DNA of 44,762 nt from a virus, in IMG/VR virus record IMGVR_UViG_3300030333_000819, positions 1-44,762 of that record; one strand, written 5' to 3'. Shown one piece after another: positions 1-44,762 of the stretch. The translations under genes and the position numbers were made by a program. A model generated the notes under the pieces. It saw nothing but the letters and a program-made list of their open reading frames with translations. It did not search any database and was not told the origin of the DNA. Within the stretch, counting starts at the first letter, position 1; every line of letters begins with the position of its first letter.

Positions 1-448
1 TGCCAACATCAACCGTGAAAAAAACAGACCCGGCTGGAAGTGGTACGGTCAAACCAGCTTCAGTTCCGGTGTTGCCATCGGCTAAATTTGCAAGATTGGT
101 AACAGCACCTGATCCAGCAGTGTACGTCAGACTAGGCGTAATAAAGCTATCCGTATATCCTGTGCCGGGATTGTGATAATAGTCATCACTCGTTGAATAC
201 GTTGCGTTTGTTTTCGTTGCTAAAGTGTCTGAGTCGAATGGGTCAGCGGCTCCATTTGGAAAATTTAATGCAATGCCGCGAAGGTCTGCAACTTCTAAAG
301 CAAGTGCGCGAATGTCTTTATCCACTGGCAAACCTGACGTTTTTTCTTCCGTCACGGCTGAAGCTGCAATCTTTGCCGTCGTTATAGCGCCGTCAATTAT
401 TTGCGATGCTTTTACGTTTGTTATATTGCCTGTTAGAAACGCTGACAT
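1..448 (-). CDS. Tail fibre / receptor-binding-like protein, partial (C-terminus outside window)
   Basis: The minus-strand reading frame opens at ATG 448-446, preceded by CGGAG at good spacing, and runs off the left edge. It gives about 149 residues starting MSAFLTGNITNVKASQIIDG. It is a variant of the gene at 43619-44665: the first 30 residues and the segment from about residue 88 on are nearly identical, while residues 30-85 differ at several positions. The N-terminus carries the helical GAITTAKIADSAV-type repeat common in phage fibres, and the discoidin-like domain begins before the edge. It is probably the same gene as the right-end copy, from a different strain. Confidence 0.8.
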   Translation of the reverse strand, partial: MSAFLTGNITNVKASQIIDGAITTAKIAASAVTEEKTSGLPVDKDIRALALEVADLRGIALNFPNGAADPFDSDTLATKTNATYSTSDDYYHNPGTGYTDSFITPSLTYTAGSGAVTNLANLADGNTGTEAGLTVPLPAGSVFFTVDVG

Positions 449-545
449 TACCTACTCCGTTATGTTTGTGATAAGTAGCTTACAGTAGCTTCTAGTTTAC
501 TTGTAGCATCTGCTTTCATTTGAATTGCATCACCAGCACCTAGTA
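1..545. repeat. Terminal overlap, left copy (about 91% identical to 44218-44762)
   Basis: Bases 1-545 align without gaps to 44218-44762. Roughly 50 substitutions are visible, almost all between 184 and 450; 24-121 and 452-545 are identical or nearly so. Both window ends fall inside the alignment, which is the geometry of overlapping ends of a circular or circularly permuted genome. A tandem gene duplication would not normally end exactly at both edges. The differences fall inside a tail-fibre gene, so they look like two population variants of one locus. Confidence 0.85.
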
Positions 546-786
546 CAATTTTTCCTTGTATGACACTAAGCGTATCATTTACTGGTATTGAAATTCCTTT
601 GACTACATACCCGTCATCACCGCTTGCTCTATCAATATAAACATCTAATGTAGCTGCGTCAGTAGCGTGAACATTTGCTACTTGTAGACCGATAATCGTA
701 ATAATTTCTGAACCACCAGCAGTTAAAGCACTGTCTGATAAACTGGTAGTTAGATCGTGATTAACACCTTTTAATGTGTCTGCCAT
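460..786 (-). CDS. Small structural protein of the tail-fibre cluster, unknown role
   Basis: This 108-residue protein (MADTLKGVNHDLTTSLSDSA...) lies between the collagen-like fibre protein and the discoidin-like fibre gene, on the same strand and closely spaced. It is rich in Thr, Ser, Ala and short beta-strand-like stretches (IITIIGLQVANV, GKIVLGAGDAIQM) and lacks a signal peptide or membrane segment. The composition suggests a small beta-structured virion protein, perhaps a fibre tip or head-decorating protein. I do not recognise a named family. Its C-terminal 28 codons recur at the right edge of the window without change. Confidence 0.75.
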   Translation of the reverse strand: MADTLKGVNHDLTTSLSDSALTAGGSEIITIIGLQVANVHATDAATLDVYIDRASGDDGYVVKGISIPVNDTLSVIQGKIVLGAGDAIQMKADATSKLEATVSYLSQT

Positions 787-787
787 A

Positions 788-1501
788 TTAACCTCCTAAT
801 GCCAGAGCTAGTCCTATACCAACGGGTCCAACTGGGCCTGTTGCACCTGTTGCACCTGTTGCGCCCGTAGCACCAGTTGCCCCTGTAGCTCCTGTAGAGC
901 CAGTTGCACCTACGTTTCCTGATCTAGAAAAAGATACACGTAGTACGTCTGCACTAGACCATGATCCTCCTGAAGCAACATGAGTTACAGGAATTTGTAA
1001 CCAAGAAGTATTGTCTGTAATTGTTCCAGTAATATTAAATACAGCAAAGTTTTGAGGATAACCTGTTTCACGGATAGTTAACGTAGCTTTAATTGTATTA
1101 GTACTATCATCCCATGTTACAATAAACGGGGATATATCAGGATTACCAGAAGCATTAGTAGCGTTAGAAACAGCTATATTAGTTGCACTTGCAATGGTAG
1201 CATGATTAAATCTAATTTCTCCAGTACCAGGATCAGCCATAGATGTACCAGTATCATACTTGTATTCTATAGCTCCATCAAATAAAGCTGAACCACTAGC
1301 TAAAGTAATATTACTTACATTAAGAAGATCATTACTATTCATATCCAAATCAGCAGACATGCTGTTTGGAGTTGTACCATCTCTACTTAAAGTATTTTCT
1401 AGTGCAGCTTCTATTAATGCACCGTTAGCATTAATAGCATTAACAGCACTAGTTTCATTACTACTTAGTTGTGTAAGATCAGTAAGGGTAAGTTTTGCCA
1501 T
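788..1501 (-). CDS. Tail fibre protein with C-terminal collagen-like repeat
   Basis: The 237-residue protein begins MAKLTLTDLTQLSSNETSAV, followed by AINANGALIEAALENTLSRDGTTPN, an N-terminal segment familiar from phage fibre proteins that anchors them to the tail. A beta-rich middle follows. From about residue 200 there is a run of Gly-X-Thr triplets (GSTGATGATGATGATGATG), then GPVGPVG and a short hydrophobic end, IGLALALGG. Collagen-like triplets in phages form trimeric stalks. The start codon overlaps the stop of the upstream gene by one base (TAATG), so the two are probably translationally coupled. The triplet array is encoded by tandem 9-base units and may vary in length between strains. 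Confidence 0.8.
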   Translation of the reverse strand: MAKLTLTDLTQLSSNETSAVNAINANGALIEAALENTLSRDGTTPNSMSADLDMNSNDLLNVSNITLASGSALFDGAIEYKYDTGTSMADPGTGEIRFNHATIASATNIAVSNATNASGNPDISPFIVTWDDSTNTIKATLTIRETGYPQNFAVFNITGTITDNTSWLQIPVTHVASGGSWSSADVLRVSFSRSGNVGATGSTGATGATGATGATGATGATGPVGPVGIGLALALGG

Positions 1502-2001
1502 TAGCTTACATCCAACTCAAAAGTTATAGTTGCTCTACAAGTTGTTGAACTTGCACCATCAGTAATAATTTCTATAGCTTGCCCTGCGGTTAAAGTCTTT
1601 TGTCCACTAGGAGTAGAGCTATCAACTGTACCAGCAGCAGAACCAGAATGAGCAATAGTGATTGCTCCATTCGTAACTGCTGTTCCTCCTATCTCAAAAG
1701 TTAAATTACAGTTTGCAGAAGTAATTGCGTTATTAATTGTTGAATAGATTTTATTGATATCACCAGCAATAGGTGTAACAACAAAATGAGAACCACCTGT
1801 AGAAATATCAGGGATTGTATACGTTAAATAAATTTTATTGAGATTTTTAACACTGGAAGTATTAATTGCGTCTTTATCTACTTTTTCCCATGTACCAGAG
1901 CCAGAGCCATTAGCTACATAGACGTTGTGAGCAGAAGCACTTGCGACTCCTTTAGGTTCATGGAGAGCGGCTCCTGTTAAATCTTTATGGTTAACTGTCA
2001 T
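1501..2001 (-). CDS. Structural protein of the fibre cluster
   Basis: The 166-residue protein starts MTVNHKDLTGAALHEPKGVA, then SASAHNVYVANGSGSGTWEKV. This N-terminal signature is one I know from phage structural proteins next to capsid and fibre genes. The remainder is Thr/Ser/Gly-rich and beta-predicted (AGDINKIYSTINNAI, GQAIEIITDGASST). No transmembrane or catalytic motif is visible. It is the first gene after the terminator at 2034-2056 and is coupled to the collagen-like fibre gene by a TAATG overlap. It is likely a virion protein, perhaps a head fibre or fibre adaptor; the exact role is not known to me. Confidence 0.75.
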   Translation of the reverse strand: MTVNHKDLTGAALHEPKGVASASAHNVYVANGSGSGTWEKVDKDAINTSSVKNLNKIYLTYTIPDISTGGSHFVVTPIAGDINKIYSTINNAITSANCNLTFEIGGTAVTNGAITIAHSGSAAGTVDSSTPSGQKTLTAGQAIEIITDGASSTTCRATITFELDVS

Positions 2002-2020
2002 AAGATACCCTCAAGATTAA

Positions 2021-2056
2021 CAAAAGTAAAACTGGGGAGAGCGCGAAGCTCCCCCC
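2021..2056 (-). terminator. Rho-independent terminator after the capsid genes
   Basis: Read on the minus strand, GGGGGGAGC and GCTCTCCCC (2048-2056 with 2034-2042) form a 9-bp stem with a TTCGC loop, followed by AGTTTTACTTTT. The stem contains one G-U pair that is an A-C mismatch on the plus strand, so the hairpin favours minus-strand RNA. It separates the capsid gene block from the fibre genes and may give partial termination, lowering fibre expression relative to capsid. Confidence 0.75.
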
Positions 2057-2068
2057 AATCTTATACGA

Positions 2069-2581
2069 TTAACGGTACTCAATTACCAAGTCAGCTTTAC
2101 CAGCAGTAAAGGCAGCCGTGGCATAGTTAGCACACACAAACAATGGACGGTCACCAGTTCCTGCTAGAGCAGCAGCACCAGAACCAACCAATGCTCCGTC
2201 ACACGCTACATGATCCCCGATAGCATCAATTGCCGTAATAGCAATCGTTGCATCAATTCCATCAGCATCGTTGACAGAGAACGTACCATCACCATCATCG
2301 TTAAACAAACCCATCGTCAGAGTAGCAGAGCCACCTGAAGTAAAGGCTTCCGTAACGTAAAGGGTAGCACTAACAATGTGTACTCCATCAGGAATACCAG
2401 CAACTGGGTGGGTACTAACCAACGCAGCGGAAGAACCAAGGCTGGTTCCTACAATGCTTGTAATATGTTGGTGCGTATCACCCATCGTGCTGAGTCTTCC
2501 TTCAGCATGAGCAGTTGCTTTTTCAAGACCGAAACGAACGTTCAGTCCATCGGAGTTAGTCCAAAATTCGTTAGCAGACAT
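2069..2581 (-). CDS. Putative capsid decoration / head protein
   Basis: The 170-residue protein (MSANEFWTNSDGLNVRFGLE...) is encoded directly downstream of the major capsid gene and before a terminator, so it should be made at high level with capsid. The N-terminal EFWTNSDGLNVRFG motif is one I associate with small head proteins beside phage major capsid genes. The rest is Ala/Gly/Thr-rich and beta-predicted (HIVSATLYVTEAF, SATLTMGLFNDDGDGTF), as expected for a surface-decorating protein. The role is inferred mainly from position. Confidence 0.7.
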   Translation of the reverse strand: MSANEFWTNSDGLNVRFGLEKATAHAEGRLSTMGDTHQHITSIVGTSLGSSAALVSTHPVAGIPDGVHIVSATLYVTEAFTSGGSATLTMGLFNDDGDGTFSVNDADGIDATIAITAIDAIGDHVACDGALVGSGAAALAGTGDRPLFVCANYATAAFTAGKADLVIEYR

Positions 2582-2595
2582 ATCAAGTTCCTCCC

Positions 2596-3534
2596 TTAAA
2601 CTTGGTCAGTATCACTAAGGATACAGACGAGGTTTTCAGGACGGTAGAGCTTGACACCGTAACGAGCCGTGGTAACATACTCTTCACGTTGGAAGTCTTT
2701 ATTGTACTCCGAATCAACCTGTGGCATCTGACGCCAAGCCCCAACAAAGGGCAGAACATCTGATGCAGCAGAGAAGAACATGTTTGCTTTACCAGCAGCA
2801 GTCGTAACTGAGTCTACAGTTTCGTTTGCATCAGCCAGATAGTTGCTGGTGTAAACATCAAAACCATAAACGTTCTTTACGAACTTCATACCAGTAGCAA
2901 TACCATCGCTGACAATACCTTCCCAACGTGGGTTATTACTTACGTTGGTAAGATTCGATAGAGTGTTAATCGTGTACTCAACCGAAGGATCAACAATAGC
3001 AACCAAGTCCGTATCAGGGACGTTAGCTTTCTTCAAGCTGTACCGAGCTTTAGCAAAGTCAGCAATCGTGAAAACTTCATTCGTACCCGAAGCAACAAAA
3101 CGGTGCGGTGCGCCATTGATGTTGTTTAGGTTTGAAGCAGTTTGCTCCGATTGAAGACCCATAATTTTGACTTCAACCGCTTCAAGAATTGCACGAGCTT
3201 GTTTCGGTACAAACGAAGAAATCAGTTGGTTCATGTAAAAACCATCCTGTTTTGCTTTGTTCGTAATGTAGTGACCCGAAGATTTGTACTGATCAATCGA
3301 GAACTGGAACTCACCAGTATCGAGAGCGCGGTACTGAACAGCAGAATTTTCAGAATAATCATCCGTAACTGCTTGTCCAATCGACGGAATGGTGAACGTG
3401 TCTCCATCTGGAAAATCGTTCATCCAGTTAACGTAGGTCGTAGCCTGAAGTTCATCCTCAAGGACTTCCTTCAACTGGCTAGACCATACTTCAGAGCGAA
3501 TTAGATGCCCTGAGTTACCAGTTTCCATAGCCAT
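2596..3534 (-). CDS. Major capsid protein
   Basis: The 312-residue protein (MAMETGNSGHLIRSEVWSSQ...) matches the T7-like/HK97-fold major capsid proteins of marine podoviruses in length. It has the expected N-terminal helix (LKEVLEDELQATTYVNWM), an extended-loop region with FTIPSIGQAV, the SIDQYKSSGHYITNKAKQD segment and a C-terminal P-domain strand (DFQREEYVTTARYGVKLYRPE). It lies directly downstream of the scaffold gene, in the usual portal-scaffold-capsid order. The start is ATG at 3534, preceded by GAGGA at 7-base spacing. Codon use here favours C/G-ending codons more than the flanking genes do, as often seen for highly expressed capsid genes. Confidence 0.92.
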   Translation of the reverse strand: MAMETGNSGHLIRSEVWSSQLKEVLEDELQATTYVNWMNDFPDGDTFTIPSIGQAVTDDYSENSAVQYRALDTGEFQFSIDQYKSSGHYITNKAKQDGFYMNQLISSFVPKQARAILEAVEVKIMGLQSEQTASNLNNINGAPHRFVASGTNEVFTIADFAKARYSLKKANVPDTDLVAIVDPSVEYTINTLSNLTNVSNNPRWEGIVSDGIATGMKFVKNVYGFDVYTSNYLADANETVDSVTTAAGKANMFFSAASDVLPFVGAWRQMPQVDSEYNKDFQREEYVTTARYGVKLYRPENLVCILSDTDQV

Positions 3535-3557
3535 TTTGTTTTCCTCTTATAGCTAGA

Positions 3558-4301
3558 TTAACGTTTATAAAAGCCATCTTGGCCTTTCTCTTCTCGCATT
3601 TTGAATAGTCTTTGTTGAACAGCCGGTTTAAAATATTCTTTGGGATTAGACTTACGAAGTTGTTCAAAGTATTCCCAAGTCCCTTCTTCAACCTGTTGTC
3701 CACTATTCATCGTTTGCACAGCTTCGGTATTTGTCGTACCAACTGTAGGAACAGGAGTGGGTTGACTTACTGTTCCCTGAGATACACCAATTGCGTTAAA
3801 GAACATTTCTGGTGAAGAAGCTGCAATGTCGGCTAATTTATCTACAGAGACTCCCATAGCATTAGCTTTCTGTTGCACAACTTCAGCGGCTTTGTCAGCC
3901 CCATATATTTCTTTCATTCGTTGATCAACTTGTTGAATATTTTGTTGAGCAACTTGTTGTGTGTTCTTCTGTTCAATGGTGTTAGAGATAAGCTGAGAAA
4001 GCTTTTCGTCATCTAACTGAGGAGTGGTGTTCTCCAAAGCTCTTTGAGCTAAAGCTTGTTGTTCCGCTGTCTCTCTTTTCACTTGCTGAACCATTTCTTC
4101 TGCGGTTACTCTTTTGTCAAGTTCGTCGCGTAGTTCAGCCATTTCTGTTTCTAGTTTTTGAATGTACTCATTGCCATGTATTGCGCCTTTTGCAAGTTCT
4201 TCTACATTAGCATATTTATTACCTTCACCTACAATTTTACTTAGATAGCCTTCTTCAGATTTTACTTCTGTTTCTTTAGTCGATTCAAATACATCAGCCA
4301 T
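3558..4301 (-). CDS. Capsid assembly scaffolding protein
   Basis: The 247-residue protein is highly charged and mostly helical: a long coiled-coil runs from about residue 45 to 140 (EYIQKLETEMAELRDELDKR, then EQQALAQRALENT and QQVAQQNIQQVDQRMKEIYG). A Thr/Pro/Val-rich linker follows (about 175-195), and then a C-terminal segment (EYFEQLRKSNPKEYFKPAVQ) typical of T7-like scaffold proteins, where it binds capsid protein. It sits between portal and major capsid gene, the canonical position. It should guide procapsid assembly and leave before DNA packaging. Confidence 0.9.
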   Translation of the reverse strand: MADVFESTKETEVKSEEGYLSKIVGEGNKYANVEELAKGAIHGNEYIQKLETEMAELRDELDKRVTAEEMVQQVKRETAEQQALAQRALENTTPQLDDEKLSQLISNTIEQKNTQQVAQQNIQQVDQRMKEIYGADKAAEVVQQKANAMGVSVDKLADIAASSPEMFFNAIGVSQGTVSQPTPVPTVGTTNTEAVQTMNSGQQVEEGTWEYFEQLRKSNPKEYFKPAVQQRLFKMREEKGQDGFYKR

Positions 4302-4304
4302 TGT

Positions 4305-4562
4305 CTAGCCTTTCTCTGTGGTTAAGTCGGTCAACTTTAATATTTCTAAGTAAGCTCGTAGTTGTCCATTACGATCAGCTTGCTTATACGCCCATGCAGC
4401 ATCTTCATAGTCTGGATCAAAAGCAGGGCAATCTAAAGCGTCAACTTTAATATTAATTATATCTGTTAAACGCTCTAGTACACTCGATGAATTTTTAACG
4501 TAGGCTTCAAAATCTTTTCTTTGTTGTGCATCTTTGATATGTGAAGTCCACTTAACATTCAT
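4305..4562 (-). CDS. Hypothetical protein between portal and scaffold
   Basis: The 85-residue protein (MNVKWTSHIKDAQQRKDFEA...) ends three bases before the scaffold gene start and is the first gene after the minus-strand promoter at 4598-4626. It is helical and charged, with no membrane segment; aromatic residues cluster in the middle (DPDYEDAAWAYKQADRNGQL). Small proteins in this position occur in many T7-like marine phages and some are virion-associated. I do not recognise a domain. Its ATG at 4562 is preceded by AAAGGAATCTGGTAAGG, which contains two possible ribosome-binding sequences. Confidence 0.75.
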   Translation of the reverse strand: MNVKWTSHIKDAQQRKDFEAYVKNSSSVLERLTDIINIKVDALDCPAFDPDYEDAAWAYKQADRNGQLRAYLEILKLTDLTTEKG

Positions 4563-4597
4563 CCTTACCAGATTCCTTTCATTTAATCTGTACTACT

Positions 4598-4626
4598 ATT
4601 ATAGCATATTAATACTTTAAAGTCAA
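4598..4626 (-). promoter_or_regulatory. Sigma70-type promoter for scaffold/capsid genes
   Basis: On the minus strand TTGACT (4621-4626) and TATAAT (4598-4603) are separated by exactly 17 bases. The sequence just downstream of the -10 box reads AGTAGTACAGATTAA, which closely resembles that downstream of the promoter at 9875-9903. It lies in the only sizeable gap between portal and scaffold, so it should boost transcription of scaffold, capsid and decoration genes. The near-consensus boxes fit use of host RNA polymerase. Confidence 0.88.
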
Positions 4627-6428
4627 CTTATTTGTTGTTGCATTGCCATTTCTTCAGTATTTTCTTCTGCTTCTATACCTTCTTCAGAAATAGCTTCTTC
4701 TTGATTTAAAGTTTGTTGACCAGCGTTCATCATACGTTGCGTATCTAATTGTTCTGCTATACGTATATTAGGTTGAACAAGATTAAACTTTTCAATGTTT
4801 AATAGTTCTTCTACAACCGTTGCTAGTTTGATTCCAGAGATATGCACGTTGACAGCAGGGTCTTGGCCGACGGCACTATTGAGGAGATTAAGGAGGTTTT
4901 GGAATTGGTTAGCTTTCGCTGCAAAATGCCTGGCACCCACTGGTCGTATTTTTCCACGAGCAGCAAGGTCTTCAGGAGTAATAGTTTCAAATAAAGCCGC
5001 ACCAAACTCATCATCGACAACTCTAACAACATCACTAATCTCCATGTTACGTCGAGCCAACTCTAACATATCGTTTAGTAGTGGCTCGAGAAAGTTACGT
5101 TCAAAATAAGCTACTTTGTTTTGGAAGACACGAGAAGCTGCATTGTCTAATGTTTGTACTTCAAATGCAGTTTTCTCACCAGGTGTACGTATGCCCATAG
5201 CTTGACGAGGTGCGCCAGCCATCTCTTCCATTTTGTTTTCTAGTACTTGTATTTGCATATCAGCATTAAGGGCTGTGGTATCTGGACGGATCATATCAAC
5301 ATCACCGTCTTCACCTACAAATACTTTTTCACCAGGACCATAGTTAAAGTCTTCTACAAAACCTTTTACTTTCATTACTGGATGTGCAATCAAGTCAAAA
5401 ACATCAGCCTTAAGGTTTTCAAGGTGATCAATTCGATATTGCATACCTACTAGATTATCTAGTGGCCCCATTGCATAAAGGTTATCAGGTCGTAAACGCC
5501 ATCCAGCATGGCGAATACTGTTACCCCTCCAACTAGGATTACGAACATTACGAATGACTCGTTGCCTATCAACGATAGTAATGATTCTATTTTTGAGAAG
5601 TTCTTCTGTTTGAATATCGTAAATGTCACCATGAAGTTCCAGTATTTCTACATATCCTGAATTGTAGTAATCTACAATGTTACTAAATCCATCAATCTCA
5701 TACCCTTCTGATTTATGAAAATCAGTTGCAGACATACCTTGAAAGTTTCTACGAGTATTAACAATCTCATCAAAAACTTTATTTAGGTATCCAGCTTCAG
5801 GATGATCTTGTATATCGGCTGCAAGTTCTCCTAGAGATTTGATAGTTCGTATAAGTTTAGGAGAGTACTCGATACTTTGAGCAGTAGGGTTAATAAGAAT
5901 ATCGTAAGGACTAATACGAATAGCTTTAGGCCCAACATAACCGGGCATAACTTCCCCAGTATCCTCATCAATTTGTGTTTCATTCACATACTCTGACGTT
6001 GCAAAAACATTACCGTAATCTATATAATCATAAACCATAGCACTAACAGTATTAACAAAATTACTAGTGCGTAGTTTATTCATTATATACGAAGAAATAA
6101 CTTTACGTTTTTCCTCTGCTTCAGCATCTTCATCATCACCTTCCCACAACAACCACTCATCATTAGGAAACAATGCAGCCATATAGTTAGCGTGAAGGTT
6201 ATCCCGTAGCTGTGTGAGCTTGGGTGTTGTTGTAGAGTTTTTCCAAGGCAGAGTAGCGTTAGTAGTACGTGTCGTATCTGTAGCAAACAGATAATTACGT
6301 AGCTCTTTCTTTTCCTCTACCCAACTACGTCGATACTTTTCGTAGTCAAGAAACCTATTAGCAATAGCGTTTGCTAAAGCATCAGGTGTGCCTATAAACT
6401 CTGAGAAGTCTTGTGTACGACCAGCCAT
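4623..6428 (-). CDS. Portal protein (head-tail connector)
   Basis: The 601-residue protein has the size and features of T7-like portal proteins. The N-terminus has a basic helical segment (LDYEKYRRSWVEEKKELRNY), followed by TLPWKNSTTTPKLTQLRDNLHANYMAALFPND. The central segment contains GPLDNLVGMQYRIDHLENLKADVFDLIAHPVMKV, with the NLVGMQ-like motif typical of this family (quoted in pieces of the full region around residues 320-355). A C-terminal acidic and Gln-rich tail follows (EEAISEEGIEAEENTEEMAM). The dodecameric portal forms the DNA entry vertex and binds terminase and the tail tube. It lies between terminase and scaffold genes, as expected. Confidence 0.92.
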   Translation of the reverse strand: MAGRTQDFSEFIGTPDALANAIANRFLDYEKYRRSWVEEKKELRNYLFATDTTRTTNATLPWKNSTTTPKLTQLRDNLHANYMAALFPNDEWLLWEGDDEDAEAEEKRKVISSYIMNKLRTSNFVNTVSAMVYDYIDYGNVFATSEYVNETQIDEDTGEVMPGYVGPKAIRISPYDILINPTAQSIEYSPKLIRTIKSLGELAADIQDHPEAGYLNKVFDEIVNTRRNFQGMSATDFHKSEGYEIDGFSNIVDYYNSGYVEILELHGDIYDIQTEELLKNRIITIVDRQRVIRNVRNPSWRGNSIRHAGWRLRPDNLYAMGPLDNLVGMQYRIDHLENLKADVFDLIAHPVMKVKGFVEDFNYGPGEKVFVGEDGDVDMIRPDTTALNADMQIQVLENKMEEMAGAPRQAMGIRTPGEKTAFEVQTLDNAASRVFQNKVAYFERNFLEPLLNDMLELARRNMEISDVVRVVDDEFGAALFETITPEDLAARGKIRPVGARHFAAKANQFQNLLNLLNSAVGQDPAVNVHISGIKLATVVEELLNIEKFNLVQPNIRIAEQLDTQRMMNAGQQTLNQEEAISEEGIEAEENTEEMAMQQQIS

Positions 6429-6431
6429 GAT

Positions 6432-7052
6432 TTAGTATGTCCCTGATTCTGAACCGGGAGTATCTCCCATAGTAGTACTAGCTACACTATCGTCATAATC
6501 CCCACTTGGACCTTGATTTAAAGTTTCTAATTGTTGTCTATTTTTTGCATCACGTAAATTTTGAGCTTCTGTAATATTTGGGTTACGGTCATAATTTAAT
6601 GGTCCGGGATCAGGAGGATCAATTGCATACGTTTCATCTTCTCTAAGACCGGGAGTTGTTAATCTAGCTTTAATTTCTTGTCTAGCGTTATACATATTAG
6701 CTCCACGTCCAGCTGCAGCAAGCAAAGCTGCACCGGGAATAGCAGCACTAGCTATTCCTGTCATTATTGCTCCGGGTCCAAAAAACCCTCCAGTAAACCC
6801 AGATTTAGCCACATTAGTTAACTCTTTATCAGATAAAGTAGTAACATCAAATGGATCAGGCATAGTGTCAGCTTGACTATCTCCGTCTGGTGCTGGTACA
6901 GGAAGTCTACTTTTACCTGTAAGATTAGGTTGTACTTTTGCAGGAGTAGTAGTTGCACCCGTTACAACTTTAGTTGGAATATAATTACGTTGTACAAATC
7001 TATTTGTACTTGATGTTCCTGCTTCTTCTGTTGTGTATGTACGCTTAACCAT
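6432..7052 (-). CDS. Hypothetical protein between large terminase and portal
   Basis: I place the start at ATG 7052 (MVKRTYTTEEAG...; 206 residues); an upstream TTG at 7073 would add seven residues. The chosen start overlaps the terminase stop by 8 bases, and a GGAGGGG lies upstream at rather long spacing. The N-terminal half is Thr/Pro-rich and probably disordered. Residues of about 85-125 form an Ala/Gly-rich hydrophobic stretch (GAIMTGIASAAIPGAALLAA) that could insert in a membrane or pack as a helical hairpin. The C-terminus is polar. No family is recognised. The position suggests a packaging- or virion-related role. Confidence 0.7.
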   Translation of the reverse strand: MVKRTYTTEEAGTSSTNRFVQRNYIPTKVVTGATTTPAKVQPNLTGKSRLPVPAPDGDSQADTMPDPFDVTTLSDKELTNVAKSGFTGGFFGPGAIMTGIASAAIPGAALLAAAGRGANMYNARQEIKARLTTPGLREDETYAIDPPDPGPLNYDRNPNITEAQNLRDAKNRQQLETLNQGPSGDYDDSVASTTMGDTPGSESGTY

Positions 7053-8601
7053 AACGTGCTGATACCCCTCCAAACCTAGTATTATAAATAATATTGTTTC
7101 TAGTTTCGTGTGATTGTAATCCTGCCCGTGTAGGTGTAACAGCTATTTCAATAACACAAGCGAGAGCATCCTTAACGTCATCGTGAGGTGGATACTCTTG
7201 CGTCAGTTCATCTTCTAGTATTTGACAGTTGCCTCCTTGGTAATGCCAAATACTTAGGTTGTCATAACGTGGTTCAAGTATTGAACGTATACGCTCCTCT
7301 TTAGACCCAGAGTGTCTTGTAGGGTTATGCTCATCAATAGATAAAGCTAAACCATTAGGACGTATATACGCATTTTTTAATTCTTGTACAATGGCTTTTT
7401 GTGCAGCGGTAACTTCGGCTCGTATTTTTCTGAAGTCCCACTTAACATGCTGTCGAAGAATCGTATCGTAGTAGTCTCTAATACGATCTGTCTTAAAACG
7501 TTCGATATCCAAGACATAGTAGTTCCCATGTGCATCAACTCCAATAACAACTAATGCACTACTGTCAGCTTTTTTAGTCAAAGAAAAAGCAAAGTCAATA
7601 GCAGCGTAAACATTTAACCTATGACCTTTAAAGTACCATACACCATTACTACGAGTAAGATACGACTTATCGTAATATTGAAACTTATCAGAAGATATAC
7701 CAAGACCATCTGGATTGTTAGGATTGTTGTAGTACTGGGCAAAGAACTGTGTCTTATCTAAATACTTGCCGCGTTTTTGTGCAAGTATCTTACGATCAAA
7801 ACCAAACCATTTACCATCGCTACGTTGTTGACGAGGCCAACAGAACTCACCAACACCATCACCCCGGTCTTCTACCTGGCGTTCAAACTTTTCATAGATA
7901 GGTTCATAGTCAATAGCGTTACCATTTTCATCGTATATTTCTTCTTGCATTTCTGTTAAATCATTATACAAATCTTTAGCATGATACCGTGTACCTACAA
8001 CCCATTCGTGTGCATCTGCACCTTCAATAGAACTTAGCAGGGAATATTGGGATTTAACTTTGTTGCGCCCTTCTTGAGTATATGCGTTCTCGTATACCAC
8101 CACATCGTCCATGACAGCCACATCACAATGAAGGCCGGTAATAGAAGTTGTAAGACCAGCAGTGAATATAGAAGGGTCGCGTACTCCTTCAGTTTTCCTG
8201 AGTGGGTGGTCCAAAGAGATTTCAGAGTTTGTCCATTTCTCACGTTTACCTTCCTCCTGATGTACGTGATCAGGCCAGTAACGACGATGTATCTTAGAAG
8301 TAAAGATATCTTTAATGAACTTAAGTTGTTTCTCAGCTAAGTTAGACGTTGAAGAAATATAAAGAACTCTATGGTCAGGGTGCTTTGTAAGATACCAAGC
8401 AACACGATAAGCAATCATACGAGACTTCTGGTGATCCCGGGGAAGAAGAGTTAATTGAAACTGTTTTGCTTCTTGCCTAGTCCACCACCGGCATAGCTCA
8501 GTATGTACAGCACCTAATACGGTCTGTGGAGCTATAAGCTTGATGAAGGTAACTAAGTCAGCTTCAGCAGCAGCTTTAATATCTTCTTCCGTTAAACTCA
8601 T
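7045..8601 (-). CDS. terL: Terminase large subunit
   Basis: The 518-residue protein has the two-domain architecture of viral packaging motors. The ATPase has a variant Walker A (PRDHQKSR, residues 54-61, with K59) and a Walker B ending in D165-D166 (VAVMDDVV), plus a YISST adenine/coupling motif near 81. The RNase H-like nuclease begins at YAAIDFAF (D336), and a C-terminal acidic residue is in VKDALAC (D478). The RDHxKS form of Walker A matches T7-like and other podovirus terminases. It packages DNA into the procapsid through the portal and cuts concatemers. Its start overlaps the preceding small gene by an ATGA junction. Confidence 0.95.
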   Translation of the reverse strand: MSLTEEDIKAAAEADLVTFIKLIAPQTVLGAVHTELCRWWTRQEAKQFQLTLLPRDHQKSRMIAYRVAWYLTKHPDHRVLYISSTSNLAEKQLKFIKDIFTSKIHRRYWPDHVHQEEGKREKWTNSEISLDHPLRKTEGVRDPSIFTAGLTTSITGLHCDVAVMDDVVVYENAYTQEGRNKVKSQYSLLSSIEGADAHEWVVGTRYHAKDLYNDLTEMQEEIYDENGNAIDYEPIYEKFERQVEDRGDGVGEFCWPRQQRSDGKWFGFDRKILAQKRGKYLDKTQFFAQYYNNPNNPDGLGISSDKFQYYDKSYLTRSNGVWYFKGHRLNVYAAIDFAFSLTKKADSSALVVIGVDAHGNYYVLDIERFKTDRIRDYYDTILRQHVKWDFRKIRAEVTAAQKAIVQELKNAYIRPNGLALSIDEHNPTRHSGSKEERIRSILEPRYDNLSIWHYQGGNCQILEDELTQEYPPHDDVKDALACVIEIAVTPTRAGLQSHETRNNIIYNTRFGGVSARYG

Positions 8602-8759
8602 TTTTTCTTTTTCTTTTTGTTTAGGTCTGGTGTTTTTTTATCTTTAATAAGTTTAGAAGCTGTTAAAGTTTTTTTACGTAAAGCTTTAATAGCTCCTTTT
8701 TGTCGAGCAGCTTTATGTTTACTAGAACTTACTTGAGCAGCTTTACTAATCTTAATCAT
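8598..8759 (-). CDS. Tiny lysine-rich protein between terminase subunits
   Basis: A 53-codon frame (MIKISKAAQVSSSKHKAARQ...) fills the gap between the two terminase genes exactly. Its ATG overlaps the stop of the small subunit gene (TAATG) and its TGA overlaps the ATG of the large subunit gene (ATGA). About a third of the residues are Lys or Arg and it ends in a run of six lysines. The perfect double overlap argues for a real gene translated in series. The strong positive charge suggests nucleic acid binding, perhaps as a packaging accessory. I know no named family for it. Confidence 0.75.
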   Translation of the reverse strand: MIKISKAAQVSSSKHKAARQKGAIKALRKKTLTASKLIKDKKTPDLNKKKKKK

Positions 8760-9292
8760 TACTCTCTGTCTCCCTGGATAACTTGTAGCCCTATACGCTC
8801 TGCATCCTGTGAAAACTCAGAGTCAAGCTTGGCGGCTATCTTACGCTCACGTTCAACTTCTTCTTTAGAAGGTCTACCACGTTTAGATGTAGTGCTTTTC
8901 CAATCTGCATTAGCTAGGAACTTAGCTGCATTGAACTTAGCTTTACCTGATTCAGCTTCTCTGATAACGCCTTTGATACCTTCAGAGCGTAGCTTTACTT
9001 CTAGTTCCATAGGCCAATCTTCAATAAAAGCTTTAATAGCTTTAGAGTTTTTAATCTTAATCCAATGCTTCCAAGAACCAAAAGCTTGTAAAGCGAACTC
9101 ATACTCTGTTGGATCGCCTATGTCCATATATAGTTTTTTAAGGGAAGGTAGTGTATTTTGTGGGTCTTCATCTTGCAAAGACCATAGTGGTTCAACTTCG
9201 CTTAAGTAGAACTCTCTGAACAGAGATAAAGTTCTATATCGTTTACGGGAATCTTTAAGAAGGTCTTTATGTTCAGGGTAACGTAAAGTCAT
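8759..9292 (-). CDS. Putative terminase small subunit
   Basis: The 177-residue protein (MTLRYPEHKDLLKDSRKRYR...) lies just upstream of the large terminase gene. The central part is rich in Trp and helices (GSWKHWIKIKNSKAIKAFIE). Near residue 137 it has an AT-hook-like KRGRPSKEEVERERKIAAKL, a motif frequently found in the small terminase or packaging proteins of marine podoviruses that binds the minor groove of AT-rich DNA. The assignment rests on position, size and this DNA-binding motif rather than on a clear domain match. Its start overlaps the preceding gene (ATGA). Confidence 0.75.
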   Translation of the reverse strand: MTLRYPEHKDLLKDSRKRYRTLSLFREFYLSEVEPLWSLQDEDPQNTLPSLKKLYMDIGDPTEYEFALQAFGSWKHWIKIKNSKAIKAFIEDWPMELEVKLRSEGIKGVIREAESGKAKFNAAKFLANADWKSTTSKRGRPSKEEVERERKIAAKLDSEFSQDAERIGLQVIQGDRE

Positions 9293-9666
9293 ACTTGAAG
9301 TTCCTTATTTGGTACTCGATCAGGTTCTTGAATAATAGTATAAAACTCTTTACCTTGGTTATTTTTAATTATAATAACAACAGTCTTTTTGTCCTCTGAA
9401 TCCATATATTCTTCTATTTTTCTTTCAATTGTTACAATGCGTCCAGTAGTATCAACAATACATGCATTTAATTGTGCTAATGTTTTAAAAGTTAGTAACG
9501 CTTTGTATCTACTAACTTTATCTGCTTCTACTAAACTATCAATAGCTGACTTTTCAAAACAAATAAATCGTATAAAAGCTTTTCCTTTTTCTTTTCCATA
9601 CGCATCGTGCGTAGAAAATACGGATAAAAGAATTACTACTAATGAGACTATAAGACTCTTTAGCAT
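9289..9666 (-). CDS. Secreted or periplasmic protein with signal peptide, unknown function
   Basis: I choose ATG 9666 (125 residues), because AGGAG lies 8 bases upstream and the promoter at 9704-9732 lies just beyond; a longer frame would run through the promoter. The N-terminus is a classic signal peptide: MLKSLIVSLVVILLSVFSTH with a likely cleavage after DAYG near residue 24. The mature part is about 100 residues with two cysteines (near residues 36 and 70) that could form a disulfide, and beta-rich segments (TGRIVTIERKIEEY, KKTVVIIIKNNQGKEFYTII). It is the first gene of the minus-strand unit. Superinfection exclusion or lysis modulation would be plausible, but this is only inference. Confidence 0.7.
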   Translation of the reverse strand: MLKSLIVSLVVILLSVFSTHDAYGKEKGKAFIRFICFEKSAIDSLVEADKVSRYKALLTFKTLAQLNACIVDTTGRIVTIERKIEEYMDSEDKKTVVIIIKNNQGKEFYTIIQEPDRVPNKELQV

Positions 9667-9703
9667 TATTCTACTCCTAACTTTTAATTGTAATTGTATG
9701 TAT

Positions 9704-9732
9704 ATTATAACATATTTAAAATTTAAAGTCAA
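9704..9732 (-). promoter_or_regulatory. Sigma70-type promoter, proximal minus-strand
   Basis: TTGACT (9727-9732) and TATAAT (9704-9709) are 17 bases apart on the minus strand. The spacer is A/T only except for one G. Transcription would start about 30 bases before the ATG of the secreted protein and continue into the terminase genes. Confidence 0.88.
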
Positions 9733-9874
9733 TAGCTATCTATGTAGAGCATTGAAAATACCTACATTAGCCGCACTAAGTAGTTACTTCAAAGATTAAC
9801 ATTGATAAGGAATTATAGTTAAAAGATTAACAGAAGTATATACTTATTGTTATTTGCTTAATCTGTATAGTACT

Positions 9875-9903
9875 ATTATAACATTTATATTATTCTATGT
9901 CAA
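9875..9903 (-). promoter_or_regulatory. Sigma70-type promoter, distal minus-strand
   Basis: TTGACA (9898-9903) and TATAAT (9875-9880) are separated by 17 bases: a full-consensus promoter on the minus strand. Downstream of the -10 box is AGTACTATACAGATTAA, resembling the promoter at 4598-4626. Between this promoter and the one at 9704 lie about 140 bases with no convincing gene, which would form a leader RNA. The Fur-box-like array begins about 160 bases upstream. Confidence 0.9.
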
Positions 9904-9988
9904 CTATAAAGGCTGCGTGGAATTTCTGTGAGATAATTTGATGGTGTGAGAAGAATAGAACCAGGCTGCCCACACCCCTGCTCTACCC

Positions 9989-10053
9989 CATTTCCATAGT
10001 TCTGGAAATATAGAAACAACCAAGGACATTTCCATTGTTCTAGAAATATGGAA
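9989..10053. repeat. Twin 27-bp repeats with internal palindromes
   Basis: Two copies (9989-10015 and 10027-10053, offset 38 bp) match at 24 of 27 positions: CATTTCCAT, then A or T, GTTCT, a purine, GAAATAT, a purine and GAA. The second copy contains TTCTAGAA flanked by TTCCAT and ATGGAA, a nested palindrome. This pattern is typical of paired operator sites for a dimeric regulator. They lie about 90-150 bp upstream of the distal minus-strand promoter and next to the Fur-box-like array. Confidence 0.75.
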
Positions 10054-10064
10054 TTGCCGGGCAT

Positions 10065-10272
10065 TGAGAATGATTATCAATTGCAATGCCGGTCTAGTTG
10101 CGAATGATTCTCGATTGCAACAACCCAATTGCGAATGATTATCAATTGCAATGCCGGTGCAGTTGCGAATGATTCGCATTTGCATTAACTATCTAGATGC
10201 GAATGATTATCATTGTCATTATCCGGCCATGCAATTACCATGCCAAGTTATTGATAATGATTATCATTTGCA
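10065..10272. repeat. Array of six 21-bp Fur-box-like repeats
   Basis: Copies are at 10065-10085, 10099-10119, 10130-10150, 10164-10184, 10198-10218 and 10252-10272. They share TGCGAATGATTATCATTTG followed by CA, with changes mostly in the right half; all retain the AATGATT core. Copy six contains TGATAATGATTATCA, the 7-1-7 inverted repeat that defines bacterial Fur boxes. Start-to-start distances are 34, 31, 34, 34 and 54 bp; the first four are about three helical turns, so bound proteins would lie on roughly one face of the DNA. The sites may be operators for a host Fur-like metalloregulator, sites for a phage regulator, or replication iterons. Confidence 0.85.
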
Positions 10273-10429
10273 ATCCTACCGATTCCATAAACTGGCACAC
10301 ATATTGCATATGCATAACCCGTGCCAATTACCTATGCAGTTTCTGCATATCAGCCATGCAAAAGTATCAATGGTATCTTCCCCCGAAATATGCTCTAAAA
10401 GGGATGGGGAAGAGCCCCGAAAATCCATG

Positions 10430-10459
10430 TTGCACCGCACAAAAAAATATTGCACCGCA
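10430..10459. repeat. 10-bp direct repeat TTGCACCGCA
   Basis: TTGCACCGCA occurs at 10430-10439 and again at 10450-10459, exactly 20 bp apart (about two helical turns), separated by an A-rich run. It lies just upstream of the first plus-strand gene, where activator or promoter elements would be expected. Confidence 0.5.
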
Positions 10460-10468
10460 ACATTAACC

Positions 10469-10485
10469 ACTTACCCAAGGTAAGT
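10469..10485. promoter_or_regulatory. Palindromic operator-like site, copy 1
   Basis: ACTTACC-CAA-GGTAAGT is a perfect 7-bp inverted repeat with a 3-base centre. It sits 20 bases before the ATG of the first plus-strand gene and immediately upstream of its ribosome-binding site. Two further copies are at 11075-11091 and 11232-11248. In DNA it could bind a dimeric repressor; in RNA it would fold into a small hairpin next to the ribosome-binding site. Confidence 0.7.
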
Positions 10486-10505
10486 CAAAAAAGGAGACTA
10501 AGACC

Positions 10506-10988
10506 ATGAACGCATTAAACATCATTCAAGACTTGCTAGACGCTGATAAAGTAATTGAGATGAACAAGGCTGACGTCAGCAACAAAATGGATAAATTGCT
10601 GGAGGCAATGCAAACCGACCCGAACGCTGACTATACTTTCTCAACCATCCATGAGTTCTGGAATATGGTTTATGAGGGAAAACAATGGTCTTACATGGTC
10701 TATGATGCTGAACTGAATAAGATGATTAAGGTGGAGGGTGATAAAGCACCAGCCAAAATTCAAACGTATAAATCTCAATCGGTGAAAGCCTATAAAGAAT
10801 TGGGACGCCAAGCGTTTGACGAATTAGCTTCATGGTCCGATTTGAAGGATGCTATCAAGGCGGTACCTACGGAGGAACAGGAACGGATCAATGCAGTGAT
10901 CAAGGCATTGAAGGAGAAATTCAAATCGGGCAACAATGAAGACCGTGTTGAATTGCTGGAATACATGGAAAAGACCTTGAACGTCTAA
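10506..10988 (+). CDS. First early protein, unknown function
   Basis: The 160-residue protein (MNALNIIQDLLDADKVIEMN...) is helical, acidic and soluble, with a Trp/Tyr-rich central part (HEFWNMVYEGKQWSYMVYDA) and a C-terminal helical bundle (QERINAVIKALKEKFKSGNN). It is preceded by AAGGAG at 9-10 bases and by the palindromic site at 10469-10485. It is the first gene of the plus-strand unit, a place where phages often encode host-takeover proteins, and is followed by a hairpin. I recognise no family and assign no function. Confidence 0.8.
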   Translation: MNALNIIQDLLDADKVIEMNKADVSNKMDKLLEAMQTDPNADYTFSTIHEFWNMVYEGKQWSYMVYDAELNKMIKVEGDKAPAKIQTYKSQSVKAYKELGRQAFDELASWSDLKDAIKAVPTEEQERINAVIKALKEKFKSGNNEDRVELLEYMEKTLNV

Positions 10989-11013
10989 CCTAAACCACCA
11001 ACACCGACCAAGT

Positions 11014-11040
11014 GCTAGGCAGTCGCATTGATTGCCTAGC
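11014..11040 (+). terminator. Hairpin after the first early gene (possible attenuator)
   Basis: GCTAGGCA (11014-11021) and TGCCTAGC (11033-11040) form a perfect 8-bp stem with an 11-base loop, about 25 bases after the stop codon. No T-run follows (CCTTTGG), so intrinsic termination would be weak; it may be an attenuator, RNA processing site or mRNA-stabilising structure. Confidence 0.45.
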
Positions 11041-11074
11041 CCTTTGGCGTGTCAAAATTTCCAGGTTTTTCTAC

Positions 11075-11091
11075 ACTTACCTGAGGTAAGT
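11075..11091. promoter_or_regulatory. Palindromic operator-like site, copy 2
   Basis: ACTTACC-TGA-GGTAAGT lies 13 bases before the ATG at 11105. The right arm runs into the ribosome-binding sequence AGAGGAG, so occupancy or hairpin formation could affect translation as well as transcription. The arms are identical to copies 1 and 3 while the centre differs, which is what selection on the arms would produce. Confidence 0.7.
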
Positions 11092-11104
11092 AGAGGAGTA
11101 TATC

Positions 11105-11383
11105 ATGGCAAGAATACGCTATCATCAACGCGACGGTCACATCATTGTGACATGGAATGATATCAGGGTCGGTACGATTACTCGTAACGATGACGGTACG
11201 CATGACGCCGCGACGATCAAGTCTAAGCACCACTTACCCAAGGTAAGTAGGGTCGAGGCTATGAGGTACTATCGTCAGTTTGATTGGCGTAGCATAACAG
11301 GTGACGCTACGTATGCACCGGCGCGTATACGTTTTGAACCCAAGCAACCCAAGCTAACGTGTCAACGTTGGGCTTACTTTTAA
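11105..11383 (+). CDS. Early protein, unknown function
   Basis: The 92-residue protein (MARIRYHQRDGHIIVTWNDI...) is strongly basic, with a compact beta-rich N-terminus and a C-terminal Arg/Lys/Pro-rich tail (YAPARIRFEPKQPKLTCQRW). The third copy of the operator-like palindrome lies inside its coding sequence, encoding HLPKVS. A basic early protein next to repeated palindromic sites could be a DNA-binding regulator of its own operon, but this is inference and no helix-turn-helix is obvious. Ribosome-binding site GAGGAG is present 8 bases upstream. Confidence 0.7.
   Translation: MARIRYHQRDGHIIVTWNDIRVGTITRNDDGTHDAATIKSKHHLPKVSRVEAMRYYRQFDWRSITGDATYAPARIRFEPKQPKLTCQRWAYF
11232..11248. promoter_or_regulatory. 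Palindromic operator-like site, copy 3 (intragenic)
   Basis: ACTTACC-CAA-GGTAAGT is identical to copy 1 over all 17 bases, although here it lies within the coding region of the gene at 11105-11383. Exact conservation inside a gene argues against chance. It could serve as an auxiliary operator that allows DNA looping with the copy 157 bp upstream. Confidence 0.65.
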
Positions 11384-11399
11384 GAAGGGAGTTAAACAA

Positions 11400-11600
11400 A
11401 TGATTGACACTAAAGAAAGTGAACGGCAATATTGGGGATATCGTATTTGGGAGATCGAAACCAAACACAAAGTTCTTTTGAATAGACGTATTGCACCGCT
11501 GCTAACAGATGCTGTTGACGCAATTGAGATTGATGCTCCATCCACAGCATTAAAAAGAATTAAAGCAGTACTTAAAGTTATCGAAGAATCTAGTTCATAA
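11400..11600 (+). CDS. Small early protein, unknown function
   Basis: The 66-residue protein (MIDTKESERQYWGYRIWEIE...) is helical and charged, without cysteines, membrane segments or recognised motifs. The second half (PLLTDAVDAIEIDAPSTALK) looks like an amphipathic helical hairpin. It has AAGGGAG upstream of the ATG and begins a series of small, tightly packed genes. Function unknown. Confidence 0.65.
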   Translation: MIDTKESERQYWGYRIWEIETKHKVLLNRRIAPLLTDAVDAIEIDAPSTALKRIKAVLKVIEESSS

Positions 11601-11615
11601 AAGGAGGATAGTCTT

Positions 11616-11819
11616 ATGCAATATTTAGGCATGCTCTTAACAGGTACTAACCCTCGCAAACAATGCGGTTTTCTCAATGATAACCGCGAAGTAATTGGTT
11701 ATGCGTTAAGGAACGCGCATGATGCTGATAGGTCAAAGCAATCCAAACAGGTTATGGAGCAACGTAAGGTTAAGTTAATCTTACACTTGATAGAACAAGC
11801 AGTAGGTAAGGAGAATTGA
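11616..11819 (+). CDS. Small early protein, unknown function
   Basis: The 67-residue protein (MQYLGMLLTGTNPRKQCGFL...) has AAGGAGG upstream of its ATG. Its end, AVGKEN, is encoded within the AAGGAGAATTGATTATG sequence that provides the ribosome-binding site for the next gene. No domain is recognised. The middle is polar and basic (AHDADRSKQSKQVMEQRKVK) and probably helical. Confidence 0.65.
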   Translation: MQYLGMLLTGTNPRKQCGFLNDNREVIGYALRNAHDADRSKQSKQVMEQRKVKLILHLIEQAVGKEN

Positions 11820-11821
11820 TT

Positions 11822-12064
11822 ATGACTAAGCGTAATAGTACTGTTCGTGCGGCACAAATCGAAATGGATGATGCCTTGTCTTTGTTAGAAACCCAGATGT
11901 ACGAAGCATTTAAGATTGTTCGTGCGCTCCATACATCTCCGATGGGAAAATGTGACTACGACCCTGAAGAGTTTTACGTGGACGTTCAAGCTCGTTTGGC
12001 AGCAATGGTCGAACGCTGGAACAGAGGTATCCGCAACTACAATGTAGCGGAGAAGGAGGATTGA
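11822..12064 (+). CDS. Small early protein, unknown function
   Basis: The start is ATG 11822, two bases after the previous stop, within the shared junction sequence. The 80-residue protein (MTKRNSTVRAAQIEMDDALS...) is mainly helical, with a long amphipathic segment (SLLETQMYEAFKIVRALHTS) and a Trp-containing second helix (RLAAMVERWNRGIRNYN). It ends in EKED, encoded by the next junction. No known family is recognised. Confidence 0.65.
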   Translation: MTKRNSTVRAAQIEMDDALSLLETQMYEAFKIVRALHTSPMGKCDYDPEEFYVDVQARLAAMVERWNRGIRNYNVAEKED

Positions 12065-12066
12065 TT

Positions 12067-12306
12067 ATGGAAGCAACCTATAAAAATCCCGGCATTGAAT
12101 CATTGCTGACCAGTATCACTGGTCGTGATCGTGTCGCTACTGTCGCAAGCAGCACTTGCGTAAAATGTGATGGTCCTGCTGATACCTTCAAAGATGAGGT
12201 ATCAAAGCGTGAGTATGCTATCTCTGGTATGTGTCAACGATGCCAAGATACCGTGTTTGGATATCGTTGGGTACATGGTAGAACTCGATCACTTGAGGAG
12301 GATTGA
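12067..12306 (+). CDS. Small early protein with two CxxC motifs (zinc-ribbon-like)
   Basis: The 79-residue protein contains CVKC near residue 31-34 and CQRC near residue 56-59, separated by about 21 residues, a treble-clef or zinc-ribbon layout. The segment EVSKREYAISGMCQRCQDTV is typical of small phage zinc-finger proteins of unknown function. It probably binds zinc and a nucleic acid or protein partner. It begins and ends in the shared junction sequence. Confidence 0.75.
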   Translation: MEATYKNPGIESLLTSITGRDRVATVASSTCVKCDGPADTFKDEVSKREYAISGMCQRCQDTVFGYRWVHGRTRSLEED

Positions 12307-12308
12307 TT

Positions 12309-12521
12309 ATGGTTGATCAATCTACGCTTCGGAAATACGCAATGCAAGTAATAAAGCTTGCTCATGTGTATCAGGTAGATTACTGGTTAGCAGGTCTTCG
12401 GTGGTCGGGCCGCCATGACGTAACACTTAGTGAATATAACCGCATTATAGACTTAGCGGAAAAGTTAGACATTCGATTGCGGAGATATGATGGTGGACAT
12501 CTATATCGGGTAGGAAAGTAA
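12309..12521 (+). CDS. Small early protein, unknown function
   Basis: The 70-residue protein (MVDQSTLRKYAMQVIKLAHV...) is basic and predicted alpha-helical, with a C-terminal RLRRYDGGHLYRVGK segment. Its ATG lies in the shared junction sequence; its stop is a TAA immediately before the next junction, the only exception in the series. No family is recognised. Confidence 0.65.
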   Translation: MVDQSTLRKYAMQVIKLAHVYQVDYWLAGLRWSGRHDVTLSEYNRIIDLAEKLDIRLRRYDGGHLYRVGK

Positions 12522-12535
12522 AGGGAGAATTGATT

Positions 12536-12817
12536 ATGACTACTTTCAAATCGTCTGCCAACATGAACAACGTAATTGTTTCTCATAGAGGCTGGACTAT
12601 AAGCATCGCTGACCATACTGGCTTTGATATAGCTGGTAAGACACGCGAGATTGCTATCTGGAATCCTGCTGATAGCTCTTCCGAAATTGATATTGTCGTA
12701 TATCATTACGGTTATAGTGCGAAGGAATTGGTACATGCAATCCGCTATGCCCAATGGCAAATCGACAAGACTCTTTTCAAGAGTTGGATCAGATCAATAT
12801 TTAAGAAGGAGAATTGA
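12536..12817 (+). CDS. Small early protein, unknown function
   Basis: The 93-residue protein (MTTFKSSANMNNVIVSHRGW...) starts with a beta-rich segment (VIVSHRGWTISIADHTGFDI), followed by EIAIWNPADSSSEIDIVVYH and a helix (KELVHAIRYAQWQIDKTLFK). The layout resembles small alpha/beta phage proteins but I cannot name a family. The end, FKKEN, is encoded in the last copy of the junction sequence. Confidence 0.65.
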   Translation: MTTFKSSANMNNVIVSHRGWTISIADHTGFDIAGKTREIAIWNPADSSSEIDIVVYHYGYSAKELVHAIRYAQWQIDKTLFKSWIRSIFKKEN

Positions 12818-12819
12818 TT

Positions 12820-12999
12820 ATGTTGATATCTGATCTTGAGCAACAAGTACTAGACGATATACTTGTGTACTCCATGCAACGGTCTATAAACTTTGGTAAG
12901 TTTTGTTGGTGGAAAGATAACGTCATGCTTGTTAAAGATGCTACAAAGTATAACGAAGTAGTTTCTAAGTACTGGTCAAGTAAAAGTGTAGGAGTGTAA
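12820..12999 (+). CDS. Small early protein, unknown function
   Basis: The start is taken at ATG 12820, in the last shared junction. The 59-residue protein (MLISDLEQQVLDDILVYSMQ...) has an acidic helical N-terminus and a Trp/Lys-rich remainder (FGKFCWWKDNVMLVKDATKY). It resembles the other small proteins in size and packing only. Function unknown. Confidence 0.6.
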   Translation: MLISDLEQQVLDDILVYSMQRSINFGKFCWWKDNVMLVKDATKYNEVVSKYWSSKSVGV

Positions 13000-13002
13000 G
13001 TA

Positions 13003-13194
13003 ATGAAGGTAAGACCTAACGAAAATTATAGCGTTTTAGGTTATGGACGCCTCAACAAAAACAAAATCTACGAGGCTTGTATCGCCACGAATCAACCCGA
13101 CTATAAAGAAAAAGGTTTGATATTTGTGGAAGCCAACGACGATTTACGAATCGAATTATTATTAACTAACGATGAATACGAGGTAGTAAAATGA
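13003..13194 (+). CDS. Small early protein, unknown function
   Basis: The 63-residue protein (MKVRPNENYSVLGYGRLNKN...) is mostly beta-predicted: the N-terminus resembles a small barrel strand pattern (YSVLGYGRLNKNKIYEACIA), followed by GLIFVEANDDLRIELLLTND. It could be an SH3-like or OB-like mini-domain, which is inference from hydrophobic pattern only. It has AGGAG upstream and overlaps the next gene by 4 bases (ATGA). Confidence 0.65.
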   Translation: MKVRPNENYSVLGYGRLNKNKIYEACIATNQPDYKEKGLIFVEANDDLRIELLLTNDEYEVVK

Positions 13195-13421
13195 AGCGTA
13201 TCATTCACGTTAACCAACATGTCATTAAGTCTAACCGCAAGAACGGTGAAGCTATGCCAGTGTTGACTTGTAAGACGTACAAGGAAAATCGATACGGTAA
13301 CACCGTAGAGTTTACAGGTAATGCACGAGTTGTATACCGTCCTGACAAGCCACTGTCATGTGGCGCACACGTATGGATTGAGACTGATCAACCTATTGTA
13401 GTTGATGGAGAAACATTATGA
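13191..13421 (+). CDS. Conserved small phage protein (beta-rich), unknown function
   Basis: The 76-residue protein begins MKRIIHVNQHVIKSNRKNGE and contains LTCKTYKENRYGNTVEF and RPDKPLSCGAHVWIETDQPI. I have seen this HVNQHVI ... CGAxVWIET pattern in many phage proteins of unknown function. It is a compact, beta-predicted cytoplasmic protein. Both its start and its end overlap neighbours by an ATGA junction, showing tight translational coupling. Confidence 0.75.
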   Translation: MKRIIHVNQHVIKSNRKNGEAMPVLTCKTYKENRYGNTVEFTGNARVVYRPDKPLSCGAHVWIETDQPIVVDGETL

Positions 13422-13504
13422 GTAACAAAAGAGAAAAGTTTCTTGACTTTATCAAGCTGCTGATCTTATGTATCATGCTTGTTACTGCTAGTATTGTATG
13501 GTAG
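13418..13504 (+). CDS. Tiny membrane protein (28 residues)
   Basis: A short frame starts at ATG 13418, overlapping the stop of the previous gene (ATGA). It encodes MSNKREKFLDFIKLLILCIM followed by LVTASIVW: a charged N-terminus and one hydrophobic helix of about 17 residues. The next ribosome-binding site, GGAGGAT, follows directly after its stop. Single-helix micro-proteins in early regions sometimes modulate host membrane proteins; here the role is unknown. Confidence 0.6.
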   Translation: MSNKREKFLDFIKLLILCIMLVTASIVW

Positions 13505-13513
13505 GAGGATACG

Positions 13514-13678
13514 ATGAGTGAATGTGAAACAAGATGGGATCGTCGGCCTACGTCGGAGCTATTGAATGTACGTAAGGCACTGTCGTTTCATTCTTGGTTG
13601 AATACCAAGCAAGAGAATGAACGCTTGAGAATTGTCAAGCTTATACTTAAGAAACGTAAATCTAAGAAGGAGAAGTAA
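13514..13678 (+). CDS. Small basic early protein (54 residues)
   Basis: The frame from ATG 13514 to TAA 13678 has TAGGAGG 8 bases upstream and encodes MSECETRWDRRPTSELLNVR..., ending in a Lys/Arg-rich tail (KLILKKRKSKKEK). The coding sequence of that tail supplies AAGGAG for the next gene, which starts after a single base. It is probably helical and nucleic acid binding by charge alone. No family is recognised. Confidence 0.65.
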   Translation: MSECETRWDRRPTSELLNVRKALSFHSWLNTKQENERLRIVKLILKKRKSKKEK

Positions 13679-13679
13679 T

Positions 13680-13928
13680 ATGCGATTGACATACCATAGG
13701 ATAATGAGGTATATCAAGGAATCACTTTGGTATACATGGCATGTGAGATTACGTGATGTCTTTGGTTATCATTCACCTTTTGACAGTAGACCTTGGTGGC
13801 ATCTATGTTGTAACGGTAATGCTGGCGGCTGGCGTACTAAATTTTGTGATAGCCTAGAAGATTACGATACAGGCTGGCGATACCATGACTCAATCATTAA
13901 CGATATTAAATATGGAGAAGACACATGA
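13680..13928 (+). CDS. Small early protein, Trp/His-rich, unknown function
   Basis: I take ATG 13680 as start because AAGGAG lies 7 bases upstream and it follows the previous stop directly; an upstream ATG at 13632 would overlap that gene almost fully. The 82-residue protein (MRLTYHRIMRYIKESLWYTW...) is unusually rich in Trp, Tyr and His, with two adjacent cysteines in WWHLCCNGNAGGW. This could reflect a compact metal-binding or membrane-peripheral protein. No family is recognised. Confidence 0.65.
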   Translation: MRLTYHRIMRYIKESLWYTWHVRLRDVFGYHSPFDSRPWWHLCCNGNAGGWRTKFCDSLEDYDTGWRYHDSIINDIKYGEDT

Positions 13929-14176
13929 GTTTACCATCACAATATCAAGGTCTAATTGAAGACACCAACGAAAAGATATTAGATAACGTTGAGTGTTATG
14001 ATTACATCGATGACATCTATAGACTTGTTGATAAAGCTGTAGGTGAAGCGTTTGTAGAAGCAAATGCACATGACTTAGGATTTGATGAGGATGACTATAC
14101 CATCCCCGCTCTCAAAGAAATTGTGTCGCAGATAAATCAACAACTAGAACTTCAATCATTTTGGAAAGGAAAGTAA
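13925..14176 (+). CDS. Small acidic early protein, unknown function
   Basis: The 83-residue protein (MSLPSQYQGLIEDTNEKILD...) is strongly acidic (YIDDIYRLVDKAVGEAFVEA, FDEDDYTIPALKEIV) and helical. It overlaps the previous gene by 4 bases (ATGA). Small acidic early phage proteins can be DNA mimics or bind host polymerase; no direct evidence for that is visible here. Confidence 0.65.
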   Translation: MSLPSQYQGLIEDTNEKILDNVECYDYIDDIYRLVDKAVGEAFVEANAHDLGFDEDDYTIPALKEIVSQINQQLELQSFWKGK

Positions 14177-14178
14177 CA

Positions 14179-14385
14179 ATGCTTATCTTTAATTACCCTA
14201 GTAAAAAAGCTCTCAAAGAAAGTATCGGTAAACCTTTGAACTTCATTGAGACTAGTATGTTTGGGCCAGAGTATCAGTTAAATGGTACACTAACTGGAGC
14301 CAATCGTCCTCACATTACTGGAAAAGGGCGTGAGTTCTTTGCTCAAGTAACTATGAAAGATGGTAAAATTAAATCAGTAAAATAA
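14179..14385 (+). CDS. Small early protein, unknown function
   Basis: The chosen start is ATG 14179, right after the previous stop and with AAAGGAAAG upstream. The 68-residue protein (MLIFNYPSKKALKESIGKPL...) has a short N-terminal strand-helix and then a beta-rich portion (GPEYQLNGTLTGANRPHI, GREFFAQVTMKDGKIKSVK). I have a sense of having seen this LxFNYPSKKxLKxxIG pattern in phages and Proteobacteria, always without a function. Confidence 0.7.
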   Translation: MLIFNYPSKKALKESIGKPLNFIETSMFGPEYQLNGTLTGANRPHITGKGREFFAQVTMKDGKIKSVK

Positions 14386-14396
14386 GGAGAAGTAAT

Positions 14397-14696
14397 ATGA
14401 AACTTATGACAAAAGAAATCGAGAAGAAACTTCCAAGCTTGGGTACACATGACTGTGCCGGGGCAGAGGATGTACCTGTCGTTGTTAAATACTTTACACC
14501 TGATAGCTCATGGACTTGGTATATTACTGAGGGTAACAAGGAAGGTGATGATTGGAGATTCTTTGGATGGATAGACGGTGGTTGCCCTGAGTTTGGTTAC
14601 GTAATGTTATCTGACTTGGAAAGTGTACGAGGTTGTCTAGGTCTACGTGTAGAGCGTGACCTACATTTCAAAGCTAACTTATCGGAGGTAATGTAA
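14397..14696 (+). CDS. DUF2958 family protein
   Basis: The 99-residue protein carries the hallmarks of DUF2958: an N-terminal LMTKEIEKKLPSLG, then VVKYFTPDSSWTWYITEG, WRFFGWIDGGCPEFGYVMLS and DLESVRGCLGLRVERDLHF. This family is common on conjugative elements and phages and is usually of about 100-120 residues; its function is not established. It lies directly before GP88 and the DNA methyltransferase, overlapping GP88 by one base. Confidence 0.85.
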   Translation: MKLMTKEIEKKLPSLGTHDCAGAEDVPVVVKYFTPDSSWTWYITEGNKEGDDWRFFGWIDGGCPEFGYVMLSDLESVRGCLGLRVERDLHFKANLSEVM

Positions 14697-15406
14697 TGTC
14701 TTTGTTAACAATAGCTAACGATGCTAAGACAGTTAAGGGACAGAAGCGAGGGTACTTAACAGGTATTCTCTACCTTGCCCCACATAAAGTATCAGGGTAC
14801 AACTTGTGTGCCGGTGCTTCGGCAGGGTGTATCAAGTCTTGCTTGTACACTGCTGGACGAGGGAAGATGTCTAATGTACAGCAAGCACGTATCAGGAAAG
14901 CTAAATACTTTATGGAGCATCGTGATCTCTTCATGCATGAACTTGAAATTGATATCAACAAACTAAAAGCCAAGGCTGAACGTGAGAATATGAAAGTAGC
15001 AGTGCGGCTTAATGGCACGAGTGACTTTCCTTGGGAGACTACAGGTATCATGGATAAGTTTCCTAATGTAAAGTTCTACGACTATACTAAGATACCTAAA
15101 CGTGCGTACCAGTATGGGTGGGGTAACATGCCACATAATTATCACTTGACTTTCAGTAGAAGTGAGAGTAATATGAAGGATTGCTGGATGGCAATGGAGC
15201 ATGGTTGTAACGTATCCTTTGTGTTTAAGGATGTACCTAAACACTACAAATGGGGGCCACGTACAGCATGGGATCATGTGCCTATCCAGTATGAAGTAAT
15301 CGATGGGGATCAAGATGACTTACGATTTCTTGATCCTAAAGGAGTTATTGTTGGACTCAAAGCTAAAGGTGATGCTCGTAAAGATACGAGTGGGTTTGTT
15401 ATATAG
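14696..15406 (+). CDS. GP88 family protein (mycobacteriophage gene 88-like)
   Basis: The 236-residue protein has the GP88 signature: RGYLTGILYLAPHKVSGYNL followed by CAGASAGCIKSCLYTAGRG, with three closely spaced cysteines (C-x7-C-x3-C) near residues 38-49. Later segments are VRLNGTSDFPWE, FYDYTKIPKRA and FKDVPKHYKWGP. The family is widespread in phages, including mycobacteriophages, and has no proven function. The cysteine cluster could bind a metal or iron-sulfur centre, which is my inference. It overlaps DUF2958 and lies 11 bases from the methyltransferase gene. Confidence 0.85.
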   Translation: MSLLTIANDAKTVKGQKRGYLTGILYLAPHKVSGYNLCAGASAGCIKSCLYTAGRGKMSNVQQARIRKAKYFMEHRDLFMHELEIDINKLKAKAERENMKVAVRLNGTSDFPWETTGIMDKFPNVKFYDYTKIPKRAYQYGWGNMPHNYHLTFSRSESNMKDCWMAMEHGCNVSFVFKDVPKHYKWGPRTAWDHVPIQYEVIDGDQDDLRFLDPKGVIVGLKAKGDARKDTSGFVI

Positions 15407-15417
15407 GAGTACACTCT

Positions 15418-16476
15418 ATGTTAAATGTTCTCTCTCTGTTTGATGGTATGTCGTGTGCCCGGATTGCACTTGACAAACTTGGTATTCCATGCCGCTACTA
15501 CGCTAGTGAGATTGATAAGTACGCAATCAAGGTAGCCAAGGCAAACTATCCAGACACTATACACTTGGGTAGTGTCACGGATATATCGTGGAAAGTCAGG
15601 TACTTACACAAACATCTTCAACCACCAATTGATCTATTGGTAGGTGGTTCTCCATGTCAAGGTTTTTCTTTTGCGGGTAAGCGATTAAACTTTGACGACC
15701 CACGATCCAAATTATTTTGGGAGTACGTGCGTATACTTAAGCAGACTCAGCCTCGATACTTTTTGCTTGAGAATGTACGTATGAAACAGGAGAGTCAGGA
15801 CGTTATTACTGAAGCGTTAGGTGTAGAACCAATCGCTATCAATAGTAATATAGTATCAGCACAGAATAGGTATCGTTTATACTGGACTAATATACCATTT
15901 GATATGCCAGAAGATAAAGGTATAGTACTACAAGATATACTTGAAGATGGTATAACAGATCGAGATAAAGCACATTACATTGATGCTAACTATTTTAAAG
16001 GTGGTAACTTAAAGAGTTACTTTGAGAAGAACCGGCGGCAACTCGTGTTCTCTAAGGATGGGTTGTGTCATGTTGGTGACGCTGATATATCAGGTTTTGA
16101 TTCAGTGAAGCGTGTGTACCATCCTCAAGGTAAATCACCTACACTTAATACTTGTCAGGGTGGATGGCGTACACCTAAAGTTCTTGTAGCTCAACGTCCT
16201 AGAGGTAACAATCAAGGTGGTCTACGAGCATTAAACGGAAAGACACCATCACTATCTGTATCATCATGGCAACATAATAATTTCTTAGTCCATGTTGATG
16301 ACCTCAAGTGGCGTAAGCTTACTCCTATTGAGTGCGAGAGATTACAAACTGTACCTGACAACTACACTAATCATGTATCTAATACACAACGGTACAAGAT
16401 GTTAGGTAATGGGTTTACAGTTGATGTCATTAAGTCTATACTGGAACCCTTAACTGAATTTAATATGACCCTGTAA
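15418..16476 (+). CDS. DNA (cytosine-5) methyltransferase
   Basis: All main motifs of C5 methyltransferases are visible in the 352 residues. Motif I (AdoMet binding) is SLFDGMSCARIAL, motif IV is GGSPCQGFSFAG with catalytic C80, motif VI is ENVRM with E118, and motif VIII is QNRYRLYW. Motif IX (LTPIECERLQTVPDNYT) and motif X (MLGNGFTVDVI) follow. The target recognition domain lies between VIII and IX (about residues 170-290). FDGMSCAR and the short spacing resemble phage and Dnmt-like solitary enzymes. No cognate endonuclease is present, so it likely protects phage DNA from host restriction. Confidence 0.95.
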   Translation: MLNVLSLFDGMSCARIALDKLGIPCRYYASEIDKYAIKVAKANYPDTIHLGSVTDISWKVRYLHKHLQPPIDLLVGGSPCQGFSFAGKRLNFDDPRSKLFWEYVRILKQTQPRYFLLENVRMKQESQDVITEALGVEPIAINSNIVSAQNRYRLYWTNIPFDMPEDKGIVLQDILEDGITDRDKAHYIDANYFKGGNLKSYFEKNRRQLVFSKDGLCHVGDADISGFDSVKRVYHPQGKSPTLNTCQGGWRTPKVLVAQRPRGNNQGGLRALNGKTPSLSVSSWQHNNFLVHVDDLKWRKLTPIECERLQTVPDNYTNHVSNTQRYKMLGNGFTVDVIKSILEPLTEFNMTL

Positions 16477-16492
16477 CAAGAAAGGAGTTGAC

Positions 16493-16660
16493 ATGCGTTG
16501 CACTATATGTAATAGTATACTAGAGCCTAAAGAGATTAAGTTTAAAGATGGTAAAGTAGAACCATGCTTTGAATGTAAGTTTCATATCTATGATACACTA
16601 GATAGTTTAACTACTTATGATGAACATCTACAGATATGGGAAAAACATATTGATGATTAG
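16493..16660 (+). CDS. Small zinc-ribbon-like protein (55 residues)
   Basis: The frame from ATG 16493 to TAG 16660 has AAAGGAG upstream and encodes MRCTICNSILEPKEIKFKDG... with CTIC at residues 3-6 and CFEC at 25-28. This spacing is typical of a small zinc ribbon. The C-terminal half is acidic and helical. It overlaps the start of the primase-helicase gene by 8 bases. A possible role is as accessory factor in replication, inferred from position only. Confidence 0.75.
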   Translation: MRCTICNSILEPKEIKFKDGKVEPCFECKFHIYDTLDSLTTYDEHLQIWEKHIDD

Positions 16661-18296
16661 AAATACTGAGAGTAAAGTTATTAAGCAGGGTCCATGTCCT
16701 CATTGTGATAGCAGTGATGCATACACTGAGTATGATGACGGTCATGCCTACTGTTATTCATGTCATGCCAGAGATTACTTTGGTACTTCTCAACCTAGAA
16801 AGGAGAGTAATGTGGTGGAACTACAAACTGCTACTAAGTTAGACATTAACTTAGACAATACTAAAGTAGGTCCAATCAAAGAACGTAACATTGATATCGA
16901 TACAGTACGTCAATATAAAGTACGGTTTACTTTTGATAGTGGTATTATCTCTGAACATCTGTATCCTTATACGTCCAAGGATGGTGAGATTATAGCGTAT
17001 AAAGTACGACACGTAGAGACTAAGAACTTTCAAAGTAAGGGACCAATCTCTAAGTCTAGACTATTCGGTCAATCAGAATTTTCTAGTAAGGGAAAGTTTG
17101 TTACCTTGTGTGAAGGTGAGATTGATACGATGTCAGCGTATCAGATGATGGGTTCTAAGTGGCCTGTTGTTGGAGTGCGTTCATCTAGTTCTGCATACAA
17201 AGATTGTAAGCGGGAGTTTGAATGGCTGGATAGCTACGATAATATTATCATAGCGTTTGATAACGATGAGCCCGGTAAGAAAGCCGCACGAGCAGTGGCT
17301 TCGTTGTTTCCTAAGAAAGCTAAGATCGTTAACCTTAAACGTAATGATGTAGGTGAGTACCTAGAAAACAATGAACACGATACGTTTGTTAATCTGTGGT
17401 GGAGAGCGGAGCAATACAAACCTGATGATGTTATCTCTGATGCTGAAACCATGTGGGAGATTGTTAAGCAACCACGAGCAGAGGCGGCAGTACTATTTCC
17501 TTGGGAAGGACTGAACCAGAAGACGTATGGTATACGTACCAGTGAAATGATTACATTGATTGCTGGTTCTGGTAGCGGTAAGACTAGTATTGCTAGAGAG
17601 ATAGCTTTCCATACCTTGAAGACTACTGATCTCAATATAGGTATGTTGTTCTTGGAAGAGACAGGTTGGGAAACAGGTAGGGGTATGATCTCCCTCGATC
17701 TTAACTTACCTACCCATCTACCTGATGTACACGTTACAGAAGAACAGATGATGCAGGGTAACGAGCGTACATGGGGTACTGGTAGGCTACATACTTTGTC
17801 CGAATCGTGGCATGATAACAGCGTTGACTACATCTGTGATAAGATCAAGTACTTTGCTAAAGGTTGTGACTGTAAGATAATAATCTTAGATCACATTAGC
17901 TTTATGGTATCTGACCAGAGCGGTGATGAAAGGAAAATGTTAGATGAGATCGCCCATAAACTCAAAGCTCTTACCGTTGAACTCGACATCCACCTTTGTA
18001 TGGTGGCACACACAAAGAGACAAACAGGTAAAGCCCTTGAAGAAGGCGGCCAGACAAGTCTCGCAGACATACGAGGCACAGCAGGAATTGGGCAACTATC
18101 TAATATTGTTATCGGGCTTGAGCGGAACGGACAAGCAGAAGACCCTATCGAAGCTAACACCACAACAATTAGAGTCGTTAAGAACCGCTTCTGTGGACGC
18201 ACAGGTGTTGCCTGTCAAGTATACTACAACGATCTCACGAACCGCTTGAGTGAGGTAGACCATGAGGTTGTTGATAACATAGAGGATACTATGTAA
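16653..18296 (+). CDS. TWINKLE-type primase-helicase (T7 gp4-like)
   Basis: The 547-residue protein joins a primase and a hexameric DnaB-type helicase. The zinc finger is CPHC (15-18) with CYSC (34-37). The TOPRIM domain has CEGEID (E154) and FDNDEPG (D203, D205). Helicase Walker A is GSGSGKT (K310), Walker B ends at D413 (IIILDHIS), and the downstream RGTAGIGQLSNIVIGLERN is motif H3/H4-like. It should unwind DNA and synthesise primers at the fork for the polymerase encoded just downstream. I chose ATG 16653 because the zinc finger then begins at residue 15 as in T7 gp4; upstream ATGs lie within the preceding gene. Confidence 0.95.
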   Translation: MIRNTESKVIKQGPCPHCDSSDAYTEYDDGHAYCYSCHARDYFGTSQPRKESNVVELQTATKLDINLDNTKVGPIKERNIDIDTVRQYKVRFTFDSGIISEHLYPYTSKDGEIIAYKVRHVETKNFQSKGPISKSRLFGQSEFSSKGKFVTLCEGEIDTMSAYQMMGSKWPVVGVRSSSSAYKDCKREFEWLDSYDNIIIAFDNDEPGKKAARAVASLFPKKAKIVNLKRNDVGEYLENNEHDTFVNLWWRAEQYKPDDVISDAETMWEIVKQPRAEAAVLFPWEGLNQKTYGIRTSEMITLIAGSGSGKTSIAREIAFHTLKTTDLNIGMLFLEETGWETGRGMISLDLNLPTHLPDVHVTEEQMMQGNERTWGTGRLHTLSESWHDNSVDYICDKIKYFAKGCDCKIIILDHISFMVSDQSGDERKMLDEIAHKLKALTVELDIHLCMVAHTKRQTGKALEEGGQTSLADIRGTAGIGQLSNIVIGLERNGQAEDPIEANTTTIRVVKNRFCGRTGVACQVYYNDLTNRLSEVDHEVVDNIEDTM

Positions 18297-18538
18297 TGAT
18301 AGAGCGACAACCTTTATGGTTTACAGATGAAGCACCTCGTATCGGTAGTGGACTACGTTTGGTTCATGTTAAGAAACGAGGATGGAAATGGGTACACCTT
18401 GAGTACTATTTGAGTGGGCTTGATGGTGATAAAGTAAGAGCAAAACTTAAGAAGAGTATGTTTGAATTAATCGAGAAGGATACTGAAAAACAAATTGGAT
18501 CATGGCATCCATACTTTTTAAGAAAGGATACTATGTAA
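18296..18538 (+). CDS. Small protein between helicase and polymerase, unknown
   Basis: The 80-residue protein (MIERQPLWFTDEAPRIGSGL...) is basic, with an aromatic-rich middle (RGWKWVHLEYYLSGLDGDKV) and a lysine-rich helix (AKLKKSMFELIEKDTEKQIG). It is coupled on both sides by TAATG overlaps, to the helicase stop and to the next start. A replication-associated role is plausible from context. No family is recognised. Confidence 0.7.
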   Translation: MIERQPLWFTDEAPRIGSGLRLVHVKKRGWKWVHLEYYLSGLDGDKVRAKLKKSMFELIEKDTEKQIGSWHPYFLRKDTM

Positions 18539-18795
18539 TGGCTGTGCGTAAACTTTATACAGGTGAGTGTTTAGAGGACATTGAAAATTACCTTGATAAT
18601 TGTAAACCTAACCCTATACCGTATGAACGTAGGGATTTAGCTCATATGTTAATTATATCTCACCCTGATAAACCCTACAAAAAATATGATTATCGTTGGA
18701 CTACAGGTAGATGGTCAACGTTACCTAATAAGAAACGTATTCATTATTGTTCTCGTGGAATCCATGATTTTGTTGAAAGGTTTTTATTAAAATGA
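18538..18795 (+). CDS. Small protein upstream of DNA polymerase, unknown
   Basis: The start is ATG 18538, overlapping the previous stop (TAATG); an alternative ATG 36 bases upstream lies inside that gene. The 85-residue protein (MAVRKLYTGECLEDIENYLD...) is basic and aromatic (KPYKKYDYRWTTGRWSTLPN, KKRIHYCSRGIHDF) and overlaps the polymerase start by 4 bases (ATGA). No family is recognised. Confidence 0.7.
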   Translation: MAVRKLYTGECLEDIENYLDNCKPNPIPYERRDLAHMLIISHPDKPYKKYDYRWTTGRWSTLPNKKRIHYCSRGIHDFVERFLLK

Positions 18796-20645
18796 GTAAG
18801 CGTACAGTTATCTGTGATGTTGAGACAGATGGACTGTTACCTGACGTATCTGTTATACACTGTATTGTGTGTAAGGATTGGGATACTGGTGAGATACTAA
18901 GCTGGACTCCTGATACTATCCAAGACTTCATAGCGTTTACTGATACAGTAGGTCATTGGATAGGGCATAACTTTATTGCGTATGATATGCGTGTACTACG
19001 TAAGCTACTTGGTATACGTATACGCCCAGCTTGTGTGACTGACACCTTACTTTTATCCCGGCTGCAACAATACTCACGTATCGGTGGACACTCATTGAAA
19101 GCTTGGGGCGAAGCGTTACGGTTTCCTAAGTTACCTCATAAAGATTTCAGTGAGTACAGTGAGGACATGTTACAGTATTGTATCAATGACGTAGAGTTAA
19201 CATACAAGGTAGCAGTTGCTTTAAAGTTAGAGGGCGGGAAGCAAGACGCTCAAGAAGCAGTGAAGATCGAGCATGTGAGCCAGCATCTACTAGAAAACCA
19301 AAGCGAGTTAGGGTTCGCTCTAGACGTAGAGAAAGCACACAAACTTCTCGCCCATCTTACAAGCAAGGCAAGAAAACTGGAGAGACTGATACTGAAAGTA
19401 GCTCCACCGTTACCCAAACTGATACGGACAGTGACACCTAAATACAAACGAGATGGTACATTGTCTACTGTAGGGCTACGACACTTTGGTTCTAATTACA
19501 AAAGTGTAAGTGGTCCTGTATCTTTAATAGATTGGGAAGAGTTTAATCTTAAGTCTCCAAAACAGAAGGTGAAGAGGCTTGCTCCTTACTGGAGTCCTAC
19601 TATACGTACCAAAGTATACAGTAAACTTTTAGATAGAAAACGTGAGGGTATAATAACACCAGAAGAATTTGAGCAGAAGCAGAAAGATTCTTGGAAGTTA
19701 TGTGAAGAAAACTTAGACACAATACATAGTAATGCACCTCAAGAACTTAAACACTTAGGTACATATGCTATGTTAGTGTCTCGTGCTAAAGAAGTGGAAG
19801 GATGGTTAGATGCTCTCAGAGATGATGGCCGGGTACATGGTAGCTGTTTCTCTATCGGTGCTGTTACCCATAGGATGTCTCATAACAGTCCTAACATGGC
19901 AAATATACCCTCTAGTGGTTCACCCTACGGAGAAGTCTGCCGGTCTTGTTTTACTGTGGCTAATCCTGACGTTTATACTTTGCTTGGTTGTGATGCTAGT
20001 GGGATTCAGTTGCGTATTCTTTCTCACTACATGAACGATCCTGAATACATACATGAAGTTGTTAACGGTGACATACATACTAAAAACTTAGAAGCTATGG
20101 GTATACCAAAAGGAGAATGGAATGAAGACAAAGGACAGTGGAGCAATCGAGACATCGCCAAAACTTTTATCTATGCATGGTTACTTGGTGCTGGTGACGA
20201 GAAGGTTGGCCTTATTACAGGAGGAACTGCAACAGATGGACGTAGAGTTAAAGAGACTTTCCTCGATTCTTTACCAGCTTTATCCGCACTTAAACAACGA
20301 GCCGCAAGGGCAGCTAAACTTGGATACATGATTGGTCTAGACGGTAGGCGTATACCTATCAAGTCAGAACACTTTGCTCTAAGCTGTTACCTTCAAGGTG
20401 GTGAAGCAGTTATTATGAAGTATGCTATGATACTCTGGCATCATTGGGTCTTACAGAAGAACCTTGATGCTAGACAAGTAGCAATTGTACACGATGAGTT
20501 TCAAATAGAAGTACGAAAGGATCATGCTGATGAAGTAGGTAAGCTTGTTAAGCAGTCTATTATCCAAGCCGGTGAACACTTTAAATTAAACACGCCGCTT
20601 GATGCTGAGTACCGCACTGGAGATAATTGGTCGGCTACTCATTAA
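18792..20645 (+). CDS. Family A DNA polymerase (T7-like) with 3'-5' exonuclease
   Basis: The 617-residue enzyme has exonuclease motifs Exo I (CDVETDG, D9/E11), Exo II (GHNFIAYD, D65) and Exo III (YCINDVELTY, D133). Polymerase motif A is LLGCDASGIQLRI (D401), motif B is RDIAKTFIYAWLLGAGDEKVG (K457; the quoted stretch spans 453-473) and motif C is VHDEFQIEV (D568). The residue equivalent to E. coli Pol I 762 is tyrosine (Y461), as in T7, which usually marks lytic phages. The next conserved position, normally tyrosine (Pol I 766), is leucine here (L465). It replicates the genome together with the primase-helicase and SSB. Confidence 0.95.
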   Translation: MSKRTVICDVETDGLLPDVSVIHCIVCKDWDTGEILSWTPDTIQDFIAFTDTVGHWIGHNFIAYDMRVLRKLLGIRIRPACVTDTLLLSRLQQYSRIGGHSLKAWGEALRFPKLPHKDFSEYSEDMLQYCINDVELTYKVAVALKLEGGKQDAQEAVKIEHVSQHLLENQSELGFALDVEKAHKLLAHLTSKARKLERLILKVAPPLPKLIRTVTPKYKRDGTLSTVGLRHFGSNYKSVSGPVSLIDWEEFNLKSPKQKVKRLAPYWSPTIRTKVYSKLLDRKREGIITPEEFEQKQKDSWKLCEENLDTIHSNAPQELKHLGTYAMLVSRAKEVEGWLDALRDDGRVHGSCFSIGAVTHRMSHNSPNMANIPSSGSPYGEVCRSCFTVANPDVYTLLGCDASGIQLRILSHYMNDPEYIHEVVNGDIHTKNLEAMGIPKGEWNEDKGQWSNRDIAKTFIYAWLLGAGDEKVGLITGGTATDGRRVKETFLDSLPALSALKQRAARAAKLGYMIGLDGRRIPIKSEHFALSCYLQGGEAVIMKYAMILWHHWVLQKNLDARQVAIVHDEFQIEVRKDHADEVGKLVKQSIIQAGEHFKLNTPLDAEYRTGDNWSATH

Positions 20646-20650
20646 TATAC

Positions 20651-20679
20651 TTGACAACATAATTTTAATACCTTATACT
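20651..20679 (+). promoter_or_regulatory. Sigma70-type promoter for SSB and downstream genes
   Basis: TTGACA (20651-20656) and TATACT (20674-20679) are 17 bases apart on the plus strand. Downstream is ATTAGTACAGTTAG, which shares AGTACAG with the minus-strand promoter at 4598-4626. It lies in the gap between the polymerase and SSB genes and should raise expression of SSB, which is needed in quantity. Confidence 0.85.
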
Positions 20680-20725
20680 ATTAGTACAGTTAGAGATAAC
20701 CCCATTTGTAAAGGAGATATAAACA

Positions 20726-21199
20726 ATGGGTAAGCAACCACAATCTGCTATTATTGAAGCTACTTTGTACTGGCCTAACCTTGCAACCGTTAATGAGATG
20801 TCTGGTAAATACCAGGTTGATCTAGGTGAGTTGGATAAAGCCGCTGTTAAAACTCTTGAGTCTCTTGGTGTTAGTATTAAAACTGACCCTCGTAAGAACG
20901 AAGACTACCCTGATCGTAAGGCGTTTGTTACAGGTAAGTCTAAGTTCCCTATCAAAGTATCATTTAAAAATGGGGTAGAAGAAGTAGACCCCGGTGAAAT
21001 TGGTAATGGTACTAAAGCTAAAGTTAAACTAGTTGCCTACGATTGGAGCTTTCGAGGTAAATCAGGAGTAGGTGTTGGTGTTAACAAGGTTCTTGTTACA
21101 GACCTAGCTAAGTATGTAACTGATGACGATGATGATTGGGGAGAGGAGGACACTGATGAGTTAGATGACATCCTCGATTCTGATTTTGAAGACGAGTAA
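20726..21199 (+). CDS. Single-stranded DNA-binding protein (T7 gp2.5-like)
   Basis: The 157-residue protein has an OB-fold-like beta pattern: ATLYWPNLATVNEMSGKYQV, then VSFKNGVEEVDPGEIGNGTK and AKVKLVAYDWSFRGKSGVGV. A highly acidic C-terminal tail follows (DDDDDWGEEDTDELDD... ending DFEDE). Such tails in gp2.5 and bacterial SSB recruit polymerase and helicase. It has its own promoter and a strong ribosome-binding site (AAAGGAGAT). It coats unwound template and aids strand annealing. Confidence 0.85.
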   Translation: MGKQPQSAIIEATLYWPNLATVNEMSGKYQVDLGELDKAAVKTLESLGVSIKTDPRKNEDYPDRKAFVTGKSKFPIKVSFKNGVEEVDPGEIGNGTKAKVKLVAYDWSFRGKSGVGVGVNKVLVTDLAKYVTDDDDDWGEEDTDELDDILDSDFEDE

Positions 21200-21320
21200 G
21201 TAGAACGTATTGGGCCAAGGTTGCGCGATTCCTTTCATATTTAATACAGTGTAAATGTCCTTGGGTTCTAGTGTAGAGGCGGTAGGCTAGACTACTTAAC
21301 ATACAGAAAGGTTTATTCTT

Positions 21321-22163
21321 ATGAAGAATATAGAAACACTTGTTGAAGACATCTATGCGGCAGTTGATACAGGTTTTGAACCGTCGTGTGAAGCTATGGA
21401 AGACTTACTTGAAAGTGTTTCATATTCTATTATTAAACAATTTTCTAAAAAGAATAGACAAGAACGTAATACATTACGTATGTCTAACATTGGTAAGCCT
21501 GAGTGCCAAGTTTGGCATGAAATTAATGGCTCACCTAAAGAAGAACTACGCCCTGAAACTCGTATCAAGTTTTTATTTGGTGATCTTATCGAAGCTCTAT
21601 TAATTTTCTTAGTAAAGGAGTCAGGACACGAGGTTACACATGAGCAATCTGAAGTACAAATTGATGGTATTGTGGGTCATACTGACTGTAAGATTGACGG
21701 TGTTACGGTTGACATTAAAAGTGCATCTTCATATGCGTTTAAGAAATTTGAAGACGGTTCTTTGGCAGACAATGATCCGTTTGGTTACTTGGCTCAGATC
21801 AGTGCCTATGCTCATGCGGCAGGAGATGTGGAGAGTGGGTTTCTCGCAATGGATAAGCAGATGGGGAAGATCGCGTATCTAAAAGTAGATGAGATAGATA
21901 TGATCGATGTACCTAAACGTATTAAACATTTAAAAGAGGTAGTAAAATCTAAGACTCCACCTAAACGTTGCTTTGAACCTAAAGCAGATGGTAAGAGTGG
22001 TAACATGAAGCTAGATACTAACTGTTCTTACTGTGCATTTAAAGAAGTCTGTTGGTCTGATGCAAACAACGGTGATGGTTTACGTTTGTTCTTGTATTCT
22101 AATGGGCCGCGTTGGTTAACACATGTAGAAAGGGAGCCTGATGTATATGAGGTTACTATGTAA
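21321..22163 (+). CDS. RecB/Cas4-like exonuclease (PD-(D/E)XK, probable Fe-S)
   Basis: The 280-residue protein has the RecB-nuclease motifs GHTD (H120, D122), VDIKSAS (D131, K133) and QISAY (Q159, Y163). One cysteine before the core (C62) and three after it (C235-x2-C238-x5-C244) have the layout that binds a 4Fe-4S cluster in Cas4, AddB and related phage nucleases. It should degrade DNA ends for recombination or host DNA breakdown, like T7 gp6 in role. There is no CRISPR system nearby. The stop overlaps the endonuclease I start by one base (TAATG). Confidence 0.9.
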   Translation: MKNIETLVEDIYAAVDTGFEPSCEAMEDLLESVSYSIIKQFSKKNRQERNTLRMSNIGKPECQVWHEINGSPKEELRPETRIKFLFGDLIEALLIFLVKESGHEVTHEQSEVQIDGIVGHTDCKIDGVTVDIKSASSYAFKKFEDGSLADNDPFGYLAQISAYAHAAGDVESGFLAMDKQMGKIAYLKVDEIDMIDVPKRIKHLKEVVKSKTPPKRCFEPKADGKSGNMKLDTNCSYCAFKEVCWSDANNGDGLRLFLYSNGPRWLTHVEREPDVYEVTM

Positions 22164-22546
22164 TGAAATACAAACGTTTAAAAGCTTGGGGTAAATACCG
22201 TAGTGGATTAGAGAAACGTATAGGTGATGCATTAAAAGCTTTAGGTATTAAATTTAAATACGAAAGCATAAAGATTAGTTATGTTAAACCATCTACTCCA
22301 CATAAATATACTCCTGACTTTATTCTACCTAATAAAATTATTGTAGAGGCGAAAGGAATATTTAGTAGCGCAGATCGTAAGAAACATTTGTTAGTTAAAG
22401 AACAGCATCCTGACCTTGACATACGATTCGTATTTAGTAACTCTCGTAGTAAACTCTACAAGGGTAGTAAATCTACATACGCAGATTGGTGTATACGTCA
22501 TGGGTTTCTGTTTGCAGATAAGGAGATACCTACGTCATGGTTATGA
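22163..22546 (+). CDS. Endonuclease I, Holliday junction resolvase (T7 gp3-like)
   Basis: The 127-residue protein matches T7 endonuclease I in length and active site: E17 (YRSGLEKRI), D52 (YTPDFILPN), E62 and K64 (IIVEAKG), corresponding to T7 residues E20, D55, E65 and K67. The N-terminal helix GLEKRIGDALKALGIKFKYE is characteristic. It resolves branched DNA before packaging and helps degrade host DNA. It is coupled to the exonuclease gene by a TAATG overlap. Confidence 0.93.
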   Translation: MKYKRLKAWGKYRSGLEKRIGDALKALGIKFKYESIKISYVKPSTPHKYTPDFILPNKIIVEAKGIFSSADRKKHLLVKEQHPDLDIRFVFSNSRSKLYKGSKSTYADWCIRHGFLFADKEIPTSWL

Positions 22547-22719
22547 CTGTTAAAGATAAACTAATCGAAATTCAAACACACTTAGAAGACATGTCAAAGA
22601 GTATAGAATATATAACGGATGTAAGAAATGAGTTGTCTGACTATCTTCTTACCCTTAAATGTGAACATAAATATATTGAAGGCTTACTTAATGGGACAAT
22701 TGAAAGCTTAGACCAATGA
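22537..22719 (+). CDS. Small coiled-coil protein, unknown
   Basis: The 60-residue protein (MVMTVKDKLIEIQTHLEDMS...) is almost entirely helical with heptad-like hydrophobics, and probably forms a small coiled-coil. It overlaps the end of endonuclease I by 10 bases; starting at the second ATG (22543) would reduce that to 4 bases. AAGGAG lies upstream. It overlaps the metallophosphoesterase start by 4 bases (ATGA). No family is recognised. Confidence 0.65.
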   Translation: MVMTVKDKLIEIQTHLEDMSKSIEYITDVRNELSDYLLTLKCEHKYIEGLLNGTIESLDQ

Positions 22720-23519
22720 CTATCCATTTAGTTATACCAGATCAACATGCTCACCCGGAAAACAACAACGATAGGTTTGAGTGGCTTGGTAAGTTGATCG
22801 TTGACCTACGCCCTGATGTTGTTGTCAATCTAGGTGACATGGCTGATATGCCTAGCCTGTGTACATACGATAAAGGTACTAAAGGTTTTGAAGGGCGTCG
22901 ATACAAACAAGATGTTAACGTAACTCTTGATGCACAAGAGCGTATGTTTGCACCTATTAAAAAGGCTAAGAAGAAACTAGCACGATACGTACTTACCTTG
23001 GGTAATCATGAAGACCGTATTAATCGAGCGATTAGTTCTGATGCTATCTTAGACGGCACTATTGGTATGCAAGATTTACAGTTTAAAGAGTATGGATGGG
23101 AAGTACACAAGTTTCTATCTCCTGCTATTGTAGACAACATAGCTTACAGCCACTACTTTACAAGTGGTGTTATGGGCCGGCCTATTGGTGGAGAAAATCC
23201 TGCTAAGTCTTTACTTAATAAACAACACATGTCCTGTACTGCCGGGCATACTCACACGTTAGACTTTGCTAGTGATACTAACGCTGCTGGTAAAAGAATT
23301 ATGAGCATGGTTGGAGGGTGCTACCTAGACTATGCTAGTGGGTGGAACAACCCACAATCAGAAGACCTCTGGTGGTCAGGGGTTATCATTAAGAGAAATG
23401 TTGAGGACGGTACATATGACCCTCAGTTTGTCTCTATTAATGCATTAAGAAAGGAGTATGGCACACATGGTAGACGGATTAAGGGTCGAACCAAACGAGC
23501 TAAAGTTGCTCATCGCTGA
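22716..23519 (+). CDS. Calcineurin-like metallophosphoesterase
   Basis: The 267-residue protein has the five blocks of the family: PDQHAHP (D9, H11), LGDMADM (D41), TLGNHEDR, a central YSHYF histidine and AGHTHTLD near residue 185. These bind a di-metal centre that hydrolyses phosphodiesters or phosphomonoesters. It is common in marine podoviruses, placed among replication and nucleotide genes, as here. The substrate in phages is not settled; nuclease and nucleotide phosphatase activities are both possible. The C-terminus is basic (RRIKGRTKRAKVAHR). Confidence 0.9.
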   Translation: MTIHLVIPDQHAHPENNNDRFEWLGKLIVDLRPDVVVNLGDMADMPSLCTYDKGTKGFEGRRYKQDVNVTLDAQERMFAPIKKAKKKLARYVLTLGNHEDRINRAISSDAILDGTIGMQDLQFKEYGWEVHKFLSPAIVDNIAYSHYFTSGVMGRPIGGENPAKSLLNKQHMSCTAGHTHTLDFASDTNAAGKRIMSMVGGCYLDYASGWNNPQSEDLWWSGVIIKRNVEDGTYDPQFVSINALRKEYGTHGRRIKGRTKRAKVAHR

Positions 23520-23706
23520 TAGGTATACAGGTGCAGAGATTATCGAGCGATTAGAAATTCCAGCAGAAGATATCCTTGACAATTACTTTGAAGAGGTGTA
23601 TAATAGTCTATACAAATTCGATGAAATTTTATCTGATCTAGATATATCTCTAGAGGATTCCTACAATGAAACAGAAGAGGAGTACACGCAATGGAGTGGC
23701 TCGTGA
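23467..23706 (+). CDS. Small acidic phage protein, unknown function
   Basis: I prefer ATG 23467 because AAGGAG lies 10 bases upstream; the ATG at 23458 is only one base from it. The 79-residue protein overlaps the phosphoesterase gene by 53 bases. It contains LRVEPNELKLLIADRYTGAE followed by IIERLEIPAEDILDNYFEEV, a pattern I associate with small phage proteins resembling a helix-turn-helix fold. The C-terminus is strongly acidic. Confidence 0.65.
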   Translation: MVDGLRVEPNELKLLIADRYTGAEIIERLEIPAEDILDNYFEEVYNSLYKFDEILSDLDISLEDSYNETEEEYTQWSGS

Positions 23707-23800
23707 TTTACGTACTCCTAAGTATCGTATGCGCGTTGTAAAATCTAAAAAGAAATATAATCGTAAAAGGGACAAGCAGTATGCTGTTCAACAAGACTGA
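23666..23800 (+). CDS. Tiny basic conserved phage protein (44 residues)
   Basis: The frame from ATG 23666 to TGA 23800 encodes MKQKRSTRNGVARDLRTPKY followed by RMRVVKSKKKYNRKRDKQ. The RNxVARDLRTPKYRxRVVKSKKxYxRK pattern (variable residues marked x) is, to my knowledge, one of the commonest tiny ORFs in marine phages. It overlaps both neighbours, by 41 bases upstream and 20 bases downstream, in another frame. The very basic composition suggests nucleic acid or ribosome association. Confidence 0.8.
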   Translation: MKQKRSTRNGVARDLRTPKYRMRVVKSKKKYNRKRDKQYAVQQD

Positions 23801-24005
23801 CGATGACGATGATGATAACGAGGACGTTATGTTTTTTAATCCAGACATAATGGTTAATAGACTTGAACTTGTAATACGCTTAATGAAAAGTGCAGATAAA
23901 ATTAAACGGGATGAGCTGCGGGATATTCTTATTAAGTCAGCTAATGTTACACTTGATTCAATACAGAAAGGACTAGGTGAAGATGTCAATAAAACCTACC
24001 ACTAG
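23781..24005 (+). CDS. Small acidic protein, unknown
   Basis: The 74-residue protein (MLFNKTDDDDDDNEDVMFFN...) has an N-terminal run of aspartates followed by a helical region (DIMVNRLELVIRLMKSADKI). The run is encoded by GACGATGACGATGATGAT and could vary by slippage. It overlaps the genes on both sides, by 20 bases before and 23 bases after. No family is recognised. Confidence 0.65.
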   Translation: MLFNKTDDDDDDNEDVMFFNPDIMVNRLELVIRLMKSADKIKRDELRDILIKSANVTLDSIQKGLGEDVNKTYH

Positions 24006-24411
24006 AGAACAACTAGTTTCTAGGTTTCACCATGCTATGGGGTTAGACATTAGTAGTCAACCTCGTGTTTCTTTGTTAAACTTACGTAAGAAATTAATCC
24101 TTGAAGAAACACATGAAGTATGTGAGGCCATTGAAGTTTTAGAAATGGAACTAGAAAGAGGAACCCCCGGGACAAAGGAGCAGTGGGCGCACTTATTAAA
24201 AGAACTCGCTGATTTACAGTATGTTTTATCAGGTACTGTCGTTAGTCTCTATCCCCTTTCTGGTGGTCTTAGGACCGCTTTTAATAGGGTACACGATGCT
24301 AACATGTCAAAGCTTGGTGATGATGGTAAGCCGTTATATCGTTCAGATGGTAAAGTTATTAAAGGCCCGAATTATAAAGAGCCTGACCTTGGAGATTTAA
24401 TTTATGAGTAA
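23983..24411 (+). CDS. MazG-like nucleotide pyrophosphohydrolase
   Basis: The start is taken at ATG 23983 (MSIKPTTREQLVSRFHHAMG...), two codons inside a GTG. The 142-residue protein has the all-alpha NTP-PPase metal site: E41-E42-x2-E45 (LEETHEV) and E74-x2-D77 (KELADLQYV). The C-terminal GKVIKGPNYKEPDL is typical of the phage versions. The family hydrolyses (d)NTPs to monophosphates; in phages it may clean noncanonical nucleotides or influence ppGpp. It overlaps the reductase gene by 8 bases and forms a nucleotide block with NrdJ and ThyX. Confidence 0.88.
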   Translation: MSIKPTTREQLVSRFHHAMGLDISSQPRVSLLNLRKKLILEETHEVCEAIEVLEMELERGTPGTKEQWAHLLKELADLQYVLSGTVVSLYPLSGGLRTAFNRVHDANMSKLGDDGKPLYRSDGKVIKGPNYKEPDLGDLIYE

Positions 24412-26101
24412 TCAACACGGACCCCAAAACCCAGCATGTGATACACTACATGCACAGAAGTATAGGTTAGCAAATGAAGCGTTCAGTGAGGCTTGTGCGA
24501 GACAGACGGCGGCAATGTCTGACGATGAAGGACATCGACTCAGGTATAAAGACATCCTACTACATCAAAGATTTATGCCAGCCGGTAGAGTTCAAGCAGC
24601 AATGGGAAGCCCACGTGAGGTCACAGCGTACAACTGTTTCGTATCAGGAACGATTGATGACTCAATGCAAAGCATTATGGCAAGGGCCACTGAAGCCGCT
24701 GAGACTATGCGTAGAGGTGGTGGTATCGGTTTTGACTTTAGCCGTATCCGTCCTCGTGGGAACCGTATTGTATCCCTTGACTCTAGTGCTAGTGGACCTG
24801 TCTCGTTTATGGGTATCTTTGATTCAGTCTGTGAAACAATTGTATCAGCGGGGCATAGGCGCGGCGCAATGATGGCTGTACTCAGGGTAGACCACCCTGA
24901 TATTGAAGAGTTTATCAGAGCAAAGCGTAATGAGAACCAGCTTACTAACTTTAATATATCAGTTGGTGTAACTGATGAGTTTATGGAATGTGTTAAAGAT
25001 AACAAACCATTTGATTTAAAATGGGAAGGACAACCTTATCGTACCATTAATGCTTTGGCATTATGGGATGAGATCATGCGTAACAATTGGGATTGGGCAG
25101 AGCCTGGTATACTCTTCCTAGACCGTATCAACAATGAAAATCCATTGTATTATTGTGAAACGGTAGAGGCTACTAACCCATGTGGTGAGCAACCGTTACC
25201 ACCTTTTGGTGCTTGCTTGCTAGGTTCATTTAACCTAGTTAAGTATGTTAATACAGAGACACACAAGTTTAACTTTGCTCAACTAAAAGAAGATATACCT
25301 CATGTAGTACGAGCTATGGATAATGTTATTGACCGTACATCGTACCCCTTAGAGGAGCAAGAGATCGAGGCTAAGACTAAGCGGCGTATGGGGCTAGGTG
25401 TTACTGGTCTAGCCAACTGCTTAACTATGTGCGGGTATCCTTATGGTTCTCTAGTAGGTAAAAGGTTTACACGTAAAGTTTTAAAGACAATTATGTGTGA
25501 AGCTTTCTCTGCCAGTTCTGATCTAGCTTTGGAGAAGGGTTCATTTAAACTCTTCAATGCAGATAAGTACCTTGCTGGTGATTTTGTATCTCGATTACCT
25601 GATGATATTAAAGCTAAGATTAAACAGCAAGGAATACGTAACAGTCACTTGACTTCCATTGCACCTACTGGTACAATTAGTTTTACAGCAGACAATGTAA
25701 GTAGTGGTATAGAGCCGGTGTTTCAACATGAACTTGATCGTACAGTACAGACAGAAGCTGGCCCACAGGTTGTACGTCTACGTGACTATGCGTATGACAA
25801 GTATGGAATTAAAGGTGAAACCACAGAGGAACTCACTGTTGACGATCATCTTGATATGCAAATTGCTGTACAACCTTTTATTGATAGCGCCGTATCTAAG
25901 ACTATTAACGTGGGTAGCCAAGTGTCTTTTGACGAGTTCAAAGACATCTACTTAAAAGCTTGGAAGGGTAGATTGAAAGGAGTAACTACCTTTAGACTAG
26001 ACGGTAAGCGGTATGGCATCTTAAATAAGATTGAGCCTGATGAGATTGAAGGTGCTGCTTGTTTCATTGATCCATCTACAGGAGCTAAGACATGCGAATA
26101 A
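24404..26101 (+). CDS. nrdJ: Ribonucleotide reductase, class II (adenosylcobalamin-dependent)
   Basis: The 565-residue enzyme reduces ribonucleotides to deoxyribonucleotides for phage DNA synthesis. The thiyl-radical cysteine is in NPCGEQPLPPFG (C260). The redox pair is C78 (YNCFVSGT) with C271 (GACLLGSFNL). The PTGTISFTADNVSSGIEPVF substrate-loop region (PTGTIS) is present. No R2-type radical generator gene lies nearby, which with the sequence type indicates the B12-dependent form. The C-terminus ends in a cysteine pair (CFIDPSTGAKTC), probably the shuttle to thioredoxin. It needs host cobalamin and resembles the compact versions in cobaviruses. Confidence 0.92.
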   Translation: MSNQHGPQNPACDTLHAQKYRLANEAFSEACARQTAAMSDDEGHRLRYKDILLHQRFMPAGRVQAAMGSPREVTAYNCFVSGTIDDSMQSIMARATEAAETMRRGGGIGFDFSRIRPRGNRIVSLDSSASGPVSFMGIFDSVCETIVSAGHRRGAMMAVLRVDHPDIEEFIRAKRNENQLTNFNISVGVTDEFMECVKDNKPFDLKWEGQPYRTINALALWDEIMRNNWDWAEPGILFLDRINNENPLYYCETVEATNPCGEQPLPPFGACLLGSFNLVKYVNTETHKFNFAQLKEDIPHVVRAMDNVIDRTSYPLEEQEIEAKTKRRMGLGVTGLANCLTMCGYPYGSLVGKRFTRKVLKTIMCEAFSASSDLALEKGSFKLFNADKYLAGDFVSRLPDDIKAKIKQQGIRNSHLTSIAPTGTISFTADNVSSGIEPVFQHELDRTVQTEAGPQVVRLRDYAYDKYGIKGETTEELTVDDHLDMQIAVQPFIDSAVSKTINVGSQVSFDEFKDIYLKAWKGRLKGVTTFRLDGKRYGILNKIEPDEIEGAACFIDPSTGAKTCE

Positions 26102-26193
26102 ACTTTCTAGAGCGATTGTATAATTGGGTATTTAAAAACACTTCTTACACTCCTCAATATTTATCTGGGAAAGGTAGAGTAAATGAAGGTTGA
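26092..26193 (+). CDS. Possible micro-protein between nrdJ and thyX (33 residues)
   Basis: A frame from ATG 26092 to TGA 26193 encodes MRINFLERLYNWVFKNTSYT... and starts within the last codons of the reductase gene, with GGAG 8 bases upstream. It ends 11 bases inside thyX. The gap between the larger genes is otherwise unexplained, and its end would supply translational coupling to thyX. The N-terminus is amphipathic with one Trp. Real status uncertain. Confidence 0.5.
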   Translation: MRINFLERLYNWVFKNTSYTPQYLSGKGRVNEG

Positions 26194-26848
26194 TTATATA
26201 GACCACATGGGTAGTGATCTACGTGTCGTTAATGCAGCCCGTGTATCCTTTGACAAGGTAAGCACATGGGAAAAGGTAAGTGATAACGATCCTTATGAAG
26301 CTGCCATCGTAAATGTTTTATCAGAGAAAGATGTTAAGCTTATTAATTACCTTGCTAGACATAAACATTGGACACCTTTTGGTCATTGCCAAGCTACCTT
26401 TCGTATCAAAGCACCTATCTTTGTAGCCCGGCAGTTAGGTAAACATCAGGTAGGTATGGTATGGAATGAAGTTAGCCGTAGGTATGTTGATAGTGACCCT
26501 CGATTTTACCGGCCTACTGAATGGAGAAAACGTGCTAAGAATATAAAGCAAGGTAGTAGTGAAGATACAATTAAATACTCTGCTGCACCTTTATATGCAT
26601 ACGCTCAACAATGTTATGCAAACATGATAGCTGATGGTATTTGTCCTGAACAGGCACGTATGGTCCTACCACAGTCCATGTATACCGAATGGTACTGGAC
26701 AGGTAGCCTAGCTGCATGGGCTAGGGTATGTAAGCTACGTCTTGATCCTCATTCACAAAAAGAAACAGGAGACATTGCTGAACTTATTTCTAATGAAATG
26801 GAAAAGGTATTCCCTGTAAGTTGGAAAGCTTTATTCGTACACGATTAA
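26183..26848 (+). CDS. thyX: Flavin-dependent thymidylate synthase
   Basis: The 221-residue protein contains the ThyX region ARQLGKHQVGMVWNEVSRRY around residues 75-95, a phage variant of the RHRxxSxNxxSxRY signature, with the conserved NEVSRRY end. WTPFGHCQATFRIKAPIFVA before it and the C-terminal LPQSMYTEWYWTGSLAAWAR are also typical. It methylates dUMP to dTMP using FAD and methylenetetrahydrofolate. Together with NrdJ and the MazG-like protein it supplies precursors for this AT-rich genome. Confidence 0.95.
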   Translation: MKVDYIDHMGSDLRVVNAARVSFDKVSTWEKVSDNDPYEAAIVNVLSEKDVKLINYLARHKHWTPFGHCQATFRIKAPIFVARQLGKHQVGMVWNEVSRRYVDSDPRFYRPTEWRKRAKNIKQGSSEDTIKYSAAPLYAYAQQCYANMIADGICPEQARMVLPQSMYTEWYWTGSLAAWARVCKLRLDPHSQKETGDIAELISNEMEKVFPVSWKALFVHD

Positions 26849-26864
26849 ACGGAAAGGAACTAAG

Positions 26865-27050
26865 ATGATTGCTCTTGCTCTAATCTTCCCAATACTTTTC
26901 TTTGCTACTAACCAAGACTACTTTCAACAAGTTGAAAAGGATATAAACAATGGAGCTACTTGGCACTATGTAGGACAACAAGAGATTGATCCTGAAGCTA
27001 AGTCACTAGCAATTAATGACAAGTATATTTTATGGAAGCTTAAAAAATGA
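26865..27050 (+). CDS. Small exported or membrane-anchored protein, unknown
   Basis: The 61-residue protein has an N-terminal hydrophobic segment (MIALALIFPILFFATNQDYF) that could be a signal peptide or membrane anchor, followed by a polar tail (NNGATWHYVGQQEIDPEAKS). AAAGGAAC lies upstream. It overlaps the next gene by 4 bases (ATGA). No family is recognised. Confidence 0.65.
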   Translation: MIALALIFPILFFATNQDYFQQVEKDINNGATWHYVGQQEIDPEAKSLAINDKYILWKLKK

Positions 27051-27313
27051 CAGACATGATAGAGCCTGATCCAGTTGTAGCTACAGTCATACAGCGTATG
27101 AGTGACAGGTCAGCGGAAGGTATGGAGAAGTACGGCTGTACCATGATGCGTGATGATGTTACCACTGTAGGTTGGATTGATCACGCCATAGAAGAACTAC
27201 TCGATGCAGCCGTGTATCTTGAACGTCTTAAATTAAACTTAACTTCGCTTCGCTTTAATAACGTCGATGATCTTTTTAACCCCAAAGGAAGCAGCGACAA
27301 CGACACTAAGTAG
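27047..27313 (+). CDS. Small MazG-like/phage protein overlapping holin in antisense
   Basis: The 88-residue protein contains RMSDRSAEGMEKYGCTMMRD and DVTTVGWIDHAIEELLDAAV, a pattern known from small phage proteins with a MazG-like EExxDAxxY helix, probably nucleotide related. The recognisable part ends near LERLKLN (residue 80). The remaining residues are encoded on the strand opposite the holin C-terminus: 75 bases (27239-27313) are shared tail to tail. It is the last gene of the main plus-strand unit. Confidence 0.78.
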   Translation: MTDMIEPDPVVATVIQRMSDRSAEGMEKYGCTMMRDDVTTVGWIDHAIEELLDAAVYLERLKLNLTSLRFNNVDDLFNPKGSSDNDTK

Positions 27314-27625
27314 ATACCAATATTCATCTGGTACGTCTTCATCAAGCACCATAAACGCCTGTTTAAATCGTATCACCATTTCATCTGCTTCAAAGATGAC
27401 AGCTAAGAACATAGCCACGAAAGGTAAAGTCAATATGATCGTAAGGTACTCATCCTTCCAGGAATTGTTACTGTTACTGGCTTGTATCTCATCCCAGTTA
27501 CCATCCTGTTTGATCTGAGTTATCTTACGGTCATGTATGGCTTGCTTCTCTTCAGCTTTATTTTTAAGGAACGTCTTTCCTACATCAAACAAACCTGAAA
27601 CAAGTGGGCCTAGTATTGGTAACAT
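27239..27625 (-). CDS. Holin, three-transmembrane (GTA_holin_3TM-like)
   Basis: The 128-residue protein resembles the holin family with an amphipathic N-terminus (LGPLVSGLFDVGKTFLKNKA), SWKDEYLTIILTLPFVAMFL (first strong hydrophobic segment, about 61-79) and YWYLLSVVVAASFGVKKIID (about 102-121). SWKDEYLTIILTLPF is a close match to what I know of 3TM holins in gene transfer agents and marine phages. It would form membrane lesions that let the lysozyme reach the wall. It is the last gene of the minus-strand unit, as expected for late lysis. AGGAG lies 7-8 bases before its ATG. Confidence 0.85.
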   Translation of the reverse strand: MLPILGPLVSGLFDVGKTFLKNKAEEKQAIHDRKITQIKQDGNWDEIQASNSNNSWKDEYLTIILTLPFVAMFLAVIFEADEMVIRFKQAFMVLDEDVPDEYWYLLSVVVAASFGVKKIIDVIKAKRS

Positions 27626-27637
27626 AAGGAACTCCTA
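27626..27637. promoter_or_regulatory. 12-base spacer with ribosome-binding sites on both strands
   Basis: AAGGAACTCCTA separates the holin ATG (minus strand, 27625) from an ATG on the plus strand (27638). Read forward, AAGGA is a ribosome-binding site for the plus-strand frame; read in reverse, TAGGAGTTCC gives AGGAG for the holin. No promoter fits here, so both genes must be reached by longer transcripts from opposite directions. Confidence 0.6.
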
Positions 27638-27850
27638 ATGACATTTAAAGAATGGTACATGAATTTTTACTGGCACTTTGATGATATGTTTTTACAATCT
27701 GCAAAGTTATTAGGTATTACGTACCATGAATTTGTTTTAATTTCGTTAACTATATGTTGGCCTTTACTTACGGTTAGTCTTTTTGGTTGGTGTTGTTATC
27801 TTCTTGGTCGTTTAAAAGCTTTTCGATCTCTGAAATTGGACCAAGATTAA
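27638..27850 (+). CDS. Putative small membrane protein divergent from the holin
   Basis: The 70-residue frame (MTFKEWYMNFYWHFDDMFLQ...) fills the gap between the holin and lysozyme genes on the opposite strand and overlaps the lysozyme 3' end by 77 bases. It has one clear membrane segment, FVLISLTICWPLLTVSLFGW followed by CCYLLGR, and a basic end. The ribosome-binding sequence is acceptable. It would be expressed only if plus-strand transcription continues through the holin gene in antisense. An antiholin or second holin is an attractive but unproven reading; alternatively this is a non-coding gap. Confidence 0.5.
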   Translation: MTFKEWYMNFYWHFDDMFLQSAKLLGITYHEFVLISLTICWPLLTVSLFGWCCYLLGRLKAFRSLKLDQD

Positions 27851-29480
27851 TTTCAATTTTTTGTTGATTTTCAGGAGATACACTAAACATACCATCTTGA
27901 TCACCAAATAAACTTTGTAAACCTAACCAAGCATCTCCTTTTGTCTTAGAAATAGTAGGAAAATTATATTGATCCGCTACAAGATAAAGAATCCCATTTC
28001 TTTCTACAATATTACTTGACTCTCCTATAGTCATAGCCGCTGCTACTTCTGGATCAAAAAAAGATTCAGCCATTTCTTGAAGAGTTCCTATTGTTCCAAG
28101 TTTTTGGCGTAAATTTCCATAAACTAATTTAGCCGCATCACCATAATCTTTCTTGTAATTTGTAAAGCGTCCTTCTTTTTTAGCATTATAAGCCGCAATT
28201 CGGACAACATTTAATACATCAGGACTTAAACTGTCTTCAGTAATAGTTTCTTTTAACGTTTCAGGAACAGGTAGTCCGATCTTTTCAAACATAGAGGCAG
28301 CCATATGTTTAGCTGCAACTTGTGCGTGACTACCATACGCAGGAATAAGAGATTTACCGAAAAAATCAGCAGCATTTTCTTTTTTAAATTTTGGAACGTC
28401 TTTCTTTTTAATAGATAAATCTGGAGTAGACTCTACTTTAGGTTTAAAACCCTGCAAAGCATCCCATGTATTCTTACCAACTATTCCATCAGCAGTTAGT
28501 CCTTGTTCTTTTTGAAAAGCTTTAACAGCTTTCTCCGTAGCAGGGCCAAAGATACCTCTGTCCTCTCCCACATCCATGCCTAACATATCTTGTAGTGTAC
28601 CTACACTTTCTGTATCTTTAGCATTTCTTTTTAGAGTAGGAAGTTGAGTTATTTCTGTTGTAGGTTTAGAGTCTAGTGGAGTTTGGGGAGTGACTTCAGC
28701 AGCAGCGGCACTACTGATAGGATTGATAGCGGCTAATACATCTTGCATCATTGTTGCAAAGCCACCCCCCTCATCTATATTTGCAGAAGCAAACAACTGT
28801 GCTTCAGCCGCCCTCCTACGTACTAGACCACGTAACTTTTCACCGTTAACTTTAACAAAACCTACCTCTTCTGAGAACGCTTCATGCATAAAGTCTTCAA
28901 TTTGACCAGCTTCAAGGTACTGTTTAGCTTTGGATTTACCCCATGCACCAGAGCCTACGTTGTAGATAAGACTTGTTAGTGCTTCTACTTTACCTTCATC
29001 TCCATCGAGGCCAACCTTTTTAAGAGATGCTACAGCATGTGTCTCAGCCCACTTAGCGTCTTTATTTAAAAGAGCTTCAGCTTGATCTTGAGTCAAACCT
29101 TTACGATAGTCTACTTGTTCTCCATTAATTTCAATGAAGCCTTGTTTTACTTCTTCAGCAGTAAGCTTATGACCATACGCAATTGTTTGTGTGCCACCCT
29201 CTAATGAATCGTGACCATACCATTTACCATCTCTAAGACCAGCCCCGGAGCTATTCTCAAACTCCTTGATCTTTTCCACGTTTGTTTCTCCTATGTCTTT
29301 GTCTATGTTGCCTATACCTAACAATAAGTCTAAGTCTAAGTTGTCTAATTCATTTAAGATGTCACTATCAGACATACCTTGAGGTACTTCAATGTTAAAT
29401 GTTCCATGTACTGCATCGTTAATCTGTACCTTTTCAAATACAGTTTCTTCAGTATCAGTTACGTTTAATTGATCAACCAT
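27774..29480 (-). CDS. Virion protein with GH24 lysozyme and peptidoglycan-binding domain
   Basis: The 568-residue protein begins with a 65-residue virion-type N-terminus, followed by a T4-type lysozyme domain (about 70-235): IKEFENSSG with catalytic E75, TIAYGHKLT (99-107) and ALTSLIYNVGSGAWGKS. A peptidoglycan-binding domain 1 repeat lies at about 285-340 (LQDMLGMDVGEDRGIFGPAT, then KAFQKEQGLTADGIVGKNTW). The remaining 220 residues are unassigned. It is last in the internal virion protein series, so it probably opens the wall during DNA entry; no other endolysin is visible, so it may also serve in lysis. Confidence 0.85.
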   Translation of the reverse strand: MVDQLNVTDTEETVFEKVQINDAVHGTFNIEVPQGMSDSDILNELDNLDLDLLLGIGNIDKDIGETNVEKIKEFENSSGAGLRDGKWYGHDSLEGGTQTIAYGHKLTAEEVKQGFIEINGEQVDYRKGLTQDQAEALLNKDAKWAETHAVASLKKVGLDGDEGKVEALTSLIYNVGSGAWGKSKAKQYLEAGQIEDFMHEAFSEEVGFVKVNGEKLRGLVRRRAAEAQLFASANIDEGGGFATMMQDVLAAINPISSAAAAEVTPQTPLDSKPTTEITQLPTLKRNAKDTESVGTLQDMLGMDVGEDRGIFGPATEKAVKAFQKEQGLTADGIVGKNTWDALQGFKPKVESTPDLSIKKKDVPKFKKENAADFFGKSLIPAYGSHAQVAAKHMAASMFEKIGLPVPETLKETITEDSLSPDVLNVVRIAAYNAKKEGRFTNYKKDYGDAAKLVYGNLRQKLGTIGTLQEMAESFFDPEVAAAMTIGESSNIVERNGILYLVADQYNFPTISKTKGDAWLGLQSLFGDQDGMFSVSPENQQKIEINLGPISEIEKLLNDQEDNNTNQKD

Positions 29481-29493
29481 TAGGTATACCTTA

Positions 29494-31425
29494 TTATCTA
29501 TTTAGTATTCTAATTTTAGATTTAGATTCAGATGTCTTCCTAGCATCAATCACTTTTTGATCTTCAATTTCTTGTGGAGTTCTAGTCCAAACAGGTTTAC
29601 CAATTTTAATCCAAGCGGTACTAGCTTCAAATTCTTTTGGCGATAATCCAAACTCTATAATTGGACTATCTGTAGGAAGATTGTTTTGAATATTATTCCA
29701 TTGCATTTTAATAATTGTATCTTTAAGTTCAACAGTAGGTTTGTTTTTATCAGGCCCAAACTCTTTAAATTTAATTAGCCTATCTATAGCTGCTTCTGCT
29801 TCTTTTACAGCTTCTGATGTAGCACTACTTTCTCCTACAACTTTAAATGTTCCGTTGTCGTTAGTAACAATTACGTCTTCATCTCTAGCTACTTGAGCTA
29901 ACTCTAATAGTTTTTGAGATACACTAGATTGAGCAGTTTTATTATAAAAATCTATAACTTTAGTCGCTTGTGCGGCATCAACTTTCTGTAGTTTTTGTAG
30001 AAATAGTTTACCGTTAGCTCCTCCTAATACATCTAAAACTGCTACTTGGTTTTTTACTGTACTTAAATGTGCTTTACCATCTACTAACATTTGAGCAGCA
30101 TTAGATAAAATAGCTGTATCAGTTGGTTCAAGTCCTTTCTTAATTGTCTCAAGAGCTACAGATTGGTTCATTGATTTTTGAAAGTTATCTTCCGTAAACT
30201 TTTTATTTCCTTGAACAAGAAAAGATAAAGCTCCTTGTATAACTGATTTTTTATCTCTACCTGTATCAGCACTCGATAAACTTTTTTCTAACTTGTCGTT
30301 TAAAGTTCCAACATTTTGCAATAATACGTTAGCAAATGCTTCTCCTCCAATCTTTTTTGCTAAAATCATTGTCCTTAAAGCAGGATCGTTTAACATATCT
30401 AAAGTAGTATGCGCTTCTATAATTTTAACTGAAGACTCAACATTTTTTTGATAGGTTTCTAAAGCTTTTTCTTCTGTTAACTCACCTACTTTTAAACCCA
30501 TGTCCGATCCAAACATTTGAACCATCGATGTAGCTGGTCCCATCATATAATCTAGTTCCGCTTGAGATAGATTACTTTGTCCATCTGGATTAACTATACT
30601 TGCTAGTCTAATTTTTGTAGAATCAATATGGTTTCCTAAAAGAACTCTTATTTCTGCTTTCTCTTCAATAGAAGCTGTAGTGTATTTTTTAAGCAAAGGT
30701 AACAAATGACCTGTAGCAACTTTTGAAGCAACCTCTTTACCTTTGTCAAAAGTTGCATTAAGGTTGGCTCTAAAAGTACCACTACTTAATTGTTTACCAC
30801 CTCCACTAGCTCCTGCTGTACTTCCAATACCTCCTAGTATAACACCTTGTGATCGATGTAGTTCATAAGTGTTTAAAATTTCTGCATCTGTACCAGTGTA
30901 CCCTAACCCTTTAGCAATTTTAAGAGTGTTTGCAGTTGCAGTTACTGCTGCTTGACGTTTTTCACTTTCAATTTTATCAGCATTAGCCGCCATAGCTAGT
31001 GTAGGACTAACATATCCTGTTACATCTTTAAAAGCTTGGTCAATTGTAAGCCGATCCTTTTTACTAGTATTACTTGCATACAAACGTTTTCTTAAACTTT
31101 GAAGTTTAAGTTGACGAACACTGCTGTTAGGTATACTAGCAGTTAATTGTAATTCCTTACGAGCCTTTTTAAAGTAATCGGGGTCTTGTATAGACCCTAC
31201 AATTTCTGCTTCAATACTTGTTACTGCATCAGAACGTAGTTTATCTTGTGAAATTTCACTAATTAACGATGCACCTTGAAGCACTGTATTACTAAGGCCA
31301 GTAAACAAATTTGCTGTAGCATTGTTTAACTCAGTGTTAACAGCAACAGTTTGAGGTTGCGCCATTCGTGTATCAGGATCACCAATTGCTGCTGTAAACC
31401 CGGTAACTCCTCCTCGTGTAGCCAT
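29494..31425 (-). CDS. Internal virion protein (T7 gp15-like position)
   Basis: The 643-residue protein (MATRGGVTGFTAAIGDPDTR...) is mainly helical and polar, with long coiled-coil-like stretches (LTASIPNSSVRQLKLQSLRK, DKIESEKRQAAVTATANTLK) and no membrane segment. It lies between the 1556-residue internal protein and the lysozyme-containing protein, the order found for ejection proteins of T7-like phages. It is probably packed in the head core and ejected to build the trans-envelope DNA channel. The start overlaps the stop of the giant gene by TAATG. Confidence 0.78.
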   Translation of the reverse strand: MATRGGVTGFTAAIGDPDTRMAQPQTVAVNTELNNATANLFTGLSNTVLQGASLISEISQDKLRSDAVTSIEAEIVGSIQDPDYFKKARKELQLTASIPNSSVRQLKLQSLRKRLYASNTSKKDRLTIDQAFKDVTGYVSPTLAMAANADKIESEKRQAAVTATANTLKIAKGLGYTGTDAEILNTYELHRSQGVILGGIGSTAGASGGGKQLSSGTFRANLNATFDKGKEVASKVATGHLLPLLKKYTTASIEEKAEIRVLLGNHIDSTKIRLASIVNPDGQSNLSQAELDYMMGPATSMVQMFGSDMGLKVGELTEEKALETYQKNVESSVKIIEAHTTLDMLNDPALRTMILAKKIGGEAFANVLLQNVGTLNDKLEKSLSSADTGRDKKSVIQGALSFLVQGNKKFTEDNFQKSMNQSVALETIKKGLEPTDTAILSNAAQMLVDGKAHLSTVKNQVAVLDVLGGANGKLFLQKLQKVDAAQATKVIDFYNKTAQSSVSQKLLELAQVARDEDVIVTNDNGTFKVVGESSATSEAVKEAEAAIDRLIKFKEFGPDKNKPTVELKDTIIKMQWNNIQNNLPTDSPIIEFGLSPKEFEASTAWIKIGKPVWTRTPQEIEDQKVIDARKTSESKSKIRILNR

Positions 31426-34400
31426 TATGGTGTCCCCTCACTCTCACTCTCTTTATCATAAAGGTCTTTAGCAATACCTGTTTGTCTAAAGTACTGCATT
31501 TGAATTGATCTAGTTGTATTTTTAGCTTTAGAAAGTATGCTTTTATTTATATCTCTACGTTCTTGTTCATCAAGCACAGAAAATAAAAACTTTCTTGAAT
31601 AAAGAAATCTATCAAAATTATTTGATTTTATAGCTAGATTTAATTCTCTAGCTAGTACTTTAATAGTTGTTTTACGAAAAGTTTCTGCACCTTTTAAGGA
31701 TTCTTGCATAGCTCTTTTAGCAGCTTCATTAGAAGGGTCTAATCCTAGTATACCTAAAATTACTTCCATTGTTGTAGACGCACGATCAGTTGTTGCTCCT
31801 AGTTTATCTACATGCATACCTAATGTTGCAGCAATATACGCTCTTTCAAAGTTATTATAAGAAGAAATAGTATCTCGTAATCCTGCTGTACCTATAGCTA
31901 TAGCTGCATCAAGCTGTTCAATAGTTCCAAAATATTCTGATGAAGGATTTAAAAGTTTTAACATATTGTACCCTGCTGCGGTAGCTTTAGCTAATGTAGA
32001 CATACCAGCAGCATCAATTTTTAATACCTCTTCTAAATCAAGACTTGCTATTTTTGTAGCAACTTCACCCCAACCAGAACTAGTTAAACCTAATCCTGCA
32101 CGATGGGCAAAAGCAACATCAACCCCTAAAACATTAGCAAAAAGTGACTCAATCATTCCTCTTTCTATTGTGTCTAGCATTGCTTTAGGTATTTCAGCGT
32201 CTTCCCCAAACTGTTCTTTATACATTTCATTAATAGTATCACGTAATCTTAACCCATAACGAGGAGCCGTTGCACCGCCTACACCATACAAAGCCATTTG
32301 AGTTGTAAACATACGTAATTTTTGACCACCAGTAAAATGCTTAGAACCTCCTACCATTTCAGGTAGCATCATTTCTATAGCCCTAGCTTGATACCCCCAA
32401 AACTGTGTTGGTAAAGACATTAAACCCCGTTGCCAATCAGCCCTATCAATACGGTTCATGTTTGCTGTAAAAAATTCTGCGTTACTTCTTATTTCATCAA
32501 TAATAGATTCAGTAATTTTTACACCAGGATTAGCTTCACGCCAATTCATTGCTGCCGCCATTGTTGCACTAATTTTATTGTAGCGTTCAGTTTCCAAAAA
32601 CGGTACAGTTCCTGCATCTAAAAACTTTTGAAATATAGTTCCTGAAGATAATCCTTTAAGTTCTTGTTCTGCTAATCCCCCTGCTTTTAAACGCCATGTA
32701 CCAGTTTTTTGTAGTATATCGTGAAGCTCCATAACTTCATCACTTGATATACCTACAACTTTTCCAACACCTTTAGCAATTGCTTTTAATGTTTGAGGGT
32801 TTTCAGAAGCTAACATTAACCTCATAGGACCACCTAAAAATGCTGCTTTAGCTCCATTCTTAGGACTTGCAGACATCATTAACAACGTTGCTTGTGCTTG
32901 TATTGCTGGTTGCCTTAAGTTAAACAATCCAAGGTTAGCATTATAGGATAAACTTCTAATAAAACCAATAGGGTCTTTATTTTTTAAATTAGTAACTGTT
33001 TCATTTTTTAAAGGTCTTCCAATTTTTTTAGAAACAGACATAAAAATATCTGCTACAGAATGAACTAAATTTTCTTGAATCCATTTTTCTGGACCAGTAC
33101 GAGTATTTAATACATTTGCTTTTTGTTGTTGTATACGTTGAGCTTTTTGAATTAAAGGTATTAATTCGTCATTAGGATTATCTATATATTCAGGGTTTAG
33201 AAAATGCCCCATAGGACTTTTATTTCCCTTTAAAACAGTAGCAAAAGTTTGAGCAAAGTTAACCGCTTGTCTTTGTCTCCATGTTTCTATCGACATCAAT
33301 CGTAAAGCATTATCTAAAGATTTAGTTGCTGACTCTACAGGATTAATAACAGGAGCAGGATTACCGTTAAAATCAGGTAGGCGTTCTCCACGTTTAGTAG
33401 TTTGACCACCGTTAATAGCAATCATACGTTGAACGGAATTAATTTCTTGTGTATCAAAAGGATGTGCATTAGCTCCTGCTGCTATTGCTTCACGCACGGA
33501 TGTCAACTCTTGTCCATCTTGGACAGCCTCAAACCTCATACCTAAGTTTTTTTGTCCTACGTAATCTACAAAAACATTTACATTTTTAAATCTACCATTG
33601 GTAGCTTCATCAATTAAACGACTACTTTCATCACTATAAATAGCTTTACCATTAGCTCCTAGATTTTTTAAAACAATTTCCATTGCTTTATTCATCATGT
33701 TTGCAAATTCAACTGCTTCTTCTTTTGTCCCTACTCCATATGTTTTAGACTTTAAAAGAATAGGTACAGGATTACCTTCACGTTGTCTAAGTCTTCCTTG
33801 TTTAACAAAATATTCTTCTTGGTAAGCAACACGACCACCAGCACGATAATCCACTTGGTTATATTTTAAAGGTTTAACAGTTATGTCTTGAACTTTTCCT
33901 ATTAAAAAATTTAAAGGCTCAAGTACATCTGTTTCTCTTGCACCTTCTAACTCTGTTAAAATATAACCTTGTTGTTTTAATTCTTGTAATCTACTTACAG
34001 ATAAATCTTTTTCGTATCGACCTGTAGTAACATTATAAATAGATTTATTACTAGGATTAGCTATAGTATCAATAACTCTTGCATCAAAACTTTTATCTAA
34101 ACCTTTTTGTATTGCTTTAGGATTAGTTAAAGTTATCGTTTTAAATCCAAGGCGTTCTTTACGGCTATACTCAAAACTATTTAAAATAATATGATTAAAA
34201 TCATCCATGCGTCTTAATGCATGATAAGCTACAATTTGTTTATCATTTAAAAACCAACGATCTTTAAGTTGTTGAGGGTTAAACCAAGTACTGTTGTTTC
34301 TACCATACTCCATCACTTCTGCAAGACTTGCTTTTTCTTTTTTGTTTAAACCTTTAACAAATTTCATTAACTTAGTAGCATGGTTTAAAGCTATTTCTCG

Positions 34401-36095
34401 TGTAGCTAAAGTTAAATGTGCTGAACGAGCTTCAAGTGTACCAACAAAATTCGTTGGTGAGCCTAACACTCTTCTCCATCCACCAGCAATTTTTAAAGCT
34501 GCATCATCAATACCTTTATACGGTTTAACAAATCCTGCTTGGTCACTAATAGGTTTTGATAATTTTAAAAAATGTGTTCCATCTACTTCTTTTAAAGTAA
34601 CTGTAGCTCCATCTAATTTTAATAACTCAGCATACTCCATTGCTGTTTTTGCACTACTAAAACCTGTACCAGCAGCATCTCCAAATATAATAGTATACTT
34701 AGTTCCTTCAAGACCTTGTTCTACAGTATCAGTTATAGGTTTTAAAATATCAACATGATGAACACCTTGATCTAACATTTCACTAGCTAGTTGTTCTCTG
34801 TATACACTTAAAACATCTTCGACTTCATCTGCATTTAAAAATCTTACTTGTTGTGTGTCTAATATTTCTTGTGTAGTTTTTTCAATTATTTGAATGTCTT
34901 TCGCTACACGCCCAGATACACCAGGTGAACCTTCAACAATATCAGATATGGGTTTTAATTGTCCTTCAAGTAGTAATTCACCAGCATCAGCGGCTGTAGA
35001 ACTATCGTGAGTAATTTCTCCACTTCGTACTGCGTCTTGTGTAACAAGAATTTGTTCTGATGCAGATGCTCTATTACCAGCCATAATAGAAGCTGCACCA
35101 ATTTTACCTTTTAACAACGCTGAACCAATTTTATTAGCTAGTCCCACTCCTTTAAGAACAGAACCAATAGGTTTAGAAACCCACATACCTACAATAGTAC
35201 CATCTAAAAAGTGAATAGCGTTTTCTACAAAATTATCAAAACCAGTGTACTCTTGAAGGTACATAAAATAAGTTAAAGCAGCTAAATTATTACCACCACC
35301 TTCAACTCTATTACCTAATGTTCCTTCACCAGCTTCCATATCAAAAAATTTTTGCAACCTGTCTAAAGTTTTAGCTTTTTCAGGTAAAGACATAGCTTTA
35401 AATGTAGCAACTTGTTCTTCAATATCATACCCTGCAAGAATAGGATTATCTTCTGTTTTAATTTTTTGAGATAAAATATTCATTTGAGATAGTGGTATAA
35501 ATAATTGACCTACTTGCCCAAGTGTATCTAAATTCCAACCTAATTTGTTTATATATTTTTTAATTACTTTAGATAACAACATTTGTTCAGTTAATGTTTC
35601 TTGAACAACATCTTCATACGATTGAGTATCTAATTCTAAATCGTTTAATGAATGTATAGCTCTATCTTCATCTTGAGAACCGTCAGAAACAATTTGATCA
35701 GCCGCTGCTGATTCCATAATAGTGAACTTTTCAGTTTCTGTATCAAAAGAATATTGTAATTCAGTTAAATCTTTAATAGTTTCTGATTTATTGGAAAGTA
35801 ATGCATCTTGAATTAACTCATCCGAAAGACTTAATAACCGATCTAACTTTAAATTAACAAGTTCACTACGAATAGTATCTTCTTCACGTTGCAATGCAAG
35901 GTCGTAGTACTGCCCATGTTTAATTTTTAATTCTTCTGGAGTTAATTGGGATAGATTTTTAGCAGCTAACGTAGCAATACTTGCTGTTAACTCTGCATCT
36001 GGTATAGGAATAGATGTCTGCCCGTCTGTAAAATCAATAAACGGTTCTATTTCTTCAGGAGTTTCATCGTATAACTTTACAATATTTTCTAACAT
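31425..36095 (-). CDS. Giant internal virion protein (T7 gp16-like)
   Basis: With 1556 residues this is the largest gene of the window. It follows the gp14-like and tail tube genes, as gp16 does in T7-like phages. It is helical, with a Gly/Ala-rich region near 300-340 (GSALLKGKIGAASIMAGNRA) and several weakly hydrophobic helices in the C-terminal third (LPTQFWGYQARAIEMMLPEM, QMALYGVGGATAPRYGLRLR) that may insert in the host membrane. The motifs NLRQPAIQAQATLLM and TERYNKISATMAAAMNWREA recall marine podovirus ejection proteins. I see no transglycosylase signature; the wall-degrading domain is in the separate lysozyme-containing protein. Confidence 0.82.
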   Translation of the reverse strand: MLENIVKLYDETPEEIEPFIDFTDGQTSIPIPDAELTASIATLAAKNLSQLTPEELKIKHGQYYDLALQREEDTIRSELVNLKLDRLLSLSDELIQDALLSNKSETIKDLTELQYSFDTETEKFTIMESAAADQIVSDGSQDEDRAIHSLNDLELDTQSYEDVVQETLTEQMLLSKVIKKYINKLGWNLDTLGQVGQLFIPLSQMNILSQKIKTEDNPILAGYDIEEQVATFKAMSLPEKAKTLDRLQKFFDMEAGEGTLGNRVEGGGNNLAALTYFMYLQEYTGFDNFVENAIHFLDGTIVGMWVSKPIGSVLKGVGLANKIGSALLKGKIGAASIMAGNRASASEQILVTQDAVRSGEITHDSSTAADAGELLLEGQLKPISDIVEGSPGVSGRVAKDIQIIEKTTQEILDTQQVRFLNADEVEDVLSVYREQLASEMLDQGVHHVDILKPITDTVEQGLEGTKYTIIFGDAAGTGFSSAKTAMEYAELLKLDGATVTLKEVDGTHFLKLSKPISDQAGFVKPYKGIDDAALKIAGGWRRVLGSPTNFVGTLEARSAHLTLATREIALNHATKLMKFVKGLNKKEKASLAEVMEYGRNNSTWFNPQQLKDRWFLNDKQIVAYHALRRMDDFNHIILNSFEYSRKERLGFKTITLTNPKAIQKGLDKSFDARVIDTIANPSNKSIYNVTTGRYEKDLSVSRLQELKQQGYILTELEGARETDVLEPLNFLIGKVQDITVKPLKYNQVDYRAGGRVAYQEEYFVKQGRLRQREGNPVPILLKSKTYGVGTKEEAVEFANMMNKAMEIVLKNLGANGKAIYSDESSRLIDEATNGRFKNVNVFVDYVGQKNLGMRFEAVQDGQELTSVREAIAAGANAHPFDTQEINSVQRMIAINGGQTTKRGERLPDFNGNPAPVINPVESATKSLDNALRLMSIETWRQRQAVNFAQTFATVLKGNKSPMGHFLNPEYIDNPNDELIPLIQKAQRIQQQKANVLNTRTGPEKWIQENLVHSVADIFMSVSKKIGRPLKNETVTNLKNKDPIGFIRSLSYNANLGLFNLRQPAIQAQATLLMMSASPKNGAKAAFLGGPMRLMLASENPQTLKAIAKGVGKVVGISSDEVMELHDILQKTGTWRLKAGGLAEQELKGLSSGTIFQKFLDAGTVPFLETERYNKISATMAAAMNWREANPGVKITESIIDEIRSNAEFFTANMNRIDRADWQRGLMSLPTQFWGYQARAIEMMLPEMVGGSKHFTGGQKLRMFTTQMALYGVGGATAPRYGLRLRDTINEMYKEQFGEDAEIPKAMLDTIERGMIESLFANVLGVDVAFAHRAGLGLTSSGWGEVATKIASLDLEEVLKIDAAGMSTLAKATAAGYNMLKLLNPSSEYFGTIEQLDAAIAIGTAGLRDTISSYNNFERAYIAATLGMHVDKLGATTDRASTTMEVILGILGLDPSNEAAKRAMQESLKGAETFRKTTIKVLARELNLAIKSNNFDRFLYSRKFLFSVLDEQERRDINKSILSKAKNTTRSIQMQYFRQTGIAKDLYDKESESEGTP

Positions 36096-36572
36096 TTAGA
36101 AAAGACTCGCTATATCATTTCGATTACTAAAAATTGTACCACCAAACTTACTAGCAGCACCAAACAAGTTAGCTCTTTCACCAGCTTTTCTTGCTTGTAA
36201 AGAAAATTGTGCAGACCTATTAAAGAAAATATTTTGTTGATCTGTTAATGACATCATTTGGTTTAAATGCCCTAATCCAGAATTAGACTGACTAATAATA
36301 CTACCAAACCCTCCACGAACAGAACCAACTGCACCTTGTGCTGTAGCATTTGCTACTGCGGCAGCACGTTTAATACGCGCTTCACGAATTAATTTCATAC
36401 GCTCTCTTCGTGCTTTAATTTTATTTTTCCTGTCTTCAATTTCTTTAGCACGATTTCTTTGTTCAGCAGCAGCATCTAAAGCGTCAGACCTATCAGAAGC
36501 AGCAAGAAAACTCCCTATTGCTCCTATAGCTCCAAGGCCAATTCCTATCCAACCAAGTATACTACCAAACAT
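36096..36572 (-). CDS. Internal virion protein, small (T7 gp14-like)
   Basis: The 158-residue protein starts with a Gly-rich hydrophobic segment (MFGSILGWIGIGLGAIGAIG), followed by a highly basic helix (RKNKIKARRERMKLIREARI) and an Ala/Gly-rich C-terminal half (AAVANATAQGAVGSVRGGFG). This layout is typical of gp14-like ejection proteins that form the outer-membrane pore in the DNA ejection channel. It lies between tail tube protein B and the giant internal protein. Confidence 0.82.
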   Translation of the reverse strand: MFGSILGWIGIGLGAIGAIGSFLAASDRSDALDAAAEQRNRAKEIEDRKNKIKARRERMKLIREARIKRAAAVANATAQGAVGSVRGGFGSIISQSNSGLGHLNQMMSLTDQQNIFFNRSAQFSLQARKAGERANLFGAASKFGGTIFSNRNDIASLF

Positions 36573-36574
36573 AT

Positions 36575-38803
36575 CTACATTCCTGCGTTATCTGAGTAAT
36601 GAACAGCCCAACCGTGGATGTCAAAGTCTTTCCCATCTTCTGAATCAAAGAAAAGGTGCAGAGATTTACCACTTCCACGTACTTTATTACGTGTAACTGT
36701 TACTGGAAAGCCAGTATTAAAATCTAGTGAAGTTGGAGTTTTATCATAATCTTTTAAAATACGATATACTTGTTGTCTACGTCCAAACTTAGATGAGTTA
36801 CTATGATCAGAAAAGTCCCATCGCGCTTGCATATAGCAACTAGAGGGGTTCTCTAGTACGTAAGAATCGCCACTAGCTATGTATCCTGTTTCGGTACGTT
36901 TAGAGTATACAAAGATATGAGGAGCTTGTCTACGGTTCGTTACATTGCCTTCTAGAAGGTATCCAGTTTCAAAAGAGCTAGTAAAGTTTACACCTGTACT
37001 ATCTTTAGCTTTCCAATCTACAAAGCTATCATCGTTTAACTGTGCAAAAGTAATTTCACTTTCGTTAGTACCAGGTTCTGCAATAATAAAACCAGTTGTT
37101 GTAGACCCACCTCGTAAAACTTCTACATCAGCAACCACTACTTCACCATCTGATGCACGTACAACTGTTTGTCCACTAGAAGCTTGGATAACCGTGTCAG
37201 TTTCTTTAACGTTACCAACACTAGGTAGTGTAAAAATACCAAATACATATGGTGAGTTACTAGCAAGCTCTCCAAACGACCAAGGATAAAACCCACCAAT
37301 ATTAGAATCAAATACTAATGCTCTGTTAAATTTAAATCGATAGTTAGTGTCATTACCTCCTGAGTTCCATCCCCATGTAACCCTACCAGTTACAGAATCA
37401 TACGATCCTTGAGCATAAACTTTAGATACAGAAGGAATTGTGCTATCGTAGTACGTTTGTATAGTTTGTTTAGTTAAAGATTGTGCTTCAATACGGTCAG
37501 TAACTTGGTTACGACCAATGCTGTAGATTCCTCTATCACTCCACCAAATAGGAGTACCTTCAACGTCTACAATTGTACGTTTACCTACAATACCAACCGT
37601 ACTTACTTTAGATACACTGTAATCAGTAGGAACAAACGTGCTACTTCCTGTACCACTAATTTCCCACAACCCATTATCAGCAAATACTAACAAAGATTCC
37701 CCTGTTACACGTAAAGCTAGGACGTTACCAGCATCAGGTATAACAACAACACCACCATCTGTGTCTACTAGATCGCTAATTTCCTCTGATGTTGGGTCAG
37801 CTTCTTGATAACAACGATGGATGTTTGATTCATCCTCAATAATTTGGCTAAAGAAAATATGACCTGAAATAGTAGACTCTGGTGGGCCACCATACCATGA
37901 ACGACCAGCATAAAACGCTGTTGTTTGAGGACGAGTAGTAAAAGTTTCTGTTGGAATACCAGATAGTCCTGATACTGTATCTCTATCTTTATTAAATGGG
38001 TCTATAATGTAGTGTCCTCGTGGCGCACGAGTGTTACCAAAGAATATTTTAGTTAATTCTGCTGGATCAAAATCATCATTAGTATCTTTTGCAGCCCACC
38101 ACTGTTTATTATTACCCGGATATTTAGATTGACTTGAATAATACGTAGTAATTGGATCAGCTACACTCCCACCTGGTGATACCCACCCTTGATTACGTAA
38201 GTTATAGTGGTGAAGTGTAGATAAACTTGTTGGTTCTTCATCAATAGCTAGAGTATCTTCTACACCATCGAAGTCTCGTATTTCCAAAGCAATTTCAGTG
38301 TTAGTTATGGAGTCACCGCTAACATTATACGTTACATAAAACGGTTTAATTTTTTTAGATGCAACAAATAAGAAGCCTTTACCAAACGAAATGTCTACAA
38401 GCTCTGTACCTACATCAGTAATTCCCGGTGCAGCAAAACTTGATAAGTCAGTAGTGAATGATTTAAGATTTCCAGACACAGGTTGGCTATTAATATCAAA
38501 ATAGTACAAGGTTGGTCCTACTTGAGCTACCAAGAAGTGTCTGTTACCGTCACCGGCAACCTCATCCCATTGAAAACATCCTACAGCTTGTGTCTGCCAT
38601 ACACTTTCTGCAACATTTTTATTAGTAATGCTGTAGCTGCTTTCATAGTTAATACCTAATCGCCTACGAATGTCACCTTTTTTATCAAAGATACAGTTAA
38701 CCGCATCTTGTACAGCATTTTCAGGAAACGTTAAAGGGGTAGCCTCTGTAACAAGGCCACCTACAAACGTATTGTATACCTTTAAGCTATCGTTTTTAGG
38801 CAT
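36575..38803 (-). CDS. Tail tubular protein B / tail nozzle (T7 gp12-like)
   Basis: The 742-residue protein has the N-terminus MPKNDSLKVYNTFVGGLVTEATPLTFPENAVQDAVNCIFDKKGDIRRRLG (quoted motif spans residues 1-50; key parts GGLVTEATPL and RRRLG), diagnostic of phage tail nozzle or stabilisation proteins. The rest is beta-rich, as expected for a six-bladed propeller. It forms the tip of the short tail. It follows the adaptor gene and precedes the internal virion proteins. Confidence 0.9.
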   Translation of the reverse strand: MPKNDSLKVYNTFVGGLVTEATPLTFPENAVQDAVNCIFDKKGDIRRRLGINYESSYSITNKNVAESVWQTQAVGCFQWDEVAGDGNRHFLVAQVGPTLYYFDINSQPVSGNLKSFTTDLSSFAAPGITDVGTELVDISFGKGFLFVASKKIKPFYVTYNVSGDSITNTEIALEIRDFDGVEDTLAIDEEPTSLSTLHHYNLRNQGWVSPGGSVADPITTYYSSQSKYPGNNKQWWAAKDTNDDFDPAELTKIFFGNTRAPRGHYIIDPFNKDRDTVSGLSGIPTETFTTRPQTTAFYAGRSWYGGPPESTISGHIFFSQIIEDESNIHRCYQEADPTSEEISDLVDTDGGVVVIPDAGNVLALRVTGESLLVFADNGLWEISGTGSSTFVPTDYSVSKVSTVGIVGKRTIVDVEGTPIWWSDRGIYSIGRNQVTDRIEAQSLTKQTIQTYYDSTIPSVSKVYAQGSYDSVTGRVTWGWNSGGNDTNYRFKFNRALVFDSNIGGFYPWSFGELASNSPYVFGIFTLPSVGNVKETDTVIQASSGQTVVRASDGEVVVADVEVLRGGSTTTGFIIAEPGTNESEITFAQLNDDSFVDWKAKDSTGVNFTSSFETGYLLEGNVTNRRQAPHIFVYSKRTETGYIASGDSYVLENPSSCYMQARWDFSDHSNSSKFGRRQQVYRILKDYDKTPTSLDFNTGFPVTVTRNKVRGSGKSLHLFFDSEDGKDFDIHGWAVHYSDNAGM

Positions 38804-38812
38804 TTAACCCTC

Positions 38813-39115
38813 TTAAGACACTTCTTTATTTTCAAATACGGTTGACGTATCCACTTTCTTTTTAGGAATCCGCTTCTTAGTCTGCAATACTGGGCGTTCT
38901 TTATCCGCATTATGAGTACGTGGGTGTTTTTTTATGTACGCATCTCCAGCTTTTTGAACATCAGTTATATTAGTATAGCTTCCACTCAATTCATTAGGAA
39001 TAGTTCCACCTTCTTTAAACATAAAATGCATAAAGCCATAAGGATTTCTATTTACAACAATAAGATTTTTATTTTGAGTCTTCCAATTAAGACCGTCTAC
39101 GACTCGTTCTTCCAT
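38813..39115 (-). CDS. Small protein between tail tubular genes, unknown
   Basis: The 100-residue protein (MEERVVDGLNWKTQNKNLIV...) overlaps the end of the adaptor gene by 29 bases and lies 9 bases before the nozzle gene. The N-terminal half could fold as a small alpha/beta domain (KNLIVVNRNPYGFMHFMFKE). The C-terminus is very basic (KKRIPKKKVDTS). It may be a tail assembly factor or a minor virion protein. No family is recognised. Confidence 0.7.
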   Translation of the reverse strand: MEERVVDGLNWKTQNKNLIVVNRNPYGFMHFMFKEGGTIPNELSGSYTNITDVQKAGDAYIKKHPRTHNADKERPVLQTKKRIPKKKVDTSTVFENKEVS

Positions 39116-39860
39116 AATCTACCCTTCCGTAGTAGTTACTTTGTGATGCGGCAATATTATGTCGATCTGATTGCCATCTAATTTTTTGCCTAAGAGATAC
39201 TTGCTCTGCTTTAGGATTAGCTCTTTGATTAATCTCAACATGAGCTACAGACTTGGCTTCGTTTAACAACCAAGGAAATAAATCAACGTCTAAATCAGGT
39301 ACAAAAGTATCTGACATTGTAAACGATGGCTCTTGTATTGCCCATACGATAAACTTACTAGACTGTAACGTACTATCTACTGCACTATCATATGAATCAA
39401 AAATTAAAAAGCTATCATCAAATGTAGTATAATAATCAGGAGCTTTATTGTTTGATATTAAAACTTCTCCACCATCTACAGCTACTGTAACAATAGTAGA
39501 ATCTGTTGAGTTTCTAGATAAAGAAAGTTGTAAGAAATCTTCTGGTTCCATCCAAGTAATACGATTATAATCTTTAGCTGTATCACCAGACTTTACAGTA
39601 TTATATCGTACTTCTTCAATACGTCTAATACCATCAGGAATTTGCATATGAGTAGGAGTAGCAGTTGAGCCTAATGCAGTTAACGTAATTAATTTACGAT
39701 GTTCAGGAACTTCAATATTATTAATTAAATCATAGTAAACATCCCGAATAACATAAGCAACTTGTTCTGATTCAATTGTATCAGAAAAACTGTTGACTGT
39801 ATCCGCATCCATTGAACTTAAAATACGTTGAGTCATATCTAATAACGTTAACTTAGGCAT
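39087..39860 (-). CDS. Tail tubular protein A / adaptor (T7 gp11-like)
   Basis: The 257-residue protein has the features of gp11-like adaptors, which link portal and nozzle. The N-terminal helices (MPKLTLLDMTQRILSSMDAD, EQVAYVIRDVYYDLINNIEV) are followed by PEHRKLITLTALGSTATPTHMQIPDGIRRIEEVRY and a C-terminal helical end (WLLNEAKSVAHVEINQRANP). Start ATG 39860 has GAGGAG 8 bases upstream, inside the preceding small gene. It is the usual neighbour of the nozzle gene. Confidence 0.87.
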   Translation of the reverse strand: MPKLTLLDMTQRILSSMDADTVNSFSDTIESEQVAYVIRDVYYDLINNIEVPEHRKLITLTALGSTATPTHMQIPDGIRRIEEVRYNTVKSGDTAKDYNRITWMEPEDFLQLSLSRNSTDSTIVTVAVDGGEVLISNNKAPDYYTTFDDSFLIFDSYDSAVDSTLQSSKFIVWAIQEPSFTMSDTFVPDLDVDLFPWLLNEAKSVAHVEINQRANPKAEQVSLRQKIRWQSDRHNIAASQSNYYGRVDYGRTSRRRS

Positions 39861-39865
39861 TAGGT

Positions 39866-40006
39866 CTACTCCTCAAAGTCCTGTACTAAATCTTTTTGAG
39901 GTACAGGTTCACACTTACAAGTTTCAGGATCACACTTACATCCTGTTTTACCACAACGAGAACACACACCTAGATTTTCTTTAGTTTGGTAGTCTTTGTT
40001 TACCAT
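39866..40006 (-). CDS. Cysteine-rich, metallothionein-like peptide (46 residues)
   Basis: A frame from ATG 40006 to TAG 39866 encodes MVNKDYQTKENLGVCSRCGK followed by TGCKCDPETCKCEPVPQKDL. Six cysteines lie within 18 residues, C15-x2-C18-x4-C23-x-C25-x4-C30-x-C32, with a duplicated CKC unit. This density and the CxC pairs are what metallothioneins use to bind Zn, Cu or Cd in clusters. It overlaps the upstream small basic gene by 7 bases, and its last codons supply the ribosome-binding site of the adaptor gene. Binding of one or two metal ions in a zinc-knuckle fold is the alternative. Confidence 0.75.
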   Translation of the reverse strand: MVNKDYQTKENLGVCSRCGKTGCKCDPETCKCEPVPQKDLVQDFEE

Positions 40007-40251
40007 TTTTTACAACTCCAATAACGTGCAGTTAGTTTACTAGGTTTGTTTGTGTCACATTTATGTCGCGCTCTAAAACTTTTTCTACGTTTAGGATTGT
40101 TCTTTTTAATACTCATATTAGCATCACCAAAACGAATTAGTTTTACAGTATCACCTTGTTTAGCTAATACCGCAAACTTTTTACCACCTTTACGTGATCG
40201 TTTAGGTTTATTGTATCCTGAAAAAGTTTCACCAGCACGAGTAATAGCCAT
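40000..40251 (-). CDS. Small basic protein conserved near phage tail genes
   Basis: The 83-residue protein contains ITRAGETFSGYNKPKRSRKG, FAVLAKQGDTVKLIRFGDAN and RRKSFRARHKCDTNKPSKLT followed by ARYWSCKKW. I recognise this AGETFSGYNKPKR ... LAKQGDTVKLIRFGD ... KRRKSFRARH pattern as a widespread protein of unknown function in marine phages, usually near tail genes. It is very basic and could bind DNA or a capsid component. It is coupled to the tiny gene upstream by TAATG. Confidence 0.85.
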   Translation of the reverse strand: MAITRAGETFSGYNKPKRSRKGGKKFAVLAKQGDTVKLIRFGDANMSIKKNNPKRRKSFRARHKCDTNKPSKLTARYWSCKKW

Positions 40252-40364
40252 TATGCATAGCCACGCCGCATTGGCTTTTTCTTTTTATCTTTCTTTTTAG
40301 CTACCATTTTACCAGTCTTAGAATAACCTTTCTTTTTATCCATCTTACCATTTTTACCGGGCAT
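40251..40364 (-). CDS. Tiny lysine-rich protein (37 residues)
   Basis: A frame from ATG 40364 to TAA 40251 encodes MPGKNGKMDKKKGYSKTGKM and VAKKKDKKKKPMRRGYA. Sixteen of 37 residues are Lys or Arg. AAAGGAG lies 8 bases before the ATG, the best such site in this gap, and the stop overlaps the next start (TAATG). Such peptides are common next to phage structural genes and could be DNA-condensing virion components, which is speculative. Confidence 0.75.
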   Translation of the reverse strand: MPGKNGKMDKKKGYSKTGKMVAKKKDKKKKPMRRGYA

Positions 40365-40432
40365 TTTAATCTCCTTTGTTTAAGTTGAAGTGGAACAGTT
40401 TCTATTGCGTATGAGTATAGTAAACTAACCAT

Positions 40433-40777
40433 TTAAGAATTGTTTACATTTGGATGTTTACCATTATGCATATGAGCTAGTGCATCTAAATTTTTATGTA
40501 CAACTCTCATTTCAGTTCTTAATTCAGATATTTCCCTATGTTGTGCTTCAAGTTTAGCAGGAGATAGTATATTAGAAAACACTTTATTCTGATGTTTAAT
40601 TACAGCCCTGTCTGCATCAGCTTGGTCTATACGAGTATTAATATCATTTAAAACTTTTTCCATTTCAGCAATGTCTTGAATAACTCTAGACAATTGAGAT
40701 TTTACTACAGCAAATGCTCCAGCTAATGAAGCTAAAAGTGTACCAAATTGTACAAGTTCTCTAATACCAAATTCCAT
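40433..40777 (-). CDS. Membrane-anchored coiled-coil protein (possible spanin-like)
   Basis: The 114-residue protein has an N-terminal hydrophobic helix (MEFGIRELVQFGTLLASLAG followed by AFAVV) and then a long coiled-coil (QLSRVIQDIAEMEKVLNDIN, AKLEAQHREISELRTEMRVV). This N-in, one-TM plus coiled-coil layout is that of inner-membrane spanins of the Rz type and of some virion proteins. It is not adjacent to the holin, and no outer-membrane lipoprotein partner is evident, so the spanin reading is tentative. Confidence 0.7.
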   Translation of the reverse strand: MEFGIRELVQFGTLLASLAGAFAVVKSQLSRVIQDIAEMEKVLNDINTRIDQADADRAVIKHQNKVFSNILSPAKLEAQHREISELRTEMRVVHKNLDALAHMHNGKHPNVNNS

Positions 40778-40778
40778 G

Positions 40779-41315
40779 TTAGCTTACCGCTGGTCCTGAT
40801 GTTGCTGCCCAATAAAGAAACCAACCAATTCCACCAGCAATTGCTATAACAGCTAAACCCTTACCAACTTCAAACAAAATAGCTTTTCTATGTCTAGCAC
40901 GTTCTTCTGCTTCTATCTTTTCTTGCTTCTCACGTTTCTTTTTATCAGCAATTCGTTTCTCACGTTCTTCAAGTATAAGATTCCAAGTAGTTTTTTCTCC
41001 TACCTTTGTAGGCCACTTCCGATTTATCTCATCCTTTAAATCATTAAGTTGTTGTTCTAATTGTTTTTGCTCAATTACCGCTGCTGCCGCAGACGACATA
41101 GAGGTTTCTGAGCCATCATCAGCAGCACGTTTTTGTAGTATACTTTTGTTTTTTCTGCCGATTGAGCTACCAGCTTTGTTGTCTTTATTTTTTTCATGTT
41201 GTTCTTTTGCTTGAAATAACCCATCTAATCCATGAGCAATCTCTTGAACACCTTTAGCAGATTTTACTAGAGTTTTGGTAGCAGTAATAGCAGCAGCTAT
41301 AGTAATTGGGTCCAT
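40779..41315 (-). CDS. Structural or membrane protein of marine phage type, unknown
   Basis: The 178-residue protein starts MDPITIAAAITATKTLVKSA, followed by KGVQEIAHGLDGLFQAKEQH, a beginning I know from marine podovirus and cyanophage proteins near tail genes. The middle is a charged coiled-coil (VIEQKQLEQQLNDLKDEINR, EEREKRIADKKKREKQEKIE) and the C-terminus contains one transmembrane segment (GLAVIAIAGGIGWFLYWAAT). It may be a tail-associated or membrane-fusion-type component; the function is unknown. Confidence 0.72.
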   Translation of the reverse strand: MDPITIAAAITATKTLVKSAKGVQEIAHGLDGLFQAKEQHEKNKDNKAGSSIGRKNKSILQKRAADDGSETSMSSAAAAVIEQKQLEQQLNDLKDEINRKWPTKVGEKTTWNLILEEREKRIADKKKREKQEKIEAEERARHRKAILFEVGKGLAVIAIAGGIGWFLYWAATSGPAVS

Positions 41316-41333
41316 AGTGTACCATCTTTACAG

Positions 41334-41657
41334 TTATGGTTTATTCGGCCAAGGGTCAGACACGCCAGCTTTGCCTTGTTCAAATTCATTCCATTGCGTT
41401 TGAAAAGCCACCGAATCAGAGATATTAGCTGGAAGATCACGCAAGGTAGCGCGATACGACTTCATCGAGTCAGTAAGCGTTACATCATTAAGAGCAAAGT
41501 AATCCGTTTCCTGCAACCGCTTGTTCCGCTCTCTTCTAATTGACTCCAAACAAAGATTACTTTCATTGGCCTCACTCTTAGCCTTTCGATCAAGCAGCGC
41601 TTTCTCTTCAGCATCCGTAAGGGGGAACTCTTTTCCGTTAACAATTTTTGTAGCCAT
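41334..41657 (-). CDS. Phage tail assembly chaperone-like protein
   Basis: The 107-residue protein has LESIRRERNKRLQETDYFAL, ATLRDLPANISD and a C-terminal DPWPNKP. This IRxxRxxxLxxTD ... LRDLPxN ... WPxxP pattern is that of the tail assembly chaperones / fibre assembly proteins attached to many phage fibre genes. It lies directly downstream of a fibre gene, which fits a role in folding or trimerising the fibre. Confidence 0.82.
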   Translation of the reverse strand: MATKIVNGKEFPLTDAEEKALLDRKAKSEANESNLCLESIRRERNKRLQETDYFALNDVTLTDSMKSYRATLRDLPANISDSVAFQTQWNEFEQGKAGVSDPWPNKP

Positions 41658-41666
41658 AGCGCACCC

Positions 41667-42389
41667 CTAAACCACGTTGGTTCCGTATAATTTAAAATGA
41701 ATGTCAGTGAAATGGCCTGTCGTAGGATAAATTTTGAAAGCGTCTACATCACCCTGAGTTCCACCGCTTGCAGTGTGAAACCACGCTCCGTTACAACGCA
41801 CAGGTGCATAACCAGCGTTGTGGTAGCTCCAATCGTGCATACCCCCTGGCTGTGCCTCACCATCTTTGTGCCGATCAATGGTCATCGTCCCGAAAAGGTT
41901 GGACGGCACGGCTGGCCTGAAGTCAGTGCTGTATCCCGTGATTTCAGTTTCGCCAGTGGTGGTGCCATGGCGTCCCTCCGTGGCATAAGTGTTATTGTTC
42001 CTTGTCACATGGTTTGTGGAATACCAGTCATTGGTGAGTGCCGTTGCCGCACCGCTATCGTTTGAATAGTTTGATCCGTTATCGTAGCTGATCGCAATCA
42101 TCAACGCCCCAGCCGCGCTGATCTGCACATTCCAAAGGTGAAGGATATAGAAGTCGTGGGTCAGATTTGTGAACGCCACAAAAGCCTGTGTTGCTGAAGA
42201 GTAGCTTCCTTGTGAGTGAAGATCGTAAGTACCACTGGTTAAATCAAGAATACCTTGTACAGTATCCCTTTTAGTTAAATTACTATCTCCTACGTCGGCA
42301 AAAGTAACGACATCCGAAGCAGTAATTGTGTGGTCCGTTAGGGCTGTACCTACACCAAGCATACGCTGGTCTAATGTTGTCTGTGCCAT
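41667..42389 (-). CDS. Tail fibre / receptor-binding protein
   Basis: The 240-residue protein starts MAQTTLDQRMLGVGTALTDH and has a linker (DSNLTKRDTVQGILDLTSGT), then a beta-rich domain with many aromatic and Asn/Gly residues (FYILHLWNVQISAAGALMIA, NYSNDSGAATALTNDWYSTN). The C-terminal VDAFKIYPTTGHFTDIHFKLYG resembles the end of the gene at 42655-43617 (IKIYPGSGNFSSGGTIRRYR). Both C-terminal domains may therefore be alternative receptor-binding tips with the same fold. Codon use is more GC-rich here than in adjacent genes, suggesting acquisition. Confidence 0.75.
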   Translation of the reverse strand: MAQTTLDQRMLGVGTALTDHTITASDVVTFADVGDSNLTKRDTVQGILDLTSGTYDLHSQGSYSSATQAFVAFTNLTHDFYILHLWNVQISAAGALMIAISYDNGSNYSNDSGAATALTNDWYSTNHVTRNNNTYATEGRHGTTTGETEITGYSTDFRPAVPSNLFGTMTIDRHKDGEAQPGGMHDWSYHNAGYAPVRCNGAWFHTASGGTQGDVDAFKIYPTTGHFTDIHFKLYGTNVV

Positions 42390-42643
42390 TATAACTTACT
42401 CCGTTCTGTAGCAATCTCTGCTTCTTTGTTTTTTAGCCAATCACTATCAGTACCGAGGATTGCCTCACGAATACGACGAGGTGTAATTTCAACTTCAAGT
42501 TCCAAAATTTTTTGTTTTATTGCGCGTTCAGATGCACCAGCTTCCCATGCGTTTTCAGCAGCAACGCATGCATCAATTTCGGCATCACTCAAATCAACCA
42601 ACACGCCGTCGACCATCTTCGACTTATAGTCTTCTCTTGCCAT
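42389..42643 (-). CDS. Small fibre-associated protein, possible chaperone
   Basis: The 84-residue protein (MAREDYKSKMVDGVLVDLSD...) is helical: DAEIDACVAAENAWEAGASE, then ELEVEITPRRIREAILGTDSDWLKNKEAEIA (residues 48-78; key part TPRRIREAILGTD). The TPRRIREAILGTDxxWLxxKExEIA pattern is frequent in phage proteins next to tail fibre genes and resembles the C-terminal part of tail assembly chaperones. It overlaps the next fibre gene by one base (TAATG). Confidence 0.72.
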   Translation of the reverse strand: MAREDYKSKMVDGVLVDLSDAEIDACVAAENAWEAGASERAIKQKILELEVEITPRRIREAILGTDSDWLKNKEAEIATERSKL

Positions 42644-42654
42644 CTTAATTGCTC

Positions 42655-43617
42655 CTACGACCTTGCACGTCGGTAACGTCTAATAGTTCCACCACTTGAA
42701 AAGTTTCCGCTTCCGGGATAAATTTTTATGCAAGTATTAGCCTCAGCAGTGTCATACCGACCACCAGTAAATTCACCACAATTCAACGGTTGGTAATTGT
42801 AATAAATGTTCTGACCAAACGTGGTCGTCTTTGTTGCTGCGTTCGCGGGGTTAAGAAGCATTGTTTGCGAGAAGTACAGGTGTTCGTTAGAGCCTGTTCC
42901 TTCACCTGTCGCTAACATCACTCCAAAATTAGTTTCTTGGTTGTGATAAGTTCCTGTGCCACGGATTCCTGCCACACTCATTAAATACCCGCTTGTGCGA
43001 TAGGTTGGCCCAGCAACGCCGAGTTGAAAATAAATGCCTTGGCTATCTGATGCAATATCAACATTCTCAAGCTGGATCATATAGTCGTATCCATCTGCCA
43101 AATCTGTAAAACTAATATCAGAAACGGCTGTGACGTTTGTGCTGTCTACAAACGAAAAGCCACCACTTGCTATAGTCGCCCATTCAGGGGCAGTTGCACC
43201 GCTGTTAATTCTTAGTTGTTGTAAAGCTGACCCTTTAGCTAATCGAACATAGTCAGTGCCGTTGTAATAAAGAATGTCACCAGCAGCGTCAGACCCCATT
43301 GCAATTTTTGCACCTGTAACTTGGTTGTCAGCTATCTTAGCCGTGACTATGCTATTATCTTCTATGACAGGGGCATTGCCAGCATCGTGGATAATCAGGC
43401 TAAAGACTTCTACACCTGATGTAACGCTGGATGTTGTTGTAATGGTTGTACCTGAAACAGAGTAATCCGTAGAGGGTTTTTGGATAATTCCTCCAATACT
43501 CAGTAACACTGAATTGGTTGAAGCTGCTTTATCTAACGTAAAACTTGTACCACCACCTGTACCGTGGTTTTTAAAAGTTACGCCAGAGTTGCCAGCAAAG
43601 TTTAAAAAGTTACTCAT
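42655..43617 (-). CDS. Tail fibre protein
   Basis: The 320-residue protein starts with a small beta domain (FTLDKAASTNSVLLSIGGII then QKPSTDYSVSGTTITTTSS), the typical phage fibre N-terminal module with IGGIxQxPxxDYxVSGTTIT. The AKIADNQVTGAKIAMGSDAAGDILYYNGTDYVRL shaft segment (around 92-125) follows, then a C-terminal receptor-binding-type domain with IKIYPGSGNF. It lies one base after the discoidin-like fibre gene, so both are co-translated and may form one branched fibre. Confidence 0.85.
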   Translation of the reverse strand: MSNFLNFAGNSGVTFKNHGTGGGTSFTLDKAASTNSVLLSIGGIIQKPSTDYSVSGTTITTTSSVTSGVEVFSLIIHDAGNAPVIEDNSIVTAKIADNQVTGAKIAMGSDAAGDILYYNGTDYVRLAKGSALQQLRINSGATAPEWATIASGGFSFVDSTNVTAVSDISFTDLADGYDYMIQLENVDIASDSQGIYFQLGVAGPTYRTSGYLMSVAGIRGTGTYHNQETNFGVMLATGEGTGSNEHLYFSQTMLLNPANAATKTTTFGQNIYYNYQPLNCGEFTGGRYDTAEANTCIKIYPGSGNFSSGGTIRRYRRARS

Positions 43618-43618
43618 A

Positions 43619-44665
43619 TTACGCCCACCTTAATACCACGCCTGACACGCGAATTTCTTTAGTGTTCAAAGTCGTAACTCTGTACTTCATCGACGTGCCA
43701 GAGGGCTGTCCACTGATGTCAACAGAACCTTCGTAGTTAATAAAGTTAGAGTTGGTCGAGCCTTCAGCTAGGGTCACTTCTGTATAATTTGATCCCCCAT
43801 TTCGAGAAATTTCGGCCTTAATGTCGGTATTTACCGTCACCGAATCTACAGGGTCGGCCTGTACAGTGATGAAACCTTTTGACGGTGCAGAAGATGCGGT
43901 CAGCGCATTGTTGATTAGCGTCATGTTCTGCGTGGTATTCGTTTCAAACATGTCGAGTTCGATGATGTTGCCGTTAGCACCACCACTTGCGGTATTCTTA
44001 GATTTAACAGTAATTTTGTAATACCTGTAAGCAGTCGTATTTGACCAAGTATAATCCTTGGTTGCGTTGCCGGTAGCTCCAGTACTTTCATCAATTAATG
44101 ACGTAAAGTCAGAATTGTTGTTGGAGCCTTCGACCTTCACGCCCAATATGTAGTTAGCAATGTCAGCATGATTCATCCAATGTATGGACATCTTGGTTGC
44201 AGTTTTTGTCACGCCACTGCCAACATCAACCGTGAAAAACACAGACCCGGCTGGAAGTGGTACGGTCAAACCAGCTTCAGTTCCGGTGTTGCCATCGGCT
44301 AAATTTGCAAGATTGGTAACAGCACCTGATCCAGCAGTATACGTCAGACTAGGCGTAATAAAGCTATCCGTATATCCTGTGCCGGGATTGTGGTAATAGT
44401 CAGAACTAGCATCATACGTTGCGTTCGTTTTGGTCGCTAAGGTGTCACTGTCAAAAGCATCAGCTTGACCGTTTGGAAAATTCAACGCAATGCCTCGAAG
44501 GTCTGCAACTTCCAAAGCCAGTGCGCGAATATCTTTATCCACTGGCAAGCCTGATGTCTTAACAGATGTCACGGCTGAGTCCGCAATCTTTGCCGTCGTT
44601 ATAGCGCCGTCAATTATTTGCGATGCTTTTACGTTTGTTATGTTGCCCGTTAGAAACGCTGACAT
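43619..44665 (-). CDS. Tail fibre protein with discoidin-like (F5/8 type C) domain
   Basis: I choose the second of two adjacent ATGs (44665, 348 residues), since GGAG is then 6 bases away. The N-terminus MSAFLTGNITNVKASQIIDG and the helical repeat GAITTAKIADSAV form a fibre shaft. Residues of about 110-240 look like a galactose-binding discoidin fold (NLADGNTGTEAGLTVPLPAG, VFFTVDVGSGVTKTATKMSI, AYRYYKITVKS). A fibronectin- or Ig-like end follows (MKYRVTTLNTKEIRVSGVVL). It probably binds host surface glycans. The partial copy at 1-448 is a sequence variant of the same gene. Confidence 0.82.
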   Translation of the reverse strand: MSAFLTGNITNVKASQIIDGAITTAKIADSAVTSVKTSGLPVDKDIRALALEVADLRGIALNFPNGQADAFDSDTLATKTNATYDASSDYYHNPGTGYTDSFITPSLTYTAGSGAVTNLANLADGNTGTEAGLTVPLPAGSVFFTVDVGSGVTKTATKMSIHWMNHADIANYILGVKVEGSNNNSDFTSLIDESTGATGNATKDYTWSNTTAYRYYKITVKSKNTASGGANGNIIELDMFETNTTQNMTLINNALTASSAPSKGFITVQADPVDSVTVNTDIKAEISRNGGSNYTEVTLAEGSTNSNFINYEGSVDISGQPSGTSMKYRVTTLNTKEIRVSGVVLRWA

Positions 44666-44762
44666 CATCTACTCCGTTATGTTTGTGATAAGTAGCTTAC
44701 AGTAGCTTCTAGTTTACTTGTAGCATCTGCTTTCATTTGAATTGCATCACCAGCACCTAGTA
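44218..44762. repeat. Terminal overlap, right copy
   Basis: This 545-base stretch repeats bases 1-545 in the same orientation without gaps and with about 50 substitutions. It includes the first 448 bases of the discoidin-like fibre gene, the intergenic spacer and the 3' end of the next gene. After joining the ends the unit genome is about 44,217 bp, and the gene order around the joint is continuous. Confidence 0.85.
44677..44762 (-). CDS. Small structural protein, partial (N-terminus outside window)
   Basis: The last 86 bases encode the C-terminal 28 residues (VLGAGDAIQMKADATSKLEA...) of the gene that is complete at 460-786. Nucleotides are identical between the two copies. This is the continuation of the gene order across the closed ends. 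Confidence 0.8.
   Translation of the reverse strand, partial: LGAGDAIQMKADATSKLEATVSYLSQT

Follow-up and report, generated by a model that had tools for sequence, protein, structure and literature searches.

Bacterial metallothioneins (SmtA/BmtA, PF02069) are very small, cysteine-rich proteins of the cytoplasm that combine CxC and CxxC pairs. SmtA contains about 9-10 cysteines plus histidine. In the literature searched, which lay outside subscription journals, no phage or viral metallothionein is described.

Other described systems place cargo or metal in the phage particle. In phage T4, the prohead protease gp21 cleaves after (L/I)xE. The T4 internal proteins bear a capsid-targeting sequence (CTS) that is removed by gp21, and one of them, IPI, is injected (PMC3012670, PMC5694885). 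PMC3012670 describes their role as defence against host nucleases rather than as metal binding. Iron in phage tails has been proposed on the basis of HxH motifs in tail fibres (PMC11705849). A further group of small proteins, DUF5754/Tlr6F, is uncharacterised, yet conserved in polinton-like viruses, NCLDVs and phages (PMC12220804).

The DNA analysed here (the window) is the 44,762-bp IMG/VR record of an uncultivated virus, a marine, podovirus-type phage. Its minus strand contains a gene for a six-cysteine (C6) mini-protein (39866..40006; 46 aa plus stop). Like the bacterial metallothioneins, C6 is very small and cysteine-rich, contains both CxC and CxxC, and is probably synthesized in the cytoplasm. 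It differs from them in having six cysteines and no histidine, in matching no profile, in belonging to a viral family and in carrying its own C-terminal tag. Fused C6 proteins share CTS-like N-termini (MKINEFITE, MKISELLNE) and [LIV]xE sites with the T4 internal proteins (IPI-IPIII, Alt), whereas the stand-alone window peptide lacks a CTS. DUF6321 (PF19846) and DUF5754/Tlr6F (PF19058) are neighbours of C6, and DUF6321 also occurs within the same protein. These modules are likewise small, cysteine-containing and widespread in phages, but they are strongly basic with two cysteines, while C6 is acidic with six, and the sequences are unrelated.

The preferred reading, to which we assign a probability of roughly 0.4, is that C6 is a metallothionein-like metal-binding peptide, produced late with the head and packaging proteins, docked through its tag, and packaged or injected.

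The C6 gene and its relatives

The C6 product is MVNKDYQTKENLGVCSRCGKTGCKCDPETCKCEPVPQKDLVQDFEE. The sequence-only reading of the window had described a 46-residue product with six cysteines in 18 residues, and the ORF at 40006..39866 (minus) bears this out. The cysteines span C15 to C32 with the spacing CxxC-x4-CxC-x4-CxC, and the core, CSRCGKTGCKCDPETCKC (39911..39964, minus), can be written C-x2-C-G-x3-C-x-C-x-P-x2-C-x-C. A DNA pattern for this motif has a single match in the window, whereas 100 dinucleotide shuffles gave none. Histidine is absent from the peptide, and the aromatic residues, Y6 and F44, both lie outside the core.

The C6 gene begins, at its ATG, within the upstream gene (40251..40000), with which it shares 7 bp. 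A GGAG within the end of that gene (40016..40019, minus), about 9 nt before the ATG, is the likely ribosome-binding site. On the other side, a 5-bp gap (39861-39865) separates C6 from the adaptor gene. The gene had been described as embedded by overlaps, which is correct upstream and incorrect on the adaptor side.

Relatives were found in two ways. A search of IMG/VR based on the tail adaptor returned 22 related loci, in several of which the corresponding position is taken by a cysteine-rich ORF, and a C6 profile built from eight sequences detected relatives at 66 uncultivated viral loci. Across 38 diverse aligned members all six cysteines are invariant, as are the glycine after the second and the proline after the fourth; the homologues with conserved cysteines that the earlier reading had suggested looking for therefore exist. 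In the family, pooled pS (0.70) is far above pN (0.23), showing that selection acts on the protein. The invariant cysteines and this ratio mark the ORF as a real gene with a conserved product. Scanning DNA for the C6 motif gave at least 119 stretches, a few of them spurious, being interrupted frames or chance hits to low-complexity DNA.

No family in Pfam, PHROGs, NCBIfam or PDB contains C6. When the window peptide and two relatives were compared by tblastn with 50,697 phage genomes, matches were at chance level only, and T4-like versions of the module gave zero matches in phage genomes. GTDB genome contigs yielded no cellular relative other than one false match, from Ferrimonas, which reflects local cysteine similarity inside a 4Fe-4S ferredoxin-like protein and was rejected as kin. 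The SmtA/BmtA profile (Metallothio_Pro, PF02069) detects nothing at E<=1 in the window and is absent from the Pfam matches of the 38 members; the Metallothio_6 profile (PF05522) matches one of the 38 (E=8e-4), probably through composition.

Like a metallothionein, the window peptide is a small protein with clustered CxC and CxxC cysteines. Histidine occurs in no C6 core, and the median net charge of 52 distinct family proteins is -6, an acidity that argues against direct nucleic-acid binding. An AlphaFold model of the window peptide is of low confidence (pLDDT 61.5, pTM 0.31). The cysteine arrangement, the missing histidine, the acidity and the lack of a confident metal-free fold fit a metallothionein-like soft-metal peptide, and metal binding, deduced from the cysteine spacing, is likely. 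C6 would be a small, acidic peptide, largely without fixed structure, with its six thiolates wrapped around at least one soft metal ion in metallothionein fashion; Zn(II) or Cu(I) is a better candidate than Fe.

Alternatively, the cysteines could pair or donate thiols rather than hold metal, making C6 a redox or disulfide peptide. The even number of cysteines would suit this, as would the extra cysteines present in some relatives. Such a role is highly improbable, given that thiolate clusters typically show CxC-x4-CxC spacing, that the window sequence reveals no signal peptide and that the bacterial cytoplasm is reducing.

Two variations on the basic sequence can be seen among the relatives. 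At L099 and L188 the C6 proteins carry added cysteine motifs (CPDCGKIGQSCDDPKTC upstream, CIKCGMEVCDC downstream), which suggests module duplication. Some C6 ORFs of different lineages (L035-L038, L063, L070, L085 and L086) have a common N-terminal stretch, M(F/S)GxxxVRAMEM, for which a real N-terminus, a start-site artefact and a shared DNA signal are all candidates.

Genomic position and co-travelling modules

The upstream neighbour in the window (40000..40251, minus) encodes an 83-aa basic protein (net +21). It is DUF5754/Tlr6F-like by its profile matches, to PHROG 7595 at 5e-21 and to PF19058 at 24.2 bits, under the cut-off of 27.4. A 37-aa Lys-rich ORF (40251..40364, minus), taken from the ORF list, is retained in two related loci (L003 and L018). 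Downstream lies the tail adaptor (39087..39860, minus), recognised by a match to PHROG 7592 and by adaptor homology. It is about 40-46% identical to the adaptors of phages such as CRP-4, SIO1, Celeribacter P12053L and Pseudomonas PA11; CRP-4, like MEP402, is classified in the Zobellviridae.

To place C6 more widely, flanking genes were clustered and annotated, and the nearest annotated neighbours were tallied at the 66 loci. C6 lies between TerS and TerL in 14 loci and before TerL in 9 further ones; it is found between TerL and portal in 10 and before portal in 6 more. In 8 loci it is flanked by portal and a scaffold-like gene or stands directly before the latter. It precedes the tail adaptor in 7, all of one lineage, and follows an endolysin-type gene in 5; the remaining loci gave no clear placement. 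One lineage has C6 downstream of endolysin/holin-type genes instead of head genes, and at L025 and L026 the gene occupies a different site, downstream of lysis-type genes. At L090, the C6 and DUF5754-like genes are in swapped order.

This variable place among late genes indicates that C6 is a moving accessory gene and not a tail gene, as it had been read earlier: most relatives lie among terminase, portal, scaffold/MCP or lysis genes, and only the window lineage is adaptor-proximal. Its gene company fits virion-head cargo, and C6 is probably produced late, alongside head and packaging genes.

One contig, IMGVR_UViG_3300030109_001309 (69 kb; L003, L024, L090), contains two C6 genes and two adaptors and may represent two phages joined during assembly.

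C6 often travels with other small modules. Many stand-alone C6 genes have DUF6321- or DUF5754-like genes close by, and in the TerS-TerL lineage DUF6321 is present nearby as a small gene (PHROG 10346-like). DUF6321 is also joined to C6 in several fused proteins. The cultured cyanophages P-TIM68 and DSL-LC02 have DUF6321-type proteins immediately upstream of TerL or flanked by TerS and TerL, the same placement as in the C6 TerS-TerL lineage. The P-TIM68 protein, AIR93437.1, contains a related-looking cysteine segment, CPHCSCEPCEC, and in DSL-LC02 a neighbour has the CTS-like start MKSFNQFLSE.

The sequence-only reading had also suggested that the peptide could load the tail with metal, which would agree with the idea of iron-carrying tails that exploit siderophore receptors. 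C6 does precede the tail adaptor in the window lineage, and a Fur-like array is present elsewhere in the window. Most relatives, however, lie among head and packaging genes. The HxH sites of the Ferrojan Horse hypothesis likewise concern proposed metal in the phage particle, but those of T4 gp37 hold His-coordinated iron in a trimeric fibre, whereas C6 has no histidine and is not part of a fibre, so the HxH idea does not apply to it. Iron loading of the tail is thus extremely improbable. The Fur-like array is itself real, but most other C6 phages checked lack it, so that a metal theme common to array and peptide is not established.

The array itself lies at 10060-10271, where AATGATTATCA occurs four times against 0.07 expected. 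The copy at 10252-10266 (TGATAATGATTATCA) forms a perfect 7-1-7 palindrome. Since some of the repeats diverge to GCGAATGATTCGC, the array may instead be an operator of the phage or an origin iteron. The nearest relative retains three copies.

C6 as a module of larger proteins

At many of the pattern-scan loci the identical spacing, from the first cysteine to the last and with the same glycine and proline, is found inside proteins of 137-1024 aa. The stand-alone profile matches these fused modules with E of about 1e-3 to 4e-9. Three of the contigs have a T4-type DNA polymerase (PHROG 262) nearby, and another has TerL and an ssDNA-binding protein. The window gene would then be the stand-alone version of a mobile module which, in T4-like phages, is built into modular proteins.

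The proteins that contain the fused form appear to start with a capsid-targeting-like sequence and to carry sites resembling those of the prohead protease. In one group the N-terminus is MKINEFITE, MRITEVLTE or the like, followed in either case by SSKICPQCG. Thirteen of 30 C6 proteins have a CTS-like N-terminus, compared with 23 of 302 other ORFs, a difference with p about 1e-6. Of the 38 distinct fused contexts, 34 have [LIV]xE within 12 residues upstream of the first cysteine, against a background of 18%. Both statistics err on the optimistic side, since the fused sequences are related to one another and the CTS pattern was picked with the sequences already in view. The N-terminus of the window peptide, MVNKDYQTKENLGVC, contains no CTS ending in a gp21-type site.

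Giant modular proteins can be found in T4-like contigs (L101, L107, L109, L128, L132, L166 and similar loci). They have repeated [LIV]xE/VAEG separators and shuffle C6, DUF6321, 'CWxxxKxVGTKKKGGKxVPNC', 'KYKSSINCSxPKGFSQKAHCAGKKK' and 'NAAQQAAIAIAKK'. In this organisation they look like head-cargo polyproteins.

The C-terminal tag and the proposed role of C6

The window peptide ends in the tag LVQDFEE (39869..39889, minus), which was recognised by its conservation across the family. FE or FEE is the end of 42 of the 52 distinct C6 proteins, usually in the form (L/V)(I/V)Q(D/S)FEE, while none of 2430 other ORFs carries the tag. Conservation at the protein level suggests a docking motif, and the family-specific QDFEE may thus dock C6 on a specific partner.

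In the preferred reading, that partner would most likely be in the assembling head, and the docked peptide, metal-loaded or metal-hungry, would be packaged or injected with the DNA. Both the virion location and the injection may apply. Against this, the window peptide itself lacks a CTS, its tag occurs in no other ORF examined and so is no general capsid tag, and one lineage keeps the gene behind endolysin/holin-type genes.

C6 could instead be a late metal buffer outside the virion, which stays in the cell, holds Zn or Cu and is lost at lysis; the metal would come from degraded host proteins or serve as a supply for late enzymes. The cysteine pattern and acidity suit such a buffer equally, and so do a stand-alone gene without targeting sequence and its occasional position beside lysis genes. 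We consider it somewhat unlikely, as it leaves unexplained both the conserved family-specific tag and the fusion into CTS-bearing proteins with flanking protease sites.

A further alternative takes the tag as its starting point. The cysteine cluster could fold on one or two Zn, with the QDFEE tail docking on a phage or host protein, such as terminase, portal or a host factor, and altering its activity. The tail is conserved as protein with varying codons, whatever gene lies downstream, the core contains a CPxCG knuckle, and terminase and portal genes are frequently adjacent. No zinc ribbon or finger gave a significant Pfam or PDB profile match, however, and there is no confident fold; C6 has one CxxC, its other pairs being CxC, which is commoner in metallothioneins than in structural zinc sites. 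A zinc-module adaptor is accordingly doubtful.

The preferred reading can be extended to the family as a whole. C6 would then be a mobile phage metallothionein-like virion cargo, stand-alone with a docking tail in small genomes and released by prohead protease from T4-like polyproteins, that reaches the host alongside the DNA and controls metal there during the first minutes after infection. So broad a claim is rather unlikely to hold in full. C6 would constitute a metallothionein-like protein family of viruses. It also points to C6, DUF6321 and DUF5754 as small modules exchangeable across unrelated phages, present as single genes or as apparent polyproteins, which opens the roles of DUF6321 and DUF5754, and that of metal early in infection, to testing.

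Two other accounts of the C-terminus were rejected. A general capsid-targeting tag would not be confined to C6 proteins. The last two codons, GAGGAG (39869-39874), lie at the Shine-Dalgarno position of the adaptor gene, but this function alone does not account for the ending: FEE is retained upstream of many different genes, and its Glu codons occur in all four combinations (GAGGAG, GAGGAA, GAAGAA and GAAGAG). In the window lineage, GAGGAG may act as an added constraint.
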